64,000 nt of DNA from Clostridiales bacterium (lineage in GTDB: Bacteria; Bacillota; Clostridia; Oscillospirales; Oscillospiraceae), in assembly GCA_021205695.1 (NCBI GenBank), contig JAJPXB010000019.1, positions 22,544 through 86,543 of the forward strand, given 5' to 3'. Position numbers and translations under genes: made by a program. The notes below the pieces were generated by a model that was not told the origin of the DNA, searched no databases, and worked only from the letters and a program-made list of their open reading frames with translations. Numbering within the stretch: position 1 is the first letter of the stretch; each line of letters starts with the position of its first letter. Shown here one piece after another: positions 1 through 64,000 of the stretch.

Positions 1-116
1 TCCGCCGGACGAATCGGCTGTAAAGCAGTCAGCAGTGTCCAGCCCGCATCCCGCTGCCGCACGGGGAAGTCGTTTCGGGATGCAACACCGTTTTTGCGGC
101 GGGCATCCCGTTTTTT
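1..116 (+). promoter_or_regulatory. Leader of folT-folC, probable folate-responsive switch (5' part outside window)
   Basis: GCATCCCG at 46-53 is perfectly complementary to CGGGATGC at 76-83, which is also perfectly complementary to GCATCCCG at 103-110. The two pairings exclude each other, and the second forms a terminator followed by six T. This is the layout of a transcriptional attenuator. Tetrahydrofolate riboswitches are known upstream of folT in Clostridia and end in a GCATCC-type strand, so a truncated THF riboswitch is my inference. The aptamer itself cannot be confirmed because the window starts inside it. Confidence 0.55.
76..116 (+). terminator. Attenuator-type intrinsic terminator before folT
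   Basis: An 8-bp stem CGGGATGC/GCATCCCG with an inner GC-rich loop is followed directly by TTTTTT. It sits 37 bases upstream of the chosen folT start, so it probably controls read-through into folT-folC. Confidence 0.7.
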
Positions 117-152
117 GCTCTGTGTGGCCCTGCCAGAAAAGGAGTGTCACCC

Positions 153-767
153 GTGAGAGAGCATGAGAGAAAAGACGGCCTGTTCGCCGCCTCCGCCCGG
201 TGGCTGAGAGAGCCCAGAGCGTTGGCGCTCGCGGCCCTGTTTGTGGCCATCAGCGTCACTCTGGACCTGCTGAACATCCGCATCCAGATCACCCCACAGC
301 TCCGCATCACCTTCGGCTATCTGTGCGACGCCTCCATTGGGATGCTGTTCGGCCCGGTGGTGGGCATGGCGGCGGGGGTGTGTACCGACGTGCTGGGCTA
401 CCTGATGAACACCGGGGGCGGGGCCTATTTCCCCGGCTACACCCTGACGGCCATCGCCGGAGGACTGATTTACGGCGTGGTGCTCTGCCGCCCGTCAGAG
501 CGGAAGGGGTTCCGTCTGCTCCGGTGCTTTATCGCCAAAGGGCTGATCAATTTGCTGTGTAATATGCTGCTCAACACCTTCTGGCTCTCTCTGACCGGTG
601 GGGACGGGTTTTTGGCGCTGCTGCCCCTCCGGGCGGTGAAAAACGCCCTCCTGTGGCCGGTCGAGAGCGTGCTTCTCTATTTCGTGCTGGAGGCGGTGCT
701 CCGTATCAGCCTTCGGTTCCCCGCCCTCCGGCAGGCGCCCGGGGGAGGTGTCCGCCATGACCTATGA
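153..767 (+). CDS. folT: Folate-family ECF transporter S component FolT
   Basis: This is the substrate-binding membrane subunit of an energy-coupling-factor importer, predicted to bind folate and use a shared EcfA/A'/T module encoded elsewhere. About 204 residues with roughly six hydrophobic segments. The stretch LRITFGYL followed by the FGPVVGM and FPGYTLTA segments is typical of the FolT subfamily. The track start (GTG 144) overlaps the Shine-Dalgarno AAAAGGAG (137-142), so GTG 153 is preferred. The 3' end overlaps folC by 11 bases, indicating translational coupling and pairing uptake with polyglutamylation. Substrate is inferred from family and from the folC neighbour. Confidence 0.88.
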   Translation: MREHERKDGLFAASARWLREPRALALAALFVAISVTLDLLNIRIQITPQLRITFGYLCDASIGMLFGPVVGMAAGVCTDVLGYLMNTGGGAYFPGYTLTAIAGGLIYGVVLCRPSERKGFRLLRCFIAKGLINLLCNMLLNTFWLSLTGGDGFLALLPLRAVKNALLWPVESVLLYFVLEAVLRISLRFPALRQAPGGGVRHDL

Positions 768-2031
768 GGAGGCGCTGGCCTACATCCACTCCACCCACTG
801 GCAGGGGAAGCGTCCTGGCCTGAACCGGGTGCGGGAACTGCTGGGGCGGCTGGGCGATCCCCAGCAGCGGCTCCGGTTCGTCCATGTGGCGGGCACCAAC
901 GGCAAGGGCTCCGTCTGCGCCTGTATGGCCTCCGTTTTGCAGGCGGCGGGCTACCGGACAGGGTGCTTCACCTCCCCCTTTCTGGAGCGGTTCAACGAGC
1001 GGTTCCAGATCGACGGCGTGCCCATCTCTGACGAGGCCCTGTGCCGCCTGACGGAGCGGGTCCGCCCCGCCGCCGACCAAATGGAGGACGCCCCCAACGA
1101 GTTCGACCTGATCACCGCCCTGGCCCTGGTCTGGTTTGCGGATGAGGGGTGCGACATCGTGGTGCTGGAGGTGGGCCTGGGGGGCACATTGGACCCCACC
1201 AACGTCATCGACTGCCCTGACCTGGCGGTGATCACCGCCCTGGGGCTGGACCACACCCGGCAGCTGGGAGACACCCTCCCGGAGATCGCCGGGGCCAAGG
1301 CGGGCATCATCAAGCCGGGGGGACAGGTGGTCTACTACGGCGGGGCGCCCGAGGCCGATGAGGTCGTCCGGCGGGTCTGCCGGGAGCAGGGGGCGGCGCT
1401 GACCGTTCCGGACTGGTCCCGGCTGGAGGTGCTGGCCTGGGAGCCGGACTGCACCCTGATGTCCTATGACGGGCTGGACGGACTCCGTCTCCCCCTGCTG
1501 GCGGCCTACCAGCCCCGGAACGCCGCCCTGGCGGTCACCGGGGCCAGGCTGCTCCGAGACCGGGGCTGGCACATCCCGGAAGCGGCCATCCGGCAGGGCA
1601 TCGAGACGGTGCGCTGGCCGGGGCGGTTCGAGCTGCTCCGACGGGAGCCCCCCTTTCTCCTGGACGGCGCTCACAATCCCCAGGGCGTCCGGGCCACGGC
1701 GGAGAGCCTGCGGCTCCGGTATCCGGGGCGGCGGTTCGTCTTTCTCATGGGGGTCATGGCGGACAAGGACGCCGCCTCCATGATCGCGCCCCTGGCGCCC
1801 CTGGCGGAGGAGTTCGTCACGGTGACGCCCCCCTCTCCCCGCTCTCTCCCGGCAGATACGCTGGCAGAGGAAATCCGACGCCGCACGGGATTGCCTGCAC
1901 GGGCCTGCGGCTCCATAGAGGAGGGGGTGGAGCTCGCTCTGGGCCGGTGCAGACCCGATACGGGGGTCTGCGCCCTGGGCAGCCTCTACTTCTCCGCCGC
2001 CATCCGTCAGGCGGCGAACGCACGGTTCTGA
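757..2031 (+). CDS. folC: Folylpolyglutamate synthase / dihydrofolate synthase
   Basis: Mur-ligase-family enzyme that adds glutamate to folates with ATP, trapping cofactors in the cytoplasm and, in bifunctional members, making dihydrofolate. 424 residues, normal family length. The ATP-binding loop AGTNGKGS is near residue 50, LEVGLGGTLDPTN and GLDHTRQLG follow in the central domain, and LLDGAHNPQG marks the start of the C-terminal domain. ATG 757 is chosen because GGGGGAGG (741-748) sits eight bases upstream; the track's GTG 748 falls inside that site. It is second in the folT-folC operon and closed by the terminator at 2081. Mono- versus bifunctionality cannot be decided here. Confidence 0.95.
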   Translation: MTYEEALAYIHSTHWQGKRPGLNRVRELLGRLGDPQQRLRFVHVAGTNGKGSVCACMASVLQAAGYRTGCFTSPFLERFNERFQIDGVPISDEALCRLTERVRPAADQMEDAPNEFDLITALALVWFADEGCDIVVLEVGLGGTLDPTNVIDCPDLAVITALGLDHTRQLGDTLPEIAGAKAGIIKPGGQVVYYGGAPEADEVVRRVCREQGAALTVPDWSRLEVLAWEPDCTLMSYDGLDGLRLPLLAAYQPRNAALAVTGARLLRDRGWHIPEAAIRQGIETVRWPGRFELLRREPPFLLDGAHNPQGVRATAESLRLRYPGRRFVFLMGVMADKDAASMIAPLAPLAEEFVTVTPPSPRSLPADTLAEEIRRRTGLPARACGSIEEGVELALGRCRPDTGVCALGSLYFSAAIRQAANARF

Positions 2032-2080
2032 GGCCGCTGGCACAGCGCTGCCCGTTTTCAGCCTGATTTTAGCAGTCCTC

Positions 2081-2115
2081 CGGCCCGTCTGATATGTCAG
2101 ACGGGCCGCTTTTTT
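2081..2115 (+). terminator. Intrinsic terminator after folC
   Basis: A perfect 12-bp stem CGGCCCGTCTGA/TCAGACGGGCCG with a 4-base loop is followed by CTTTTTT. Confidence 0.93.
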
Positions 2116-2195
2116 GTGGGAAGCGCCGACCATTCCCTGTTTTTTCCTGGGTTTGGGCGGCTTTTTTGTTCACAAACTATTTATACTTTCTCCTA

Positions 2196-2224
2196 TTGAC
2201 AATCCGGACCCTGGGTGCTATAGT
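2196..2224 (+). promoter_or_regulatory. Sigma-A promoter of the heat-shock operon
   Basis: TTGACA (2196-2201), a 17-base spacer and TATAGT (2219-2224). The predicted transcription start falls at the left edge of the CIRCE operator, so HrcA binding there would block initiation. Confidence 0.9.
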
Positions 2225-2228
2225 ATCA

Positions 2229-2255
2229 TTAGCACTCAGGGAAACGGAGTGCTAA
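2229..2255 (+). promoter_or_regulatory. CIRCE operator (HrcA binding site)
   Basis: TTAGCACTC, nine bases, then GAGTGCTAA: a match to the classic CIRCE inverted repeat with no mismatch. It lies between the promoter and hrcA. HrcA repression through CIRCE is well established in Firmicutes. Confidence 0.97.
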
Positions 2256-2291
2256 AACAAAAGACGAGCATTCAAATACGAGGTGAGACGA

Positions 2292-3398
2292 TTGGCACTG
2301 ACGGAACGGCGCAGGAAGATCCTGCGGGTAGTGGTGGAAAACTACATCGAGACGGCGGAGCCCATCGGCTCCAAGGCCATTGCGGAAAAGGCTCAGCTCA
2401 CCTGCTCCTCCGCCACCATACGGAATGAGCTGGCAGCGCTGGAGCGGGAGGGCTACCTGGAGCAGCCCCATACCTCCGCCGGGCGCATCCCATCCCCGCA
2501 GGGCTACCGGCTCTACGTCAACGAGCTGATGGAGCAGCATAAGCTGTCCCTTCAGGAGACGGAGCGGATCAACGCGGCCCTGGACGGCAAGATGCAGGAG
2601 CTGGATCGGGTCATCGATCAGGCGGGCCGCCTGGTCAGCCAGATGACCAACTATCCGGCCTTCTCCCTGGCGGGGGGCGGCGATCAGATCACCATCACCC
2701 GGTTCGACCTGCTGATGGTGGACAAGAGCTCCTTTATCGCAGTGGTCATGGCCAGCAACAACGCCGTGAAGAACAAGCTGATCCATCTCCCCACCGACAT
2801 CACCGAGCCACAGCTCCAGCTGCTCAACACCCTGCTGAACACCACCTTTACAGGCAAGAGCCTCTCTGAGCTGAATCCGGAGCTGATGCGGGTGGCGGAG
2901 AAGGCCGCAGGCTCCTCCTACGGGCTGATCTCCCTGGTTGTATCCTTCGCCATGGATGTGCTGGAGGAGCTGGGACACAGCACCGTGCGCACCTCCGGCG
3001 TGGGACACCTGCTGGAGAGCCCGGAGTACCAGGACATCGATAAGGCGCATAAGCTGATGACCTATCTGTCCGACGAGCCGGAGTTCTCCAAGCTGTCCGC
3101 CCCCATGCTCCAGAGCGACGCGGACACCAAGATCCTCATCGGACCGGAGAACGTGGCGGAGGAGCTGAAGGATACCAGCGTGGTTTTGGCCAGCTACGAC
3201 ATCGGAGAGGGCATGAAGGGCGTCATCGGCGTCGTCGGCCCCACCCGGATGGATTACGCCAAGGTGACCGCCAAGCTGTCCTACCTGGCGGACAACCTGA
3301 GCAAGATGTTCAGCAGTCCGCAGCAGAGCCAGCTCCCCCAGAAGCGGGAGGCTCCGGCCCTGAATCCGCCAAAAGAACCGGCGGGCGAAGATCACTAG
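2292..3398 (+). CDS. hrcA: Heat-inducible transcription repressor HrcA
   Basis: Represses class I heat-shock genes by binding CIRCE; activity is normally modulated by GroEL. About 368 residues. The N-terminal winged helix-turn-helix begins LTERRRKIL and contains PIGSKAIAE and SSATIRNELA; the following PHTSAGRIPS motif is diagnostic of HrcA. The rest is the GAF-like dimerisation region. The TTG at 2292 gives the family-typical N-terminus MALTERRR and follows AGGTGA by five bases; the track's GTG 2283 would add three residues and lies inside that site. First gene of hrcA-grpE-dnaK-dnaJ, so the repressor is autoregulated. Confidence 0.95.
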   Translation: MALTERRRKILRVVVENYIETAEPIGSKAIAEKAQLTCSSATIRNELAALEREGYLEQPHTSAGRIPSPQGYRLYVNELMEQHKLSLQETERINAALDGKMQELDRVIDQAGRLVSQMTNYPAFSLAGGGDQITITRFDLLMVDKSSFIAVVMASNNAVKNKLIHLPTDITEPQLQLLNTLLNTTFTGKSLSELNPELMRVAEKAAGSSYGLISLVVSFAMDVLEELGHSTVRTSGVGHLLESPEYQDIDKAHKLMTYLSDEPEFSKLSAPMLQSDADTKILIGPENVAEELKDTSVVLASYDIGEGMKGVIGVVGPTRMDYAKVTAKLSYLADNLSKMFSSPQQSQLPQKREAPALNPPKEPAGEDH

Positions 3399-3418
3399 TT
3401 TGAAGGAGACCGCAGCAT

Positions 3419-4009
3419 ATGAGCAAAAAGGAAAAAGAGTCTCAGACCACCGCCCCGGAGCAGGAGCCCCAGGAGGAGGTCAAGCAGGAGACTCCCACCG
3501 AGGAGACAGCCGGGCAGGAGGAAACCCCCAAGAAGGAGGAAGCTCCCAAAAAGGAGGAGGCCGCCGCCCCCGACCCGGTGGAGAGCCTGAAAAAGGATCT
3601 GGCCGCCAAAGAGGATCAGCTCCTCCGTCTGGCCGCCGAGTACGACAACTTCCGCCGCCGTTCCGTGCGGGAGAAGTCGGAGGCCTATGTCAAGGCCAAG
3701 GCGGACGCCGCGGAAAAGTTCCTCCCCGTCTACGACAACCTGGAGCGCGCCCTGAACCAGGGGACCGAGGACCAGGCGTTTCTGAAGGGGGTGGAGATGA
3801 CCATGAACCAGCTGGTCAAGGTGCTGGAGTCCCTGGACATCCACAAGATCGACGCCCTGGGCAAGCCCTTCGACCCCAACTTCCACGACGCCGTGATGCA
3901 CACGGAGGACGAGAGCGTGGGAGAAAATGTGGTCACGCAGGTGTTCCAGACCGGCTTTATCATGGGCGATCGGGTCATCCGCCACGCCATGGTCCAGGTG
4001 GCCAACTGA
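3419..4009 (+). CDS. grpE: Nucleotide exchange factor GrpE
   Basis: Releases ADP from DnaK to reset the chaperone cycle in the cytoplasm. 196 residues. Residues 1 to about 60 form a charged, low-complexity tail rich in E, K, P and Q. A long coiled-coil helix follows, containing LAAEYDNFRRRS, and then the beta domain with the family signature around KIDALGKPFDPNFHDAV and GFIMGDRVIRHAMV. GAAGGAGA lies nine bases before the ATG. Second gene of the CIRCE-controlled operon, 20 bases after hrcA. Confidence 0.96.
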   Translation: MSKKEKESQTTAPEQEPQEEVKQETPTEETAGQEETPKKEEAPKKEEAAAPDPVESLKKDLAAKEDQLLRLAAEYDNFRRRSVREKSEAYVKAKADAAEKFLPVYDNLERALNQGTEDQAFLKGVEMTMNQLVKVLESLDIHKIDALGKPFDPNFHDAVMHTEDESVGENVVTQVFQTGFIMGDRVIRHAMVQVAN

Positions 4010-4047
4010 CAATACGCACCTTCGCCGCCAGGGGCGGCTGAGGATAG

Positions 4048-5979
<1,932 letters not shown>

Positions 5980-6006
5980 AGCGGAACCCCACAATGTAAA
6001 AGCGAA

Positions 6007-6037
6007 CCGGGCGTGGCAGATGACCTGTCACGCCCGG
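6007..6037 (+). other. Hairpin between dnaK and dnaJ without a T-tract
   Basis: A 13-bp stem (CCGGGCGTGGCAG paired with CTGTCACGCCCGG, one G-T pair) with a 5-base loop lies 27 bases after dnaK. No T-run follows, so it is not a typical terminator. An RNA-processing or stabilising element that lets dnaK exceed dnaJ expression is a plausible role, not shown. Confidence 0.6.
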
Positions 6038-6088
6038 AACGACGGTATTATATAGTCGGTATATCAATGCCATTAGGAAGTGAACAGC

Positions 6089-7246
6089 ATGGCAGATAAA
6101 CAGGATTATTATGAGGCGCTGGGCCTGGATCGCTCCGCCTCCCAGGACGAGATTAAGCGGGCTTACCGGAAGCTGGCCCGGAAATATCACCCCGACATGA
6201 ACCCCGGCGACAAGGAAGCCGAGGCCAGGTTCAAGGAGGTCAACGAGGCATATGAGGTCCTCTCCGACGAGGACAAGAAGGCCCGGTATGACCAATACGG
6301 CTTCGCCGGAGTGGACCCCAACTACGGGGCCGGAGGCGCAGGCTATGGCGACTTCACCGGCGACGTGGATCTGGGAGATATCTTCAACTCCTTCTTTGGC
6401 GGCGGCTTCGGCGGCGGCTTTGGCGGCGGCAGCGGCTCTGCCCGGCGCAATGCGCCCCGAAAGGGGCAGAACCTCCGGGCCAGCGTTCGCCTGACCTTCG
6501 AGGAGGCCGCGTTCGGCTGTGAGAAGGACATCTCCTTCTCCCGGGTGGAGAGCTGCCCTGACTGTCATGGCTCCGGCTGTGCCAACGGCACCTCGCCGGA
6601 GACGTGCCCCAACTGCCGGGGCACCGGGACGGTGCAGGTGCAGCAGCGGACGCCCTTCGGCGTCATGTCCAGCACCCAGCCCTGCGGCCAGTGCGGCGGC
6701 ACGGGCAAGATCATCAAGAATCCCTGCCCCAAGTGCAAGGGCAAGGGCGCCATTCGCCGGAACCTGACCCGAAAATTCAAGGTGCCCAGAGGCATCGACG
6801 ACGGGCAGGCGTTCTCCGTCCCCAACGAGGGACACGCCGGACAGAACGGCGGCCCCAACGGCGATCTGCTGGTCAGCGTGGAGCTCATCCCCCATCCCTA
6901 CTTTGAGCGGGACGGCTACGACGTCTACTACACCCAGACCGTCTCCTATGCCCAGGCAGTCCTGGGCTCGGAGCTGGAGATCCCCACCATAGACGGCAAT
7001 GTGCGCTACACCCTCCCCGCCGGCTTCCAGCCGGAGCGGCCGATCCGCCTGCGGGGAAAAGGTATATACAAGGTCAACAGCGAAAACCGGGGCGACCAGT
7101 ATGTCACTGTCAAGGTTCAGATCCCCACCAACCTGAACCGGGAGCAGAAGGAGGCCCTCCGGGCCTTCGACGAGGCCATGACCGGAAAGAGCGGCGCAGA
7201 CGAGGAAAAGGAAAACTTCTTCTTCGGCAAGAAAAAGAAGCACTGA
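6089..7246 (+). CDS. dnaJ: Chaperone DnaJ (type I Hsp40)
   Basis: Co-chaperone that delivers substrates to DnaK and stimulates its ATPase. About 385 residues. J domain at residues 5-70 with HPD at 34-36; a Gly/Phe-rich linker around 75-115; four CxxCxGxG-type zinc-binding repeats ([32 protein letters not shown]); then the C-terminal client-binding domains. ATG 6089 follows AGGAAG by eight bases; the upstream GTG in the track is too close to that site. Last gene of the heat-shock operon, closed by the terminator at 7277. Confidence 0.96.
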
Positions 7247-7276
7247 GCGCCACCCGAAAAACAGCATAAAAGCGTG

Positions 7277-7323
7277 ATTGCCCCCTCCGAAGCGGTTTCC
7301 CCTGTTTCGGAGGGGGCAATTTC
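7277..7323 (+). terminator. Intrinsic terminator after dnaJ
   Basis: A 15-bp stem ATTGCCCCCTCCGAA/TTCGGAGGGGGCAAT is followed by a short T-rich stretch. The T-tract is weak but the stem is very stable. Confidence 0.8.
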
Positions 7324-7353
7324 TGTCCGGCCTCTTAAAATTGCCGGTTCCGA

Positions 7354-7392
7354 TTGACAGAAGGGCCAGATTGTATTATTATCTTAATACAA
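7354..7392 (+). promoter_or_regulatory. Promoter and palindromic operator of the gntR-ABC operon
   Basis: TTGACA (7354-7359), a 17-base spacer and TATTAT (7377-7382). The -10 lies inside a perfect inverted repeat, TTGTATTA (7371-7378), six bases, TAATACAA (7385-7392). The placement fits autorepression by the adjacent GntR/YtrA protein. Confidence 0.82.
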
Positions 7393-7416
7393 TAACAGAA
7401 AAAGAGGGCGATATCC

Positions 7417-7812
7417 ATGCCGTGGAGGTTCCAAAGCGACACCCCCATCTATTTGCAGGCCGCGGAGGTCATCCGGCTGCGCATCCTCACCGGGGAATAT
7501 CCCCCGGGCAGCCACGTCCCCTCGGTTCGGGACCTGGCCCAGGAGGCCGCCGTCAACCCCAACACCATGCAGCGGGCGCTGAGCCTGCTGGAGGAACAGG
7601 GACTGCTCTGCACCCAGCGCACGGCGGGGCGAACGGTGACGGAGTGCGACGAGCGCATCCGTTTTCTCCGTCTGAAGCAGGCCCGCAGCTATGTGACTGC
7701 CTGCCGACGGCAGCTGGCCCGGCTGGGCTTCTCCTCGGAGGAGATACAGGCTATGCTTCGGGAATGGAACGACGGCGCCGCCCCGGACGGGGAGAACGAC
7801 AAGGAGGAGTGA
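7417..7812 (+). CDS. GntR-family transcriptional regulator, YtrA subfamily
   Basis: 131 residues: an N-terminal winged helix-turn-helix (about 10-75) with PIYLQAAEVIRLRI, PPGSHVPSVRDLA and the recognition helix VNPNTMQRALSLLE, then a short C-terminal dimerisation helix region instead of a large ligand domain. That architecture is the YtrA subfamily, which usually represses an adjacent ABC transporter operon, often responding to envelope stress or peptide antibiotics. It is first in a three-gene operon with an ABC ATPase and permease. The effector is unknown. Confidence 0.88.
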   Translation: MPWRFQSDTPIYLQAAEVIRLRILTGEYPPGSHVPSVRDLAQEAAVNPNTMQRALSLLEEQGLLCTQRTAGRTVTECDERIRFLRLKQARSYVTACRRQLARLGFSSEEIQAMLREWNDGAAPDGENDKEE

Positions 7813-7817
7813 CTGAC

Positions 7818-8522
7818 ATGACAGAACAACCCATCCTGACCTGCAAAGGGCTCGCCAAGCGCTACGGCAGGAGAGAGGTGCTCCGGGAGCTGGATCTGGC
7901 GCTGCCCCGGGGGCGCATTATCGGTCTGCTGGGGCCAAACGGGGCGGGCAAGACCACCCTCATCAAGCTGATCTGCGGGCTGCTGACCCCGGACGGCGGC
8001 AGCATCTCAGTGGCCGGGCATCCCGTGGGGCCGGAGAGCAAGGCGGTGGTGAGCTACCTCCCGGAGCGGCCTTTTTTGGGCAAGTGGATGACGGTGCGCG
8101 ACAGCCTCGGCCTGTTCCGGGACTTTTACGCCGACTTTGACCGGGCCAAAGCGGAGGATATGCTGGCCCGGCTGGGGGTGGACGCCGGAGCCCGGCTGAC
8201 CACCCTCTCCAAGGGGACGCTGGAAAAGGTGCATCTGGTGCTGGTGATGAGCCGGAACGCCCAGCTCTATGTGCTGGACGAGCCCATCGGCGGGGTGGAC
8301 CCGGCGGCCCGGGACTTTATCCTCTCCACGATCCTGACCAACTACAACGAGGCGGGGAGCATCCTCATCTCCACCCACCTCATCGCCGACGTGGAGACGG
8401 TGCTGGACGAGGTGCTGTTCCTGAAAGACGGTTCCATCGTCCTCCACGACACCGTGGACCACATTCGGGAGGAGCGGGGGACCAGCGTGGACGGACTGTT
8501 CCGGGAGGTGTTCAAATGCTGA
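7818..8522 (+). CDS. ABC transporter ATP-binding protein (YtrB/BcrA-like)
   Basis: 234-residue ATPase that would power the membrane partner encoded by the next gene. Walker A GPNGAGKT near residue 40, signature variant LSKGT in place of LSGGQ, Walker B YVLDEPIGGVDP, and the switch histidine in STHLIADVE. The signature variant is common in exporters linked to YtrA-type regulators. The start is ATG 7818, preceded by AAGGAGG and five bases after the regulator's stop; the long track ORF from 7278 is a read-through artefact. The 3' end overlaps the permease by seven bases. Substrate unknown; export is inferred. Confidence 0.9.
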   Translation: MTEQPILTCKGLAKRYGRREVLRELDLALPRGRIIGLLGPNGAGKTTLIKLICGLLTPDGGSISVAGHPVGPESKAVVSYLPERPFLGKWMTVRDSLGLFRDFYADFDRAKAEDMLARLGVDAGARLTTLSKGTLEKVHLVLVMSRNAQLYVLDEPIGGVDPAARDFILSTILTNYNEAGSILISTHLIADVETVLDEVLFLKDGSIVLHDTVDHIREERGTSVDGLFREVFKC

Positions 8523-9283
8523 GCAAGCTGTTAAAATATGAGTTCAAATCCACCTGCCGGATGTTCGGCCTGGTCTACGCGGTGCTGGTGCTGCTGTGCC
8601 TGCTGACCGGGACCTCGGACCACATCTTTGACGACATGGGCGGCGACGTCTCTGTCGTTCAGGTGCTGCTCCTCATCACCGTGCTGTTCTTCTGCGCCGT
8701 CATCCTCATCACCACCGTATTGAATATCCAGCGGTTTTACAGCGGCACCTTCCGGGAGGAGGGCTATCTCCTCCACACCCTGCCCGTTCGCCCCTGGCAG
8801 ATCCTGGCGGGGAAGTGCATCCCCGCCCTGCTGTGGACGATGGCCTCCGGAGCGGTCATGGTGTTCTCCCTGCTGTTGCTGCTCCTGACCAGCTCCGGCA
8901 TCTCCGGCGTGGACTGGAGCGAGGTGTACGACTTCCTGGCGGAGCTGTTCTCTGACGGGCAGAACGTGGCGACGATGGCGCGGGGCGGGATAATGCTGCT
9001 GGCCATGCTCCTGGCGGCCATACTCCAGGTCTACGCCAGCATCTCCCTGGGGCAGCTGCTGCCCGCCCACCGGACGGCGGGCGCGGTGGCGGTCTGGTTC
9101 GGGCTCAGCGTGGCGGAGAACTGGACGGCGGCCCTCACGCTCCAGACCTCCGTCACTGTGGAGAACGGAATCGTGTATATGAGAGCGGGAATCGTCTGGT
9201 ATACGGTCTTTTATCTGGTCTGGAGCGCGGTGTTCTGGGCGGCGACCCAGTGGGTGCTGACAGCGCGGCTCAACCTGGAGTGA
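8516..9283 (+). CDS. ABC transporter permease
   Basis: 255 residues with about six hydrophobic segments and an N-terminal LSKLLKYEFKST stretch of the ABC-2 type, as in BcrB/YtrC-like permeases. It overlaps the ATPase gene, so the two are translationally coupled and form one transporter. No solute-binding protein is encoded, which supports export. Function beyond that is not visible. Confidence 0.8.
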   Translation: MLSKLLKYEFKSTCRMFGLVYAVLVLLCLLTGTSDHIFDDMGGDVSVVQVLLLITVLFFCAVILITTVLNIQRFYSGTFREEGYLLHTLPVRPWQILAGKCIPALLWTMASGAVMVFSLLLLLLTSSGISGVDWSEVYDFLAELFSDGQNVATMARGGIMLLAMLLAAILQVYASISLGQLLPAHRTAGAVAVWFGLSVAENWTAALTLQTSVTVENGIVYMRAGIVWYTVFYLVWSAVFWAATQWVLTARLNLE

Positions 9284-9310
9284 CCGGGCGGGGAAATCTC
9301 CCTTTCCCAT

Positions 9311-9339
9311 TTGACACCGCCGTTCCGCCGTGATACCAT
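9311..9339 (+). promoter_or_regulatory. Promoter of asnA-ung
   Basis: TTGACA (9311-9316), a 17-base spacer and TACCAT (9334-9339), about 68 bases before the asnA start. Confidence 0.72.
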
Positions 9340-9406
9340 AAGGGGCAGTAAGCGGGCAGAGGGATCTGCCCAAATGAGAGCGCAAAGAGAAACGGAGCTA
9401 TCTGCT

Positions 9407-10423
9407 ATGTCCAATCTGAACTGTATCCCCCAGGGTTATACCCCGATTTTGAATCTGTACGACACCCAGAAGGCCATCGGCCTTATCAAGCGGCTGTTTG
9501 AGGATCACCTCTGCGGCGCCCTGAATCTGCGGCGGGTTTCCGCCCCCCTGTTCGTGGAGGCCGCCTCCGGCCTGAACGACGATCTGAACGGGGTGGAGCG
9601 GCCCGTCTCCTTCGATATCCCCTTCACCGGGCGGGACGCCCAAGTGGTCCACTCCCTGGCCAAGTGGAAGCGGATGGCTCTGTACCGCTTCGGCTTCCAT
9701 GTGGGCACCGGCCTGGTCACTGACATGAACGCCATCCGCCGGGACGAGGAACTGGACAATCTCCACTCGGTCTATGTGGATCAGTGGGACTGGGAAAAGG
9801 TGATCGCTCCCCGGGACCGGACGGAGGAATATCTCCACACGGTGGTGCGCTCCATCGTCCGGGCCATATGCGACACCCAGAACATCCTGCGCAACGTCTA
9901 CGGCCAGATGTGCGCCGTGGCGCCCCTCTGCGACAAGGTGACCTTCATCTCCAGCCAGGAGCTGGAGGACCTCTACCCCGACCTGACCCCCAAGGAGCGG
10001 GAGAACCGGTTCGTCCGGCAGTATAAGACGGTGTTCGTCAGTCAGATCGGCGCGCCGCTCCGCTCCGGCAAGCCCCACGACGGCCGCGCCCCGGACTATG
10101 ACGACTGGAGCCTGAACGGGGATATCCTGTTCTGGAACGAGGTGCTGGGCTGCTCCTTCGAGGTGTCGTCCATGGGCATCCGGGTGGACCCGGAGGCGCT
10201 GGACCGCCAGCTCACCGCTGCAGGCTGTGACGACCGCCGGGAGCTGATGTTCCACAAAATGCTCTTAAACGGCGAGCTGCCCCAGACCATCGGCGGCGGC
10301 ATCGGCCAGTCCCGGCTGTGTATGCTCCTGCTGGGCAAGGCGCACATCGGCGAGGTGCAGTCCTCCGTCTGGGACCCGGAGACCGTCCAGGCTTGCCGGG
10401 AGGCGGCGGTGCCGCTGCTGTAA
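9407..10423 (+). CDS. asnA: Aspartate-ammonia ligase (asparagine synthetase A)
   Basis: Makes asparagine from aspartate, ammonia and ATP; class II aminoacyl-tRNA-synthetase fold. About 338 residues, normal length. Family stretches include RVSAPLFVE, LNGVERPVSFDIP, VDQWDWEKVI and the C-terminal GGGIGQSRLCMLLL. ATG 9407 gives the usual N-terminus; the track start at 9311 coincides with the -35 box. ung follows after one base. A glutamine-dependent asnB lies at the other end of the window, so both routes are present. Confidence 0.95.
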   Translation: MSNLNCIPQGYTPILNLYDTQKAIGLIKRLFEDHLCGALNLRRVSAPLFVEAASGLNDDLNGVERPVSFDIPFTGRDAQVVHSLAKWKRMALYRFGFHVGTGLVTDMNAIRRDEELDNLHSVYVDQWDWEKVIAPRDRTEEYLHTVVRSIVRAICDTQNILRNVYGQMCAVAPLCDKVTFISSQELEDLYPDLTPKERENRFVRQYKTVFVSQIGAPLRSGKPHDGRAPDYDDWSLNGDILFWNEVLGCSFEVSSMGIRVDPEALDRQLTAAGCDDRRELMFHKMLLNGELPQTIGGGIGQSRLCMLLLGKAHIGEVQSSVWDPETVQACREAAVPLL

Positions 10424-10424
10424 G

Positions 10425-11117
10425 GTGGAGCCCATCACGGCCCAGCTGGGGGCCTGGTCGGAGATCGCCGCCCCCATGCTCCGGGAGGACTGGTGCAAGG
10501 CGCTCTTTGACCGGGTGGAGACGGCCTATGCCGGCGCCAAACCGGTCTATCCCCCCAGAGAGCAGCTGTTCACCGCCCTGCGCCTGACCCCGCCGGAGGC
10601 GGTGCGTTGCGTCATTCTGGGGCAGGACCCCTATCCCGGCCCGGGGCAGGCCCACGGCCTGGCCTTCTCCGTCCAGCCCGGAGTGGCGGTTCCCCGGTCG
10701 CTGCGGAACATCTATCTGGAGATGGAGTCCGACCTGGGCATCCCCCCCGCCGCCACCGGGAGCCTGCTCCCCTGGGCGGAGCGGGGCGTGCTGCTGCTCA
10801 ACAATGTCCTCACCGTCTACGGCGGCGAGGCGGACAGCCACAAGGGCTGGGGATGGGAGCGGTTCACCGCCGGGCTCCTCCTGGCCCTGCGGGAGCAGCC
10901 CCGGCCCATGGCCTTCGTTCTCTGGGGCCGAAACGCCCAGACCAAGGGGCGGGAGGCCCGCATTATGGAGAGCCCCTATCCCCGGCTGGTGCTCTCCTCC
11001 GCCCATCCCAGCCCTCTGTCCGCTCGGCGGGGCTTCTTCGGCTCCCGGCCCTTCAGCCAGGTAAACCGTTTTCTGGAGTCCCACGGAGAGCCGGGGATCG
11101 ACTGGCGGCTGGAATGA
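10425..11117 (+). CDS. ung: Uracil-DNA glycosylase, family 1
   Basis: Removes uracil from DNA to start base-excision repair. 230 residues, full length. Catalytic motif A GQDPYPGPGQAHG (the Asp activates water) and motif B HPSPLSARRGFFG with the conserved His are both present; LLLNNVLTV is the usual central strand. GTG 10425 lies one base after the asnA stop, with no clear separate ribosome site, so coupled translation is likely. A second, iron-sulphur family 4 enzyme is encoded at 39577. Confidence 0.95.
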   Translation: MEPITAQLGAWSEIAAPMLREDWCKALFDRVETAYAGAKPVYPPREQLFTALRLTPPEAVRCVILGQDPYPGPGQAHGLAFSVQPGVAVPRSLRNIYLEMESDLGIPPAATGSLLPWAERGVLLLNNVLTVYGGEADSHKGWGWERFTAGLLLALREQPRPMAFVLWGRNAQTKGREARIMESPYPRLVLSSAHPSPLSARRGFFGSRPFSQVNRFLESHGEPGIDWRLE

Positions 11118-11135
11118 TTCCCTGTTAGTTTACAT

Positions 11136-11174
11136 AACTACGCCCTGGCGTTCATCGCCAGGGCGTAGTTTTTA
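11136..11174 (+). terminator. Intrinsic terminator between ung and spo0A
   Basis: A 15-bp stem AACTACGCCCTGGCG/CGCCAGGGCGTAGTT with a 5-base loop, followed by TTTA. It separates the converging ung and spo0A genes and may act on both strands. Confidence 0.88.
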
Positions 11175-11234
11175 TTCGTTCTCCGGGCATCCAAACGCCT
11201 GCGCGCAGGCGCTTGGGGCGTCACGGGAATGTCC

Positions 11235-11984
11235 TCATCGCTCCTTCCGCTGGAGCTGCAGGCGGTCGGCGATCATGGCGATAAACTCGCTGTTGGTGGG
11301 CTTGCCCTTGGCGTTGGAGACGGTGTAGCCGAAATACTTTTGCAGCGTCTCCAGGTCTCCCCGGTCCCAGGCCACCTCGATGGCATGGCGGATGGCGCGC
11401 TCCACCCGGCTGGCGGTGGTGCCGTACCGCTTGGCCACCTCAGGGTAGAGCACCTTGGTGACGGCGTTGATGACATCCATATCGTCTACGGCGATGAGAA
11501 TGGCCTCCCGCAGATATTGATAGCCCTTGATGTGGGCGGGAACGCCGATCTCGTGGATGATGGAGGTGACCAGAGTTTCCATGTTCTGGTAGGCCTTGGG
11601 GGTCACGGTGGCGCTGTTGCGGAGCAGACGGACGCGCTCCACCACCGCCTGTCCCCGATTGGGCTTGGTCAGGAAGTAATCCGCCCCCAGCTCCGCCGAC
11701 CTGGCCGCCACGCCCCCGGCCACGAAGCTGGAATAGATCAGGATGCCCGGCTTTCGGGCCTCCTGGGTGTTGATCTGCTCCAGCAGCTCCAGGCCGTCCA
11801 TCCCGAACAGCACCAAGTCCATCACCAGCACCTCCGCCCCGGTCTCACGGAGCAGGCCGATGACCTTTCCCCCCTCGCCAGTGGCTCCGGCCACCTGGAT
11901 ATCCGGCTCTGCGCTCAGCTCCTTCACCAGGCCGGAGCGGGCGTCCTCATCTGCGTCAGCAATCACAACTTTGATGATATTCAT
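11235..11984 (-). CDS. spo0A: Sporulation master regulator Spo0A
   Basis: Response regulator that, when phosphorylated, switches on sporulation. 249 residues. Receiver domain with the acidic pocket (IADADEDAR), phospho-acceptor D56 in VLVMDLVLF and the conserved lysine in KPNR. The Spo0A-specific effector domain has [16 protein letters not shown] and the recognition helix [18 protein letters not shown]. The track ORF begins at 12068, but ATG 11984 gives the family N-terminus and follows a GGGGAAG site. 0A-box-like sites upstream suggest autoregulation. spoIVB, often adjacent, is not seen. Confidence 0.96.
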
Positions 11985-12377
11985 TTGTCTTCTTCCCCTT
12001 TGCCTTTGAATTTCAAAAATACAGCCTGTTGCCGGCCGTTTGATGTGTTCCTGTGAACCTCTATCCATAATTTAACACACTCCAACGCCGTTCGCAATCC
12101 TTTTCGGTGCAAAAAATTAACCTTTTTGTCGAGCGTTTCCGACCTTTTCTGACGATTCGACAAAACCGGTTCTTTTTCTCCACGGCGTTTCCCGTCCGTT
12201 CCTGCCGCTTCCCCTGTTTTTGGCAAAAATCTCCCTTCGTATGCGATTTGTCGGAAAAACGCCTGTTCTGTCGCAAACAGACTGTGATTTCCAGGTTCTC
12301 TCATTTCTGGGAATATTTGGAAATTACGGGCGGACGCGGTCCGACTGGATCCGACCCCAGGCCCCGCTGAAAAGGGC
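11985..12377. promoter_or_regulatory. spo0A upstream region with 0A-box-like sites
   Basis: This roughly 390-base gap holds no credible gene. It contains TGTCGAA on the minus strand (12156-12162), an exact 0A box, plus near matches TGTCGAG (12127), TGACGAT (12150), TGTCGGA (12249) and TGTCGCA (12269) on the plus strand. The consensus TGNCGAA is established for Spo0A. I could not assign a convincing sigma-H or sigma-A promoter. Confidence 0.6.
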
Positions 12378-12408
12378 AAAAAAACGGAGCCACGCTGCCG
12401 TGGCTCCG
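12378..12408 (-). terminator. Intrinsic terminator after the aquaporin gene
   Basis: On the minus strand a 10-bp stem CGGAGCCACG/CGTGGCTCCG with a 4-base loop is followed by seven T. Confidence 0.93.
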
Positions 12409-12438
12409 AATGTCGCTGTATGAGGTTCGATTTCCGTC

Positions 12439-13122
12439 TCAGGCCTTGTCGCCGCTCTTTTCCAGCCAGCCGTACACCACAGCCGCCAGCGCGCCGCCCA
12501 CCAGGGGGCCGACGATGAAGATCCAGACCTGTGCCAGCGCGTCGCCTCCGGCGAAGAGGGCGGGCATCAGGCTCCGGGCGGGGTTGACCGAGGTGCCGGT
12601 CAGGGCGATGCCCAGGATGTGTACCAGAGTCAGGGTCAGGCCGATGACCAGGCCGGAGACCGCCCCGTTCTCCACCTTGCTGGTGACGCCGATAATGGCC
12701 AGAACGAACACGAAGGTCAGCACGATCTCCGCCAGCAGCGCGCCGCCCACAGAGCCGTTTGTCCAGCCCTCCTGGATCTGGTTGGCGCCGAAGCCGCAGT
12801 CAAAGCCGAACAAAATGCCCAGGATCACGCAGCCCACGGCGGAACCCACCAGCTGGGAGACTACGTAGCCCACAAAGTCGGCGCCGGTGAGCTGTTTCCG
12901 GATGAGCATGGCCAGGGAAACGGCGGGATTGATGTGGCAGCCGGAGATGTTGCCGATGCTGTAGGCCATGGCGACGATGACCAGGCCAAACGCCAGGGCA
13001 GTCAGCAGATAGCCGCTGCCGGAGGCACTGTCGCAGCCCACTGCCACGGCAGTGCCGCAGCCAAAGGTGACCAGCACACAGGTGCCGATGGCCTCAGCCA
13101 CATACTTTTTGATGCTTTTCAT
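12439..13122 (-). CDS. Aquaporin, MIP family (AqpZ-like)
   Basis: Six-helix channel protein of 227 residues. Both half-helix pore motifs are intact: HINPAVS in the first half and SVNPARS in the second. Residues aligning with the E. coli AqpZ selectivity filter are present by eye: Phe in LAFGL, His in LVHILG, and Thr and Arg in TSVNPAR. This points to a water channel rather than a glycerol facilitator. AAAGGAG precedes the start, and an AGCAGCGA/TCGCTGCT hairpin lies in the leader. Single-gene transcription unit with its own promoter and terminator. Confidence 0.9.
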   Translation of the reverse strand: MKSIKKYVAEAIGTCVLVTFGCGTAVAVGCDSASGSGYLLTALAFGLVIVAMAYSIGNISGCHINPAVSLAMLIRKQLTGADFVGYVVSQLVGSAVGCVILGILFGFDCGFGANQIQEGWTNGSVGGALLAEIVLTFVFVLAIIGVTSKVENGAVSGLVIGLTLTLVHILGIALTGTSVNPARSLMPALFAGGDALAQVWIFIVGPLVGGALAAVVYGWLEKSGDKA

Positions 13123-13168
13123 AGGAAGAACTCCTTTCCGAGCAGCGATCTCGCTGCTTAATACTGTA

Positions 13169-13197
13169 ATTATATCATCTCAGTATCGAGAAAGCAA
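13169..13197 (-). promoter_or_regulatory. Promoter of the aquaporin gene
   Basis: On the minus strand: TTGCTT, a 17-base spacer and TATAAT (consensus -10), about 45 bases before the start codon. Confidence 0.85.
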
Positions 13198-13211
13198 TTC
13201 ATCAAAGCAGT

Positions 13212-13230
13212 AAAAAGGGGAAACTTTCCC
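13212..13230 (-). terminator. Weak terminator after the HD-domain gene
   Basis: On the minus strand GGGAA-AGT-TTCCC is followed by CTTTTT. The stem is only five base pairs, so this is tentative. Confidence 0.4.
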
Positions 13231-13289
13231 AATCTTTTACACGGGAGCCGTCCCATGGGTTCAGGGGAGCTGCGGCCCTGCGGGATGGC

Positions 13290-13769
13290 TCACCCCACAG
13301 GGGCCGTCCGCAGACGGCGGCTCCAGCGCCTGCTCAGGGCGGTCAGATCCAGCACCGCCACCAGGTCGTCCACCACGTTCACCAGCCAGGCCTCCCGGCT
13401 CCGGGGAAGGTATCGCCCGGCGGGCCACATGTGGGAGAGGATGATGTTCCGCTCCTGGTCGGTCAGATGCGTGACCTCGGCGGCGTTCTCCGCAGCCATC
13501 TCCGGGTGGTGGAGGCAGAGGGAGAGGCTGTTGTCCGACTCCTGGAAAAACAGGTCGTGGAGCAGGCCCGCCCGGGCCGCCGCCCGGCAGTCCCAGTGCC
13601 ATCGGCGGGCCAGAACAAAGGATAAGTAGGACACCAGCAGGGCGTGCTCATAGCGGTTCGTCCAGTGGTGGTGAGATATGGTGCGCAGACGGCAGACCCG
13701 GCTGTCCGCCGCCAGCGTGGAGATACAGTCGGAAAAGGCCCGTATCTCCTCGTCGGTAAACAGGTGCAT
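13290..13769 (-). CDS. HD-domain protein, putative metal-dependent phosphohydrolase
   Basis: 159 residues. The HD superfamily metal-binding set is visible: His in NRYEHALLV, the HD pair in AGLLHDLFF, His in the LHHPEMAAEN segment, His in ILSHMW, and an Asp pair in NVVDDLVAVL. Such proteins hydrolyse phosphoester or nucleotide substrates. No partner domain is present and the substrate cannot be deduced. GGAGGTGG precedes the ATG, and it appears to be transcribed alone from its own promoter. Confidence 0.75.
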   Translation of the reverse strand: MHLFTDEEIRAFSDCISTLAADSRVCRLRTISHHHWTNRYEHALLVSYLSFVLARRWHWDCRAAARAGLLHDLFFQESDNSLSLCLHHPEMAAENAAEVTHLTDQERNIILSHMWPAGRYLPRSREAWLVNVVDDLVAVLDLTALSRRWSRRLRTAPVG

Positions 13770-13862
13770 AAGACCACCTCCGTTTCGGGCCGCACCGGTT
13801 TCTTCCCGGAGAATATTCTAACACGGCGGAGACGGGATGTCATGTGGAAATGATCGGCAAAA

Positions 13863-13891
13863 ATGTTAAATATCGTTCAATTTTCTGTAAA
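13863..13891 (-). promoter_or_regulatory. Putative promoter of the HD-domain gene
   Basis: On the minus strand: TTTACA, a 17-base spacer and TAACAT, about 95 bases upstream of the start codon. Confidence 0.55.
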
Positions 13892-13921
13892 ACCCGTATA
13901 AATTTCCCGTTTTATAATAAG

Positions 13922-13958
13922 AGCGCGCCGAAGCCGCGGGAGCTTCGGCGCGCTTTTA
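13922..13958 (-). terminator. Terminator after the foldase gene
   Basis: A 13-bp stem AGCGCGCCGAAGC/GCTTCGGCGCGCT with a 7-base loop; on the minus strand it is followed by a T-rich stretch and lies just past the foldase stop codon. Confidence 0.8.
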
Positions 13959-13970
13959 TCATGGTTGAGG

Positions 13971-15374
13971 TTAGCCCTCGTCGGTGTCCTCAGAGGCTTC
14001 CGTCTCATCGGCCTCGGTCTCCTCGGTGGCGTCGGCTTCCTCGGTCGCAGCCTCCTCGTCGGTGTCCGCGTCCTCAGCGGTATCGGCGTCCTCAGTGGTA
14101 TCGGCGTCCTCCGTGGTGTCCGCATCCTCGGTGGTGTCGGCGTCCTCAGATGCCTCTTCCTCTTCCGCGGCGGCCTCCTCCTCGGCGGCGATGGCGGTCT
14201 GGAGGGCGATGATCCTCTCGAAGCAGGCCTGCCAGTCCATGTTGTCCAGGGCGTCAGAGGTCTCGAAGGTGGCGGCGTTCATCCACTCGTCGATCTGAGA
14301 GTTGTAGAGATCGGAGATATAGTCGTCCTTGATGTCGGACAGGGTGTCCTCGCTGTTTTCCAGGCGGAGGATGACGAAGTAGCCGTAGCTCGTCTCCTCG
14401 GTGAGGCCGATCTCGCCCACCTCCAGGGAGGCGACCATCTCCCGGAAGCCGTCTACCAGGGAGTCGTCGTCGTCAAAGGTGTACTCGTCGGTGTTCCCGT
14501 CGTAGTTGCTCTCCGCCTGGTAATCGGCGAAGGTGTCCTCCAGCTCGTCGGCGCTGACGTCCTGAAGGGCGTCGTAGATGGCCTGGGCGGCCTCCTGCTG
14601 GGCGGCGCGGCCGTCGTCGTCGTCATCCTCCAGGTCGGCGGTGTACAGCAGGATATACCGGCAGGTGTAATAGCCCTGCTCCTCGGCGTAGTCGGCGATG
14701 GTGGCGTCGGAGGGCTCGTTCTCGCTGCCCTCACCGTAGAGATAGTCCTGGAGGTTGGTGGCCTGGCAGGACAGGCGATAGGCCTGCTCCAGACCCTCCG
14801 CGTTGGTGGTGTAGTACAGCAGCGCGTTGTCGTTGTAGTTCTCCAGCACCTCGGACAGGCTGCTCTTCTGATCCTCGGACAGGGTCAGGTTGTACTCCTC
14901 CGCCTTGTCGTTGAGCACGGCGTACATCTCGGAGATGTTGGTGGCCATATACACCAGGTTGTCGGCGACGGTGGTGCCGGAGTCCTCGTCCACCACCTCG
15001 GTCACATCAAAGGTGTAGCCGTAGTAGTAGTAATAGTAGTAGGAATAGTAATTGTAGTAGTAGGTCAGCCAGTAGAAATACAGGTTGGCGGGGACCTCGG
15101 TCCCGTCAGCGGTGATCACCGTGTCGCTGGCGGAGATGGCCCCGTCGGTGACATAGGCGATGGGGTCCGCCTTGGCCTCTTCCGGAACCTCGGTCAGGGT
15201 GGTGGTGTCCTCGGTGGAGTCGTCTGTGCTGTCGGTGGAATCGTCTGTGGTGTCGGAGGCGGTGGAGTCCGTGGTGTCCTCCGCATCCTCGGTAGAGCTG
15301 TCACCGCAGCCGGTGAGCATGCTCATGACCATCAGCAGTGCCAGCAGCAGTGCTCCGATACGTTTCTTCATCAT
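13971..15374 (-). CDS. PrsA/SurA-like foldase lipoprotein with a degenerate parvulin domain
   Basis: 467-residue lipoprotein: basic N-terminus, hydrophobic helix and lipobox LTGC, then an Asp/Ser/Thr-rich spacer. The middle resembles the PPIC rotamase fold: YYTCRYILL where family members have ARHILV, and VGEIGLTEETSYGYFVILRLE near its end. Such proteins help secreted proteins fold outside the membrane. A run of mostly tyrosines occurs near residues 103-120, and residues from about 410 to the end are a strongly acidic repeat of DADTTE units. Peptidyl-prolyl isomerase activity is uncertain because the domain is divergent and acidic insertions interrupt it. Confidence 0.78.
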   Translation of the reverse strand: MMKKRIGALLLALLMVMSMLTGCGDSSTEDAEDTTDSTASDTTDDSTDSTDDSTEDTTTLTEVPEEAKADPIAYVTDGAISASDTVITADGTEVPANLYFYWLTYYYNYYSYYYYYYYGYTFDVTEVVDEDSGTTVADNLVYMATNISEMYAVLNDKAEEYNLTLSEDQKSSLSEVLENYNDNALLYYTTNAEGLEQAYRLSCQATNLQDYLYGEGSENEPSDATIADYAEEQGYYTCRYILLYTADLEDDDDDGRAAQQEAAQAIYDALQDVSADELEDTFADYQAESNYDGNTDEYTFDDDDSLVDGFREMVASLEVGEIGLTEETSYGYFVILRLENSEDTLSDIKDDYISDLYNSQIDEWMNAATFETSDALDNMDWQACFERIIALQTAIAAEEEAAAEEEEASEDADTTEDADTTEDADTTEDADTAEDADTDEEAATEEADATEETEADETEASEDTDEG

Positions 15375-15439
15375 TCATCAAATCCTTTCCGCGAAACCCG
15401 GAGCAGATCCCTCCGGGGATATGTCCAGACGCTTTTATT

Positions 15440-15468
15440 ATTGTAACAGAGCGACGGCAAAATTACAA
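15440..15468 (-). promoter_or_regulatory. Promoter of the foldase gene
   Basis: On the minus strand: TTGTAA, a 17-base spacer and TACAAT. The leader then carries a 7-bp hairpin CCCGGAG/CTCCGGG before the AAAGGA ribosome site. Confidence 0.8.
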
Positions 15469-15560
15469 CCGTTCTTCTCAAAAAGTTCTTCGTTCGATTG
15501 CACGCCGTTTTTTTCGCGGTTTGCCGTGGTTTTGGACAGCCGCGCCGGGCGGAGGGGAGA

Positions 15561-15920
15561 TCATCGCGGCTCCGTATCCCTGTATGGCGTGTCGGGCACG
15601 CCCTCTGATTTCAGCCTCGCCACGAGCCGGTCCAGCCTTTTTCGCCAGAAGCGGCGAAAGCCCTCTTTTTCGCCGAATGCCGATACGAGCCTGGGGCTGA
15701 CAGCGTAGTAGAGACGTATGAACCATCGGCCGGGGACAGTCCGCGCCAGCTTCCCATCGCGAAAGCGGCGGAGCGTCCAGACCTGCGGGCAGTCGTAGGA
15801 GCCGTAAACGCAGGTCGCAATGTAGCAGGCGCTCCCGCGCTTTTGATCCTCATCCATCTCGTACATGAGGAACAACAGCTCGTCAGTGTCGAAATCGAGG
15901 GGATGATTGTGTTTGCCCAT
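15561..15920 (-). CDS. Small CFI-box-like protein of unknown function
   Basis: 119 residues from the ATG preceded by GAGGAAATGA; the track start adds 20 unlikely residues. The acidic N-terminal part is followed by CYIATCVYGSYDCPQV and then WTLRRFRDGKLA and a basic C-terminal helix. This arrangement matches the CFI-box C-terminal domain seen at the end of many unrelated bacterial proteins. Here it makes up most of the protein. Two or three cysteines in the box could bind metal, but that is speculation and the role is unknown. Confidence 0.7.
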   Translation of the reverse strand: MGKHNHPLDFDTDELLFLMYEMDEDQKRGSACYIATCVYGSYDCPQVWTLRRFRDGKLARTVPGRWFIRLYYAVSPRLVSAFGEKEGFRRFWRKRLDRLVARLKSEGVPDTPYRDTEPR

Positions 15921-16018
15921 GTTCTCATTTCCTCTCTCTGCCTGTCGTTGGGAGGGCGGAAGGATACGACCGTCCGTCACGGGCCCTCGGCTGCAACGGG
16001 CACAGCATATCTACGCTT

Positions 16019-16047
16019 ATTTTAGCATCTGTCGCCTTGTTTTACAA
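16019..16047 (-). promoter_or_regulatory. Putative promoter of the CFI-box gene
   Basis: On the minus strand: TTGTAA, a 17-base spacer and TAAAAT, about 100 bases upstream of the start codon. Confidence 0.6.
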
Positions 16048-16097
16048 CCCTGCCCGGAGCGACGGAGACGCCACGGGGGCAAAATGCTCCGCCTCCC

Positions 16098-16125
16098 TTG
16101 ACAGCCGCCGCAGAATCGTTATAAT
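16098..16125 (+). promoter_or_regulatory. Strong promoter of the MATE exporter gene
   Basis: Consensus TTGACA and TATAAT hexamers with a 16-base spacer. The leader between it and the gene carries the long hairpin at 16143. Confidence 0.88.
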
Positions 16126-16142
16126 CTGTCGTGGAATGACGA

Positions 16143-16191
16143 CTCCGTCCCGCAGACGTGCCAAATGCCCTTGCCAATCTGCGGGACGGAG
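16143..16191 (+). promoter_or_regulatory. Long hairpin in the leader of the MATE gene
   Basis: A perfect 14-bp inverted repeat, CTCCGTCCCGCAGA and TCTGCGGGACGGAG, flanks a 21-base loop. It starts about a dozen bases after the predicted transcription start and ends ten bases before the AAGGAGGAG ribosome site. There is no T-tract. It could be an RNA regulatory element or a protein operator; no known riboswitch class was recognised. Confidence 0.7.
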
Positions 16192-16215
16192 CCTGGTGTG
16201 AAGGAGGAGAAACCT

Positions 16216-17583
16216 GTGCAACCATCCAGTGCGCTTCAAGAAAACAAAATGGGCACCATGCCGGTGAACCGGCTGCTGCTGACCATGGCGCTGCCCATGA
16301 TGCTGTCCATGCTGGTGCAGGCCTGTTATAACGTGGTAGACAGCATCTTTGTCTCCATGCTGGGGGAGGACGCCCTGACGGCGGTCTCTCTGGCGTTTCC
16401 GGCGCAGAATATTATGATCGCCGTGGGCACCGGCACCGGCGTCGGCATCAACGCCATGCTCTCCAAGTCTCTGGGAGAGGGCGACCAGGCCACCGCCGAT
16501 CGGGCGGCCAGCAACGGCATTTTCCTGGCCTTCTGCTCCATGGCCGTGTTTATGGTGCTGTCCCAGACGGTGGTGCGGCCCTTTTATGCCAGCCAGGTGG
16601 AGGAGGGCTCCGCCATCCTGGAGTACGGGGTGAGCTATCTCACCATCTGCGCCCTGCTGTGCCAGGGGATGTTCCTCCAGCTGGTCTTTGAGCGGCTGCT
16701 CCAGGCCACGGGACATACGGTGCTGAGCATGATCTCCCAGATGTCCGGCGCGGTGGTGAATATCATCATGGACCCGGTGCTCATCTTCGGCCTGGGGCCC
16801 TTCCCAGCGCTGGGGGTGGCGGGGGCCGCCGTCGCCACCGTTCTGGGCCAGTTCGTAGGAGCCGCGGTGGTGATCACTCTGAATTTCCGCTGCAACAGAG
16901 AGCTGCGCTTTACGGTGCGCAACTGGTTCCGGCCCCACGGCCCCACCATCCGGCGCATCTACACCGTGGGCGTCCCCTCCATCATCATGGCCTCCATCAG
17001 CTCGGTGATGACCTACGGCATGAACCTGATCCTGGGCGCCTTCTCCTCCACCGCCATGGCGGTCCTGGGGGTGTATTTCAAGCTCCAGTCCTTTGTCTTT
17101 ATGCCGGTCTTTGGCCTGAACGGGGCGCTGGTGCCCATTATCGCCTACAACTACGGCGCCCGGAAGCGGGAGCGAATGATACGGACCATCCAGCTGGGCA
17201 TTTTCTACGCCATGTGCTTTATGCTGGCGGGCATGGCCGTCTTTGAGCTGCTCCCCGCCCAGCTGCTGGGGCTGTTCAACGCCTCGGACTATATGCTGGA
17301 GATCGGCGTCCCCGCCCTGCGCATCATCGCCCTGAGCTTCGCCTTTGCGGGCTACTGCATCGCCTGCGGCACCGTGTTCCAGGCCCTGGGCAACGGCCTC
17401 TATTCCATGATTATCTCCATCGTCCGCCAGCTGGTGGTGCTGCTGCCCGTGGCCTGGCTGCTGGCCCAGACCGGCGTGCTGGACTATGTGTGGTGGGCCT
17501 TCCCCATTGCGGAGCTGGCCAGCCTGTGCCTGAGCACCGGGTACCTGGTGCAGATCAACCGGAAGATCATCTCCAAGGTGTGA
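16216..17583 (+). CDS. MATE-family multidrug/cation antiporter
   Basis: 455-residue, twelve-helix exporter of the MATE superfamily (DinF/MepA-like branch), which expels drugs or metabolites in exchange for Na+ or H+. Typical stretches are LLLTMALPMMLSMLVQACYNVVDSIFVS at the start of the first half and GVPSIIMASISSVM at the start of the second, giving the usual two six-helix bundles. GTG 16216 follows AAGGAGGAG by six bases; the track start lies inside the leader hairpin. Strong promoter, structured leader and own terminator. The substrate is unknown. Confidence 0.9.
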   Translation: MQPSSALQENKMGTMPVNRLLLTMALPMMLSMLVQACYNVVDSIFVSMLGEDALTAVSLAFPAQNIMIAVGTGTGVGINAMLSKSLGEGDQATADRAASNGIFLAFCSMAVFMVLSQTVVRPFYASQVEEGSAILEYGVSYLTICALLCQGMFLQLVFERLLQATGHTVLSMISQMSGAVVNIIMDPVLIFGLGPFPALGVAGAAVATVLGQFVGAAVVITLNFRCNRELRFTVRNWFRPHGPTIRRIYTVGVPSIIMASISSVMTYGMNLILGAFSSTAMAVLGVYFKLQSFVFMPVFGLNGALVPIIAYNYGARKRERMIRTIQLGIFYAMCFMLAGMAVFELLPAQLLGLFNASDYMLEIGVPALRIIALSFAFAGYCIACGTVFQALGNGLYSMIISIVRQLVVLLPVAWLLAQTGVLDYVWWAFPIAELASLCLSTGYLVQINRKIISKV

Positions 17584-17596
17584 CAAAACGAGCTGC

Positions 17597-17630
17597 GCCC
17601 CCTGACGGCAGAGCCGTCGGGGGGCTTTTT
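17597..17630 (+). terminator. Terminator after the MATE gene
   Basis: A 13-bp stem GCCCCCTGACGGC/GCCGTCGGGGGGC (one G-T pair) with a 3-base loop is followed by TTTTT. It also separates the converging tetR remnant. Confidence 0.9.
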
Positions 17631-17651
17631 CTGTCCTGGCGTCGTCCCGCC

Positions 17652-18223
17652 TTACAGGATGGGTTCGATCACAGCCCGGAAATACCGATCCAGCTCAACC
17701 GGCGTCTGCTTCATATGCCCCTTGATCCACCACTGCACCATTTCCACAAAGCTGCCCGAGATATGATTGACGAGAAAATCATCCGGCAACTCTGTCCTTT
17801 TCCTGTCAGGCCGGTCGATGAACTGGGTATAGACGAGTCCGTTCAGACTGTCCTTGAAGTAGCGCATGAAGATTTCACTGCTTTCACCGGACAGCAGCCC
17901 TAAAATATTGTAATCATTCTCCTGCAAATGCTGGAGGAGATGGCAAAATACAGGCTCCGGTGTGTTGCCGTCCATGGAAAGGCCGTGGGTGTGGGTACAG
18001 TCCATTGCGCTGTCAATGATATGCCCGAAAAGTTCCTCGCAGAGCGCTCGGAGCAAATCGTCTTTCGTCTCAAAGTGGGCATAAAAAGTCGTGCGCCCCA
18101 CATCCGCTTCGTCGATGATTTCCTGCACTGTGATACGACTGTAGTTTTTTTCTCTAAAAGTATCCCAAACGCCTGAAAGATCGCTGCTCTACCCGTTAAG
18201 TCAAGATTGGAGGAAATCATCAT
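17652..18223 (-). pseudogene. TetR-family regulator, frameshifted in a poly-A tract
   Basis: The open frame to 18128 starts inside the DNA-binding domain (QEIIDEADVGRTTFYAHFETK). The missing N-terminus is present in another frame, LTGRAAIFQAFGILLEKK, reaching back to ATG 18223. The two join smoothly as LLEKKNYSRITVQEI if one base is added to the run of seven A (minus strand) at 18145-18151. So a one-base deletion has split an otherwise intact TetR gene. It could be a true mutation, slippage-tolerant expression, or a sequencing error. It faces the P-type ATPase remnant, its likely former target, with start codons touching. Confidence 0.8.
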
Positions 18224-19161
18224 GCTGAAAAAATGGCTGGACAACGACCCCAAACCCACGCTGGTGTGCGCCTGCATTTCTGTCGTCTCGCTGGTGTTCA
18301 GCCTCGGGGGATGGCTGAAAGATATGCTCCCCATCGACACCGCATGGGTCGCGATTGTGCTGTGCGGCATCCCGATTGTGGTGGGCGCAGTAACGGCGCT
18401 GATTACCGAACACGATGTAAAGGCCGATGTGCTGGTATCCATCCCCGTAGATAAAAAGGCCGGTGACCCGCTGACCAGCGGAACGGTGAACCAGCTCGGA
18501 GCTTTTCCGTGAAAACGGAATAGACCTGGTGGTTACAAAAGACCTTGAGGCGCAATATTATAACCAGGGCGCAACAGTCATTTTGGTATCCATGCGACAG
18601 GAAATCATCGGGCTCATTGCTCTGGCGGATACCGTCAGAGAAGCATCCGCGGATGCGATCAGCGGCCTGAAGGCGCTGGGCATCACGCCGATGCTCCTGA
18701 CCGGCGACAATGAGCAGGCGGCTTCCACCACTGCGGGTAAGGTCGGCATTTCTGAGGTAAAAGCGAACCTCATGCCGGAGGACAAAATGCAGATCATAAA
18801 AGACCATGCAGAACGGAAGATCTGCATGGTCGGGGACGGCGTCAACGATGCCCTGGCGCTCAGCACGGCGTATGCGGGAATTGCCATGGGCGGAATTGGG
18901 AGCGATATTGCAGTGGAATCCACAGACGCGGTGCTGGTCAGCGACGACATCCAGCGGCTGCCCTACCTGTTCAAAATCACCCAAAAGGCCATGCGCAAGG
19001 TGCGGCAGAATATCATCATCGGGCTTGCTATCAACTTTACGGCCATTATCCTCTCGGCAACGGGCCTCCTGGTTCCGACCACGGCGGCAATCGTCCACAA
19101 CTGCGGCTCCGTGTTCGTGGTCGTGAATGCGGCGATGATTCTGAGAGAGAAGGACACATGA
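18222..19161 (+). pseudogene. Remnant of a heavy-metal P-type ATPase (CadA/ZntA-like)
   Basis: The first part (ATG 18222, SD GGAGG) encodes two N-terminal helices ending KADVLVSI, then jumps in frame to the actuator-domain sequence PVDKKAGDPLTSGTVNQLGAF. A second deletion is out of frame: a stop follows, and the reading resumes at ENGIDLVVTKDLEAQ in another frame. The distal part keeps LLTGDNEQA, MVGDGVNDALAL and the last two helices. The TGES loop, the CPC-type ion-binding helix and the DKTG phosphorylation motif are all gone, so it cannot transport ions. Decay of a metal-efflux locus is the simplest reading. Confidence 0.88.
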
Positions 19162-19195
19162 GGAGTCACAGCGGCGTGTCAAAAGGGATTATTGA

Positions 19196-19224
19196 AGGGG
19201 CTCGCTTCGGGGAAGCAGGCCCCT
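19196..19224 (-). terminator. Possible terminator after add
   Basis: On the minus strand an AGGGGC/GCCCCT stem encloses a second GCTTC/GAAGC stem, followed downstream by a loose T-rich stretch. The T-tract is poor, so confidence is low. Confidence 0.45.
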
Positions 19225-19244
19225 GTCGCAATCGTATTCCCACA

Positions 19245-20258
19245 TCACTGCCGGTCGGTCAGCTCCATCCCGTCCAGCTCGCTCCGGATGGCGGCCTTCA
19301 CCTGCTCCGAGGCGAAGGACATGGTAACGCCGCCCCGCACCAGGGCAAACGCATCCGCCCGGGTGCAGCCTCCTTCCTCCACCGCCCGGCGATACTCCCG
19401 GGTCAGGTCGGTGCGGCTCACCGTCCGGTTGTCGGTGTTCAGCGTCGCCAGCAGCCCGGCGTCCAGGTACTCCCGAAGGGGATAACCCGCCCAGCTTCGG
19501 GCGGCCCGGGTCTGGAAGTTGCTGGTGGGGCACAGCTCGATGCCCACGCCCGCCTCCCGGCACTGCCGCTGCAGCTCCCGGTCCCCGGCCATGGCGATAC
19601 CGTGGCCGATGCGGGCGGCCCCGTAGTCCAGGGCCAGATGCACGTTTTCCCGGACGCCGGTCTCCCCGGCGTGGACGGTGAAGGGGATGCCCAGCTGGTT
19701 CACCCGCCGGAAATAGTTCCTGGAATCCGCCATGGGATGCCCGTTTTCGTTCCCCGCCAGGTCAGCGGCGCAGAACAGCCGGGGGAACCAGTCCTTTGCC
19801 GCCTCCAGCATGGCGAGGTTGTTCTCCTCACTGTCTGTCCGCAGGGCGCAGGCGATGAACCGGCAACAGACTCCGGTGGCGGCCATCCCTTCCCGGCAGC
19901 CCCGCTCCACCGCCTGAAACACCTGGTCATAGGTCAGGCCTCCCGCCAGGTGGAGGTTGGGGGCAAACCGGATCTCCATATAGCGGATGTTCTCCCCCCC
20001 TGCGTCCTCCAGCAGGTCGATCACTGCCCGTTCCAGCCCCGCCTCCGTCTGGAGGAGCCGCAGGGGCAGGGTGAAGCACCGGAGATATTCCGTCAGGCTG
20101 GCGCACGCCTCTCCGGCGAACATCTGTCCCTCCAGGTCTGTCGGGACGGCCTCCCCCACGCTCTGGAGATAATCCAGCATCCGCCGGGGGTGGACGCTGC
20201 CATCCAGATGACAGTGCAGCTCCACCTTGGGGAGCCGGTCAATCCAGTCGTTCTTCAT
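19245..20258 (-). CDS. add: Adenosine deaminase
   Basis: Zn-dependent amidohydrolase that converts adenosine or deoxyadenosine to inosine. About 337 residues. Metal and substrate motifs: ELHCHLDGS near the N-terminus, TVHAGE in the middle, GHGIAM, and LNTDNRTVS where some relatives have NTDDP; the TDN form is common in Firmicutes. ATG 20258 follows GGAGG by eight bases, whereas the track start adds a proline/arginine-rich segment. It overlaps the nucleosidase gene by 20 bases and closes luxS-mtn-add. It may instead act on a related nucleoside of the methyl cycle. Confidence 0.9.
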   Translation of the reverse strand: MKNDWIDRLPKVELHCHLDGSVHPRRMLDYLQSVGEAVPTDLEGQMFAGEACASLTEYLRCFTLPLRLLQTEAGLERAVIDLLEDAGGENIRYMEIRFAPNLHLAGGLTYDQVFQAVERGCREGMAATGVCCRFIACALRTDSEENNLAMLEAAKDWFPRLFCAADLAGNENGHPMADSRNYFRRVNQLGIPFTVHAGETGVRENVHLALDYGAARIGHGIAMAGDRELQRQCREAGVGIELCPTSNFQTRAARSWAGYPLREYLDAGLLATLNTDNRTVSRTDLTREYRRAVEEGGCTRADAFALVRGGVTMSFASEQVKAAIRSELDGMELTDRQ

Positions 20259-20946
20259 CTTTGATCCTCCGCAGCACGGACGCTGTGATCTGTATGGAGG
20301 TCTGGGCGGCCTGGGCGGCAAAGGCGGGAAAATCCGCCGGGGCGTTGCCGTCCGCGTCGTCCGAGATGGTACGGATCACGGCGAAGGGAATTTTGTTTAC
20401 ATAACACACCTGGCCGATGCTGCCCCCCTCCATCTCTCCGGCGATGCCGCCGAAGGTGTCGTGGATCCACTGCTTCCGCTCCCGCTGGCAGAGAAACTGA
20501 TCTCCCGTGGCGATGGTGCCGGTGACACACTTGTGGCCGCCCTCCAGCACCGCCGCCTCCACCAGGGCGGACAGGCGGCGTCCGGCGGGGATGTGGATAA
20601 TGTTCGGGCCGGAGAGCATCCCCAGGGGATCGCCCAGCCCGGCGGTGTCCATGTCGTGCTGCACCACGTCGGTGGCCACCGCCACGTCCCCGATGCCCAG
20701 CTCCCGGCACAGGGTACCGGCGCAGCCCGTATTGATGATCGCCCGGACAGGAAAGCGCAGTATCATGGTCTGTGCGCAGATGGCGGCGAACACCTTGCCG
20801 ATGCCGCAGACCGCCATGACCACCGGCTGCCCCTCCAGGCGGCCGGTGACAAATTCGATGCCGCTGACGGTGGTCGTCTCGGCCCCCTCCAGCATGGCCC
20901 GGAGCCCCTCGATCTCTACCTGCATGGCTCCAATGACGCCGATCAT
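20239..20946 (-). CDS. mtnN: 5'-methylthioadenosine/S-adenosylhomocysteine nucleosidase
   Basis: Cleaves adenine from methylthioadenosine, S-adenosylhomocysteine and 5'-deoxyadenosine. 235 residues. The N-terminus IGVIGAMQVEIEGL, the ribose-pocket GIGKVFAA, NTGCAG, and the catalytic regions EMEGGSIGQVC and RTISDDADG (catalytic Asp) match the MTAN family. ATG 20946 follows GGGAGGGG; the track start is ten residues longer. It lies four bases downstream of luxS, giving two successive steps of S-adenosylhomocysteine recycling. Confidence 0.94.
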   Translation of the reverse strand: MIGVIGAMQVEIEGLRAMLEGAETTTVSGIEFVTGRLEGQPVVMAVCGIGKVFAAICAQTMILRFPVRAIINTGCAGTLCRELGIGDVAVATDVVQHDMDTAGLGDPLGMLSGPNIIHIPAGRRLSALVEAAVLEGGHKCVTGTIATGDQFLCQRERKQWIHDTFGGIAGEMEGGSIGQVCYVNKIPFAVIRTISDDADGNAPADFPAFAAQAAQTSIQITASVLRRIKDEERLD

Positions 20947-20950
20947 GGAC

Positions 20951-21409
20951 TCACCCCTCCCGGTATTTAAAATCATTTGTCTTTCCCTCCAGCACCGCCA
21001 GATAGGCCCGGCACTCTGTTTTCGCCGCGGACAGGCTCAGGTTGCGATAGTTGCCGCACTCCTGGCGGCTGGCCCCGAATACCGGCCCCTCATAGGCCAG
21101 GATGTCCCGGAGGGTCTGCTTCACCGTCTCCAGCACCCGCTCGTTGTCTCCGTTGCGGATGAGCAGATAGAACCCGGTCTGACAGCCCATGGGGCCGAAA
21201 TAGATCACGTCCTCCCGCAGGGGAGAGTTGCGGATGAAGGTGGCGAACATATGCTCCACCGAGTGCATGGTCAAATCGTCCATGTAGTCTCCCCCGTTGG
21301 GGGTGCGGGTGCGCAGGTCGTAGGTGGTCACGTCGCCGTCGATGCGGGAGAGGTAGATCCCCGGCTCCAGCAGGTCGTGGTTCACAGTAAAGCTGGTGAT
21401 GCGCTCCAT
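20951..21409 (-). CDS. luxS: S-ribosylhomocysteine lyase LuxS
   Basis: Splits S-ribosylhomocysteine into homocysteine and DPD, the precursor of autoinducer-2. 152 residues, normal length. Metal ligands H49 and H53 (HSVEH, with E52) and C118 (QECGNY) are present, as is the catalytic C76 in GPMGCQTGFY. It heads luxS-mtnN-add, a compact activated-methyl-cycle operon; AI-2 signalling is possible but no lsr-type uptake genes are in the window. Confidence 0.97.
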   Translation of the reverse strand: MERITSFTVNHDLLEPGIYLSRIDGDVTTYDLRTRTPNGGDYMDDLTMHSVEHMFATFIRNSPLREDVIYFGPMGCQTGFYLLIRNGDNERVLETVKQTLRDILAYEGPVFGASRQECGNYRNLSLSAAKTECRAYLAVLEGKTNDFKYREG

Positions 21410-21464
21410 GTCTGGCTTCCTTTCTCCCAGGCGCGGGCCGGATGGCCCGGGCAGCTTGATACAG

Positions 21465-21501
21465 ACACAGACCGGCGCCCGGAGGGGAGGCCGGTCTGTG
21501 T
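21465..21501 (-). repeat. Inverted repeat between uxuA and luxS
   Basis: A perfect 12-bp inverted repeat ACACAGACCGGC/GCCGGTCTGTGT with a 13-base loop lies between the uxuA stop and the luxS start. There is no T-tract on either strand. It could be a factor-independent but weak terminator of uxuA or a regulatory site for luxS. Confidence 0.6.
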
Positions 21502-21532
21502 GTCATTGGCGGGGATTTGCTGTGGGCTGTGC

Positions 21533-22624
21533 TCAGGCTTTCTTGGCGGCCTCTTCCTTACAGATGGCCTCCCACAGGCCGTTGAGGTAGCAGACGCCCA
21601 GGGCACGGTCATACAGGCCATAGCCGGGACGGCCCACCTCGTCCCAAATCATCCGGCCGTGGTCGGGGCGGATGTAGGTGTCCGGGCAGGTGTCGTAGAT
21701 GGCCTTCATGATTTCGTACATATCCAGATCGCCGTCGGCGGACAGGTGGCTGGACTCCCGGAAACGCCGGTCGCTGCCCAGGTGCTTCACGTTGCGGACG
21801 TGGAGGCAGCCGATCCGGTCCATCTCGCCGAAGTGGCGGATGATGGCGGGGATGTCATTGTTCACATTGGAGCCGAGAGAGCCGGTGCAGAGGCAGAGGG
21901 TGTTGCAGGGGCTGTCGTGGAGCTGAACCATGCGGTCGAAGCCCGCCTGGTCGTGGGTGATGCGGGGCAGGCCAAAGATGGGCCAGCCGGGATCGTCCGG
22001 GTGGCAGGCCATGCGAACGCCTACCTCCTCGCAGGTGGGGATGATGCCGTCCAGGAAGTACTTGAAGTTCTCAAACAGCTTGTCCTCATCCACGCTCTTG
22101 TACATCTCCAGGGTGTGCTCCAGCTCGGCCAGACGCTCCGGCTCCCAGCCGGGGAGGGTGAAGCCGTTGGAGTTCTTGGCGGTGTTCTCCACGATCTCCA
22201 TGGGAGTCATGTTGCCCAGCTCTTCCTCGTCGTAGTACAGGCTGTTGGAGCCGTCCTCGGGGATGACCCGGGCCAGGTCGGTGCGCAGCCAGTCCAGCAC
22301 GGGCATGAAGTTGTAGACGATGACCTTGACGCCCACCTTGGCCAGATTGCGGATGCTCTCGCAATAGTTGGCGATGTACTGATCCCGGGTGGGCAGGCCC
22401 AGCTTGATGTCCTCGTGGACGTTGACGCTCTCGATGACCTCGCACTCCAGGCCGGCCTCGTGGACGTGGTCCACATAGGCCTTGCACTCCTCATAGGTCC
22501 AGACATCGCCCGCAGCCTTCTCGTCCAGGACGCCCATCAGGCCGCTCATGCCGGGAATCTGGCGGATCTGCTTCAAAGTGACGGAGTCACGGCCCTCGCC
22601 ATACCAGCGAAATGTCATTTTCAT
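21533..22624 (-). CDS. uxuA: Mannonate dehydratase
   Basis: Dehydrates D-mannonate to 2-keto-3-deoxygluconate in hexuronate catabolism. About 363 residues, TIM-barrel fold with Mn2+ or Fe2+. The N-terminus MKMTFRWYG is typical; [27 protein letters not shown] and [10 protein letters not shown] carry the expected His, Cys and Asp ligands. ATG 22624 is chosen after a GGGGGAG site; the track start adds an unrelated leader. No other uronate gene is adjacent, so the rest of the pathway must lie elsewhere. The promoter is probably the extended -10 at 22734. Confidence 0.95.
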
Positions 22625-22733
22625 TGGGAAGCTCCCCCTTTTGTAATTATGTCCCCGCCCGCTCCGACCGGATGGGACGGCGATCACGATTTTTGACGGG
22701 GAGAAAATCTTTGTTCAATCTCCCCTTCATAAT

Positions 22734-22742
22734 AGTATAGCA
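22734..22742 (-). promoter_or_regulatory. Extended -10 promoter of uxuA
   Basis: On the minus strand TGC followed directly by TATACT, an extended -10; the best upstream hexamer is TTGTGG with a long 20-base spacer. Confidence 0.55.
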
Positions 22743-22989
22743 TAGATCTTCCCATTCCGCCACAAGAATTTCACGTTTGAAGGAAAAAATTGTCGCAGGT
22801 GTCGCAACGATGCTGCGCAGACAGGCGGACAGGAGAGAGAAAAAACAGTGCGTGGACGATTTGCCTTTCTGTTTTGCCTTCCCAATGCGATCCCATCCCA
22901 GTCCGCGTCTGTCGCCGGCCCTTTTTCGCCCCGTATCACAGCGCTGCGACGCCTGCACAGTCGAAAAACCTTACAAATGCGGGAAAGCA

Positions 22990-23018
22990 TTGCATCAGTG
23001 GGGAATTTGTGTTATGAT
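22990..23018 (+). promoter_or_regulatory. Promoter of the surface-glycan cluster
   Basis: TTGCAT (22990-22995), a 17-base spacer and TATGAT (23013-23018). It is the only convincing promoter found before the 13 co-directional genes that follow. Confidence 0.72.
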
Positions 23019-23060
23019 AATGCGTGTTTTCATGGATATCAATCACGGAGGCATACAGAG

Positions 23061-23450
23061 ATGAAAAAAGTGATCACCTATGGCACCTTTGATCTGCTCC
23101 ACTACGGACATATCAACCTCCTCCGGCGGGCCAGGGCCCTGGGGGACTACCTCATTGTGGCGCTGTCCACGGATGAGTTCAACTGGAACGAGAAGCAGAA
23201 AAAGTGCTATTTCAGCTACGAGCAGCGCAAGCAGCTGCTGGAGGCGGTACGGTATGTAGACCTGGTCATTCCCGAGACCTGCTGGGAGCAGAAGGCTGCG
23301 GACGTGAAGGAGTTCCGGGTGGACACCTTTGTCATGGGGGACGACTGGAAGGGACAGTTTGACTTTCTCAGCGACCTTTGCCAGGTGGTCTATCTGCCCC
23401 GCACACCGGAGATCTCGTCCTCCCAGATCAAACAGGATCTGGGCCGGTAG
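23061..23450 (+). CDS. tagD: Glycerol-3-phosphate cytidylyltransferase
   Basis: Makes CDP-glycerol from CTP and glycerol-3-phosphate, the building block of glycerol teichoic acids. 129 residues. The cytidylyltransferase motif HYGHINLL near residue 14 and the C-terminal RTPEISSSQIK are intact. CACGGAGG lies upstream of the ATG. It opens the glycan cluster and should supply the two CDP-glycerol glycerophosphotransferases at 50.7 kb, tying the cluster to a glycerol-phosphate polymer. Confidence 0.95.
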   Translation: MKKVITYGTFDLLHYGHINLLRRARALGDYLIVALSTDEFNWNEKQKKCYFSYEQRKQLLEAVRYVDLVIPETCWEQKAADVKEFRVDTFVMGDDWKGQFDFLSDLCQVVYLPRTPEISSSQIKQDLGR

Positions 23451-23465
23451 GAGAGGGAGAAAGAG

Positions 23466-26400
23466 ATGAGTTCTGACGAGAGAATGAAGTGCAGGCAGCA
23501 CAATCTGGGCTGGCTGCTGTATCTGGCGTCGGCGTTCTTCTGGGTGATGAACCGCTACCGCACCAGGCGAATTGCCATGGCGGGGTATACCTTTGCCTCG
23601 GTCATCGTATTCCCCGGGATGCTGTTTCTCATAGGGCGGGAGTCCCGGGGAAAGAGCCGGCAGGAGCTGGTCTCCTCCGGCGTGGGCATGATCCTCCTGG
23701 GCTATGCGCAGAAGGTGCTGCTGTTCTGGTGCGAGACGCTGGCGGGGCGTGACCCGTCGTTTTATCCCTTCTCTACCACAGGCGCGCCCTGGCTGTTCCT
23801 GGTGGGCGGCGTCTGCCTGATCTTGGCGGGGGTGGTCCCCCAGAGAGAGTGGATGAAGAAATGGCTGCTGCCCCTGACAGTGGTCATCGGCCTGGCGGCG
23901 GGCCTGATCAAGCCCATCACCAACTTCCTGTGCCTGGCCCGGCTGGCGGTTTACCTGCCCTTCTTTGTGCTGGGCCGGAGCATGGAGACGGAGAAGCTGG
24001 CCCGCTGGTGCCGCTCCAGATGGAGCAAGCTGCCCTCTCTGCTGCTGGTCGGCGGCTGGGCGGTGGTATGTATCCTGCTCCGGGCCTATTGGAAGGACCT
24101 GCGCGCTTTTATTGACGGGAACACCTGGTATGACGGCGTGGCGGGCCTCTCCGGCGCATGGACAGGCATCCTGGCCCGGCTGGCCTTCTATGTGCTGGCG
24201 GCGGGCCTGATCTGTGCGATCTGGACGTTGACGCCGGACTGGAGAGTTCCCCTGTTTACCGACCAGGGAAAACGGTGGAAGTCCGGCTATTTCTGGTTCT
24301 CCCCCCTGGTCTATGTGCTGACCCTGCCCGGGGGAATCGTTGTGAGAGGGGCGCTGTGCGCCCTGGCCGGGCTGGCGGCGGCCAGCCGACTGGCAAACCG
24401 GCTCCCCGCCCTGTGCCTGAACGTCGTGAGCCGGCTGGACAGAGAGGAGCGCCCGGTCCGGGCGCTGGGACGGAAGCGGTTCTGGCAGCGGCACCGGTGG
24501 GGCCTGAAAATGACCGCCCTGTTTACCGTCCTCTTCCTGGTGGTGGCGGTGGCCTATGTCTACCCCTTCACCTCCAACGGGAAATCTCTGGTCTGGTCCG
24601 TCGACGGCCTGGGCCAGATGTACACGGGGATGCTCTATTTCAAAGAGTATGTCATGAGCGGGCTGAACAGCCTGCTGGAGACGGGCGTCCTCCGCTTCCC
24701 GCAGTGGGACTTCTCCCTGGGCTTCGGTATGTCGCCCCTGGACGCGATCCGGCGGGAGCCGTTCATGCTGCTGTGTCTCCTGGGCAATGAGGAGACCATG
24801 GAGCTCATCGCAGACATCACGGTGATCCTCCGGCTGTATGTCTGCGGCCTGGTGTTTATCTGGTTCTGTGCCACTCTGGGCAAACGGGAGAAGCTCCCCA
24901 TCCTGGCGGGCGCGCTGGCCTTTGTCTGCTCCGGCTTCGCCATCTTTGCCGCCGTCCGGCAGCCGTTCTTCACCACTGTCCTGATGACCTATGGGGTGCT
25001 GACCCTCATCGGGGCGGAACGGTTCCTCCGGCAGCGGAAGTACGGCGTGTTCGTGCTGGCGGCATTTCTGCAGTGCCTGACCGGATACTACTCCGCCTAT
25101 GTAAACGGCGTGATACTGGCGATCTATCTGCTCATCCGGCTGTTCTGCCTTCACGGGAAAAAGGTGGGGAAGATCCTCTCCGAGATCGTGAAGCTGGTGG
25201 GCTTCTATGCCTGGGGAGCGGCCATGGCAGCCTGCGCCCTCCTGCCCGGAATACTGAGCTTTTCCGGCTCTGCCCGGAGCGGGGAGGGGATCGAGTACAG
25301 TATCTTCTACAGCAACAGCTACTACTCCGGCCTGCTGGACGGCCTGAACCTGGAGTTCAGCTCCATCGGCTCCTGGACGCATGTGAGCATGGCAGCGCTG
25401 GCCTGGCTGGCCTGCATCCTGCTGTTCCGGCGCAAGCGGAAGGAGCTCCGCCCGCTGAAGGTGGGACTGGTCGTCTGCAGCGTAGGCATCTGCCTGCCCG
25501 CCTTCGGCCTGGCCGCCAACGGCTTTGCCTACGTCTGCAACCGCTGGGGATATGCCTTCTGTCTGCTGGTGGCCTATATCCTGGTGGAGATGCTGCCGGA
25601 GCTGACGACGCTGAACCGACGGGACAAGCTGGTGCTGACCGGGAGCACGGTGGCCTACTGCGCCGTCTGCGTCACCCAGGACGACGCCACAAAGCTGGTC
25701 GCTTTCGGCCTGGTGACCATGGCGGTGACCATGCTGGTGCTGATCCTCCTGGACGAGACAAAGCTGAAACGGGGACAGCGGATGGGCGTTCTGACCCTGG
25801 TCACGGTGTACACGGTCATGCTCAACGTGTCCAGCTCTCTGCTGCCTGGCGGCGGGGGCTATGCCACCCAGTTCGTGGCCTCCGGAGAGGTGTACGACAC
25901 CATGAGCGGTCAGATGGACGAGGCGCTGTCGACAAAGACGCTGTCAGAGGACGACTCCTTCTACCGCATCGACCAGGATTCGCCCCGCTATAACCAGGGC
26001 GGCGCCATGGACTTCTACAGCACCAACACCTATTACAGCGTCATCCCCTCCAGCATCAGCGAGTACTTTGCAGACGTCTGCCTCAGCAGCCAGAACCACA
26101 CCTACTGCATCCGAAATCTGGACGAGCGCTCCGTCCTGATGTCTCTGGCCGCAGTTAAGTACTATGTGACCGCAAATGAGAGCCGGATCCCCTATGGCTT
26201 TGAGGCGGTGGAATCGGTGGAGAGCGAGGACGGAGGGAGCACGGTGACGGTGTATGAAAACCGGAACGCCCTGCCTCTGGGCTACACCTATACCAGCTAT
26301 GTCACACAGGAGGAATATGAGGCCATGACTCCTCTGGAGCGGCAGCAGGTGATGCTGGAGAGCGCCGTGATCAGCGGGGACACCGATCTTCTGACGCACG

Positions 26401-27185
26401 ACGAGGACACCTACACTGAGACGAGAACGGAGGTCACAGTGAAGTCCTGCGATGACCTGGTCCTGGATCAGGAGGCGCTGACGATCTCCGCCAAGGAGGG
26501 CGGCAGCGTTACCCTGGAGTTCCAGGGAGAGGCCAACTGCGAGACGTATCTGGTGATCACGGGGCTGGAATATGCCAGCAAGAGCTCTTCCGGCACCTGC
26601 GATATCTCCTGCAAGGCAAAGGGCAGCAGCGAGACCCTCACCCTCCGGGGCCAGTCCCAGAGCTATTATTTCGAGACGGATGCGGCGGTATTCCATCTGG
26701 GCTACAGCGAGGAGAGCCAGTCCAGCTGCACCGTGACCTTCAACGATGCGGTGGAAGCCGTCTACGAGGATATCTATGTGGTCTGCGTCCCCATGGACGA
26801 GATGGACAGCCAGGTGGACGCCCTGCGGGAGGTCGTCCTGGAGAACGTGGAGGAGGACGGCGACCGGATCACCGGGACGATCTCTCTGGAGAACAGCCGC
26901 CTGCTGACCTTCTCCATCCCCTATGCCGAGGGCTGGAGCGTCTACGTCAACGGGCAGGAGGCCGAGCTGCTCCAGGTCGACGTTATGTATTGCGGCGTCC
27001 TGCTGGAACCGGGAGAGTATGAGATCGAGCTGCGGTATGAGCAGCCGGGGGCGTCCACGGGGATGCTGATCTCCGCCGTGGCGGTGATCGCCATCCTGCC
27101 GGTGGCCCTGGTGACCGGAGCGGTGAAGCGGCGGCGGAGACCGGCCAAAGCGAAGCATGACCCGGCGGGGAGCGACACGCCCTGA
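23466..27185 (+). CDS. YfhO-family membrane glycosyltransferase with an extra N-terminal membrane region
   Basis: 1239 residues. From about residue 345 on it is YfhO-like: membrane entry VAVAYVYPF, then WSVDGLGQMY, the stretch WDFSLGFGMSPLDAI, about a dozen helices, and a large extracytoplasmic domain (about 780-1190) before a final helix and basic tail. B. subtilis YfhO works with CsbB to glycosylate lipoteichoic acid. Residues 1 to about 340 add some eight helices resembling an acyltransferase-3 membrane domain (HNLGWLLYLASAFFWVMNRY, VYLPFFVLGRSM); this assignment is tentative. The fusion would couple glycosylation and acyl transfer. It starts 15 bases after tagD. Confidence 0.8.
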   Translation: MSSDERMKCRQHNLGWLLYLASAFFWVMNRYRTRRIAMAGYTFASVIVFPGMLFLIGRESRGKSRQELVSSGVGMILLGYAQKVLLFWCETLAGRDPSFYPFSTTGAPWLFLVGGVCLILAGVVPQREWMKKWLLPLTVVIGLAAGLIKPITNFLCLARLAVYLPFFVLGRSMETEKLARWCRSRWSKLPSLLLVGGWAVVCILLRAYWKDLRAFIDGNTWYDGVAGLSGAWTGILARLAFYVLAAGLICAIWTLTPDWRVPLFTDQGKRWKSGYFWFSPLVYVLTLPGGIVVRGALCALAGLAAASRLANRLPALCLNVVSRLDREERPVRALGRKRFWQRHRWGLKMTALFTVLFLVVAVAYVYPFTSNGKSLVWSVDGLGQMYTGMLYFKEYVMSGLNSLLETGVLRFPQWDFSLGFGMSPLDAIRREPFMLLCLLGNEETMELIADITVILRLYVCGLVFIWFCATLGKREKLPILAGALAFVCSGFAIFAAVRQPFFTTVLMTYGVLTLIGAERFLRQRKYGVFVLAAFLQCLTGYYSAYVNGVILAIYLLIRLFCLHGKKVGKILSEIVKLVGFYAWGAAMAACALLPGILSFSGSARSGEGIEYSIFYSNSYYSGLLDGLNLEFSSIGSWTHVSMAALAWLACILLFRRKRKELRPLKVGLVVCSVGICLPAFGLAANGFAYVCNRWGYAFCLLVAYILVEMLPELTTLNRRDKLVLTGSTVAYCAVCVTQDDATKLVAFGLVTMAVTMLVLILLDETKLKRGQRMGVLTLVTVYTVMLNVSSSLLPGGGGYATQFVASGEVYDTMSGQMDEALSTKTLSEDDSFYRIDQDSPRYNQGGAMDFYSTNTYYSVIPSSISEYFADVCLSSQNHTYCIRNLDERSVLMSLAAVKYYVTANESRIPYGFEAVESVESEDGGSTVTVYENRNALPLGYTYTSYVTQEEYEAMTPLERQQVMLESAVISGDTDLLTHDEDTYTETRTEVTVKSCDDLVLDQEALTISAKEGGSVTLEFQGEANCETYLVITGLEYASKSSSGTCDISCKAKGSSETLTLRGQSQSYYFETDAAVFHLGYSEESQSSCTVTFNDAVEAVYEDIYVVCVPMDEMDSQVDALREVVLENVEEDGDRITGTISLENSRLLTFSIPYAEGWSVYVNGQEAELLQVDVMYCGVLLEPGEYEIELRYEQPGASTGMLISAVAVIAILPVALVTGAVKRRRRPAKAKHDPAGSDTP

Positions 27186-27266
27186 CGGACGGCGGCCTGC
27201 GCTGCGGAAACGGCGCAGAATGAGAGAATGAGATAGAGATAGAGAAGAGATATGGAGGTATGCGCA

Positions 27267-28392
27267 ATGATCCCCTTCAACCGTCCGCCCTATACGGGCA
27301 GAGAGCTGGACTATATGGCCCAGGCGGTGCTGGTCAACCACAAGCTGTGCGGCGACGGCCCGTTTACGCAAAAATGTCACGCGCTGCTGGAGCAGCAGAC
27401 GGGCAGCCCCAGGGTGCTGCTGACCACCTCCGGCTCCGACGCCCTAGAGATGGCCGCTCAGGCCGGGGGACGAGGTCATCATGCCCTCCTACACCTTCTG
27501 CTCCACCGCCAACGCCTTTGTGCTTCAGGGAGCGGTGCCGGTATTCGTGGACGTCCGGCCTGACACCATGAACATCGATGAGACTAAAATCGAGGCGGCC
27601 ATCACCGACCGGACCCGGGTCATCTGTGTTGTCCACTATGCGGGCATTGCCTGCGAGATGGACACCGTGATGGACATCGCCCGCCGCCACGGCCTGCTGG
27701 TGGTGGAGGACGCTGCCCAGGGGGTCATGGCCAGCTACAAGGGCCGCGCTCTGGGGAGCATCGGCGACTTCGGCTGCTATTCCTTCCACGAGACGAAGAA
27801 CTACTCCATGGGAGAGGGCGGCGCCGTCCTGGTGAACCATCCGGAGCTGATCGAAAAGGCGGAGACCATCCGGGAGAAGGGCACCAACCGCTCCCGCTTC
27901 CTCCGGGGCCAGGTGGACAAGTACACCTGGGTGGAGTACGGCTCCTCCTATCTTCCCAGCGACATCAACGCCGCCCATCTGTTGGCCCAGCTGGAGATGG
28001 CGGAGGAGATCAACCGGGATCGGCTGGCCTCCTGGCACTATTACGAGGAGGGCCTGGCCCCTCTGCGGGACGAGGGCAGGCTCCGTTTCCTGGAGCCTCC
28101 TGCCGAGTGCGCCCACAATGCCCATATGTTTGCCATCCGGCTGAAGGACCTGGAGGAACGGACTGCTTTGACTGCATTCCTCAGAGAGCGGGATATCGTC
28201 GTCTCCTTCCACTATGTGCCCCTGCACAGCTCTCCTGCCGGGCGGAAGTTCGGCCGTTTCCACGGGGAAAACGTCTATACCGACCGGGAGAGCGACCGCC
28301 TGACCCGTCTGCCCATGTATTACGGTCTGAGCCGGACGGAGCAGGACCAGGTGATCGACGCGATTTTCGACTTCTTCGGACAGCGGCGGTAA
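27267..28392 (+). pseudogene. WecE/DegT-family sugar aminotransferase with a frameshift
   Basis: PLP-dependent enzyme that would convert dTDP-4-keto-6-deoxyglucose to a 4-amino-4,6-dideoxyhexose. The N-terminus (IPFNRPPYTGRELDYM, VLLTTSGSDALEMAA) is in one frame; the rest, from PGDEVIMPSYTF, is in another. The switch is at about 27458-27465, where family members have several more residues between ALEMAA and PGDE, so a small deletion (about 14 bases) is likely. The PLP lysine region HETKNYSMGEGG and all downstream parts look intact. Translation could restart at ATG 27481, but it would lack the phosphate-binding segment. ATG 27267 has a GGAGG site. Confidence 0.82.
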
Positions 28393-28410
28393 CGGAAACG
28401 GGGGAAAGAG

Positions 28411-29649
28411 ATGGAAGAGACTGCGGGAATGCGTATTTCCCAAAAGGAGCAGGAGCGGCGGCTGGGGCTGATGCTCGCCTGTGTGCTTGGGGTGCTGCTC
28501 TTCTTTATGGCCTTTGCGTCTACCTATCATCTGCTGGCAGAGGTGAACGCCAGCGACCTGACGGTCCATCTGGCCTGGGCGGACGAATACAACAAGGGGA
28601 CGCTGCTGCAGGCGCTGCTCACAGGCAACGACCGGCTGTGGCACGCCTGTGTCTGGCTGCTGAACCGGCTGGGGGTGAGCCTGGTCTATGCGGGCTGCCT
28701 GGTGACGGCCGGCTCCGTCGCAGCGGTCTATGTCATCTACAATGCCCTGTTCAAAAGGATGCTTCAGTGGATTGACCGCCGGCTGATCCCGGTTGCGTCT
28801 CTGATTCTGTGTCTGGTGACGGCGATTTATATGCCCTGGTTTAAGACACAGATATACTGGGGACAGGACTCCCCCAATATCTGGCACAATCCCACCCAGA
28901 TGATGGTACGGCCCTTCGCTCTGATCGCCTTCTGGATGACGGTGCGTATCTATCGCCGTCTGCGGGAAGGAGGCGGTTGGCCGACACGGGCCTTTGAGAG
29001 CAAGGGGGAGATCGCAGCCTATGCCTTCGTCCTGATGCTGACGGTGTGGGCCAAGCCCTGCTTCGTCCAGGCATTCATCCCCGGCCTGGCAATTTTGATG
29101 ATCGTGGATCTGATCCGCAGCCGGGGAAAGGCGTTCCTGTTCTGCTTCAAGGTGGCCTGCGCCTATATCCCCGCGGCGATACTGATGCTGATGAAGCTGA
29201 TTTCCGAGTTCGGGACAGGTTCTGAGAGCGGTATCGAGATCGATTTTCTGGGTGTGTGGTCTTACAGCTCGACAAACATCCCCCTCTCCATGCTGTTGCT
29301 GTATGCCTTCCCCCTGTTCGTGTTCATCGTGGACTGGAGACGGCTGGCGTCCAGTGTGGAGGGCCAGCTCTCCCTGTCCAATCTGGCGGTGGCGGTGGTG
29401 ATGAAGACGACTCTGGCGGAGGTCGGAGAGAGCCGGTATCACGGCAACCTGAGCTGGAGCTACGGTCTGGCGGCGGTCTTTGTCTGGTTCCTCGCCACGC
29501 GGAGCTTCCTGGATCTGATGCTCGGCAACCGGCTGACCGGGAGAAAGTACACGGTGGTGGCCATAGTGGGCTGGACGCTGCTGGCTCTGCATCTGTTCAC
29601 CGGCATCGTCTACTACATTAAAATCGTCTCCGGGGCAACTCTGTTCTGA
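28411..29649 (+). CDS. Polytopic membrane protein, copy 1 of a tandem pair
   Basis: 412 residues with roughly ten hydrophobic segments and a short cytoplasmic-like N-terminus rich in charged residues (QKEQERR). After the first helix comes the acidic stretch AEVNASDLTVHLAW, then GQDSPNIWHNPTQMM; early luminal acidic residues of this kind are seen in GT-C glycosyltransferases that use lipid-phosphate sugars. I do not recognise a named family. The position between the sugar genes and a CsbB-type enzyme suggests a glycan-transferring enzyme, as an inference. GGGGAAAGAG precedes the ATG. Confidence 0.7.
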   Translation: MEETAGMRISQKEQERRLGLMLACVLGVLLFFMAFASTYHLLAEVNASDLTVHLAWADEYNKGTLLQALLTGNDRLWHACVWLLNRLGVSLVYAGCLVTAGSVAAVYVIYNALFKRMLQWIDRRLIPVASLILCLVTAIYMPWFKTQIYWGQDSPNIWHNPTQMMVRPFALIAFWMTVRIYRRLREGGGWPTRAFESKGEIAAYAFVLMLTVWAKPCFVQAFIPGLAILMIVDLIRSRGKAFLFCFKVACAYIPAAILMLMKLISEFGTGSESGIEIDFLGVWSYSSTNIPLSMLLLYAFPLFVFIVDWRRLASSVEGQLSLSNLAVAVVMKTTLAEVGESRYHGNLSWSYGLAAVFVWFLATRSFLDLMLGNRLTGRKYTVVAIVGWTLLALHLFTGIVYYIKIVSGATLF

Positions 29650-29678
29650 GAGTGATAGAGAAGAGAGAGTGTGATTCC

Positions 29679-30917
29679 ATGGAAGAGACTACCGGGAAGA
29701 CCATTATGGGACGGGAACAGGAGAGACGGTCGGCGCTGATGATCACCTGTCTGTTGGGAGTGCTGCTGTTTTTTATGGCGTTTTATTCCACTTATCATCT
29801 GCTGGCAGAGGTGGAGGAGAGCGACCTGACGGTACACCTGGACTGGGTGAAGGAGCAGGACAAGTGGAGTATGCTGACAGCATTGCTCTCGGGCAGAGAG
29901 CGGCTGTGGCACGCATGCGTGTGGCTGCTGAACCGGCTGGGCGTAAGCATGGTCTATGCGGGCTGTCTGGTGACAGCGGGCGCCATTGAGGCGGTCTACA
30001 TTATCTACAACGTCCTGTTTCGGGGAATGCTCCAATGGCTGGATCAGCGGCTGATACCCTTTGCCTCCCTGACCCTGTGCCTGGTGTCGGCGATCTATAT
30101 GCCCTGGTATACGACGAAAATATACCGGGGACAGGATTCTCCCAATGCCTGGCACAATCCCACTCAGATTATGGTTCGGGCCTTTGCCCTGATCGCCTTC
30201 TGGATGACGGTGCGTATCTATCGCCGTCTGCGGGAGGGAGGCGGTTGGCCGACCCGGGCTTTTGAGAGCAAGAGGGAGATCGCAGCCTATGCCTTCGTCC
30301 TGATGCTGACGGTGTGGGCCAAGCCCTGCTTTGTTCAGGCATTCATCCCCGGCCTGGCGATTCTGATGATCGTGGATCTGATCCGCAGTCGGGGAAAGGC
30401 GTTTCTGTTCTGCTTTAAGGTGGCCTGCGCCTATATCCCGGCGGCAGTCCTGCTGCTGGTGAATCTCCTGACCAACTTCGGCTCGGACTCCGCCAGCGGT
30501 ATCGAGATCGCATTCCTGGATGTGTGGCTGCATAGCACCAACAGCATTCCCATCTCGTTCCTGCTGCTGTTTGCCTTCCCGCTGTTTGTGTTCATCGTGG
30601 ACTGGAGACGGCTGCTGTCCAGCGTGGAGGGCCAGCTCTCTCTGTCCAATCTGGCGGTAGCGGTGGTGATGAAGGCGGCCCTGGCGGAGACCGGGAAACG
30701 CCGGTATCACGGCAACCTGAGCTGGAGCTACGGCCTGGCGGCGGTCTTTGTCTGGTTCCTCGCCATGCGGAGCTTCCTGGATCTGATGTTCGGCAACCGG
30801 CTGACCGGGAGAAAGTACACGGTGGTGGCCGTGGTGGGCTGGACGCTGCTGGCGATGCACCTGCTCACCGGTATTATCTATTACATTAAAATCGTCTCCG
30901 GTGAGATTTTGTTCTGA
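29679..30917 (+). CDS. Polytopic membrane protein, copy 2 of a tandem pair
   Basis: Same length (412) and topology as the preceding gene. It differs mainly in the first luminal region (AEVEESDLTVHLDWVKEQDK), in KIYRGQDSPNAWHN, and in a loop reading DSASGIEIAFLDVW. The clustering of changes on the non-cytoplasmic side could alter substrate specificity; this is inference. ATG 29679 is preferred to the track start because it gives the same N-terminus as copy 1. The ribosome site is weak (GAGAG). Confidence 0.7.
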   Translation: MEETTGKTIMGREQERRSALMITCLLGVLLFFMAFYSTYHLLAEVEESDLTVHLDWVKEQDKWSMLTALLSGRERLWHACVWLLNRLGVSMVYAGCLVTAGAIEAVYIIYNVLFRGMLQWLDQRLIPFASLTLCLVSAIYMPWYTTKIYRGQDSPNAWHNPTQIMVRAFALIAFWMTVRIYRRLREGGGWPTRAFESKREIAAYAFVLMLTVWAKPCFVQAFIPGLAILMIVDLIRSRGKAFLFCFKVACAYIPAAVLLLVNLLTNFGSDSASGIEIAFLDVWLHSTNSIPISFLLLFAFPLFVFIVDWRRLLSSVEGQLSLSNLAVAVVMKAALAETGKRRYHGNLSWSYGLAAVFVWFLAMRSFLDLMFGNRLTGRKYTVVAVVGWTLLAMHLLTGIIYYIKIVSGEILF

Positions 30918-30946
30918 GCGCACCGGAGGAGAGTGAGCGTGATTTG

Positions 30947-31912
30947 ATGGAAGAAGTTCAACTGATCAGCTTTGTCATCCCCTGCTACAACAGCGAGAGA
31001 TCTGTCTCCCTGGTCATTCAGGAGATTCGGGACGTGGTGGCCCAGCGACCGGAGTACGACTATGAGGTGGTGGCGGTAAACGACTGCTCCCCCGACCATG
31101 TGCTGGACGTGCTGATCGACGAGGCCCGGGCGGACAAAAGGGTAAAGGTGATCGACCTGGCCAAAAACGGCGGCCGCCACAATGCGCTGATGGCCGGTTA
31201 TCATGTGGCGGAGGGGGAATTTGTGGTCTGTGTGGACGACGACTGCCAGTGCCCTCTGGACCGGTTCTGGGATCTGCTGGCTCCCCTGGAGCGGGGGGAG
31301 GCGGACGTGGCCTTTGCCAAATATGTGAAAAAGCAGCAGAGCGGTCTGAAAAACCTGGGGAGTTGGTTCAATGACGTGGGCTCCACCTGGCTGATGGACA
31401 AGCCAAAGGATCTGCATTTCTCCAACTTTGCGGTGATGCGCCGGTTCATCCGGGATGAGGTCATTCGCTATGACAACCCCTATGCCTATGTCTCCGGACT
31501 GATGTTCCGGGCCTCCTCCCGGGTGGTGAACGTGACCATGGAGGACAGAGCGCGTACCATCGGCACCAGCAACTACACCCTGCGCAAGTCCATTCAGCTG
31601 CTGGTCAACTCCTTCACCTCCTTCTCCATCAAGCCCCTGCGGCTGGCCACCTCGGTGGGCGTCCTCTGTGCGCTGATCGGCTTTCTCTACGGGGTGGTCA
31701 TCATTATCCAGCGGCTGGTCCGGCCCATTTATGCGGCGGGCTACAGCTCCATCATGGCTGGGATGCTGTTCATCGGCGGCATGATCATGATCATGCTGGG
31801 CATCATCGGGGAGTATATCGGACGTATCTATATCTGCATCAACAAATCGCCCCAGTATGTGGTGCGAAAGACCTATAACGTGGAAAAAGAGACTCCATCG
31901 GAGGTTCACTGA
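30947..31912 (+). CDS. CsbB/GtrB/ArnC-type polyprenyl-phosphate glycosyltransferase (GT2)
   Basis: 321 residues. A cytoplasmic GT-A domain (SFVIPCYNSE, VNDCSPD, and the metal-binding VDDDCQCP) is followed by two transmembrane helices from about residue 232 and the family tail GEYIGRIYICINKSPQYVV. Such enzymes load a sugar from a nucleotide donor onto undecaprenyl phosphate at the inner face of the membrane. In B. subtilis CsbB acts with YfhO, and a YfhO-like gene is in this cluster, as is a flippase pair. The sugar cannot be read from sequence. Start ATG 30947; a TTG one codon earlier is possible. Confidence 0.9.
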   Translation: MEEVQLISFVIPCYNSERSVSLVIQEIRDVVAQRPEYDYEVVAVNDCSPDHVLDVLIDEARADKRVKVIDLAKNGGRHNALMAGYHVAEGEFVVCVDDDCQCPLDRFWDLLAPLERGEADVAFAKYVKKQQSGLKNLGSWFNDVGSTWLMDKPKDLHFSNFAVMRRFIRDEVIRYDNPYAYVSGLMFRASSRVVNVTMEDRARTIGTSNYTLRKSIQLLVNSFTSFSIKPLRLATSVGVLCALIGFLYGVVIIIQRLVRPIYAAGYSSIMAGMLFIGGMIMIMLGIIGEYIGRIYICINKSPQYVVRKTYNVEKETPSEVH

Positions 31913-31913
31913 G

Positions 31914-33101
31914 ATGAAAAAAGTCTTGATTTTAGGCGCCGGCATCTATCAGGTGCCCCTGATCGCAAAGGCCAGAGAGATGGGCTATTACACCATCGTG
32001 GCCAGCATCCCGGGCAATTATCCGGGCTTCCAGTATGCGGATAAAGTGTATTATGTCAACACAACAGACCAGGAAAGGCTGCTGGAGATCGCCCGTGAGG
32101 AGGGGATCAGCGGCGTCTGTGTCAGCGGTACCGACGTATGCGTCCCCGCCCAGGGCTACCTCTGCGACCGGCTGGGGCTCACCGGCCCCACGGAGGAGGC
32201 CGCCCGCCGGGCCCAGGACAAGCGCCTGATGAAGCAGGCTTTCCTGGCCCACGGGGTGCGCACCGCCCGGTGCGCCTATGTGGACATCGACAACAGTGAC
32301 CCGGCGGACATCTGTGAGGAGATCGGCTATCCGGTGATCTTCAAGTCGGTGGACTCCTCCGGCAGCCGGGGCATCACCCGGGTGAACGGCCCGGCGGACA
32401 TCCCCTACGCCTGGCAGGAGGCGAAGAGCAATACCCACGCGGACAAGTACCTCATCGAGAAGTATCTGGTGGGCCGGGAGTTCGGCGCCCAGGCCTGCGT
32501 CTGGCACGGAGAGATCCAGTTCGTGTTGCCCCACGGGGACTATGTGTTCCAGGGGGACACCGGGGTGCCCATCGGTCACTTCGCCCCCTATGAGATCGAC
32601 GAGGAGATCATCGCCGACTGCAAGGAGCAGACCCGTCTGGCAATTCAGGCCCTGGGCATCGACAACTGCGCCATCAACGCGGACTTCATCCTCTGCGACG
32701 GCAAGACCTATGTGCTGGAGATCGGCGCCCGGGCGGGCGCCACCGGCCTGGTGGAGCTGACCAGCCTGTACTACGGCTTTGACTACAACGAGAAGATCCT
32801 CCGGATCAATATGGGAGAGGATGTGGACTTCACCCCGGTGCTGGAGCGGCCCCAGGCCAACGTGGAGATGGTGTTCTGCGCGGAAAAGACCGGCGTGGTC
32901 CAGTCTATCGACACCAGCGGCGTCACGCCCGACCCCCGTATCATCAGCCTGTCCTTCGACGTCAAGTCGGGAGAAAGGGTGCGGAAATTCCGCAAGGGCC
33001 CGGATCGGTTCGGCATGATCATCACCGTGGGGGACACAGTGGACGAGGCCAAGGCGGTCATGGAGCGGGCCATGTCCCAGGTAAAGGTCACGATTGCGTG
33101 A
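31914..33101 (+). CDS. ATP-grasp ligase, carbamoyl-phosphate-synthetase-like
   Basis: 395 residues. The N-terminal Rossmann-like preATP-grasp domain starts KKVLILGAGIYQVPLI; the ATP-grasp core has VIFKSVDSSGSRGI, LIEKYLVGREF and the metal-binding end ADFILCDGKTYVLEIGARAG. These enzymes join a carboxylate to an amine or similar nucleophile through an acyl phosphate. With an amino-sugar pathway and an adenylating enzyme next door, the acceptor could be a sugar amine or a small acyl compound; that is inference. The start codon lies one base after the upstream stop. Confidence 0.85.
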   Translation: MKKVLILGAGIYQVPLIAKAREMGYYTIVASIPGNYPGFQYADKVYYVNTTDQERLLEIAREEGISGVCVSGTDVCVPAQGYLCDRLGLTGPTEEAARRAQDKRLMKQAFLAHGVRTARCAYVDIDNSDPADICEEIGYPVIFKSVDSSGSRGITRVNGPADIPYAWQEAKSNTHADKYLIEKYLVGREFGAQACVWHGEIQFVLPHGDYVFQGDTGVPIGHFAPYEIDEEIIADCKEQTRLAIQALGIDNCAINADFILCDGKTYVLEIGARAGATGLVELTSLYYGFDYNEKILRINMGEDVDFTPVLERPQANVEMVFCAEKTGVVQSIDTSGVTPDPRIISLSFDVKSGERVRKFRKGPDRFGMIITVGDTVDEAKAVMERAMSQVKVTIA

Positions 33102-33117
33102 CGGAGGGGGAGAGAGA

Positions 33118-34431
33118 ATGTCTTACGCCACCGACCGAAAGATCGAGCCGCTGCTCATGCTGGGCGACCTGGCGACTCTGGAAAAGAAGCCGCCTCGGGA
33201 TCTGAAAAAGACGAAGGCCAGGCAGGACGAGCGCATCCATGCGCTGATGGTTCGGGCCTGGGAGATCCCCTTTTACCGGGCCCGGTTCGAGGCCACCGGC
33301 ACTACGCCTGAGGACTACCACACCGCCGCCGACCTGTACAGGTTCCCCCTCCTGACCAAGGAAGAGCTGCGGGACTGGACAGACCGGGAGCTGGCGGAGC
33401 ACCCGGAGAAATATCGGGACTGGCACGTCAATCCCACCAGCGGTTCCACCGGCCTGCCCCTCAAGACGCTGTTCTCCCCCCGGGAGAACGCCGCCGCCCA
33501 GGCCAACTGGATGCGGGTGCTGATGATGGGGGGCTTTATCCCCATCGTCCACAAAAACCTCCACCGGCCCAACTCCCTCCACACCACCACCGGGGGCAAA
33601 AAGTCCCTGATGGCCAGGCTGCTGGATACCCGGTGGAAGGAGATGTCCGACTCCATCAAGAACCGCATCCCCAGCGAACAGCTGCTCCGGGAGATCAACG
33701 ACTACAAGCCCTATTTTCTCTATACCCACAAAAACGTCCTGGTGCGTGTGGCAAAGTACGCCAAGGAGAACCATCTCTACCTGTGGCAGCCCAAGCTGTA
33801 CGCCCCCATCAGCGAGATGCTGGACAGCCAGTCTGAGCGGCTGCTGCTGGAGATGTTCGGCCCCGGCCTGCTCAACGCCTACGGCCTCTCCGAGGTGGGC
33901 AGCTGCGCCACCCGGCTTCCGGGCAGCAGGGAGTTCGTAGTCAACAACGACACCCATGTCATCAACATCTATGACGACGACGGCAACCCCTCGGATAACG
34001 GCATGGCGGCGGTGACGCCCCTGTTCAAGACCGACCTGCCCATCATCAACTACACCACCCGGGACCGGATGGAGAGCTACCAGAAGGAGGGTATCCGCTT
34101 CATCACCGCCATTCTGGGCCGGATGAACGACGTCATCCGCCACAAAGACGGGTCTGTGACCGAATGGGGCAACATCGAGGTGGTGGTGAACTACGCCACC
34201 AACCTGGACATCGTCCAGAGCCGGTTCATCCAGGAGAGCTACGACCGGATCCGCATCCAGCTGGTCAAGGACCCGGCCTCCGACCTGAGCAACGAGGAGA
34301 TCGAGCGGCGGTACACCGAGCTGTTTGCCCCGGTGCTGAACCATGAGTTCCGGTTTGAGTATGAGTGGCTGGAGGAGATCCCCGCCGACCCCAACGGCAA
34401 GCTGCGGATGATCGTGTGTAATGTGAAGTGA
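33118..34431 (+). CDS. CapK/PaaK-like adenylate-forming enzyme
   Basis: 437 residues of the AMP-binding superfamily, closest in layout to CapK and phenylacetate-CoA ligases found in capsule loci. The phosphate-binding loop TSGSTGLPLK is near residue 110, the motif AYGLSEVGSCA near 255, and the C-terminal small domain includes GRMNDVIRHKDG and a lysine-bearing PADPNGKLR end. It should activate a carboxylic acid as an acyl adenylate for transfer to a thiol, sugar or polymer. No carrier protein or thioesterase is nearby. ATG 33118 follows GGGGGAGAGAG. Confidence 0.85.
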   Translation: MSYATDRKIEPLLMLGDLATLEKKPPRDLKKTKARQDERIHALMVRAWEIPFYRARFEATGTTPEDYHTAADLYRFPLLTKEELRDWTDRELAEHPEKYRDWHVNPTSGSTGLPLKTLFSPRENAAAQANWMRVLMMGGFIPIVHKNLHRPNSLHTTTGGKKSLMARLLDTRWKEMSDSIKNRIPSEQLLREINDYKPYFLYTHKNVLVRVAKYAKENHLYLWQPKLYAPISEMLDSQSERLLLEMFGPGLLNAYGLSEVGSCATRLPGSREFVVNNDTHVINIYDDDGNPSDNGMAAVTPLFKTDLPIINYTTRDRMESYQKEGIRFITAILGRMNDVIRHKDGSVTEWGNIEVVVNYATNLDIVQSRFIQESYDRIRIQLVKDPASDLSNEEIERRYTELFAPVLNHEFRFEYEWLEEIPADPNGKLRMIVCNVK

Positions 34432-34450
34432 CGACGGGAGGCATCCAATC

Positions 34451-34810
34451 TTGATCGATCAATTCTTATCCAAAAAGCGAAATCTGTACCTGATGGTGGC
34501 CTTTGTCATCTTTATCGAGAGCCTGAGCACAGCGCTGCTCAAGATGGCGGGCCAATATCCCACCCTGTCCTTCGAGTTCTGTATGTTCTACCTGGTTTCG
34601 GTGGCCATCTTCGGTGTGGACGCCATCTGCTGGCAGCTGATGCTGGAGCGGATGCCCCTGGGAACTGCCTATATGCGAAAGGGCGGGACCTACGTTCTGT
34701 TCTTCTTCTGGGCGGTGGCGCTGTTCCACGAGACAATCACCGTTCAGAATATCATTGGCATGGCAATTATCATTTTGGGAATGGTGGTGAGTATGTCCGA
34801 TGACCATTAG
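34451..34810 (+). CDS. Small four-helix transporter subunit, ArnE/SMR-like (putative lipid-sugar flippase)
   Basis: 119 residues with four transmembrane helices in EmrE/EamA-half style: FVIFIESLSTALLKMAG in helix 1 and GTAYMRKGGTYVLFFFWAVALF later, ending in a short polar tail. TTG 34451 is the start, with GGGAGG about ten bases upstream. It overlaps the next, related gene by 11 bases. Paired small subunits of this type (ArnE/ArnF) flip undecaprenyl-phosphate sugars, which fits the CsbB-like gene upstream. A drug-export role is less likely in this context. Confidence 0.75.
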   Translation: MIDQFLSKKRNLYLMVAFVIFIESLSTALLKMAGQYPTLSFEFCMFYLVSVAIFGVDAICWQLMLERMPLGTAYMRKGGTYVLFFFWAVALFHETITVQNIIGMAIIILGMVVSMSDDH

Positions 34811-35186
34811 CTATCTGTATGCCGTAGCCTCCGTGCTGGTGGCCGTCGTGGGGCAGCTCCTGCTGAAATCCGAGGCGGGCCGGGAGCACAGCTCCTTCCT
34901 CGGAAAGTACCTGAATGTCCGGGTCATTACCGCCTATGTGCTGATGGTGGTGTCCCTCTTTTTTAACGCATTGGCCCTGCGGGATCTGCCCCTGTCGGTG
35001 CTGCCCTGCATCACCTCCACCAGCTTTATCTGGATCATTATCCTGTCCGCCGTCTGCTTCAAGGAGAAGCCCACTGTGAAAAAGGTGGTGGGCGCGCTGC
35101 TCATTATCGTGGGCATCATCGTCTCCCGGGTAGATTTCCAGGAGCTCTCGGCGGCGATCGGCCTGACGGCGGTATTGGGAGGCTGA
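34800..35186 (+). CDS. Small four-helix transporter subunit, ArnF/SMR-like
   Basis: 128 residues, four helices: SYLYAVASVLVAVVGQLLLK with the SMR-like QLLLK ending, ALALRDLPLSVLPCITSTSFIWIII, and GALLIIVGIIVS. It is co-translated with the preceding subunit and differs from it enough to form a heterodimer, as ArnE and ArnF do. The role as the second half of a lipid-linked sugar flippase is inferred from fold and context. Confidence 0.75.
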   Translation: MTISYLYAVASVLVAVVGQLLLKSEAGREHSSFLGKYLNVRVITAYVLMVVSLFFNALALRDLPLSVLPCITSTSFIWIIILSAVCFKEKPTVKKVVGALLIIVGIIVSRVDFQELSAAIGLTAVLGG

Positions 35187-35190
35187 GAAA

Positions 35191-35763
35191 ATGAAAAATG
35201 CCCTGCAACGGCTGGTGCAGATGATCTTCGGACTGACCCTGTTCGAGCTGCCCGGCCTGAACAAGCTGCGGATCTGGGCCTATCGGGCGGTGTTCGACAT
35301 CGGCCCCAATCCCAGCTACATCTCTAACCATGTCACCATCCTCCTGGGCCATCGCCGGACAGGGGAGAGCAAGACCCCGGATACGACGCCCCATACCATC
35401 AGGATCGGCGCCCGGGTGGGCCTGTCTGCCAACGTGCAGATCGACTATGTGGGCGGCGTGGTCATCGGGGACGACGTGTGGTTCTCCGAGGGGGCCAAGG
35501 TGCTGACCCACGACCACAACTTAGGCCCGGAGCGGGTGAAGCTGACGCCGGAGAGCATGCCGGTCTCCCATCTGATCGTGGGGGACGGGGCGTGGATCGC
35601 GGCCCGGGCGGTCATCCTGCCCAGCTGCAACTATATCGGGAAGAACGCCATCGTAGGCTCCGGCAGCATCGTGACCCACGATGTGCCGGACAATACGGTG
35701 GTGGCGGGCAATCCCGCCCGGGTGCTGCGGGTGCTTCAGCCCGAGGAGTATACCGTGCCCTGA
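35191..35763 (+). CDS. Left-handed beta-helix acetyltransferase
   Basis: 190 residues. Hexapeptide-repeat turns are visible from about residue 70: IRIGARVGLSANVQI, VVIGDDVWFSEGAKVLTHDH (a catalytic His candidate), LIVGDGAWIAARAVIL, IGKNAIVGSGSIV, ending VVAGNPARVLR. This is the LacA/maltose-acetyltransferase-like class that acetylates sugars from acetyl-CoA. In a dTDP-amino-sugar cluster it may N-acetylate the amino sugar, like the hexapeptide enzymes in Fuc3NAc pathways, or O-acetylate a glycan. It starts five bases after the flippase subunit. Confidence 0.82.
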   Translation: MKNALQRLVQMIFGLTLFELPGLNKLRIWAYRAVFDIGPNPSYISNHVTILLGHRRTGESKTPDTTPHTIRIGARVGLSANVQIDYVGGVVIGDDVWFSEGAKVLTHDHNLGPERVKLTPESMPVSHLIVGDGAWIAARAVILPSCNYIGKNAIVGSGSIVTHDVPDNTVVAGNPARVLRVLQPEEYTVP

Positions 35764-35814
35764 CGAGAGACGGCACAGAGAAAACAGACCGAAAGAGACA
35801 AAGGAGGCCCTGAG

Positions 35815-36738
35815 ATGAAAGGAATCATTCTGGCCGGCGGCTCCGGTACCCGGCTGTATCCCCTGGCCCGGGTCACATCCAAGCAGCTGCTCCCGGTGTA
35901 TGACAAGCCCATGATCTACTATCCCCTCTCCACCCTGATGCTGGCAGGGATACGGGATATCCTCATCATATCCACGCCCCAGGACATCCCCCGGTTCCGG
36001 GAGCTGATGGAGGACGGGAGCCAGTTCGGCGTCAACCTCTCCTATGCGGTGCAGCCCAAACCGGAGGGGCTGGCCCAGGCGTTCCTCATCGGAGAGGAGT
36101 TCATCGGGGACGACAGCTGCGCCATGATATTGGGAGATAACATCTTTTACGGCAGCGGCTTCTCCCACACCCTCCGCTCTGCAACGCGGGCGGCCCGGCG
36201 GGGCAAGGCCACCGTCTTTGGCTACTACGTCAACGACCCGGAGCGGTTTGGCGTGGTGGAATTCGACGGGGACGGCAAGGTGATCTCCGTGGAGGAAAAG
36301 CCGGAGCATCCCAAGAGCAACTACGCCATCACCGGCCTGTATTTCTATCCCGCCGGGGTGGCGGAAAAGGCCAGACAGGTGAAATTCTCTCCCCGGGGAG
36401 AGCTGGAGATCACCTCCCTCAATGAGCTCTATCTGAACGAGGGGAATCTGTCGGTGGAGCTGCTGGGCCGGGGCTATGCCTGGCTGGATACCGGTACCAT
36501 GGACAGTCTAGTGGAGGCCGCCCTGTTCGTGCGCATGGTGGAGCAGCGCCAGGGCATCAAGATCTCCGCCCCGGAGGAGATCGCCTACCGCTATGACTGG
36601 ATCGACCGGGACGCCCTGATGGCCTCCGCCGAGAAATATGGGAAATCCCCCTACGGCCACCACCTGAAAAACGTGGCGGACAGCAAGGTGATCAGCTCGG
36701 TGCGAAGAAGAGACGACGGGAGGAAGTCGCTGAGATGA
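35815..36738 (+). CDS. rmlA: Glucose-1-phosphate thymidylyltransferase
   Basis: Forms dTDP-glucose from dTTP and glucose-1-phosphate, the entry step to dTDP-deoxysugars. 307 residues. The N-terminal signature [20 protein letters not shown] and [15 protein letters not shown] are diagnostic; GDNIFYG and [13 protein letters not shown] follow at the expected places. AGGAGG lies upstream, and the stop overlaps rmlB by four bases. Confidence 0.96.
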
Positions 36739-37754
36739 CATACATCGTGACCGGCGGGGCCGGGTTTATCGGCTCCAACTTTATCTTCTATATGCGGAAG
36801 CAGCACCCGGAGGATCGGATCGTCTGCCTGGATAAGCTGACCTATGCGGGCAACCTCTCCACCCTGGCTCCGGTGATGGACGACCCCGGCTTCCGGTTTG
36901 TCCGGGGCGACATCTGCGACAGGGCGGCGGTGGAGCGGCTCTTCGAGGAGGAGCATCCCGACGTGGTGGTGAACTTCGCCGCGGAGAGCCATGTGGACCG
37001 CTCCATCGAGGACCCGGGCATCTTCCTCCAGACCAACATCATCGGCACCGCCACTCTGATGGACGCCTGCCGGAAATACGGCATCACCCGGTATCACCAG
37101 GTCTCCACCGACGAGGTCTACGGCGACCTGCCCCTGGACCGGCCCGACCTGTTCTTCACCGAGGAGACGCCCATCCACACCAGCTCTCCCTACAGCTCCT
37201 CCAAGGCGGGGGCTGACCTGCTGGTGCTGGCCTATCATCGCACCTACGGTCTGCCGGTGACGGTGAGTCGTTGCTCCAACAACTACGGCCCCTACCATTT
37301 CCCGGAGAAGCTCATCCCCCTGATGATCGCCAACGCGCTGAACGACAAGCCCCTGCCCGTCTACGGCGAGGGAAAAAACGTCCGGGATTGGCTGTATGTG
37401 GAGGATCACTGCAAGGCCATCGACCTGGTGGTGCGCCAGGGCCGGGTGGGCGAGGTGTACAACATCGGCGGCCACAACGAGATGGCGAACATCGACATCG
37501 TAAAGCTCATCTGTCACGAGCTGGGCAAGCCGGAGAGCCTCATCACCTTTGTCACCGACCGGAAGGGCCACGATATGCGCTACGCCATCGACCCCACCAA
37601 GATCCACGACGAGCTGGGCTGGCTGCCGGAGACAAAGTTCCGGGACGGCATCAAAAAGACCATCCGGTGGTATCTGGACAACCGGGAGTGGTGGGAGACG
37701 ATCATCTCCGGAGAGTACCAGAACTATTACGAGAAAATGTACGGAAACCGGTGA
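36735..37754 (+). CDS. rmlB: dTDP-glucose 4,6-dehydratase
   Basis: Converts dTDP-glucose to dTDP-4-keto-6-deoxyglucose using bound NAD. 339 residues, extended SDR fold: [10 protein letters not shown] at the N-terminus, the catalytic STDEVYGDL segment, and YSSSKAGAD with the YxxxK pair. It is the last gene of the cluster. No rmlC or rmlD follows, so rhamnose is not the product here; the keto-sugar most naturally feeds the WecE-like aminotransferase gene upstream. Confidence 0.96.
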
Positions 37755-37765
37755 CGGAGCGGATG

Positions 37766-37809
37766 CGCCTCTCTGCGGCCTTTTGTCGGCCACAGAGAGG
37801 CGTATTTCC
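37766..37809 (+). terminator. Terminator after rmlB
   Basis: A CGCCTCTCTG/CAGAGAGGCG stem with an inner GGCC/GGCC pairing, then a weak T-rich stretch (TATTTCC). It marks the end of the glycan cluster. Confidence 0.65.
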
Positions 37810-37838
37810 ATATTTATCTGGCAAAACAGCCCGCCCTC

Positions 37839-37847
37839 TGGTATAAT
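37839..37847 (+). promoter_or_regulatory. Extended -10 promoter of aroE-aroD
   Basis: TGG followed by the consensus TATAAT, about 39 bases before aroE. The -35 region (TGGCAA) is poor, which fits an extended -10 promoter. Confidence 0.65.
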
Positions 37848-37885
37848 GGCAGCAGGAAGAACAGACAGCAAAGGAGGCAACGCCC

Positions 37886-38767
37886 ATGGAGATCCCCATC
37901 ACCGGCCACACCGGGCTGATCGCTCTGCTGGCCCATCCCGCCGCCCACTCCAAATCCCCCCTGATGCACAACGCCGCATTCCGGCTGCTGGGGTTGGATT
38001 ATGTCTACCTGGCCTTTGATGTGGACGAGCCCGCCGTGGGCGATGCCGTCGCCGCCATCCGCACCTTCGGAATGCGGGGGGCCAACCTCTCCATGCCCAA
38101 CAAGCAGCGGGTGATGGACTATCTGGACGAGATCGCCCCGGAGGCCCAGCTGGCGGGGGCGGTGAACACCATCGTCAACGACGGGGGCTGCCTCACCGGC
38201 CACAACACCGACGGGGCGGGCTGGGCCAGAGGGCTGGCCGACCTGGGCGTCTCCCTGTCCGGGGAGAAGATCACCGTCCTGGGCACCGGCGGCGCGGCCA
38301 AGGCGATCCTGGCCCAGGCGGCGCTGAACGGCGTCCGGGAGATCGCCGTATTCAACCGGAGAAGCCCCCGGTGGCCCCAGGCGGAGGCGCTGACCGCCCA
38401 GATCCAGGCCCGGACAGGCTGTCGGGTGCGGCTGTGGGAGCTGAACAACGACGACCCGGTCTGCCGGGAGCGGCTGCGGGAGGAGATACAAAGCTCCTGC
38501 CTCCTGTCCAACGCCACCAACGTGGGCATGGGCCGCCTGGAGGGACAGAGCTGCGTCCCGGACGGGAGCTTTTTCTATCCCGGTCTGGCGGTCACGGATG
38601 CCATCTATGCCCCCAGGGAGACGGAGCTGCTCCGTATGGCCCGGGCGGCGGGCTGCCGCACCCAGAACGGAGACCGGATGGTGCTCTACCAGGGAGCGGA
38701 GTCCTTTCGCTACTGGACGGGACAGGAGATGCCCGTAGAGCAGATTATGCCCCTGCTGGGGCTGTGA
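37886..38767 (+). CDS. aroE: Shikimate dehydrogenase
   Basis: NADP(H)-dependent reduction of 3-dehydroshikimate to shikimate, or the reverse. 293 residues. Substrate residues are present in HSKSPLMHN, the lysine of NLSMPNKQ (usually PxK), HNTDG and the glutamine in YQGAESF; the cofactor loop is GTGGAAKA. SD AAGGAGG. It is paired with a type I dehydroquinase 12 bases downstream. Some AroE relatives use quinate, and the isolated aroE-aroD pairing leaves biosynthesis and catabolism both open. Confidence 0.9.
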   Translation: MEIPITGHTGLIALLAHPAAHSKSPLMHNAAFRLLGLDYVYLAFDVDEPAVGDAVAAIRTFGMRGANLSMPNKQRVMDYLDEIAPEAQLAGAVNTIVNDGGCLTGHNTDGAGWARGLADLGVSLSGEKITVLGTGGAAKAILAQAALNGVREIAVFNRRSPRWPQAEALTAQIQARTGCRVRLWELNNDDPVCRERLREEIQSSCLLSNATNVGMGRLEGQSCVPDGSFFYPGLAVTDAIYAPRETELLRMARAAGCRTQNGDRMVLYQGAESFRYWTGQEMPVEQIMPLLGL

Positions 38768-38779
38768 GGAGGGAACACC

Positions 38780-39553
38780 GTGGAGCCTGTCACAGTGAGG
38801 GGACTGACCATCGGGACGGGTCGGCCCAAGATCGCCGTCCCCGTCCTGGGGGAGACGCAAGAGGCGCTGCTGGCCGAGGCGGAGCAGGTGAAGGCCGTCC
38901 CCGCCGACCTGGCGGAGTGGCGGGTGGACTGGTTCGCCCGCTGGTCAGACCGGACGGCTCTGCTGGAGGCGGGAACGGCCCTTCGCGCCGCCCTGGGAGA
39001 GCTGCCCATCCTGGCCACCTTCCGCACGGCGAAGGAGGGGGGACGGCGGGAGATCCCACAAAAAGATTATGTCAACTTAATTCGAGCCCTGGCGTCCTCC
39101 GGTCTGGCGGACATGGTGGACATCGAGGCGTTCACCGCCGGGGAGGCAATTTCTTCTCTCATCGGGAGCTGCCACCGGGCGGGCGTTCTGGCCCTGCTCT
39201 CCAGCCACGATTTTGAACGCACGCCGGAGGAGAGCGAGATGGTGCGCCGTCTGACCTGGATGGACGGCCTGGGGGCGGATATCTCCAAGCTGGCGGTGAT
39301 GCCCCGCAGCCGGTCGGATGTGCTGGCCCTCCTCTCCGCCACCGGTCGGGCGGCGGAGCAGGCGAGACGGCCGGTGGTCACCATGAGCATGGGCGGGCTG
39401 GGCGCGGTGAGCCGCCTGGCGGGAGAGGTGTTTGGCTCCGCCATCACCTTCGGCTCCGCCGCCCGGGCCTCCGCTCCCGGCCAGATACCGGCCGGACAGC
39501 TGGCGGAGATACTGGCCCTGTTGGAGCCGGGGGAACCGTTTTTTGCCGGATAG
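38780..39553 (+). CDS. aroD: 3-dehydroquinate dehydratase, type I
   Basis: Removes water from 3-dehydroquinate through a lysine Schiff base. 257 residues. H143 (SSHDFERTP) and K170 (ADISKLAVMP) fall at the canonical type I positions; EWRVDWF and FRTAKEGG shape the active site, and GSAARASAPGQIP is the C-terminal lid region. GTG 38780 follows GAGGAGGG. It is coupled to aroE. Confidence 0.95.
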   Translation: MEPVTVRGLTIGTGRPKIAVPVLGETQEALLAEAEQVKAVPADLAEWRVDWFARWSDRTALLEAGTALRAALGELPILATFRTAKEGGRREIPQKDYVNLIRALASSGLADMVDIEAFTAGEAISSLIGSCHRAGVLALLSSHDFERTPEESEMVRRLTWMDGLGADISKLAVMPRSRSDVLALLSATGRAAEQARRPVVTMSMGGLGAVSRLAGEVFGSAITFGSAARASAPGQIPAGQLAEILALLEPGEPFFAG

Positions 39554-39576
39554 GGAAAAATGTGAGGAGGGAAAAT

Positions 39577-40143
39577 ATGACCGACTGGGAAAACCTTCGG
39601 CGGGAATGTGAGCGCTGCCGCCAGTGTTCTCTGGGGGAGACGCGAACGAACCTGGTCTTTGGAGACGGCAGCACCTCGGCGAAGCTCCTGCTGGTGGGGG
39701 AGGGCCCCGGCCAGCAGGAGGATCTCACCGGCATCCCCTTTGTGGGCCCGGCGGGGCAGCTGCTGGATCAGATGATGGCGATCATCGACCTGGACCGCAC
39801 ACAGTACTACATCACCAACATCGTAAAGTGCCGTCCGCCCCGGAACCGCGACCCGCTGGCGGCGGAGCAGGAGGCGTGCATCGGCTATCTCCGGGAGCAG
39901 ACCCGGCTGCTCCAGCCCCGGGTCATCGTCTGCCTGGGCCGCATTGCCGCCATGCGCCTGATCCGGTCGGACTACCGCATCACCCGGGAGCACGGCCAGT
40001 GGGTGCAGCGGGGCGACGTGTGGATGACCGCCATTTACCACCCCTCCGCCCTCCTGCGGGACGAGAGCAAGCGCCCGGAGACCTTCGACGACCTGATGTC
40101 CATCCGGGACAAGCTGGCGGAGCTGTTTCCGGAGGGAGTGTGA
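39577..40143 (+). CDS. Uracil-DNA glycosylase, family 4 (iron-sulphur)
   Basis: 188 residues. Four cysteines for a [4Fe-4S] cluster are placed as in family 4: two in ERCRQC, one in NIVKCRPP and one in EQEACIGY. Motif 1 is GEGPGQQED, FVGPAGQLLD follows, and motif 2 is YHPSALLR. It excises uracil and related damage. ATG 39577 follows AGGAGGG; the track start lies inside that site. Together with ung at 10425 the genome carries two unrelated uracil glycosylases. Confidence 0.92.
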   Translation: MTDWENLRRECERCRQCSLGETRTNLVFGDGSTSAKLLLVGEGPGQQEDLTGIPFVGPAGQLLDQMMAIIDLDRTQYYITNIVKCRPPRNRDPLAAEQEACIGYLREQTRLLQPRVIVCLGRIAAMRLIRSDYRITREHGQWVQRGDVWMTAIYHPSALLRDESKRPETFDDLMSIRDKLAELFPEGV

Positions 40144-40160
40144 TTTTCCACATAACCCCC

Positions 40161-40189
40161 TTGTGCTTTTCCCCGGTTTATGCTACCAT
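40161..40189 (+). promoter_or_regulatory. Promoter upstream of the ABC importer leader
   Basis: TTGTGC (40161-40166), a 17-base spacer and TACCAT (40184-40189) preceded by TGC. It lies before the terminator-like hairpin, so the transcript would contain that hairpin. Confidence 0.6.
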
Positions 40190-40257
40190 ATCACCGACAT
40201 CAGACTCTGACGCCAAAGCAGTGCTGCGGGGGAAGACGGATGCTGCAAGGCCGCAGT

Positions 40258-40286
40258 ACGTCCATGCCCCGGGCATGGACGTTTTT
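40258..40286 (+). terminator. Terminator hairpin in the leader of the ABC importer operon
   Basis: ACGTCCATGC pairs with GCATGGACGT around CCCGG and is followed by TTTTT, 33 bases before the lipoprotein start. It could end transcripts from udg4 or act as an attenuator for the importer. The upstream leader also has a CTGCGG/CCGCAG pairing (40224-40256). No known riboswitch class was recognised. Confidence 0.75.
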
Positions 40287-40319
40287 GCGTCTGGGGGACA
40301 AAACAGGAGGATATTCACC

Positions 40320-41426
40320 ATGAAAAAGAGACTGCTTGCCCTGCTCATGGCCCTGGCCATGACGCTTGCCCTGGCCGCCTGCGGCAGCACAGAGACAGAG
40401 ACGGCCACGGCGGAGGATGCCGCCGACACCGCCGCAGAGGACGCAACGGAGGAGGAAAACGGAGAGACCGCCGAGCCGGAGGAGACGGAGACGGAGCCTG
40501 AGGCCGCCGAGCCAGAGGAAACAGAAGATTCCGGGGAGGAGAGCGGGGCCGAAACCGTCGTCACCCGCATCGGCTCCCTGAAGGGCCCCACCTCCATCGG
40601 CCTGGTGGAGATGATGAGCTGGGACTCCGCCGACTACAGCTATACCATGGAGACGGACGCCTCCGCCCTGCTGACGGAGATGGTCTCCGGTGAGCTGGAC
40701 ATCGCCCTCATCCCCGCCAACGCCGCCGCCATCTGGAACACCAAGATTGAAGGCGGCGTCACCTGCATCAATGTGAACACCCTGGGGGTGCTGTACGTCA
40801 TCAGTGCGGACGACTCCATCTCCTCCATTGAGGACCTGGCGGGCCGGACGATCTACCTCCCCGGACAGGGGACGTCCCCCGACTATGTGCTCCAGTACCT
40901 TCTGGCCCAGCATGACATGAGCCTGGACGATGTGACGGTGGAATATCAGTCCGAGGCCACAGAGGTCATCGCCGCCCTCACCGCCGACCCGGAGGGGGTG
41001 GGCCTGCTGCCCCAGCCGTCTGTCACCGCCGCCCTGAACAAGCTGGAGGGCTTCTCCATCGTGCTCGACCTCACCGAGGAGTGGGGCAAGGTGTCCGACA
41101 CCGATCTGATCACCGGCGTCACCGTGGTGCGCACCGCCTTCCTGGAGGAGTACCCGGAGGCGGTGGCCCAGTTCCTGGCCGACCACCTGACCAGCACCAC
41201 CGCCGCCAACGAGGATGTGAGCGCCACCGCCCAGCGCATGGTCGATCTGGGCATCATGGACAGCGTCGCCGTGGCGGAAACCGCCATCCCCTACTGCAAC
41301 GTCACCTGCGTCACCGGACAGGATATGAAGGATATGGTCTCCGCCTATCTCCAGGTGCTGTACGACCTGGAGCCCTCCTCCGTGGGCGGGGAGCTGCCGG
41401 GGGACGCATTCTATTACCTTGGGTAA
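40320..41426 (+). CDS. ABC importer substrate-binding lipoprotein (NrtA/SsuA/ThiY-like)
   Basis: 368 residues. Signal peptide with lipobox LAAC, then a Glu/Thr-rich spacer to about residue 75, then a periplasmic-binding-protein type 2 domain: IGSLKGPTSIGLVEMM, SGELDIALIPANAAAIW, IYLPGQGTSPDYVLQYLL. The layout matches NMT1/NrtA-type binding proteins for small organic or oxyanion solutes. AGGAGG precedes ATG 40320; the long track ORF from 39624 is a read-through. It overlaps the permease gene. No TPP-riboswitch signature precedes it, so a thiamine precursor is not favoured. Ligand unknown. Confidence 0.85.
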   Translation: MKKRLLALLMALAMTLALAACGSTETETATAEDAADTAAEDATEEENGETAEPEETETEPEAAEPEETEDSGEESGAETVVTRIGSLKGPTSIGLVEMMSWDSADYSYTMETDASALLTEMVSGELDIALIPANAAAIWNTKIEGGVTCINVNTLGVLYVISADDSISSIEDLAGRTIYLPGQGTSPDYVLQYLLAQHDMSLDDVTVEYQSEATEVIAALTADPEGVGLLPQPSVTAALNKLEGFSIVLDLTEEWGKVSDTDLITGVTVVRTAFLEEYPEAVAQFLADHLTSTTAANEDVSATAQRMVDLGIMDSVAVAETAIPYCNVTCVTGQDMKDMVSAYLQVLYDLEPSSVGGELPGDAFYYLG

Positions 41427-42183
41427 GCCGGGGTTGAAGAAGCTGCTCATCGCCCTGGGATGGCTGGCCCTCTGGCAGCTGGCCAGCCTCTGGGTGAACC
41501 AGAGCGTCATTCTCGCCGGTCCGGCGGAGGCGTTCCGGGCGCTGCTGGAGCTGATCGTCACCGCCGCGTTCTGGCAGACGGTGCTGTTCACCTTCCTGCG
41601 CATCCTGGGGGGATTCCTCCTGGCCTTTGCCGCCGGGCTGGCCGCCGGGGGACTGGCCCACCGGGTCCCCCTGGTGGGGGACATCCTGGCCCCGGCGGTG
41701 ACGGCCATGAAGTCGGTGCCCGTGGCCTGCTTCGTCATTCTGGCCCTGGTGTGGGTGGGCTCCCAGAATCTGACCTTTCTCATCGTCTTTCTGGTGGCCT
41801 TCCCCATCCTCTACCTCCAGACGAGGGAGGGTCTGGAGCGGGCAGACCGGCAGCTGCTGGAGATGAGCCGGGTGTTCCGCATCTCCCCCTGGCGGCGGTT
41901 CCGGTATGTCTATCTCCCCGCCCTGCTGCCCTCGCTGACCAGCGGGTGCCAGCTGGCCCTGGGGATGAGCTGGAAGTCCGGGGTGGCGGCGGAGGTCATC
42001 GGCACGCCGCTCCACTCCATCGGGCAGCAGCTCTACTTCGCCAAGATCTACCTGGAGATCGACGACCTGTTTGCCTGGACCTTCGTGATCCTGGCCCTGA
42101 GCGCCCTGTTTGAGCGGGCGTTTCTCTGGCTGCTGGGCCAAGCCGCCCGGAGATTGGAGGGGACCGATGATCTACGGCTGTGA
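41419..42183 (+). CDS. ABC importer permease (SsuC/ThiX-like)
   Basis: 254 residues with about six helices. The BPD-type coupling region is ADRQLLEMSRVFRISPWRRFRYVYLPALLPS, the EAA-like loop that contacts the ATPase. It starts at TTG 41419, overlapping the lipoprotein stop; TTG 41434 is an alternative, and neither has a clear ribosome site, so translational coupling is likely. It overlaps the ATPase gene by 17 bases. Confidence 0.85.
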   Translation: MGKPGLKKLLIALGWLALWQLASLWVNQSVILAGPAEAFRALLELIVTAAFWQTVLFTFLRILGGFLLAFAAGLAAGGLAHRVPLVGDILAPAVTAMKSVPVACFVILALVWVGSQNLTFLIVFLVAFPILYLQTREGLERADRQLLEMSRVFRISPWRRFRYVYLPALLPSLTSGCQLALGMSWKSGVAAEVIGTPLHSIGQQLYFAKIYLEIDDLFAWTFVILALSALFERAFLWLLGQAARRLEGTDDLRL

Positions 42184-42736
42184 GGGATTGACCAAGCGCT
42201 ACGGCCCGCTGACCGTGCTGGACGGGGTGAGCCTGTCCTTCCCCGCCGGGGCCTGCGTGGCGGTCATGGCCCCCTCCGGCGGGGGAAAGACCACCCTGTT
42301 CCGTCTGCTGGCGGGGCTGGAAACCCCGGACGAGGGGCGTATTCTGGGCTTTGACCGGGCGAGGGTCTCCATGGTCTTTCAGGAGGACCGGCTGTGCGAG
42401 CACCTCTCCCCGGTGACCAACGTGGCTCTGGTGCAGGCAAAGCCGGACAGAGCGGCCGTTCGACGGGAGCTGGCGTCCGTTCTCCCGTCCGACTGCCTGG
42501 ACAGGCCGGTCAGCACCCTCTCCGGAGGGATGAAACGGCGGACGGCCATCGTCCGGGCGGTGCTGGCCCCCTCGGACGTGCTGCTCCTGGACGAGCCGTT
42601 CACCGGCCTGGACGAGGAGACGAGAGGCCGGGTCATCCGGTATGTGCGCCAGCGGCAGAACGGTCGCCTGCTGCTCATGACCACCCACATCCGGGAGGAG
42701 GCCCTGGCCCTGGGGGCGGAGATCATCGGCCTTTAG
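42167..42736 (+). CDS. ABC importer ATP-binding protein (short)
   Basis: 189 residues, about 50 fewer than usual SsuB/ThiZ ATPases. Walker A APSGGGKT, signature TLSGGMKRR, Walker B LLLDEPFTGLD and the switch His in TTHIREEA are all present, so the core is complete; what is missing is the C-terminal extension and some of the helical region. ATG 42167 is preceded by TTGGAGGGG. Third gene of the importer operon. Confidence 0.85.
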   Translation: MIYGCEGLTKRYGPLTVLDGVSLSFPAGACVAVMAPSGGGKTTLFRLLAGLETPDEGRILGFDRARVSMVFQEDRLCEHLSPVTNVALVQAKPDRAAVRRELASVLPSDCLDRPVSTLSGGMKRRTAIVRAVLAPSDVLLLDEPFTGLDEETRGRVIRYVRQRQNGRLLLMTTHIREEALALGAEIIGL

Positions 42737-42750
42737 AGGATGCCCTGCAA

Positions 42751-42793
42751 AAAAGCTGCACCCCACCGGGAGCCCCGGCAGGGTGCAGCTTTT
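42751..42793. terminator. Bidirectional terminator between the ABC operon and the HlyD gene
   Basis: AAAAGCTGCACCC and GGGTGCAGCTTTT form a 13-bp stem with A and T flanks on both sides, so it can end transcripts from either direction. Confidence 0.88.
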
Positions 42794-42813
42794 ATCCGGT
42801 TATAAGCCGCCGA

Positions 42814-44418
42814 CTACGAATCGCCGGCCTCGTCCTCCGCCTCAGGGAGAGAGGAAACGCCTCCCTGATACTCGCTCTCGCTCTGGTCGATGACCCACTC
42901 GTGGTTGAAGAAGGTGAACACGGTGGTCTCCGTCACCCGGGAGGCGACCACCACCTCGTCTCCCGCCTCCACGCCCCAGAGGATCTGGACCTGATCCTGA
43001 CTGGTCAGGCCCACCTCCACGGAGACGGCGCTGGTCAGGCCGTCGCCGTAGGCGATCTCCACGGAACGGGTGCCGTCGGACTGAATGGTCAGAGCCTGGA
43101 TGGGGATGAGTACGGCGTTCTCCGCCTCGTCCAGGATGATGACGGCGTCGCAGGCGTCTCCCACCTGGAGGCCCTGGGCATTTTCCAGGGAGACGGTGAC
43201 GGCACAGACCGTCTCATCATCCGAGTCCCCGGCGGTATCGGCGACCTCAGTCACCTGGCCGGTGTAGGTGGCGTCCACCTCGTCGGCCTCGTTGGCGAAG
43301 GTCAGCTCCGCGTCCTGGCCCGCCTGAACCTGCTTAATCTCCTGCTCCGAGACCAGCAGCTGAACCTGGAAGGAGCTGGTGGAGGTGATGGAGCAGACCT
43401 GCGCCTCCGCCTCCACGGTCTGACCCACGGTCAGGGTCAGATCGGTGACGATGCCGCTGGCCTTCGCCGTCAGCTCCGGCTTCTCCCGGAACTGGCGGAG
43501 GCGATACAGCTCCGCCGCCAGGGACTCCCGCTGCTCCGTCAGGGAGCTCCAGGTCTCGTCATAGGTCTCGTCCACGCAGCGGACGAGAGGGTCGCCCTCG
43601 GCGACCTCGTCTCCGACCGCTACCAGAATGGCAGAGACGATGCCGCTCTCCCATGCGATGAGCGCCGGACTATTGGAGGCGACGGTCCCGCTGCCCAGCG
43701 CGGCCCCGTCCGCTCCGGTGACGGCGGCAGTCTCCCCGATGGGACGGCTGGCGCTGTCCGGGAAGGTGACGACGGCGACGCCGGCCTCGGCGTTCACCGA
43801 GTCCACCGAACCCTCGATCTCCTCATCTCCCAGCGTGACGGTGACGGCATCTCCCGCCCGGAGGTCGACGTCCTCCCCCAGGGTCAGCTCCACCCGGAGC
43901 AGACCGTCGGTGGACAGCTCCAGCAGGCCGCCGTATGCGGCGGTCACCTCTTTGGCCAGGTCGCCCCGGTCGGCGTAGATCGCCTTGACCAGACCGGCGG
44001 TCTCGGCGGTGAGCTGCGCCCCGCCGCCCTGCTCCGTCTCCGCCAGCTGAGCGTCCAGCGCCTCCAGCTGATCCAGCAGGGACTCGATCTGTGCGGTCAG
44101 GTCGTCGGTGTCATAGGTGGCCAGCACGTCCCCGGCCTCCACCACGTCTCCCTCGCTGACGTCCACCGAGGCGATCACGCCGCTGTATGTGGCGGTCACC
44201 GGTTCGCTGCTGGCGGACTGGACGTTGCCGGAGGCGGACACCGTCTCCCGAATGGTTCCGGTGACGGCAGTTTCGGTATCCACCTCTACTGTGGTGTCCA
44301 CCCTGGCCCCGCCGCCCTGGATAAAGGGGATCAGGAAAATCAGGGCGACCAAAAGGATCGCCCCCAGCACCAGCCACCGTTTTTGCAGCGCTGGGCGCTT
44401 TTCGCCTGATTCCGTCAT
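42814..44418 (-). CDS. HlyD/RND-type efflux adaptor protein without a partner
   Basis: 534 residues. One N-terminal helix (RWLVLGAILLVALIFLIPF), then two lipoyl-like halves: VSASGNVQSA, SEGDVVEAGDVLATYD and, near residue 300-330, ASGIVTDLTLTVGQTV, separated by short helical segments, then beta-barrel parts. In Firmicutes such adaptors usually sit beside MacB-like ABC exporters; none is present here. The two barrel-sandwich halves and a second hinge (SGIVSAILVAVGDEVAEGD) make it longer than typical. GGAGG precedes the ATG. It lies downstream of argS on the same strand. Confidence 0.75.
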   Translation of the reverse strand: MTESGEKRPALQKRWLVLGAILLVALIFLIPFIQGGGARVDTTVEVDTETAVTGTIRETVSASGNVQSASSEPVTATYSGVIASVDVSEGDVVEAGDVLATYDTDDLTAQIESLLDQLEALDAQLAETEQGGGAQLTAETAGLVKAIYADRGDLAKEVTAAYGGLLELSTDGLLRVELTLGEDVDLRAGDAVTVTLGDEEIEGSVDSVNAEAGVAVVTFPDSASRPIGETAAVTGADGAALGSGTVASNSPALIAWESGIVSAILVAVGDEVAEGDPLVRCVDETYDETWSSLTEQRESLAAELYRLRQFREKPELTAKASGIVTDLTLTVGQTVEAEAQVCSITSTSSFQVQLLVSEQEIKQVQAGQDAELTFANEADEVDATYTGQVTEVADTAGDSDDETVCAVTVSLENAQGLQVGDACDAVIILDEAENAVLIPIQALTIQSDGTRSVEIAYGDGLTSAVSVEVGLTSQDQVQILWGVEAGDEVVVASRVTETTVFTFFNHEWVIDQSESEYQGGVSSLPEAEDEAGDS

Positions 44419-44561
44419 GTTGATTCCTCCTGCATCCGCCGGGGACTCAACTCCGGCGGCCTGTCTCTGTGTTCGTTGGCAGTATCATACTGCGTTTGCC
44501 CCAAAAAAGCATGAACAAAGGTTAAAAATTGAGAAAGCTGTCAGGTTTGCCGTTGCCCCTG

Positions 44562-46334
44562 TCACATCCGGTCGGGGGCGGAGAAGCCCAGCAGGTCGAT
44601 GGCCGTCTCCAGCACATGAAGCACCAGCCGGATGAGGGCGATATACCCCGCCTGGCGCCTTGCGTCCGGCTCCTTCATAATGTTGTGCTCCACATAGAAC
44701 TGGTTCAGAGCGCCCGTCAGGTCGTAGATATAGCGGCACAGGCGGCTGGGGGATTTCTGGTCGTATGCCTCGTACACCGCCTCGTTGAAGCGGCAGAGGG
44801 CCAGGGCCAGGCCGGTCTCGCTCCGGCTCTCCGGGGGCAGGATGCGTCCGGCCTCCGCCTCCGGGAAGGCGGCGGCATATTTGGCGAGGATGGACTTGAT
44901 CCGCACCATGGTGTACATGATATACGGGCCGGTGTTCCCTTCAAAGGCGGTGAACTTCTCGATGTCGAAGATATAGTCCTTGGCGGGCTGGTTGGACAGG
45001 TCGCCGTATTTGATGGCGGCCAACCCCACCTTGTCGGCGATCTCCCGCAGCTCCTCCTCGGCCAGGCTGGGGTTGGCGGCCCTGGACTTGTCATAGACCG
45101 CCTGGCTCACGTCCTCCAACAGATATTCCAGCCGGAGCACGCCCCCCTCCCGGGTCTTGAAGGGCTTGCCGTCCTTGCCGTTCATGGTGCCGAAGCCCAC
45201 ATATTCCAGACTGCATTTGTCCCGATCCACCAGCCCCGTCTTGTAGGCGCAGCGGAACACCCGGACGTAGTGAAGCTCCTGGCGCTTGTCCGCCAGATAG
45301 ATCATCCGGTCGGGGTGGAAGTCCGCCTCCCGCTGGACGATGGTGGCCAGGTCGGTAGTCTCGTACTGGGCGGCCCCGTCGGACTTCAGGATGAGGCAGG
45401 GAGGGACCTCCCGGGTGTCGCTCTCCTCCTGCACGTCCACCACAAGGGCGCCGTCACTGAGGTAGGCGTAGCCCCCCCTCTTCATGGCGTCCACCATGGG
45501 AGGGATATAGGGCTGCGCGTCGCTCTCCCCATACCACAGGTCAAAATCCACGTCCAGCCGCCGATAGTTCCGCTTCAAATCGGCCACGGAGACGTCGACG
45601 ATGTGCCGCCACAGGGCGCGATAGCCGGGGCGGCCGCTTTGCAGCTCCCAGGTGGCGTTCTGGGCCGCCTTCCGGTAGTCCTCATCCACCTTGCACCGAG
45701 CGCTGGCGGCGGGGTAGATCTCCTCCAGGTCGGAGATGGTGAAGGGGGCCTCCTGGGGATACGGCCCCGTGAAGCTCTCATCAAAATAGGGCAGCTCCGG
45801 CTGACGGCAGCGCAGCTCGGTGATGATCTGGCCCATCTGGAGGCCCCAGTCCCCCAGATGTACGTCTCCGATGACCCTGTGGCCCAGGAAACGGCAGGTG
45901 CGCTTGATGCTCTCCCCGATGATGGCGGAGCGGAGATGCCCCACATGGAGGGGCTTTGCCACGTTGGGGCCGCCGTAGTCCACCACGATGGTCAGGGGAT
46001 GCTCCGCCTGCTCCACCCCCCGGAGGGGGTCGGCATCCAGCTCGGCCAGACGATCTGCCAGGAAGTCGGGGCTGAGATTCAGGTTGAGAAAGCCGGGGCG
46101 GACGGCCTCCAGCATGGAGAACATGGGATTGACGCCCACTGCCGCCGCCACCTCCTGGGCGATGACCAGAGGGGCCTTGTGGTACTGTTTGGCCCCGGCC
46201 ATGGCGCCGTTGCACTGGTATTGGCACAGGTCGGGACGGTTGGAGACGGTGGCCCGGCCCAGGGCGGGGTCGTACCCGGCGTCGGCAAAGCCCTGGGCCA
46301 GGACAGCGGAGATTTGATCGATCAAGGTTTTCAT
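44562..46334 (-). CDS. argS: Arginyl-tRNA synthetase
   Basis: Charges tRNA-Arg. About 590 residues. The N-terminal additional domain (to about residue 110) is followed by the HIGH-type motif KPLHVGHLRSAIIGE, GDVHLGDWG, and the KMSKS-equivalent GTMNGKDGKPFKTR with the DALR anticodon-binding domain at the C-terminus (RFNEAVYEAY to the end). ATG 46334 gives the family N-terminus MKTLIDQI; the track adds 17 residues. The promoter is at 46401-46430. Confidence 0.96.
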   Translation of the reverse strand: MKTLIDQISAVLAQGFADAGYDPALGRATVSNRPDLCQYQCNGAMAGAKQYHKAPLVIAQEVAAAVGVNPMFSMLEAVRPGFLNLNLSPDFLADRLAELDADPLRGVEQAEHPLTIVVDYGGPNVAKPLHVGHLRSAIIGESIKRTCRFLGHRVIGDVHLGDWGLQMGQIITELRCRQPELPYFDESFTGPYPQEAPFTISDLEEIYPAASARCKVDEDYRKAAQNATWELQSGRPGYRALWRHIVDVSVADLKRNYRRLDVDFDLWYGESDAQPYIPPMVDAMKRGGYAYLSDGALVVDVQEESDTREVPPCLILKSDGAAQYETTDLATIVQREADFHPDRMIYLADKRQELHYVRVFRCAYKTGLVDRDKCSLEYVGFGTMNGKDGKPFKTREGGVLRLEYLLEDVSQAVYDKSRAANPSLAEEELREIADKVGLAAIKYGDLSNQPAKDYIFDIEKFTAFEGNTGPYIMYTMVRIKSILAKYAAAFPEAEAGRILPPESRSETGLALALCRFNEAVYEAYDQKSPSRLCRYIYDLTGALNQFYVEHNIMKEPDARRQAGYIALIRLVLHVLETAIDLLGFSAPDRM

Positions 46335-46400
46335 GTACAGCTTCCCTCTCGGCGTCTCCGGCGGGACGATCGCCGCAGAACGCAAATTTCACTGTCCGTC

Positions 46401-46430
46401 ATTTTAGCACAACTCCCATTGCCCGGTCAA
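46401..46430 (-). promoter_or_regulatory. Promoter of argS
   Basis: On the minus strand: TTGACC, an 18-base spacer and TAAAAT, with TGC directly before the -10. Confidence 0.75.
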
Positions 46431-46550
46431 CCGGTCTTGCCGCCGGTTTCGGGACAAAAACGGGGATTTACGGGGATTTTTTCACCGGCAAGGACACGCT
46501 GAGGGCAGACGTTCCCGCAAAGAGATGCGCCGTCTGCCCCAAATGCCCGA

Positions 46551-46579
46551 TTGCCATTTGCGGCGGAATATGGTATACT
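46551..46579 (+). promoter_or_regulatory. Upstream promoter of the metallopeptidase lipoprotein
   Basis: TTGCCA, a 17-base spacer and TATACT, with TGG directly before the -10 (extended). Confidence 0.72.
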
Positions 46580-46631
46580 TCACACATTAAAGCGGCAAAG
46601 CTAAACAATCCTTTCATTGTCAGGCTGGCCC

Positions 46632-46660
46632 TTGACAATCTCCCGGGGAGACGGTAGCAT
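46632..46660 (+). promoter_or_regulatory. Downstream promoter of the metallopeptidase lipoprotein
   Basis: Consensus TTGACA, a 17-base spacer and TAGCAT, about 40 bases before the start codon. The -35 lies in one arm of a 7-bp inverted repeat. Confidence 0.65.
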
Positions 46661-46701
46661 AGGGGAAGAAAACAACCTTTCCAAAAGGGGGGATTCCCCA
46701 T

Positions 46702-48615
46702 ATGAAAAAGACCGTTCTCGCCGTTCTGCTGGCGCTGGCCGTGACCCTCTCCGGCTGCGCGCTCCCACAGGAGACGGACAACGGGGCGGAGATCGCCCCA
46801 AACGTCTCGGCGGACGAGGGGACAGAGCGCCCGGCCTCGGAGCCGGAGGCCTCCGCGGAGGAGGCGTTCGACCTGTCCGATGCGGCCGTCCCCGGGGCGG
46901 AGGGCTTTTATGAGCTGAGTCTGCTGCCCCAGCTCGCTGAGCTGGACATTGCGGACATGGCCCTGCTGGACGAGAACACCGTCCTGTTCCTCACCGGAGC
47001 GCAGCAGGACACCCTGCTCACTCTGGATTTGGAGACCGGAGCGGTAGAAACATTATGTCAACTGAACTGGTCGGAGAGCATCTCCGCCGACAGCGCCGAC
47101 CCGGCGGAGGACTGGAGCTGGTGCAGCCGGTATCTCATTTCGGCGGAACCCATCGTCGTCGTCAGCTCCGGCCAGGAGGAGCAGTGCTTTCTGGTGCGGG
47201 AGGACGGGACGGCGCAGGAGCTTCCCGTCTCCTATGACGACGGCGCCCCCGACTACTACAGCGGGGTATATACGAAAGACGCCCTCTACTGGTACGTCTC
47301 CGGCAGCTATGGCCTCCGGCGGATGGATCTGGACACCCTGGAGATCGCCCAGGTGGGCGCCGTCCCGGTGAGCTATCTCTATATCTGGCTGGAGGGGCTG
47401 ACCGCGGAGGGGGAGGCGGTGCTGTCCGCCGACACCGCCGACGGACAGGCGGTGACTCTGGTGATGAGTCTGGAGACCGGGGAACTGCGCAGGGTCTATG
47501 ACGGCGCCTGCGCCGAGGCCCTCGCCTGCCGGTGGGAGGTCATGACGGATGCGGCGGAGCGTTCCGTGACCGATTTCACCCTGACCGCCTGTGCCGGAAC
47601 ACAGCAGGCGGAAGGGAGATTTTCCGCCTCTCTGCTCTCCCGATACCCGGATACGATTTCGGCTGAGGAGTATGTGGGCTGGCTCTGCCCGGCCCGGCAG
47701 GGCCAGGTCTCCGGCAGGAGCCTGCTCTATATGGAGTGGGCGGACGGCGTCCAGACCCCGATCCTCTGGGATTACGGGACAGGAAATCTGACGGACGGGG
47801 AGACGGAGGAGCTGACCTCGCTCCGGCCGGAGAGCTACAGCGACACGACGGAGCGGGCGGTCCGGCTGTCGGAGCAGTACGGCGTGTACATCTACACGGG
47901 GGAGGCGGTGCTGGACGTCGCCTTCCCGGACTATACCCTGTCCGTCTGCGCCGACGCCGCCAGCATCGACGCCGCCCTGGACGCCCTGGAGGCGGCCTTT
48001 TCCCGCTATCCGGAGGGCTATCTGGAGCAGCTGGGGGGCAGCGACACCCGGGGGATCTGCTTCTACCTCTCCGGGACCATGACCCCCAACGACCCTGGCC
48101 AGAATATCGCCAATCCCGGCGGGCTGTCCTGCCAGGTGGGGGATCTGGAGCTGATCGCGCTGGACGCCAGCGGGTATGTCCGCGCCCAGGATGTGATCCA
48201 TGAGCTGACTCATATCCTGGATCACCAGCTCTGGCTGGCTCTGGACGAGGAGATTTGGAACGCCATGAACCCGGAGGGGTTTGAATACCACTACGCCTAC
48301 ATCGACGAGGACGGCGTGAGCTACGAGTGGGGGGACACCACCTATACCGCCGACGGCTCGGCCTACTACAACGGGGACGTGGAGAGCGTCTATTTTGTGG
48401 ACGCCTACTCCACCACCTACCCCACGGAGGACCGGGCCAGACTGATGGAATATCTGCTGGCCGACCCGGACAGCGGGCCGAACAGATGGTTCTCCAGCTC
48501 CCATATCCAGGAAAAGCTGACCTGGCACTTCTCTCTCATCCGGTCAGAGTTTGACACTGCCGGCTGGCCGGAGCAGACCGTCTGGGAGGCGGAGCTGGCG
48601 GAAGCGGCGGGGTGA
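46702..48615 (+). CDS. Secreted lipoprotein with an HELTH zinc-metallopeptidase motif
   Basis: 637 residues. Lipobox LSGC, then an acidic linker. Residues about 70-370 look like a beta-propeller-type or WD-like sensor region (repeated LLTLDLETGAVETL, LVMSLETGELRRV turns), though no family is recognised. The C-terminal third has HELTHILDH with H500, E501 and H504, and the glutamate E576 in YPTEDRARLMEYLL is a candidate third zinc ligand, gluzincin style. The sequence supports a surface zinc peptidase; substrate and activity are unknown. AAAGGGGGG precedes the ATG, with two promoters upstream. Confidence 0.75.
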   Translation: MKKTVLAVLLALAVTLSGCALPQETDNGAEIAPNVSADEGTERPASEPEASAEEAFDLSDAAVPGAEGFYELSLLPQLAELDIADMALLDENTVLFLTGAQQDTLLTLDLETGAVETLCQLNWSESISADSADPAEDWSWCSRYLISAEPIVVVSSGQEEQCFLVREDGTAQELPVSYDDGAPDYYSGVYTKDALYWYVSGSYGLRRMDLDTLEIAQVGAVPVSYLYIWLEGLTAEGEAVLSADTADGQAVTLVMSLETGELRRVYDGACAEALACRWEVMTDAAERSVTDFTLTACAGTQQAEGRFSASLLSRYPDTISAEEYVGWLCPARQGQVSGRSLLYMEWADGVQTPILWDYGTGNLTDGETEELTSLRPESYSDTTERAVRLSEQYGVYIYTGEAVLDVAFPDYTLSVCADAASIDAALDALEAAFSRYPEGYLEQLGGSDTRGICFYLSGTMTPNDPGQNIANPGGLSCQVGDLELIALDASGYVRAQDVIHELTHILDHQLWLALDEEIWNAMNPEGFEYHYAYIDEDGVSYEWGDTTYTADGSAYYNGDVESVYFVDAYSTTYPTEDRARLMEYLLADPDSGPNRWFSSSHIQEKLTWHFSLIRSEFDTAGWPEQTVWEAELAEAAG

Positions 48616-48679
48616 GGGACGCACCACAGGATCAAAATCACCGGGGCTGATACGCTCCGGAAAAAAGAGGCGACCATAC

Positions 48680-49870
48680 ATGAATGAACAGATGCTGCAA
48701 TATGGCCGGGAGCGGTCGGTGATCCGGGAGCTGTTTGAGTACGGCAACCGGCGGGCCGCCGTGGTGGGCCGGGAGAAGGTGTACGACTTCTCCCTGGGCA
48801 ACCCCAGCGTGGCCCCGCCTCCCCAGGTGAACGAGACGATCCGCCGGCTGCTGGACGAGACGGATCCCTGCGCCCTCCACGGCTACACCAGCGCGCCGGG
48901 AGACCCGGTGGCCCGGGGCCAGATCGCCGCCTCTATCCGGCGGCGCTTCGGGGTGGACTGCACGGCGGAGCAGCTCTACCTCACCGCAGGAGCCGCCGCC
49001 GCCCTCAGCTGCTGCCTTGCAGGTCTGTGCGAGCCGGGGGACGAGGTGGTGGTTTTCGCCCCTTATTTTCCGGAGTACCAGGTGTTCATCCAGGGCGCCG
49101 GTGCGGTGATGAAGCTGGTGCCCCCGGAGACGGAGCGCTTCCAGATCGACTTTGACGCGCTGGAGGGGCTGCTGTCCCACAAAACCCGGGCGGTGATCGT
49201 GAACTCCCCCAACAACCCCTCCGGCGCGGTGTATACCCAGGCGACGCTGAAGCGCCTGGCCGCTCTGCTGGAGGCGGCACAGAACCGGTGGGGCCATCCC
49301 ATCTACCTCCTCAGCGACGAGCCCTATCGGGAGATCGCCTTTGCCGAGGTGGAGGTGCCCTATATCCCCAAACTCTATGGGAATACGCTGGTGTGCTATT
49401 CCTGGTCCAAATCCCTGTCCCTCCCCGGGGAGCGTATCGGCTACGTCTACGTCCCCGGCAGCGTGGAGGACAGCGACGCGGTCTATGCCGCCGTGGCCGG
49501 GGCGGGCCGGGCGCTGGGCTACGTCTGCGCCCCCAGCCTGATCCAGCGGGTGGCGGGGGCCTGCTGTGACCTGACCGCCGACCTGTCGGTGTATGAGAAA
49601 AACGCCAGACTGCTGGTCGACGAGCTGACCGGAATGGGCTACCGCTGCCCGGTGCCCGGAGGCACCTTCTATCTGTTCCCCCAGTCCCTGGAGCCGGACG
49701 ACGAGGCGTTCTCCCAGGCGGCCCGGGAGCTGGATCTGCTGCTGGTGCCCGGACGGGGCTTCGGCTGCCCGGGGCACGTCCGCATCGCCTTCTGCGTGCC
49801 CACAGAGCGCATCGAGCGGTCGCTGCCGGTGTTTGCGAAGCTGGCAGAGCGGTACGGACGGAAGGGCTGA
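48680..49870 (+). CDS. PLP-dependent aminotransferase, class I/II
   Basis: 396 residues of the fold type I aspartate-aminotransferase family. FSLGNPSV and LHGYTSAPGDPVARGQIA are N-terminal substrate-site motifs, VNSPNNPSGAVY is conserved, and the PLP lysine is in YSWSKSLSLPGERIGY; the C-terminal arginine lies in CPGHVRIAFC. The amino-acid substrate cannot be told. ATG 48680 gives the sensible N-terminus; the track start extends into the upstream gene. ruvX follows after three bases. Confidence 0.9.
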   Translation: MNEQMLQYGRERSVIRELFEYGNRRAAVVGREKVYDFSLGNPSVAPPPQVNETIRRLLDETDPCALHGYTSAPGDPVARGQIAASIRRRFGVDCTAEQLYLTAGAAAALSCCLAGLCEPGDEVVVFAPYFPEYQVFIQGAGAVMKLVPPETERFQIDFDALEGLLSHKTRAVIVNSPNNPSGAVYTQATLKRLAALLEAAQNRWGHPIYLLSDEPYREIAFAEVEVPYIPKLYGNTLVCYSWSKSLSLPGERIGYVYVPGSVEDSDAVYAAVAGAGRALGYVCAPSLIQRVAGACCDLTADLSVYEKNARLLVDELTGMGYRCPVPGGTFYLFPQSLEPDDEAFSQAARELDLLLVPGRGFGCPGHVRIAFCVPTERIERSLPVFAKLAERYGRKG

Positions 49871-49873
49871 CGT

Positions 49874-50329
49874 ATGCGGATACTGGCCATCGACTACGGC
49901 GACGCCCGGACAGGGGTCGCCATCTCCGACGCCCTGGGGATGCTGGCGGGATATACCACCGTCATCCACAGCAGAGATCAGGATCAGGTGGTGGAATCGC
50001 TGAAAGCCCTCATCCGGGATCATCAGGTGGAGGAGCTGGTGCTGGGTCTGCCCAAGAACATGAATGACACCCTGGGCGACCGGGCGGAAAAGAGCCAGGC
50101 CCTGGCCCGGCGGCTGCGGGAGGAGACGGGCCTCCCCGTCACCCTCTGGGACGAGCGGCGCACCACGGTGGACGCCCACCGCATCCTGTCGGAAAACGGG
50201 CGGCACGGAAAAAAACGGAAAAATACGGTGGACGCCGTGGCGGCCTCTCTCATCCTGGAGGGATTTCTGACCTATCGGCGGATCCACCCTTTGGAGAAGG
50301 GGGAGAACAGCGGTGTTCCTGGACTCTGA
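49874..50329 (+). CDS. ruvX: Putative pre-16S rRNA nuclease / Holliday junction resolvase YqgF
   Basis: 151 residues, RNase H-like fold. The acidic catalytic positions are visible in ILAIDYGDARTGVA, the ELVLGLPKNMND strand, WDERRTT and KNTVDAVAASLIL (final Asp). Family members process the 5' end of 16S rRNA and were earlier named RuvX. It overlaps the DUF1292 gene by 17 bases; that order (yrrK-yrzB) is conserved in Firmicutes. Confidence 0.93.
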   Translation: MRILAIDYGDARTGVAISDALGMLAGYTTVIHSRDQDQVVESLKALIRDHQVEELVLGLPKNMNDTLGDRAEKSQALARRLREETGLPVTLWDERRTTVDAHRILSENGRHGKKRKNTVDAVAASLILEGFLTYRRIHPLEKGENSGVPGL

Positions 50330-50618
50330 CGAGAAGCGGGTGCTCATCCCGGTGGAAAACGAGGACGGCAGCGAGACGGTCTACGAGCTGGACGATCTGG
50401 TGGAGGTGATGGACGACACCTTCGGCATCTTCCTCCCCACGAAGGGGGCGGAGGGAGACGCCCTGGTGCTCCGCCTGGTGGGGGACGACGAGGAAAAGGC
50501 GGAGAGCTACGAGTCCACAGAGGACGAGGCGCTGGAGCAAACCGCCTTTGACCTGTACCGGGCGAAATGCCTGACTTTGGACGACACGGACGGGGGCCTT
50601 TGGGATCTGATCGTGTGA
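50313..50618 (+). CDS. DUF1292 protein (YrzB-like)
   Basis: 101 acidic residues. The N-terminal part, KRVLIPVENEDGSETVYELDDLVEV, resembles the DUF1292 core that usually follows yrrK/ruvX. The function is unknown. The start is GTG 50313 with AAGGGGGA upstream, inside the end of ruvX. Confidence 0.85.
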   Translation: MFLDSDEKRVLIPVENEDGSETVYELDDLVEVMDDTFGIFLPTKGAEGDALVLRLVGDDEEKAESYESTEDEALEQTAFDLYRAKCLTLDDTDGGLWDLIV

Positions 50619-50645
50619 CCGCGGCCCGGGCCACTTTACAAAAGG

Positions 50646-50674
50646 TTGACAATCCGGCCTTGTCTCGTTACAAT
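50646..50674 (+). promoter_or_regulatory. Promoter of the glycerophosphotransferase pair
   Basis: TTGACA, a 17-base spacer and TACAAT, close to consensus. Confidence 0.85.
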
Positions 50675-50683
50675 AATCATGCC

Positions 50684-50708
50684 TGAGGGACGCTTCCGGC
50701 GTCCCTCA
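50684..50708 (+). other. Hairpin at the 5' end of the glycerophosphotransferase transcript
   Basis: TGAGGGACGC and GCGTCCCTCA form a perfect 10-bp stem with a 5-base loop at the predicted transcription start. There is no T-tract; it may protect the 5' end or serve as an operator. Confidence 0.65.
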
Positions 50709-50739
50709 AATCATGAGAGGAATCGAAAGGGGCGGTACC

Positions 50740-51999
50740 ATGCCGGAGGGCGGCGTCAAAAGGGCGGCCTACGACCTCATCAAGCGGTTCCCCGGTCTGC
50801 GGCTGCTGGTGCGGCGCTGCCTCCGGGTGCTGCGGGGAGCGGCCTATCGGCTGCGCACCTGGGGCGTCGAGCCCGACCCCAAAACCGTGCTGTTCTGCTC
50901 CTATCACGGAAAAAGCTGCTCATGCAGCCCCAGGGCTATCTACGACTATATGCTTGCCTCCCCCGCCTACGGAGAGTACCGGTTCCTCTGGGCGGCGGAG
51001 CCGTCCGGGGAGACGGCTCTGGCGGCTGACCCCAGGACCCAGGTGATCCCCTTCGGCGGCAGGGCCTTTGAACGGGCCATGGCCGGGGCGGGCTACTGGG
51101 TGTTCAACTCCACCCTCCCGGAGCATATCAGCCCCCGCCGGGGGCAGATTTATCTCCAATGCTGGCACGGCACCCCCCTGAAGCGCCTGGGCTGCGACAT
51201 CCGGGAGGAGGGCAACGCCATGAACTCCCTGACGGAGATCCGGCGGAAATACCGGCTGGAGGGGGAGAAGGTGGACTTTTTCCTCTCCCCGTCCCCCTTT
51301 GCCTCGGAATGCTTCCGCTCCGCCTGGCAGCTGGGCCGCCGGGGGAGGGCGGGGACCGTCCTGGAGCTGGGCTATCCCCGGAACGACCGCCTGGCCGACG
51401 CCACAGCGGAGGAATGTCAGGCCATGCGGCGCAGGCTGGGCATCCCCCAGGGGAAGCGGGTCGTCCTCTACGCCCCCACCTTCCGGGACGACCAGCACAT
51501 CTCCGGGACGGGGTATGCCTACCGTCCGGCGGTGGATTTCTCCGCGCTCCGGGCGGCGCTGGGGGAGGATTATGTCATCCTGTTCCGCGCCCACTATCTG
51601 GTGGCCACCGCCTGCGATTTCTCCGCATGGAACGGCTTTGTGCTGGATGTGTCCGGGGCGGAGGAGATCAACGACCTGTATCTGGCCGCCGACCTGATGA
51701 TCACCGACTATTCCAGCACCATGTTCGATTACGTTGTGCTCCGCCGACCCATCCTGTTTTATATGTACGACCTGGAGCAGTATCGGGACCGGCTGCGGGG
51801 CTTTTACTTTGACCCGGACGAGCTGCCCGGCCCCATTCTGACAGAGGAGGCCCAGCTGGCCCCCGCCATCCGGGCCGCGGAGCATTTTGTCTGGGACGGG
51901 CAATGGGAGGCTTTCCGGCAGCGGTTCGCCCCCCTGGACGACGGAGGAGCCGCCCGCCGGGTCACAGAGGCGGTCATGGGAAAGGGGAGAGAGAAATGA
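50740..51999 (+). CDS. CDP-glycerol glycerophosphotransferase (TagB/TagF-like), copy 1
   Basis: About 419 residues. A short basic membrane-associating N-terminus precedes the GT-B-like glycerophosphotransferase domain: QCWHGTPLKRLGCDI carries the catalytic His, ELGYPRND follows, then VVLYAPTFRDD and the CDP-binding end LMITDYSSTMFDY. Such enzymes add glycerol-phosphate from CDP-glycerol to wall-teichoic-acid primers or chains. ATG 50740 follows AAAGGGGCGG. It overlaps copy 2 (ATGA). Primase or polymerase cannot be distinguished by sequence alone. Confidence 0.9.
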   Translation: MPEGGVKRAAYDLIKRFPGLRLLVRRCLRVLRGAAYRLRTWGVEPDPKTVLFCSYHGKSCSCSPRAIYDYMLASPAYGEYRFLWAAEPSGETALAADPRTQVIPFGGRAFERAMAGAGYWVFNSTLPEHISPRRGQIYLQCWHGTPLKRLGCDIREEGNAMNSLTEIRRKYRLEGEKVDFFLSPSPFASECFRSAWQLGRRGRAGTVLELGYPRNDRLADATAEECQAMRRRLGIPQGKRVVLYAPTFRDDQHISGTGYAYRPAVDFSALRAALGEDYVILFRAHYLVATACDFSAWNGFVLDVSGAEEINDLYLAADLMITDYSSTMFDYVVLRRPILFYMYDLEQYRDRLRGFYFDPDELPGPILTEEAQLAPAIRAAEHFVWDGQWEAFRQRFAPLDDGGAARRVTEAVMGKGREK

Positions 52000-53249
52000 G
52001 CGTAAAGCGTTTTATTCGGAGCCATATCGACCGGGAATCGCCGCTGTTTCAGCTGCTGCACCGGTTTTACCGCTGGCTGGTGAGCATTCTGTACCTCATC
52101 GCCAGGTGGGTCCTGCCGCTGGACGAGCATCTGGTGGTGTTTGACGCCTTTCAGGGGCGGCAGTATACCTGCAGCCCCAAGGCCCTGTATCTGGAAATGC
52201 TGTCCGACCCGGCCTATCAGGACTACCGCTTTATCTGGGCCTTTACCAAGGGGGCAGGGCGGCGCAACCGGATCGCCGGGCCGCGGACGCAGGTGGTGCG
52301 GTACAACGCCCGGAGGCACAAGATAGCCTGTGCCCGGGCCAAGTATATCGTCACCAACTCCATGCCGCTGGGGTTTTTCAAACTCCGGAAGGGGCAGGAG
52401 CTGATCGAGACCTGGCACGGCACCCCCCTGAAGCGGCTGGGCTGTGACATCCAGGTGGACGCCAACAGCGTCAACACCGCCGAGGAGATTCACCAGCGCT
52501 ACCGGGAGCGGGTGCAGAAGATGACGGTCATGCTCTCCCCCTCCGATTTCTACACGGAGAAGCTGACCTCCGCCTTCGCCCTGAAGGACTACGGAAAGCA
52601 CGTCCGCATGATCCAGCAGGGCTATCCCCGCAACGATTTCCTCTCCCGGTACACTCCGGAGGACGCCGCCGCTGTCCGGGAGCGGCTGGGGGTGCCGGAG
52701 GGGAAGAAGGTCATCCTCTACGCCCCCACCTACCGGGACGACGAGAAGCTGGCCAAGGCCTATTCCTACGGGTTCCACCTGGAGATGGACTTCGACCGGC
52801 TGCTGGAGACGCTGGGGGAGGAGTACGTCGTCCTGTTCCGGCCCCACTATTTTATCGCGGACCAGTTCGACTTTGCGCGGTATGAGGGCCGGGTGTTCAA
52901 CGTGGCGAACGTGGACGATGTGAACGAGGTCTATATCATCTCCAATATGCTCATCACCGACTATTCCAGCGTCTTTTTCGACTATGCCATTCTCCGCCGA
53001 CCCATCCTGCTGTTCATGTATGACCTGGAGCGCTATCAGAACCAGCTCCGGGACTTCTACATCGACCTGTCCGAGCTGCCCTTCCCCATCCTCCGCACCC
53101 AGGAGGCGCTGGAGACGGCCATCCTGGAGCAGTTCAACGGGGGCTTCCGGTATGCCGAGGCCTATGAGCGCTTCAACCGGACCTACACTCCCATGGACGA
53201 CGGACAGGCCAGCCATCGGGTGCTGCGGGAGATCTTCCCGCAGCCATAA
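51996..53249 (+). CDS. CDP-glycerol glycerophosphotransferase (TagB/TagF-like), copy 2
   Basis: 417 residues, clearly paralogous to copy 1, with one hydrophobic stretch near the N-terminus (LVSILYLIARWVLP). Motifs: ETWHGTPLKRLGCDI, IQQGYPRNDF, VILYAPTYRDD and MLITDYSSVFFDY. The start overlaps the stop of copy 1. Two consecutive enzymes suggest successive steps, for example priming and elongation, using CDP-glycerol from TagD encoded at 23061. Confidence 0.9.
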   Translation: MSVKRFIRSHIDRESPLFQLLHRFYRWLVSILYLIARWVLPLDEHLVVFDAFQGRQYTCSPKALYLEMLSDPAYQDYRFIWAFTKGAGRRNRIAGPRTQVVRYNARRHKIACARAKYIVTNSMPLGFFKLRKGQELIETWHGTPLKRLGCDIQVDANSVNTAEEIHQRYRERVQKMTVMLSPSDFYTEKLTSAFALKDYGKHVRMIQQGYPRNDFLSRYTPEDAAAVRERLGVPEGKKVILYAPTYRDDEKLAKAYSYGFHLEMDFDRLLETLGEEYVVLFRPHYFIADQFDFARYEGRVFNVANVDDVNEVYIISNMLITDYSSVFFDYAILRRPILLFMYDLERYQNQLRDFYIDLSELPFPILRTQEALETAILEQFNGGFRYAEAYERFNRTYTPMDDGQASHRVLREIFPQP

Positions 53250-53310
53250 GCGGGTGCATTCGCCCGGCAGGCTTTTCCCCATCGCGGCCCCTCACAGTCT
53301 GGAGGTATCC

Positions 53311-53667
53311 ATGAAACGCACAACGTTACAGCGGCTGAACCGCACCGCCTTTATCGCCTTTCCTCTGGCCACCGGCCTGCTCATCCTGTCCTGGCTCCTG
53401 GACGGGATGTCCACCATTATGATTTTGATCTGGGCCATCTCTCTGGGCCTGCTGGCGGTGGTGCTGGTGGCCTGCATCAGCCGGAACGTGGTGCAGCGGT
53501 GGCAGGCGGGCACCTTCAGGGCCCTGCTCCTCCGCTGGTGCGTCGTGGCGGCAGCGGTCCTCGTGATCCTGGTGCTGCTGGATCTCACCACGGACCGCAT
53601 CTTCTGGTCTGCCGATATCGCTGTGGCCGTGCTGGCTGGGTTCATCTCCTGGTACAGCAAGCCCTGA
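53311..53667 (+). CDS. Small membrane protein of unknown function
   Basis: 118 residues with four hydrophobic segments (LATGLLILSWLL, ILIWAISLGLLAVVLVACI, CVVAAAVLVILVLL, IAVAVLAGFISW) and a positive patch between helices 2 and 3. No family is recognised. A clear GGAGG lies before ATG 53311; the longer track ORF runs in from the upstream gene. It ends two bases before the converging gpr stop, with no terminator between them. Confidence 0.75.
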   Translation: MKRTTLQRLNRTAFIAFPLATGLLILSWLLDGMSTIMILIWAISLGLLAVVLVACISRNVVQRWQAGTFRALLLRWCVVAAAVLVILVLLDLTTDRIFWSADIAVAVLAGFISWYSKP

Positions 53668-53669
53668 CA

Positions 53670-54557
53670 TCACGAGAGAAACAGATCCACATCCTCCACT
53701 GTCAGCCCTTCCTGGAGGGTCAGGTCGATGCCGTAGCCGATGACCTTGGCGATGTCCGACACCAGCACGTCGATGTCCTTGGGCGTCACCAGCATGCCGG
53801 AAAGACCCCCGTCTGCGGATGGCCCCGGCTGTTCGCCGGTGAGGTCGGCGGCCAGGGTGGCGGCGTCCACCACCGTGGGGACGCCCAGGGCGACGACGGG
53901 GACGCCCAGCGTCTCCCGGTTCAGGGCCTGCCGGGCGTTGCCCACCCCGGAGCCGGGGATGATGCCGGTGTCTGCGATCTGCACCGTGGAGCACAGCCGC
54001 CGGACAGACCGGGCGGCCAGGGCGTCCACGGCGATGACCAGGCCCGGCCGAAGCCGATCGGCCAGCGCACGAACCACCTCGCCGCTCTCCACGCCGGTGG
54101 TGCCCAGTACCCCGGCGGCCAGAGCCGCCACCGGGCGGAAAGGGGCGAACCGTTCCGGCTCCTGCGCCACCAGATGGCGGGTGACCATGGTGTGATCCAC
54201 CGCCCGGGGGCCCACGGCGTCCGGCGTGACCAGCCGGTTGCCCAGCCCCACCACCAGGACGGAGGGCTCCTCCGGCTCACGGGGCAGAAGGCTGCCCAGC
54301 TCACTCGCCACCGCCCGGGCTGCCCGGGGAAAGGCGTCTGACTCCCGGCGGAGCAGCCCCTCCAGATCCAGGGTCAGATAGCGTCCCTGGGGCTTGCCCA
54401 CCGCCTTTGCCCCCTCCGGGCTGGTGATGTCCACCCGGGTCACCTGGTAGCCCTGGTCGGTGTAGACCTGCTCTCTCACTCCGGGGAGGGGCGGCCTCCC
54501 CTGACGGGCGAGCTGTCGGGCGGCTTCTACCGCCAGGTCGGTGCGCGGAACAGCCAT
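53670..54557 (-). CDS. gpr: Spore protease GPR
   Basis: Germination protease that degrades small acid-soluble spore proteins after spore outgrowth begins. 295 residues. The family signatures include RTDLAVEA at the N-terminus, VLVVGLGNRLVTPDAVGPRAV, GTTGVESGE and SGVGNARQAL. The known zymogen cleavage site lies just before a similar RTDLA segment; here only four residues (MAVP) precede it, so the pro-sequence would be unusually short unless GTG 54608 is used. ATG 54557 has a GGGAGGG site. It confirms, with spo0A, an endospore former. Confidence 0.93.
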   Translation of the reverse strand: MAVPRTDLAVEAARQLARQGRPPLPGVREQVYTDQGYQVTRVDITSPEGAKAVGKPQGRYLTLDLEGLLRRESDAFPRAARAVASELGSLLPREPEEPSVLVVGLGNRLVTPDAVGPRAVDHTMVTRHLVAQEPERFAPFRPVAALAAGVLGTTGVESGEVVRALADRLRPGLVIAVDALAARSVRRLCSTVQIADTGIIPGSGVGNARQALNRETLGVPVVALGVPTVVDAATLAADLTGEQPGPSADGGLSGMLVTPKDIDVLVSDIAKVIGYGIDLTLQEGLTVEDVDLFLS

Positions 54558-54654
54558 TTTTATCCCTCCCAAACCGCATAGGCGCTTGCGTTCAGTGTCC
54601 CCGGTCACGGGACGGTTATCCCTGGCGGACGCCTAAATTTTTTTGGAAAAACAG

Positions 54655-54683
54655 TTGCTTTTTTCCGGGAGAGATGATAGAAT
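54655..54683 (+). promoter_or_regulatory. Promoter of rpsT
   Basis: TTGCTT, a 17-base spacer and TAGAAT, about 50 bases before the TTG start. Confidence 0.72.
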
Positions 54684-54735
54684 ACATAATCGCACAGGAT
54701 TCGTGTACAACTTGCTATTAGAGGAGGTGTTTGGT

Positions 54736-55002
54736 TTGCCGAATATTAAGTCTGCCAAGAAGCGTGTCAAGGTGAATGCGGCCAAGGCCCTGCAGAACAA
54801 GGCTGCGAAATCCGCCATGAAGACTTCCCTGAAAAAGTTTGATGCCGCCGTGGCCGATGGCAACCGCAGCGAGGCTGATAGCGCCTACAAAGCTGCCGTG
54901 AAGACTGTGGACAAGGCTGCCGCCAAGGGCCTGATCCACAAGAACAAGGCTGCAAACAAAAAGAGCCAGATGACTATCAAGCTGAATGCTGTTCAGGGCT
55001 GA
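54736..55002 (+). CDS. rpsT: 30S ribosomal protein S20
   Basis: 88 basic residues beginning PNIKSAKKRVKVN after the initiator, with the S20 pattern KTSLKKFDAAV and GLIHKNKAANKKSQM. It binds 16S rRNA in the small subunit. The start is TTG 54736 with GAGGAGGTG upstream; the track's ATG 54643 overlaps the promoter. A UUG start is also used by E. coli rpsT, where it matters for autoregulation. Single gene with its own promoter and terminator; it lies divergent to gpr, as in other Firmicutes. Confidence 0.96.
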   Translation: MPNIKSAKKRVKVNAAKALQNKAAKSAMKTSLKKFDAAVADGNRSEADSAYKAAVKTVDKAAAKGLIHKNKAANKKSQMTIKLNAVQG

Positions 55003-55026
55003 TTGTGATAAACTGGTACTGCACCA

Positions 55027-55055
55027 AACCGTCTGCCAAAAGCAGACGGTTTTTT
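55027..55055 (+). terminator. Terminator after rpsT
   Basis: AACCGTCTGC/GCAGACGGTT stem (10 bp), a 5-base loop and a T-run. Confidence 0.93.
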
Positions 55056-55118
55056 GGTAAACAGGCGGCATATACTGGGACGGAGCAGACGACCGCCCGG
55101 AAAGGGGAGAAGAACGCA

Positions 55119-55994
55119 TTGAACAAGTGGAAGGACAAAACCGCGGTACAGTTCAGCCTGGAGCTGGTGCGGATCTATCTGGACAAGCGCATCTCCCGGG
55201 CCAGTGCGCAGCTGGCCTACTATATGCTGCTGAGCGTCTTTCCGGTGCTGATGGTGATCTCTACCATTCTTGGTATGCTGCCCATCGAAGACTCTGACGT
55301 GCTCAACCGCATTTTAACCGCAGTCCCCTCCACCATAGGCGCCATTTTGGAGGACTATCTGGCCTATGTGACGGAAAATCAGAGCGCAGCGCTCCTCAGC
55401 GGCGGCGTTGTCATGACCCTGACCGCCTCCTCGGCGGCCTTCCGGGGGCTGATGGACATCTTCGGCGAGATCTTCGGCGAGCGCGTCCGGGGCGGCGCCC
55501 TGGGCGTGGTGTTCTCCGTTCTCATGTCGCTGGGTATGCTCATTATGATCTATGGCGCGCTGCTCACCGTGCTGCTGGGCGACTGGCTGCTGGACGCCGT
55601 CCGGGTGCTGCTGGATATTCCGGTGCTTCACTATGGCTGGCGGCTGATCCAGATCGTGATGCCCTTTGCCGTCATCTTTCTGTTCCTGACCCTGATCTAC
55701 CGGATCACTGCCCGCACGCCCCGGCACAAGCGCACCATCTGCCCCGGCGCCCTGCTGACCTCTGTCATCCTGGTGGTGGCCACCATTATCTTCTCGCAGT
55801 TCATCACCGCCTCCGGCCGATACACCACGGTGTACGGCTCTCTGGCATCGGTGATCATTTTGATGGTCTGGCTGTTTCTGTGCGGCAATATTGTCATTAT
55901 GGGGAATGTGTTCAATTTCGTCTGGGCCAACTTTGAGGACAAGTACGGCACCGGAAGGCTGCCCCATCTCCACCTCTCCAAAAAAGAGAAGTGA
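55119..55994 (+). CDS. YihY/BrkB-family membrane protein
   Basis: 291 residues with about six helices. The family patterns RASAQLAYYMLLSVFPVLMV, SSAAFRGLMDIFGEIFG and YGSLASVIILMVWLFLCGNIV are present. These proteins were once called RNase BN by mistake; their real role is unknown and may be in envelope transport. The start is TTG 55119 after AAAGGGGAGA, since no ATG gives a reasonable N-terminus. No clear promoter was seen, so read-through from rpsT is possible. Confidence 0.85.
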   Translation: MNKWKDKTAVQFSLELVRIYLDKRISRASAQLAYYMLLSVFPVLMVISTILGMLPIEDSDVLNRILTAVPSTIGAILEDYLAYVTENQSAALLSGGVVMTLTASSAAFRGLMDIFGEIFGERVRGGALGVVFSVLMSLGMLIMIYGALLTVLLGDWLLDAVRVLLDIPVLHYGWRLIQIVMPFAVIFLFLTLIYRITARTPRHKRTICPGALLTSVILVVATIIFSQFITASGRYTTVYGSLASVIILMVWLFLCGNIVIMGNVFNFVWANFEDKYGTGRLPHLHLSKKEK

Positions 55995-56010
55995 CAGCGC
56001 CAGCGCTGAG

Positions 56011-56058
56011 ACATCAAAACGGCCCCCGTACGCTGCTGTACGGAGGCCGTTTTGATGT
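56011..56058. terminator. Bidirectional terminator between yihY and the amidase gene
   Basis: ACATCAAAACGGCC and GGCCGTTTTGATGT flank an inner CGTAC/GTACG stem. A and T tracts on both sides allow termination in both directions, and both flanking genes end here. Confidence 0.92.
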
Positions 56059-56061
56059 ATG

Positions 56062-57051
56062 CTACTGCGTGTCGGCGACGACGGCTTCCTCCTGGACCTC
56101 CGCCTCGTCGCCGGATACGGCCACGCCCTGAGCGGCAAAGTAGGCGTCTATGCCGTCGGCGATGCCGGAGGCGATCTTCTCCTGGTAAGCATCGGTGGCC
56201 ATGAGCTGATCCTCCGTGGGATTGGTCATGTAGCCCACCTCCACGATGGTCACGGGCACCTGGCACCAGTTGATGCCGGTCATGGTGTCCGTCTCCCAGA
56301 CGTACTCCTTTTTGCAGCCGGTGGCGGCCACCAGAGCGTCCAGCACCGCCTCAGACAGTGCCCGGGACTGCTCGTACAGGTCGCCGTTATAGGGGTTGGA
56401 GGCGGTCTGGCAGATGGTCATGGCGCCGTTGGCAGAGCTGTCCTCCGAGCCGTTGGCGTGTACCCGGATAAAGGCGTCTGCCCCGGCCTCGTTGGCGATC
56501 TGGCTCCGCTCGGCGTTGCTGATGTCCACGTCGTTTTCCGTCCGCACCATCAGGACCTCATAGCCCCGGCTCTCCAGCTCGGCCTGGAGCTTCAGGGAGA
56601 TTTCCAGGGTCAGCTCGTATTCGTAAAGCCCGGTGGTGGTCCCGTGCGTCCCTCCCGCTACCTTGGCCTTTGTGGTGGAGGAGCCGGGGCCGATGGGCTC
56701 TTTTTCCGTGTTGGCCTTGCTCTGATGCCCTGCGTCGATACAGATCAGGAGCGGCTCTGTATCCGCCCCGTCCCCGTCGTCCTGGGCCGTTTCCCCGTCC
56801 TCCTCCGGGTCAGAGTCCGCTTCCTCTGGGGCGGCGTCCTCCTCCGCAGCCTGGGCCGCCTCCTGGGCGGCCTGATTTGCCTGCTCCTGGGCGTCGGCGT
56901 CCTCCGCCGGGACGATCTCCTCCCCGGCGGCATCCGCTTCGTCGGCGGCGGAGGCCGAATCCTCCTCGGCCTGTCCCTGATCGGCTGCCCCCTGGCTGCA
57001 GCCGACGCATACCAGCAGCACCACAAGCAGCAGCATCAGTATTTTCCTCAT
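56062..57051 (-). CDS. N-acetylmuramoyl-L-alanine amidase (Amidase_3), lipoprotein
   Basis: 329 residues. Lipobox VCVGC after a short signal peptide, then an Asp/Glu/Ala-rich linker of about 90 residues. The catalytic domain starts [36 protein letters not shown] carries the second zinc His, and [16 protein letters not shown] the catalytic Glu. It should cleave the amide between muramic acid and L-alanine in peptidoglycan, from a membrane anchor. ATG 57051 is used; the track adds 24 residues. Own promoter at 57095-57123. Confidence 0.92.
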
Positions 57052-57094
57052 CTCAATTCCTCCCTCTCCGGACCGGCACGGCCTTTTCGTATGT

Positions 57095-57123
57095 ATTGTA
57101 CCATTTTTTGTCCCGGGGAGCAA
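57095..57123 (-). promoter_or_regulatory. Promoter of the amidase gene
   Basis: On the minus strand: TTGCTC, a 17-base spacer and TACAAT, about 45 bases upstream of the start. Confidence 0.78.
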
Positions 57124-57243
57124 TCCATTCTCTGTTCCGAAAGAATATCGCTGTTTCTGAATACCTTTTCAGGAGAACGGCCCCTATCGTCACCGGCAAT
57201 TATGAAATTTCCCGGGAGAGGCGAAAAAAACGGGGCGGAATCC

Positions 57244-57272
57244 TTGCAATTTCTGCCCCGAACCGCTATACT
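57244..57272 (+). promoter_or_regulatory. Promoter of tatD
   Basis: TTGCAA, a 17-base spacer and TATACT. The -35 lies between the arms of a CGGGGC/GCCCCG inverted repeat, a possible operator. Confidence 0.75.
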
Positions 57273-57325
57273 GTTATTATCTCACCCAGCGCCCTGCCGG
57301 GACAGGGGAGAAACGGAGGCCGCTC

Positions 57326-58117
57326 ATGTACTTCGACACCCACGCCCACTACGACAGCAGCGCGTTCCGCTCTGACCGGGAGACGCTGCTGAATACTCTG
57401 CCGGAGGCGGGGGTAGAGCTGGTGCTGAACCCCGGCTGCGAGTTGGAGAGCTCTCAGGCGGCGGTGTCCTATGCCCACACCTGGCCCCATGTCTATGCCG
57501 CCGTGGGCTTTCACCCCTCTGACATTGAAAAGCTCACCGACAGCAGTCTGGAGGCGCTCCGCAGCCTGGCCGCCGACCCGAAGGTGAAGGCCATCGGCGA
57601 GGTGGGGCTGGACTACTACTGGGAGGACTACGCCAGCCACGAGACGCAAAAAGCGGGGCTGGCCCGCCAGATGGCTCTGGCGGAGGAGCTGGATCTCCCC
57701 ATCATTTTTCACGACCGGGAGGCCCATGGGGACGCCATGGAGATGGTGCGGGCCTTTCCCAATGTCCGGGGCGTCTTTCACTGCTACTCCGGCAGCGTGG
57801 AACAGGCCAGAGAGCTGGTCGACCGGGGCTGGATGATCTCCTTTACCGGCGCGCTGACCTTTCCCAATGCGAAACGTCCCCCGGAGGTGGCGGCCGCCAT
57901 CCCTCTGGAATCCATCATGATCGAGACAGACGCTCCCTATATGATTCCCTATCCCCGCCGACCGGAGGACAAACAGCTCCGGCGAAACTCGTCCCTCCGG
58001 GTGTATCAGGTGGCCCAACGGCTGGCGGAGATCAGGGGCCTGCCCCTGGAGGAGGTCGCCCGGATCACCACGGAAAACGGGAAGCGGTTCTTCCGCATCG
58101 ACGGCCCCTCTCTGTGA
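57326..58117 (+). CDS. TatD-family metal-dependent DNase
   Basis: 263 residues, TIM-barrel metallohydrolase. Metal ligands are in FDTHAHYD, AIGEVGLDYYW, IIFHDREAH, FHCYSG and ETDAPYM, so the full set is present. TatD proteins act as 3'-5' exonucleases in DNA repair. GGGGAGA precedes the ATG. Its neighbours do not suggest a special role. Confidence 0.9.
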   Translation: MYFDTHAHYDSSAFRSDRETLLNTLPEAGVELVLNPGCELESSQAAVSYAHTWPHVYAAVGFHPSDIEKLTDSSLEALRSLAADPKVKAIGEVGLDYYWEDYASHETQKAGLARQMALAEELDLPIIFHDREAHGDAMEMVRAFPNVRGVFHCYSGSVEQARELVDRGWMISFTGALTFPNAKRPPEVAAAIPLESIMIETDAPYMIPYPRRPEDKQLRRNSSLRVYQVAQRLAEIRGLPLEEVARITTENGKRFFRIDGPSL

Positions 58118-58195
58118 CCAGGGGAAACAGGGAATAAACGATTTCATTATCTGCGGCTAAAGAAAATCTGAAGAACAGAAGAAGGAGTATCTATT

Positions 58196-61100
58196 ATGAA
58201 GCATCCCATATTGACCCGTTTTGTCTGCCTGCTTCTGACGTCGGTCATGCTGCTCACCTATCCGGCCTCAGCTGCAGAGGTCGCTGCGCTGACGGATACG
58301 GAAACGGCCACCGCCGATTCCTCCAATCCCTTCGACGACAGCTCCATTGAGGAGGCCTCCGACGGGGCCGCCGTGGAGGATGGGCTGGAGACTGCCGAAG
58401 AATCCGCCTCTGATGCGGAGACAGAGGGAGCAGAAGAGGAGCCTGTCTATCTGGACAGCGACGGGAACTATCTGGCCCCTGAGGAGCTGGTGGTCTATGT
58501 GACCAGCTATCTGACCGAGGGCAAGAATGCCCGGACCGACACCTCCTATACCGGCATCGTGGCCTTCTATGACTACAACGAGACGGATGAGGAGGAGATG
58601 CTGGACAATCCCTATTTCTTCTACTATAAGGACGGCGTACTCCAGGACGAGGAGGAGCTGTACATCTCCTCCGACCGGTTCCTGAATCTCACCAGCGCGC
58701 CCACCACTGCGGCGGCGGCCTCTGTCAGCGACCTGGATGAGGACACCGCGGTGTACTCCGCCGAGGAGGTCTATGTGGACTACCTGGACGAGGAGATCAC
58801 CGAGCATCCGGACTATCTTTTTGCCTTTAATGTGGAGGGCCAGGAAAACGGCCTCTACACCGGCTACAGCGAGGCAATGACCGCCGTCTATGAGGCGGGA
58901 GAGACTGTGGTCGTGACCGGCGTCACCCTGACCCAGGGCACGGACGGCAAGACGCCCACCCTCACCTGGTCTGCCGTATCCGGCGCTGCCAGCTACAAGA
59001 TCTATCGCAAGACTGGATCGGGGAGCTGGTCCGTCCTGTCCTCCAACATCAGCTCTACCAGCTATACCGACGCCAAGGCCACTACCAGTGGCACCACATA
59101 TTCCTACTATGTGACCGCCGTCTTGTCTGACAGTTCCGAGACGTCTGCCAGCGACACCGTGACCTACACCTATTACAAGACGCCGACGAACGTCAAGGCG
59201 GCCAACGCCGCAGGTGGGGTCAAGGTTTCCTGGAGCAGCGTCAGCGGCGCCACCGGCTACCGCATCCTTCGTCAGGCCTCCGGCAGCTCCACCTGGACGA
59301 CGGTGGGCGACGTCTCCGGCGCCACCTCCTATGTGGACACCAGCGCCTCCAGCAACAAGACCTACAGCTATACCGTCCGGGCCTACTTTGGCTCCAAGTC
59401 CTCCAGCAGGGAGGACTATACCGTCAATGTCTGGAGCGGTGTCTCCTCCTCTGTCAGCGTGTACTATCTGGCTGCGCCGGTGATTTCCGATGTCTCCAGC
59501 TCTTCGGAAGGCCTGGTCATCAGTTGGTCGAGTGTTGCCGGAGCGACCTCCTACCGGGTGTATTATCGGGTTGTCGGTGATTCCAGCTGGGCGGGTCATG
59601 TGACAGTCAAGGGCACCAGTTATACCTATACCAAGGCGGTTGCCGGAACATCCTATTACTTTACGGTGATTGCAGATAACGCGAACAATGGCAGCTACAG
59701 CTCTTATTATGACCCGGTCGGCGATACCGCCCAGTCGATCACCTACCATGGTATCCCCAGTGTTACCCTGAAGACGGTGGAAAAGGGCGTTCAGGTTACC
59801 TGGACGAAGGATGCCGCCGCCACAAAATACCGCATTTGGCGCAAGACCGGCAGTTCTACATGGACTGTGATTACAACAGTTACCGGTAGCACCTCCTCTT
59901 ATGTGGATACAACAGCAGTCTCCGGGACGACCTATTACTATACGGTTCGAGCTTATTATGGAAATGATACCAATTATAGCTCCAATAGCTGGAGCAGTTA
60001 TCGAAGCTCCTCTGCGCTGACTTTTTTGAGTGCCCCTAAATTGGGTACGCCAGACTCTGAAAGCGGTGGCATGCGGATCAGCTGGGAGAAGGTTTCCGGT
60101 GCCAGCGGATATATTATTTATCGCAAGGGCACCTCTGACACCAGTTGGACCCGAATTGCCACTGTCTCCGGAGGCTCCACCACCAGCTACCTCTATACAG
60201 GGGTTAAGGACGACAGTACATACTATTATACCGTCAAGGCATATACAACAGATTCCAAGGGCAATACTTTTGATAGCTACTGGCAGACGCCTTCGACAGC
60301 CTATACCTATCATGCTGCACCAAGCGTCAGCATGGCTTGCGCAAATAACGGTATAAAAATCACGTGGACGCTCTCATCTGGCGCTACTGGTTATCGAATT
60401 TATCGGGAACAAAGCGGTAAGAGGACGATTGTTGCCAACATTTCAGCCAAATCGCTTTCCTCTGGGGCTACCACTGGCTCTTATGTAGATTCCAGCGCCA
60501 ATCTCAGCAGCGGAACGACCTACCAGTACACCGTCCGCGCCTATTACGGCAATGGAGACATTGCGTCGGTCGCTGTTGATAAGCTGAACAATTGGAGTGC
60601 ATACATCTACAAGAGCTTCACCTATCTGGCTACCCCGGTTATTCCCACTACAGTGGAAAATAATACATCTGACACCAACGGTATTAAAGTCACATGGAGC
60701 AAGGTGACCGGAGCGGCAGGATATTTCATCTATCGGAAGACCTCTGCTTCCGGCAGTTGGACTCGGATCGCTACCGTAAGTAGCGGCTCCACCACTGTCT
60801 ACCTGGATACTTCGGTGAGCAGTCTGTCCGCGGGTACGACCTGTTACTACACCGTGCGCGCCTTTGACTCCACTAAGAACTGTTGGAGCTACTATAACAA
60901 CACAGGCAGCGTGTGTGTCTATCTGCCTATGGTGGAGAATTTGACTGTCGGCACCCCCTCCTCCAGTGGGACGAAGATTACCTGGAGCAAGGTCAGCGGG
61001 GCCAGCTCCTATGTCGTGTACCGCCGGAAGAGCAGCAGCAGCTCATGGTCCCGGCTGGGAACGGTCACAACCAACAGCTACACCGATACGACGGTCACCA

Positions 61101-62020
61101 GCAAGAGCACGCTCTATTTTTACACGATTGTGGCAGTCGGCACCGCCTCGGTCAGTGGCAAAACGGTTAGTTTCCGGGGCACCTACGATAAGACCGGCAG
61201 TTCCTTTGCCATCAGCTGGTCCGGCAGCGAGCGGAACACCTGGGTAAAAAAGGACGGCAAGCAGTACTATGTGGAGTCCAACGGCACCCTGGCTACCGGC
61301 TGGCAGTACAAGACCCGTAACGGCAGCACCTATAAGTATTATTTCGATGTTGAGACCGGTGAGCTGGTGACCAATCTTTACGCCTATTTCGGAAAGAGCT
61401 ACCGGGATGTGAAGTTCCGGATTGTCACCTGTGTCTGCTCAAACAACAGCACGCCCAGCTATACGGCGATCTACCTCTACAACAGCGACACAGGAGCCTA
61501 TGACACTCCGGCGGCGGCGTGGCGCAGCGTCGGAAGCATCAGCAAGACGGTAGCCCGCTGGAGCAGTCTGTATCTGGCTGCCAACGGCGGACAGAGGTGG
61601 CTGCACGGCGATTTCGAGGGAGCTTCCTATGAGCAGTACGCAGTGTATATTCACGGAACGCCCAGTTGGTTCCACTCGATTCTGTACAGAACGGAGAGCA
61701 ACCGGAATATGTCGGCCTCCACATACAATGGCCTGGAGAACAATAACAATAGCACCGGCGCCTGTATTCGTATGCAGTCAATCTACGCGTTCCTGATTTC
61801 CGATCTGACAAAGAACGGTTACGGAAAGACACACCGTACGCCGGTGATCCTTTATAAGACCAGCTCGGTCAGCGCGTTTGGCGTACCTCATCTGAACAAG
61901 ATCTCCACCAGCAGAAAGACCGACCCCACCGATCCGGACATCACCGGCAAGTTCTTCTATGCGACCACCCTCTATGGCATCAGTACGACCGCCAGCTCCA
62001 CGACCTGGGTCTACTATTGA
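58196..62020 (+). CDS. Secreted multi-Fn3 protein with a C-terminal L,D-transpeptidase-like domain
   Basis: 1274 residues. Signal peptide (ending about PASAAEV), an acidic N-terminal region to about residue 235, eight Fn3-like repeats of 85-105 residues (each with SWSxVxGATxYRIYRK and YYYTVRAYYG), then WVKKDGKQYYVESNGTLATGW, like a cell-wall-binding repeat, near 1014. The last 200 residues resemble YkuD: H1153 in YIHGTP, then ACIRM with C1190 and R1192, where typical enzymes have SxGCxR. It probably cross-links or anchors at the wall. Base composition drops in the repeats at about 59.5-60.7 kb. SD AAGGAG. Confidence 0.82.
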   Translation: MKHPILTRFVCLLLTSVMLLTYPASAAEVAALTDTETATADSSNPFDDSSIEEASDGAAVEDGLETAEESASDAETEGAEEEPVYLDSDGNYLAPEELVVYVTSYLTEGKNARTDTSYTGIVAFYDYNETDEEEMLDNPYFFYYKDGVLQDEEELYISSDRFLNLTSAPTTAAAASVSDLDEDTAVYSAEEVYVDYLDEEITEHPDYLFAFNVEGQENGLYTGYSEAMTAVYEAGETVVVTGVTLTQGTDGKTPTLTWSAVSGAASYKIYRKTGSGSWSVLSSNISSTSYTDAKATTSGTTYSYYVTAVLSDSSETSASDTVTYTYYKTPTNVKAANAAGGVKVSWSSVSGATGYRILRQASGSSTWTTVGDVSGATSYVDTSASSNKTYSYTVRAYFGSKSSSREDYTVNVWSGVSSSVSVYYLAAPVISDVSSSSEGLVISWSSVAGATSYRVYYRVVGDSSWAGHVTVKGTSYTYTKAVAGTSYYFTVIADNANNGSYSSYYDPVGDTAQSITYHGIPSVTLKTVEKGVQVTWTKDAAATKYRIWRKTGSSTWTVITTVTGSTSSYVDTTAVSGTTYYYTVRAYYGNDTNYSSNSWSSYRSSSALTFLSAPKLGTPDSESGGMRISWEKVSGASGYIIYRKGTSDTSWTRIATVSGGSTTSYLYTGVKDDSTYYYTVKAYTTDSKGNTFDSYWQTPSTAYTYHAAPSVSMACANNGIKITWTLSSGATGYRIYREQSGKRTIVANISAKSLSSGATTGSYVDSSANLSSGTTYQYTVRAYYGNGDIASVAVDKLNNWSAYIYKSFTYLATPVIPTTVENNTSDTNGIKVTWSKVTGAAGYFIYRKTSASGSWTRIATVSSGSTTVYLDTSVSSLSAGTTCYYTVRAFDSTKNCWSYYNNTGSVCVYLPMVENLTVGTPSSSGTKITWSKVSGASSYVVYRRKSSSSSWSRLGTVTTNSYTDTTVTSKSTLYFYTIVAVGTASVSGKTVSFRGTYDKTGSSFAISWSGSERNTWVKKDGKQYYVESNGTLATGWQYKTRNGSTYKYYFDVETGELVTNLYAYFGKSYRDVKFRIVTCVCSNNSTPSYTAIYLYNSDTGAYDTPAAAWRSVGSISKTVARWSSLYLAANGGQRWLHGDFEGASYEQYAVYIHGTPSWFHSILYRTESNRNMSASTYNGLENNNNSTGACIRMQSIYAFLISDLTKNGYGKTHRTPVILYKTSSVSAFGVPHLNKISTSRKTDPTDPDITGKFFYATTLYGISTTASSTTWVYY

Positions 62021-62053
62021 TCCCTCGAGCGGGTGAACGGAAACCGTTATCTG

Positions 62054-62086
62054 AAAAGCCCTGCGCATTGCTGCGCAGGGCTTTTT
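62054..62086 (+). terminator. Terminator after the multi-Fn3 gene
   Basis: A 14-bp stem AAAAGCCCTGCGCA/TGCGCAGGGCTTTT with a 4-base loop and a T-run. Confidence 0.93.
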
Positions 62087-62364
62087 CCCGACAGGCGGCC
62101 CCGCGCCGCCGGACGAAACAACAACGGGCGGCAACTGAAAACAGGAACGTGTAAGAGCACTATGATTGCCGCCCTTTGCCCTGGATTATCTACGGTTCAA
62201 ACTGATACCCTGGGAGCGAAGCATGCCAGAGCATAGGGGGTCCGCTCCCGGACCAGGCGTCGGTACGATCCCCGTCAACCCATCGGCAGAGGAATTTGAA
62301 TCACGACGAAACCGCACCTCCCTGCCCGCTCCGGCATAGGCTGGAGCAGCAAGGAGGTCTGCAT
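62087..62364 (+). other. Leader region of asnB
   Basis: With the terminator, the gap to asnB is 344 bases and has no credible gene. It contains GGGCGGCAA (62126-62134) paired with TTGCCGCCC (62166-62174) around a 31-base loop, a GGTCCG/CGGACC hairpin, and a GCTCC/GGAGC pairing just before the AAGGAGG site. No convincing promoter, T-box or other known riboswitch was recognised. Confidence 0.5.
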
Positions 62365-64000
62365 ATGTGCGGCATTGCCGGTTTTTGTGATTTTACCCAG
62401 GACATCCGAGGCCCGGAGTGGCAGGTGGTGGGCTGGAGCATGGCCCGGACGATGGAGCGCCGGGGGCCGGACGACGGCGGCCAGTGGCGGGCGCCCCACT
62501 GCCTGATGGCCCACCGCCGCCTGGCGGTCATCGACCCGGAGCAGGGACAGCAGCCGATGACGGTTTCGCTGGAGGGGCGCACTTTCGCCCTGTGCTACAA
62601 TGGGGAGCTCTACAACACGGACGCCCTCCGCGCCCGTCTCTCCGCTCTGGGGCACCGTTTCCGCACCCGGTCGGATACGGAGGTGGTGCTCCACGCCTGC
62701 ATTCAGTACGGGCCGGAGGTGGGGGAGCAGCTGGAGGGCATTTTCGCCTTCGCCTTCTGGGACGGGGCGTCTCTGCTGCTGGTGCGGGACCGGTTCGGAG
62801 TGAAGCCCCTCTTTTACGCCCGGATGGGGGACGCGCTGGTATTCGCCTCCGAGCCGAAGGCCCTGTTCCGCTATCCCGGCCTGATCCCCAGGGCGGATCG
62901 GGAGACCTGGCAGGAGGTGCTGGCCATCAACCCCGCCCGGACGCCGGGACACGGGGTGTTTGCCGGAGTGCGGGAGCTGCCGCCGGGACATCTGCTCCGC
63001 ATGACCCGGGACGGCGTCGCCCAGGCCCGGTGGTGGAACCTGCTCAGCCTCCCCCACCGGGAGAGCTACGAGGACACGGTGGCCCACCTCCGGGAGCTGC
63101 TGGTGGGGGCCATCCGGCGGCAGCTGGTCAGCGACGTGCCCCTGTGCACCCTGCTCTCCGGAGGGCTGGACTCCTCCATCATCACCGCCGTGGCCGCCCG
63201 AACCTACGAGGCGGAGGGCCGGGAGCCGCTGGAGACCTATTCCTTCGACTACACCGGGAACCGTGCGTACTTCCGCCCCAGCGCCTTCCAGCCCGACGCC
63301 GACTGGCCCTGGGTGGAGCGGATGCAGCGGGAATTTGGCACCCGGCACCGGGTACTCACCTGTCCCCAGGAGCCGCTGGTGGAGCTGCTGGAACCGGCCA
63401 TGGAGGCCCGGGATATGCCGGGGATGGCGGACGTGGACTCCTCTCTCCTCTATTTCTGCCGGGAGATCCGGAAAAACCACACGGTGGCCCTCTCCGGCGA
63501 GTGCTCGGATGAGATCTTCGGAGGCTATCCCTGGTTCCACCGAAAGGATATGCTGGAGAGCGACACCTTCCCCTGGTGTATGGACTTCTCCGCCCGCTCC
63601 GCCGTGCTGAACCCCGAGCTGGTCGCTTCCCTGGAGCTGGAGGACTACGCCCGCTCCCGCTGCCAGGAGAGCCGCCGGGCCACGCCCCGGCTGGAGGGAG
63701 AGACGGGAGAGGCCGCCCGCCGTCGGGAGGTGGGCTGGCTCAATCTGAACTGGTTCATGACCGGGCTGCTGGATCGAAAGGATCGGATGAGTATGTATTC
63801 CGGCCTGGAGGTGCGGGTGCCCTTCTGTGACCATCATCTGGTGGAGTACGTCTGGAACGTCCCCTGGGAGATGAAGAGCAGGGACGGGGTGCGCAAGCAG
63901 GTGCTCCGGGATGCCGCAGCCGGCCTGCTGCCGGAGGATGTGCGCAACCGCCCCAAGGCGCGCGGCCCCCCGGCCCCCCACCCCCCCAGCCAGGCCCGGG
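62365..64000 (+). CDS. asnB: Asparagine synthetase B, glutamine-hydrolysing (3' end beyond window)
   Basis: Makes asparagine using glutamine as nitrogen donor. About 545 codons visible. N-terminal glutaminase domain beginning MCGIAGF with nucleophile C2, then RRGPDDGG and CYNGELYN; the synthetase domain has the PP-loop LLSGGLDSS, SGECSDEIFGGYPW and RKDRMSMYSGLEVRVPF. ATG 62365 follows AAGGAGG. It is missing from the ORF track because it runs off the end. The last 15 codons read ARGPPAPHPPSQAR, where the family has a conserved SPYPKTHNP-like segment; the DNA there is nearly all C and G. This may be an error or decay. Confidence 0.92.
   Translation, partial: MCGIAGFCDFTQDIRGPEWQVVGWSMARTMERRGPDDGGQWRAPHCLMAHRRLAVIDPEQGQQPMTVSLEGRTFALCYNGELYNTDALRARLSALGHRFRTRSDTEVVLHACIQYGPEVGEQLEGIFAFAFWDGASLLLVRDRFGVKPLFYARMGDALVFASEPKALFRYPGLIPRADRETWQEVLAINPARTPGHGVFAGVRELPPGHLLRMTRDGVAQARWWNLLSLPHRESYEDTVAHLRELLVGAIRRQLVSDVPLCTLLSGGLDSSIITAVAARTYEAEGREPLETYSFDYTGNRAYFRPSAFQPDADWPWVERMQREFGTRHRVLTCPQEPLVELLEPAMEARDMPGMADVDSSLLYFCREIRKNHTVALSGECSDEIFGGYPWFHRKDMLESDTFPWCMDFSARSAVLNPELVASLELEDYARSRCQESRRATPRLEGETGEAARRREVGWLNLNWFMTGLLDRKDRMSMYSGLEVRVPFCDHHLVEYVWNVPWEMKSRDGVRKQVLRDAAAGLLPEDVRNRPKARGPPAPHPPSQAR

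Follow-up and report, generated by a model that had tools for sequence, protein, structure and literature searches.

A single gene in the window, a 64,000-nucleotide stretch of DNA from a Clostridiales bacterium of the gut, encodes a full-length YfhO-family GT-C membrane glycosyltransferase preceded by an extra membrane domain (N-domain) that is homologous to acyltransferase-3 proteins (AT3, PF01757). The protein is probably a glycosyltransferase carrying a pseudo-acyltransferase as an accessory domain. The best reading of the N-domain is a complete AT3/TmAT-fold domain that descends from an AT3 protein resembling fucose acetylases; most likely, as judged from its residues, it has lost the ability to bind acyl-CoA and to transfer acyl groups. 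The features of the locus are listed in Table 1.

Table 1. Features of the two-part gene and its surroundings (window coordinates)
Feature	Position	Strand	Residues	Basis or remark
TagD-like glycerol-3-phosphate cytidylyltransferase	23061..23450	+		TIGR01518, 202.6 bits (cut-off 165.4)
Two-part gene	23466-27185	+	1-1239	Single ORF with ATG start and no internal stop, 1239 aa
AT3-like (predicted TmAT-fold) N-terminal domain, probable pseudo-acyltransferase	23466..24500	+	1-345	Extra membrane domain; lacks AT3 catalytic and acyl-CoA motifs
Short linker between the domains	24501..24524	+		Alignment of relatives
YfhO domain (PF09586), GT-C type membrane glycosyltransferase	24525..27074	+	354-1203	Pfam
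W-x-x-D-G loop after first YfhO helix	24594..24608	+	W377, D380, G381	Candidate catalytic Asp of GT-C fold
WecE-type dTDP-4-amino-4,6-dideoxy-sugar transaminase	27260..28392	+		In two frames here (27252-27563 and 27481-28392) owing to a frameshift in the assembly
Multi-helix membrane protein, tandem paralogue 1	28411..29649	+		No Pfam or NCBIfam match
Multi-helix membrane protein, tandem paralogue 2	29652..30917	+		No Pfam or NCBIfam match; visibly resembles paralogue 1
GT2 with C-terminal membrane helices, PgfS/ArnC-like	30944..31912	+		PF00535, 3.4e-25
Two small EamA/SMR proteins, ArnE/ArnF-like putative flippase pair	34451..35186 (34451-34810, 34800-35186)	+		EamA 9.5e-8 (second protein)
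Soluble hexapeptide-type transferase	35191-35763			In operon
RmlA	35815-36738	+		TIGR01207, 465.5 bits (cut-off 360.65)
RmlB	36735-37754	+		TIGR01181, 497.2 bits (cut-off 365.1)

The ATG of the fused gene lies 15 nt past the TagD stop codon and is preceded by a purine-rich, RBS-like stretch (gagagggagaaagag). An earlier note on this DNA had described an additional region of about 340 residues before the YfhO start and had set the total of 1239 residues against the 850-900 or so usual for YfhO relatives. Both observations held: about 345 residues precede the Pfam YfhO match (E 1.6e-89; 301.9 bits against a curated cut-off of 28.5; profile positions 4-835 of 835), and in the rest of the class and phylum most YfhO frames are ~800-1050 aa long. 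The length is beyond chance or annotation error because the same two-part ORF is complete in 21 other species of the genus. It is hardly credible that assembly or gene calling joined two separate genes; the window comes from a draft genome of 82 contigs, and the adjoining WecE gene is frameshifted, but the number of relatives with a continuous, complete frame and a conserved junction refutes such an artefact. In the alignment of relatives, an F[WY]QRH-type motif is conserved just ahead of the linker, and residues 328-345 had a pLDDT below 50 in the AlphaFold2 model.

When the two parts were searched separately, only the second behaved as the earlier note had supposed: residues 354-1203 were recognized as YfhO, but residues 1-345 of the window protein alone gave no meaningful Pfam or NCBIfam match and no match to Acyl_transf_3. 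The suggested AT3 kinship of the N-terminal region was nonetheless established with relatives. PF01757 was matched by 8 of 25 orthologous N-domains (E up to 0.1; best 6e-7), and hhalign of the 25 domains against 12 stand-alone AT3 paralogues from the same genus gave a probability of 99.94% (E 6.2e-37). All 12 paralogues matched PF01757 themselves (best 1.2e-22). The AlphaFold2 model of the N-domain (mean pLDDT 83, pTM 0.85) has ten membrane helices as in AT3 proteins, with boundaries nearly identical to those of a genuine stand-alone AT3 paralogue modelled as a control. The count of eight helices given in the earlier note was thus replaced by the ten of the model; a hydropathy scan showed seven clear peaks.

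With Foldseek, the N-domain model found no match at E <= 0.001 in PDB or in a viral library. The genuine AT3 control likewise had no confident match in the viral library, so the structure search is uninformative rather than negative for the N-domain. A viral match, A0A345N001 (prob 0.84), was set aside, as it was absent from the best 50 matches of the control, which had no confident ones. Solved structures were also searched with profiles from the alignments of fused and of stand-alone domains, and nothing was found.

To read the active site, residue roles were taken from two papers (PMC12423673, PMC9833829). The Asp, Arg/Lys and His of the DxxR/K-x10-H motif in TM1 were each found in 0/25 orthologous domains, although each of these three positions was present in 11 of the 12 stand-alone paralogues. 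The FHMP histidine was also missing from all 25, as was the Phe of the TMH2 FxxxxG motif, whose Gly was present in 25/25. At the TM1 His column the orthologues mostly carry W or Q, and also V, S or F, so that no consistent polar substitute is seen. Other residues are well kept. One Arg and a number of Pro and Gly residues are retained in all 25 domains. The polar residues R238 and Y242 are also retained, and they and the TMH9 Tyr count against the reading as a dead domain. In the TMH9 SxxxY motif, Ser/Thr is lost in 25/25, while Tyr is present in 22 and W in one more (aromatic in 23/25).

These losses bear directly on the working fusion of an O-acyltransferase with a glycosyltransferase that the earlier note had envisaged. 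Homology to Acyl_transf_3 speaks for a canonical enzyme, but DxxR/K-x10-H is absent from the window protein and from every orthologous domain, and the TMH1 Arg is essential in OafB, OacB and HGSNAT (PMC12423673). With the catalytic and acyl-CoA residues of helices 1 and 2 missing in 25/25, we rejected a canonical acyltransferase on its motifs and regard this reading as very improbable. The N-domain is presumed unable to bind acyl-CoA or transfer acyl groups because DxxR/K-x10-H, the FHMP His and the TMH2 Phe have been lost. Loss of the classic motifs does not prove inactivity, however: GWT1/PIGW proteins are acyltransferases although they have neither the Asp of DxxR nor the His found in the related HGSNAT family (PMC12423673). 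By this precedent the N-domain might still acylate the sugar of YfhO or the receiving polymer with non-canonical residues; the modelled TmAT-like layout, the TMH9 Tyr and purifying selection are compatible with such activity, and the amino sugar of the operon could be acylated. We nevertheless consider it fairly improbable, given the uniform loss of D, R/K, H, the FHMP His, the TMH2 Phe and the T of T/SxxxY, the inconsistent replacement of the TM1 His, and the soluble hexapeptide-type transferase already in the operon.

Both parts occur in one gene in 25 of 32 genomes of one uncultured Clostridia genus, of which 22 fusions are complete; G023 carries a frameshift and G029 an internal duplication. 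No fusion was seen outside the genus in 301 genomes of the family, nor in 291 class and 250 phylum genomes as screened by open-frame length, leaving out a 1602-residue YfhO frame (G405:C192). The earlier note had allowed for the parts being separate genes in relatives. This is true of G013, whose version of the operon has YfhO on its own and dispenses with the N-domain, and of three congeners in which YfhO, WecE and the orthologous GT2 are missing but the AT3-like domain is retained; it is not true of the fused majority. In view of these three species, the domain must also serve something beyond this sugar pathway, unless the YfhO-less copies are recent relics.

Purifying selection acts on both parts, with dN/dS values of 0.08-0.36 in the N-domain and 0.09-0.29 in the YfhO part. 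This result weighs against the idea that the N-domain is an inert relic of a chance fusion on its way out, which the two disrupted copies, the divergence to ~24% identity within the genus and the lack of the domain in G013 might suggest. The dN/dS of the N-domain is ~0.2, like that of the YfhO part, and is 0.21-0.26 where the domain stands alone; its frame is open in the 22 complete fusions and in the 3 copies without YfhO. We therefore judge an inert relic to be quite improbable.

In the YfhO part, W377, D380 and G381 are invariant in 24/24 sequences, and a DG loop was found in 4 of 5 unfused YfhO proteins of the genus that were inspected. D380 is a candidate catalytic Asp. The best named NCBIfam matches of this part were the two PgfM models, PgfM1 and PgfM2 (7.2e-16 and 5.2e-9 for the better and the weaker match), far below the equivalog cut-offs. 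From the operon and the family, we infer that the YfhO part would pass a sugar from its lipid carrier to an acceptor outside the cell.

The neighbouring genes are predicted to serve a lipid-linked 4-amino-4,6-dideoxy sugar. The 3′ part of WecE alone scored 494.9 bits with NF008687 (cut-off 375) and 487.6 with TIGR02379 (cut-off 434.85), and in other fused loci WecE is intact and directly 3′ of the fused gene. The GT2 matched PgfS (NF047588, 2.9e-45) and ArnC (1.2e-39), both below the equivalog cut-offs, and is expected to make an undecaprenyl-phosphate-linked sugar; within the stretch inspected, 19 of the 22 fused loci have a related ORF. The best NCBIfam matches of the EamA/SMR pair were ArnF/ArnE, below cut-off. 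TagD, a same-strand neighbour in many fused loci, is probably in the same operon as the fused gene.

These genes suggest an order of steps. RmlA and RmlB are predicted to supply dTDP-4-keto-6-deoxyglucose, which WecE would aminate; the GT2 would load the amino sugar onto undecaprenyl phosphate, the ArnE/F-like pair would flip it, and the YfhO domain would hand it to a cell-surface acceptor outside the membrane. Because TagD adjoins the fused gene, a glycerol-phosphate-containing polymer is a plausible acceptor. The dead domain would lie in the membrane beside YfhO, where it most likely acts as an accessory that binds the sugar acceptor, the lipid-linked donor or a partner protein. More tentatively, and in our estimate unlikely, the AT3-derived domain may have been neofunctionalized as a partner of the glycosyltransferase, with the emptied acyl-CoA channel now binding or conducting the amino sugar on its undecaprenyl carrier, the acceptor polymer or an acyl donor other than acyl-CoA. 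If so, modification and transfer would be coupled within one polypeptide.

As a whole domain of ten predicted helices that has lost the known active-site residues of helices 1 and 2 and yet evolves under purifying selection in 20 or more species, the N-domain is a clear candidate for a membrane pseudoenzyme. The G013 operon and the three species with only the dead domain make its contribution testable by comparison. An AT3-like label on such fused proteins would wrongly predict O-acetylation. A limited full-text literature search turned up no description of a protein in which an AT3 domain is fused to a GT-C glycosyltransferase (AT3-YfhO).

The locus resembles several known systems in part. 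YfhO of B. subtilis, L. monocytogenes and S. aureus is the GT-C part of CsbB-GtcA-YfhO systems, which share with this locus a full-length YfhO, a GT2 partner in the operon and a setting that fits glycosylation of cell-surface polymers (PMC8035078). In contrast, the protein described here is 1239 aa long and carries an additional AT3-like domain with ten predicted helices, its operon has an ArnE/F-like EamA/SMR pair instead of a GtrA/GtcA-type flippase, and its predicted sugar is a 4-amino-4,6-dideoxyhexose rather than GlcNAc. The Streptococcus mutans protein glycosylation proteins PgfM1/PgfM2 and PgfS are the best named, although distant, NCBIfam relatives of the YfhO part and the GT2, respectively; we know of no report of an AT3-like domain in PgfM proteins. 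The Arn pathway (ArnB-ArnC-ArnE/F-ArnT), which puts Ara4N onto lipid A, likewise combines an aminotransferase, a membrane-linked GT2, an SMR pair and a GT-C enzyme in one operon, but here a dTDP-hexosamine (WecE, Rml) replaces UDP-Ara4N and YfhO replaces ArnT; to our knowledge, lipid A is not expected in a Clostridia-class organism. With the AT3/TmAT superfamily (PF01757; OafA, OafB, OatA and fucose 4-O-acetylase-like proteins) the N-domain shares profile homology, the ten-helix layout as predicted, structural Gly/Pro residues and, in most orthologues, the TMH9 Tyr. It differs in lacking DxxR/K-x10-H, the FHMP His and the TMH2 Phe, and whereas reviews give SGNH and alanine racemase domains as the common fusion partners of AT3 domains (PMC9558356, PMC9833829), its partner is a GT-C glycosyltransferase.

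The size and position that the earlier note gave for the YfhO-like gene were confirmed: it is one uninterrupted frame of 1239 residues, whose ATG lies 15 nt past the stop codon of the TagD-like gene with a purine-rich stretch in front. Residues 354-1203 match nearly the whole Pfam YfhO profile (301.9 bits), and the protein's NCBIfam matches, PgfM2 and PgfM1, were weak and far under their cut-offs. Residues 1-345 (the N-domain) alone gave no significant match in Pfam or NCBIfam. The eight helices previously counted there were too few, as the AF2 model has about ten membrane helices; a hydropathy scan gave seven peaks.

Homology of the N-domain to acyltransferase-3 (AT3) proteins was well supported by comparison with relatives. 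PF01757 was matched by all 12 stand-alone paralogues of the genus (best 1.2e-22) and, scanned singly at E up to 0.1, by 8 of 25 orthologous domains, 22 fused and 3 alone (best 6e-7). Profile-profile comparison of the two sets gave 99.94% probability (E 6.2e-37, 267 columns). AF2 models of the window N-domain (pLDDT 83.3, pTM 0.85) and a stand-alone paralogue (pLDDT 80.7, pTM 0.83) had nearly equal helix boundaries. Because Foldseek found no confident match for either model, the structure search neither backs nor contradicts the AT3 assignment.

AT3 proteins share the motifs DxxR-x10-H (helix 1), FxxxxG (helix 2) and SxxxY (helix 9), whose residues line the acyl-CoA site (PMC12423673; PMC9833829), and OafB, OacB and HGSNAT cannot function without the motif Arg (PMC12423673). 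In the realigned set, the helix-1 Asp, Arg/Lys and His, the FHMP histidine and the helix-2 Phe were each present in 0/25 orthologous domains versus 11-12/12 stand-alone proteins; their loss is likewise well supported. The helix-2 Gly, further glycines and prolines and one Arg were kept in all 25, and the helix-9 Tyr in 22. Loss of exactly the active-site positions in every lineage with the scaffold spared would not be expected from random decay. GWT1/PIGW is active despite missing part of the motif as well as the HGSNAT His (PMC12423673), which cautions against inferring inactivity.

The N-domain was searched across 59 related genomes, and the matches were fetched and read. A complete AT3-like + YfhO frame occurs in 22 of the 32 genomes of the genus (the window's own genome included in the 32), and a damaged or truncated one in three more (a frameshift near the start in G023, a contig edge in G021, an internal duplication in G029). 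The N-domain is absent from four (G010, G011, G013, G030). A family-wide profile search (301 genomes) found only ordinary 298-615-residue frames beyond the genus and no fusion, and YfhO frames listed from 291 class and 250 phylum genomes had no other comparable N-terminal extension, one 1602-residue frame aside. The architecture is most likely genus-specific; a limited full-text literature search found no description of it.

In the remaining three genomes the N-domain stands alone and YfhO is nowhere in the assembly (completeness: G004, 94%; G028, 99%; G002, only 61%). In the tree, which carries a long-branch warning from the tree program, the stand-alone AT3 proteins formed one group with full support, and the three solo copies shared a fully supported clade with three fused copies, suggesting that the solo lineages have lost the YfhO part. 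At these loci (L053-L055; G028, G004, G002) the presumably catalytically dead domain is encoded by itself, as a protein of some 351 residues on which purifying selection acts; at L053 the next gene is one with an SseB domain.

Pairwise dN/dS, from simple Nei-Gojobori counting that is rough where dS is high, was 0.08-0.36 for the N-domain and 0.09-0.29 for the YfhO part in 13 pairs of fused genes, indicating that both are under constraint, and 0.21-0.26 for the three solo copies. W377, D380 and G381 of the YfhO half were invariant in 24/24 sequences, so this half is probably active.

G013 carries the same operon (L078, G013:C29:11000-27000; identities: WecE 77%, GT2 73%, ATP-grasp 75%, PaaK-like 78%). 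Its YfhO frame, of 932 residues, lacks the AT3-like domain and shares only 29% identity with the YfhO part of the window protein, which gives the appearance of a glycosyltransferase swap. The domain is therefore not needed for the pathway as such. Conversely, WecE, YfhO and the orthologous GT2 are missing from G002, G004 and G028, yet the domain is kept. Together, these comparisons suggest a separable role on which sugar transfer is not strictly dependent. The likeliest interpretation is that the N-domain is a pseudo-acyltransferase serving as an accessory module of the YfhO glycosyltransferase to which it is fused, its accessory role being the weakest step of the argument.

Features of the fusion locus and its surroundings
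Feature	Position (strand)	Relative to fusion	Remarks
P-type metal ATPase pieces (apparent)	18207-19161 (+)		by eye; two frames, central part missing
TagD		upstream	NCBIfam match above cut-off
AT3-like + YfhO fusion	23466-27185 (+)
WecE-type aminotransferase	27252-28392 (+)	downstream	frameshifted: start in 27252-27563, remainder in 27481-28392; 3' part 494.9 bits, cut-off 375
Tandem membrane proteins	28411-29649 and 29652-30917 (+)		downstream of the fusion; multi-helix, mutually similar; no Pfam or NCBIfam match
GT2		downstream	nearest PgfS and ArnC
ATP-grasp protein		downstream
PaaK-like protein		downstream
Two EamA/SMR proteins		downstream	nearest ArnF/ArnE
Hexapeptide protein		downstream
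RmlA and RmlB		downstream

At each of the 22 fused loci that were compared in addition to the window, a WecE-like aminotransferase adjoins the fusion. In relatives it is a single intact frame of about 380 aa; the window frameshift is either an error of the draft assembly or a genuine mutation. A CDP-glycerol glycerophosphotransferase-type gene lies immediately upstream in some relatives, and ORFs related to the tandem membrane proteins occur at five other loci in the genus. The operon would convert a dTDP-4-amino-4,6-dideoxyhexose to a lipid-linked sugar, which would be flipped and then transferred by YfhO; we infer the identities of sugar and acceptor.

Further YfhO genes of the genus adjoin GT2 (L081, L082 and L080, in G021, G016 and G014), with a small membrane protein, GtcA-type flippase-like by eye, at L081 and L080; these resemble three-part systems of the classical kind, present alongside the fused one. 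The predicted route here shares the logic of multi-component glycosylation systems (reviewed in PMC8035078), except that its flippase pair is Arn-like.
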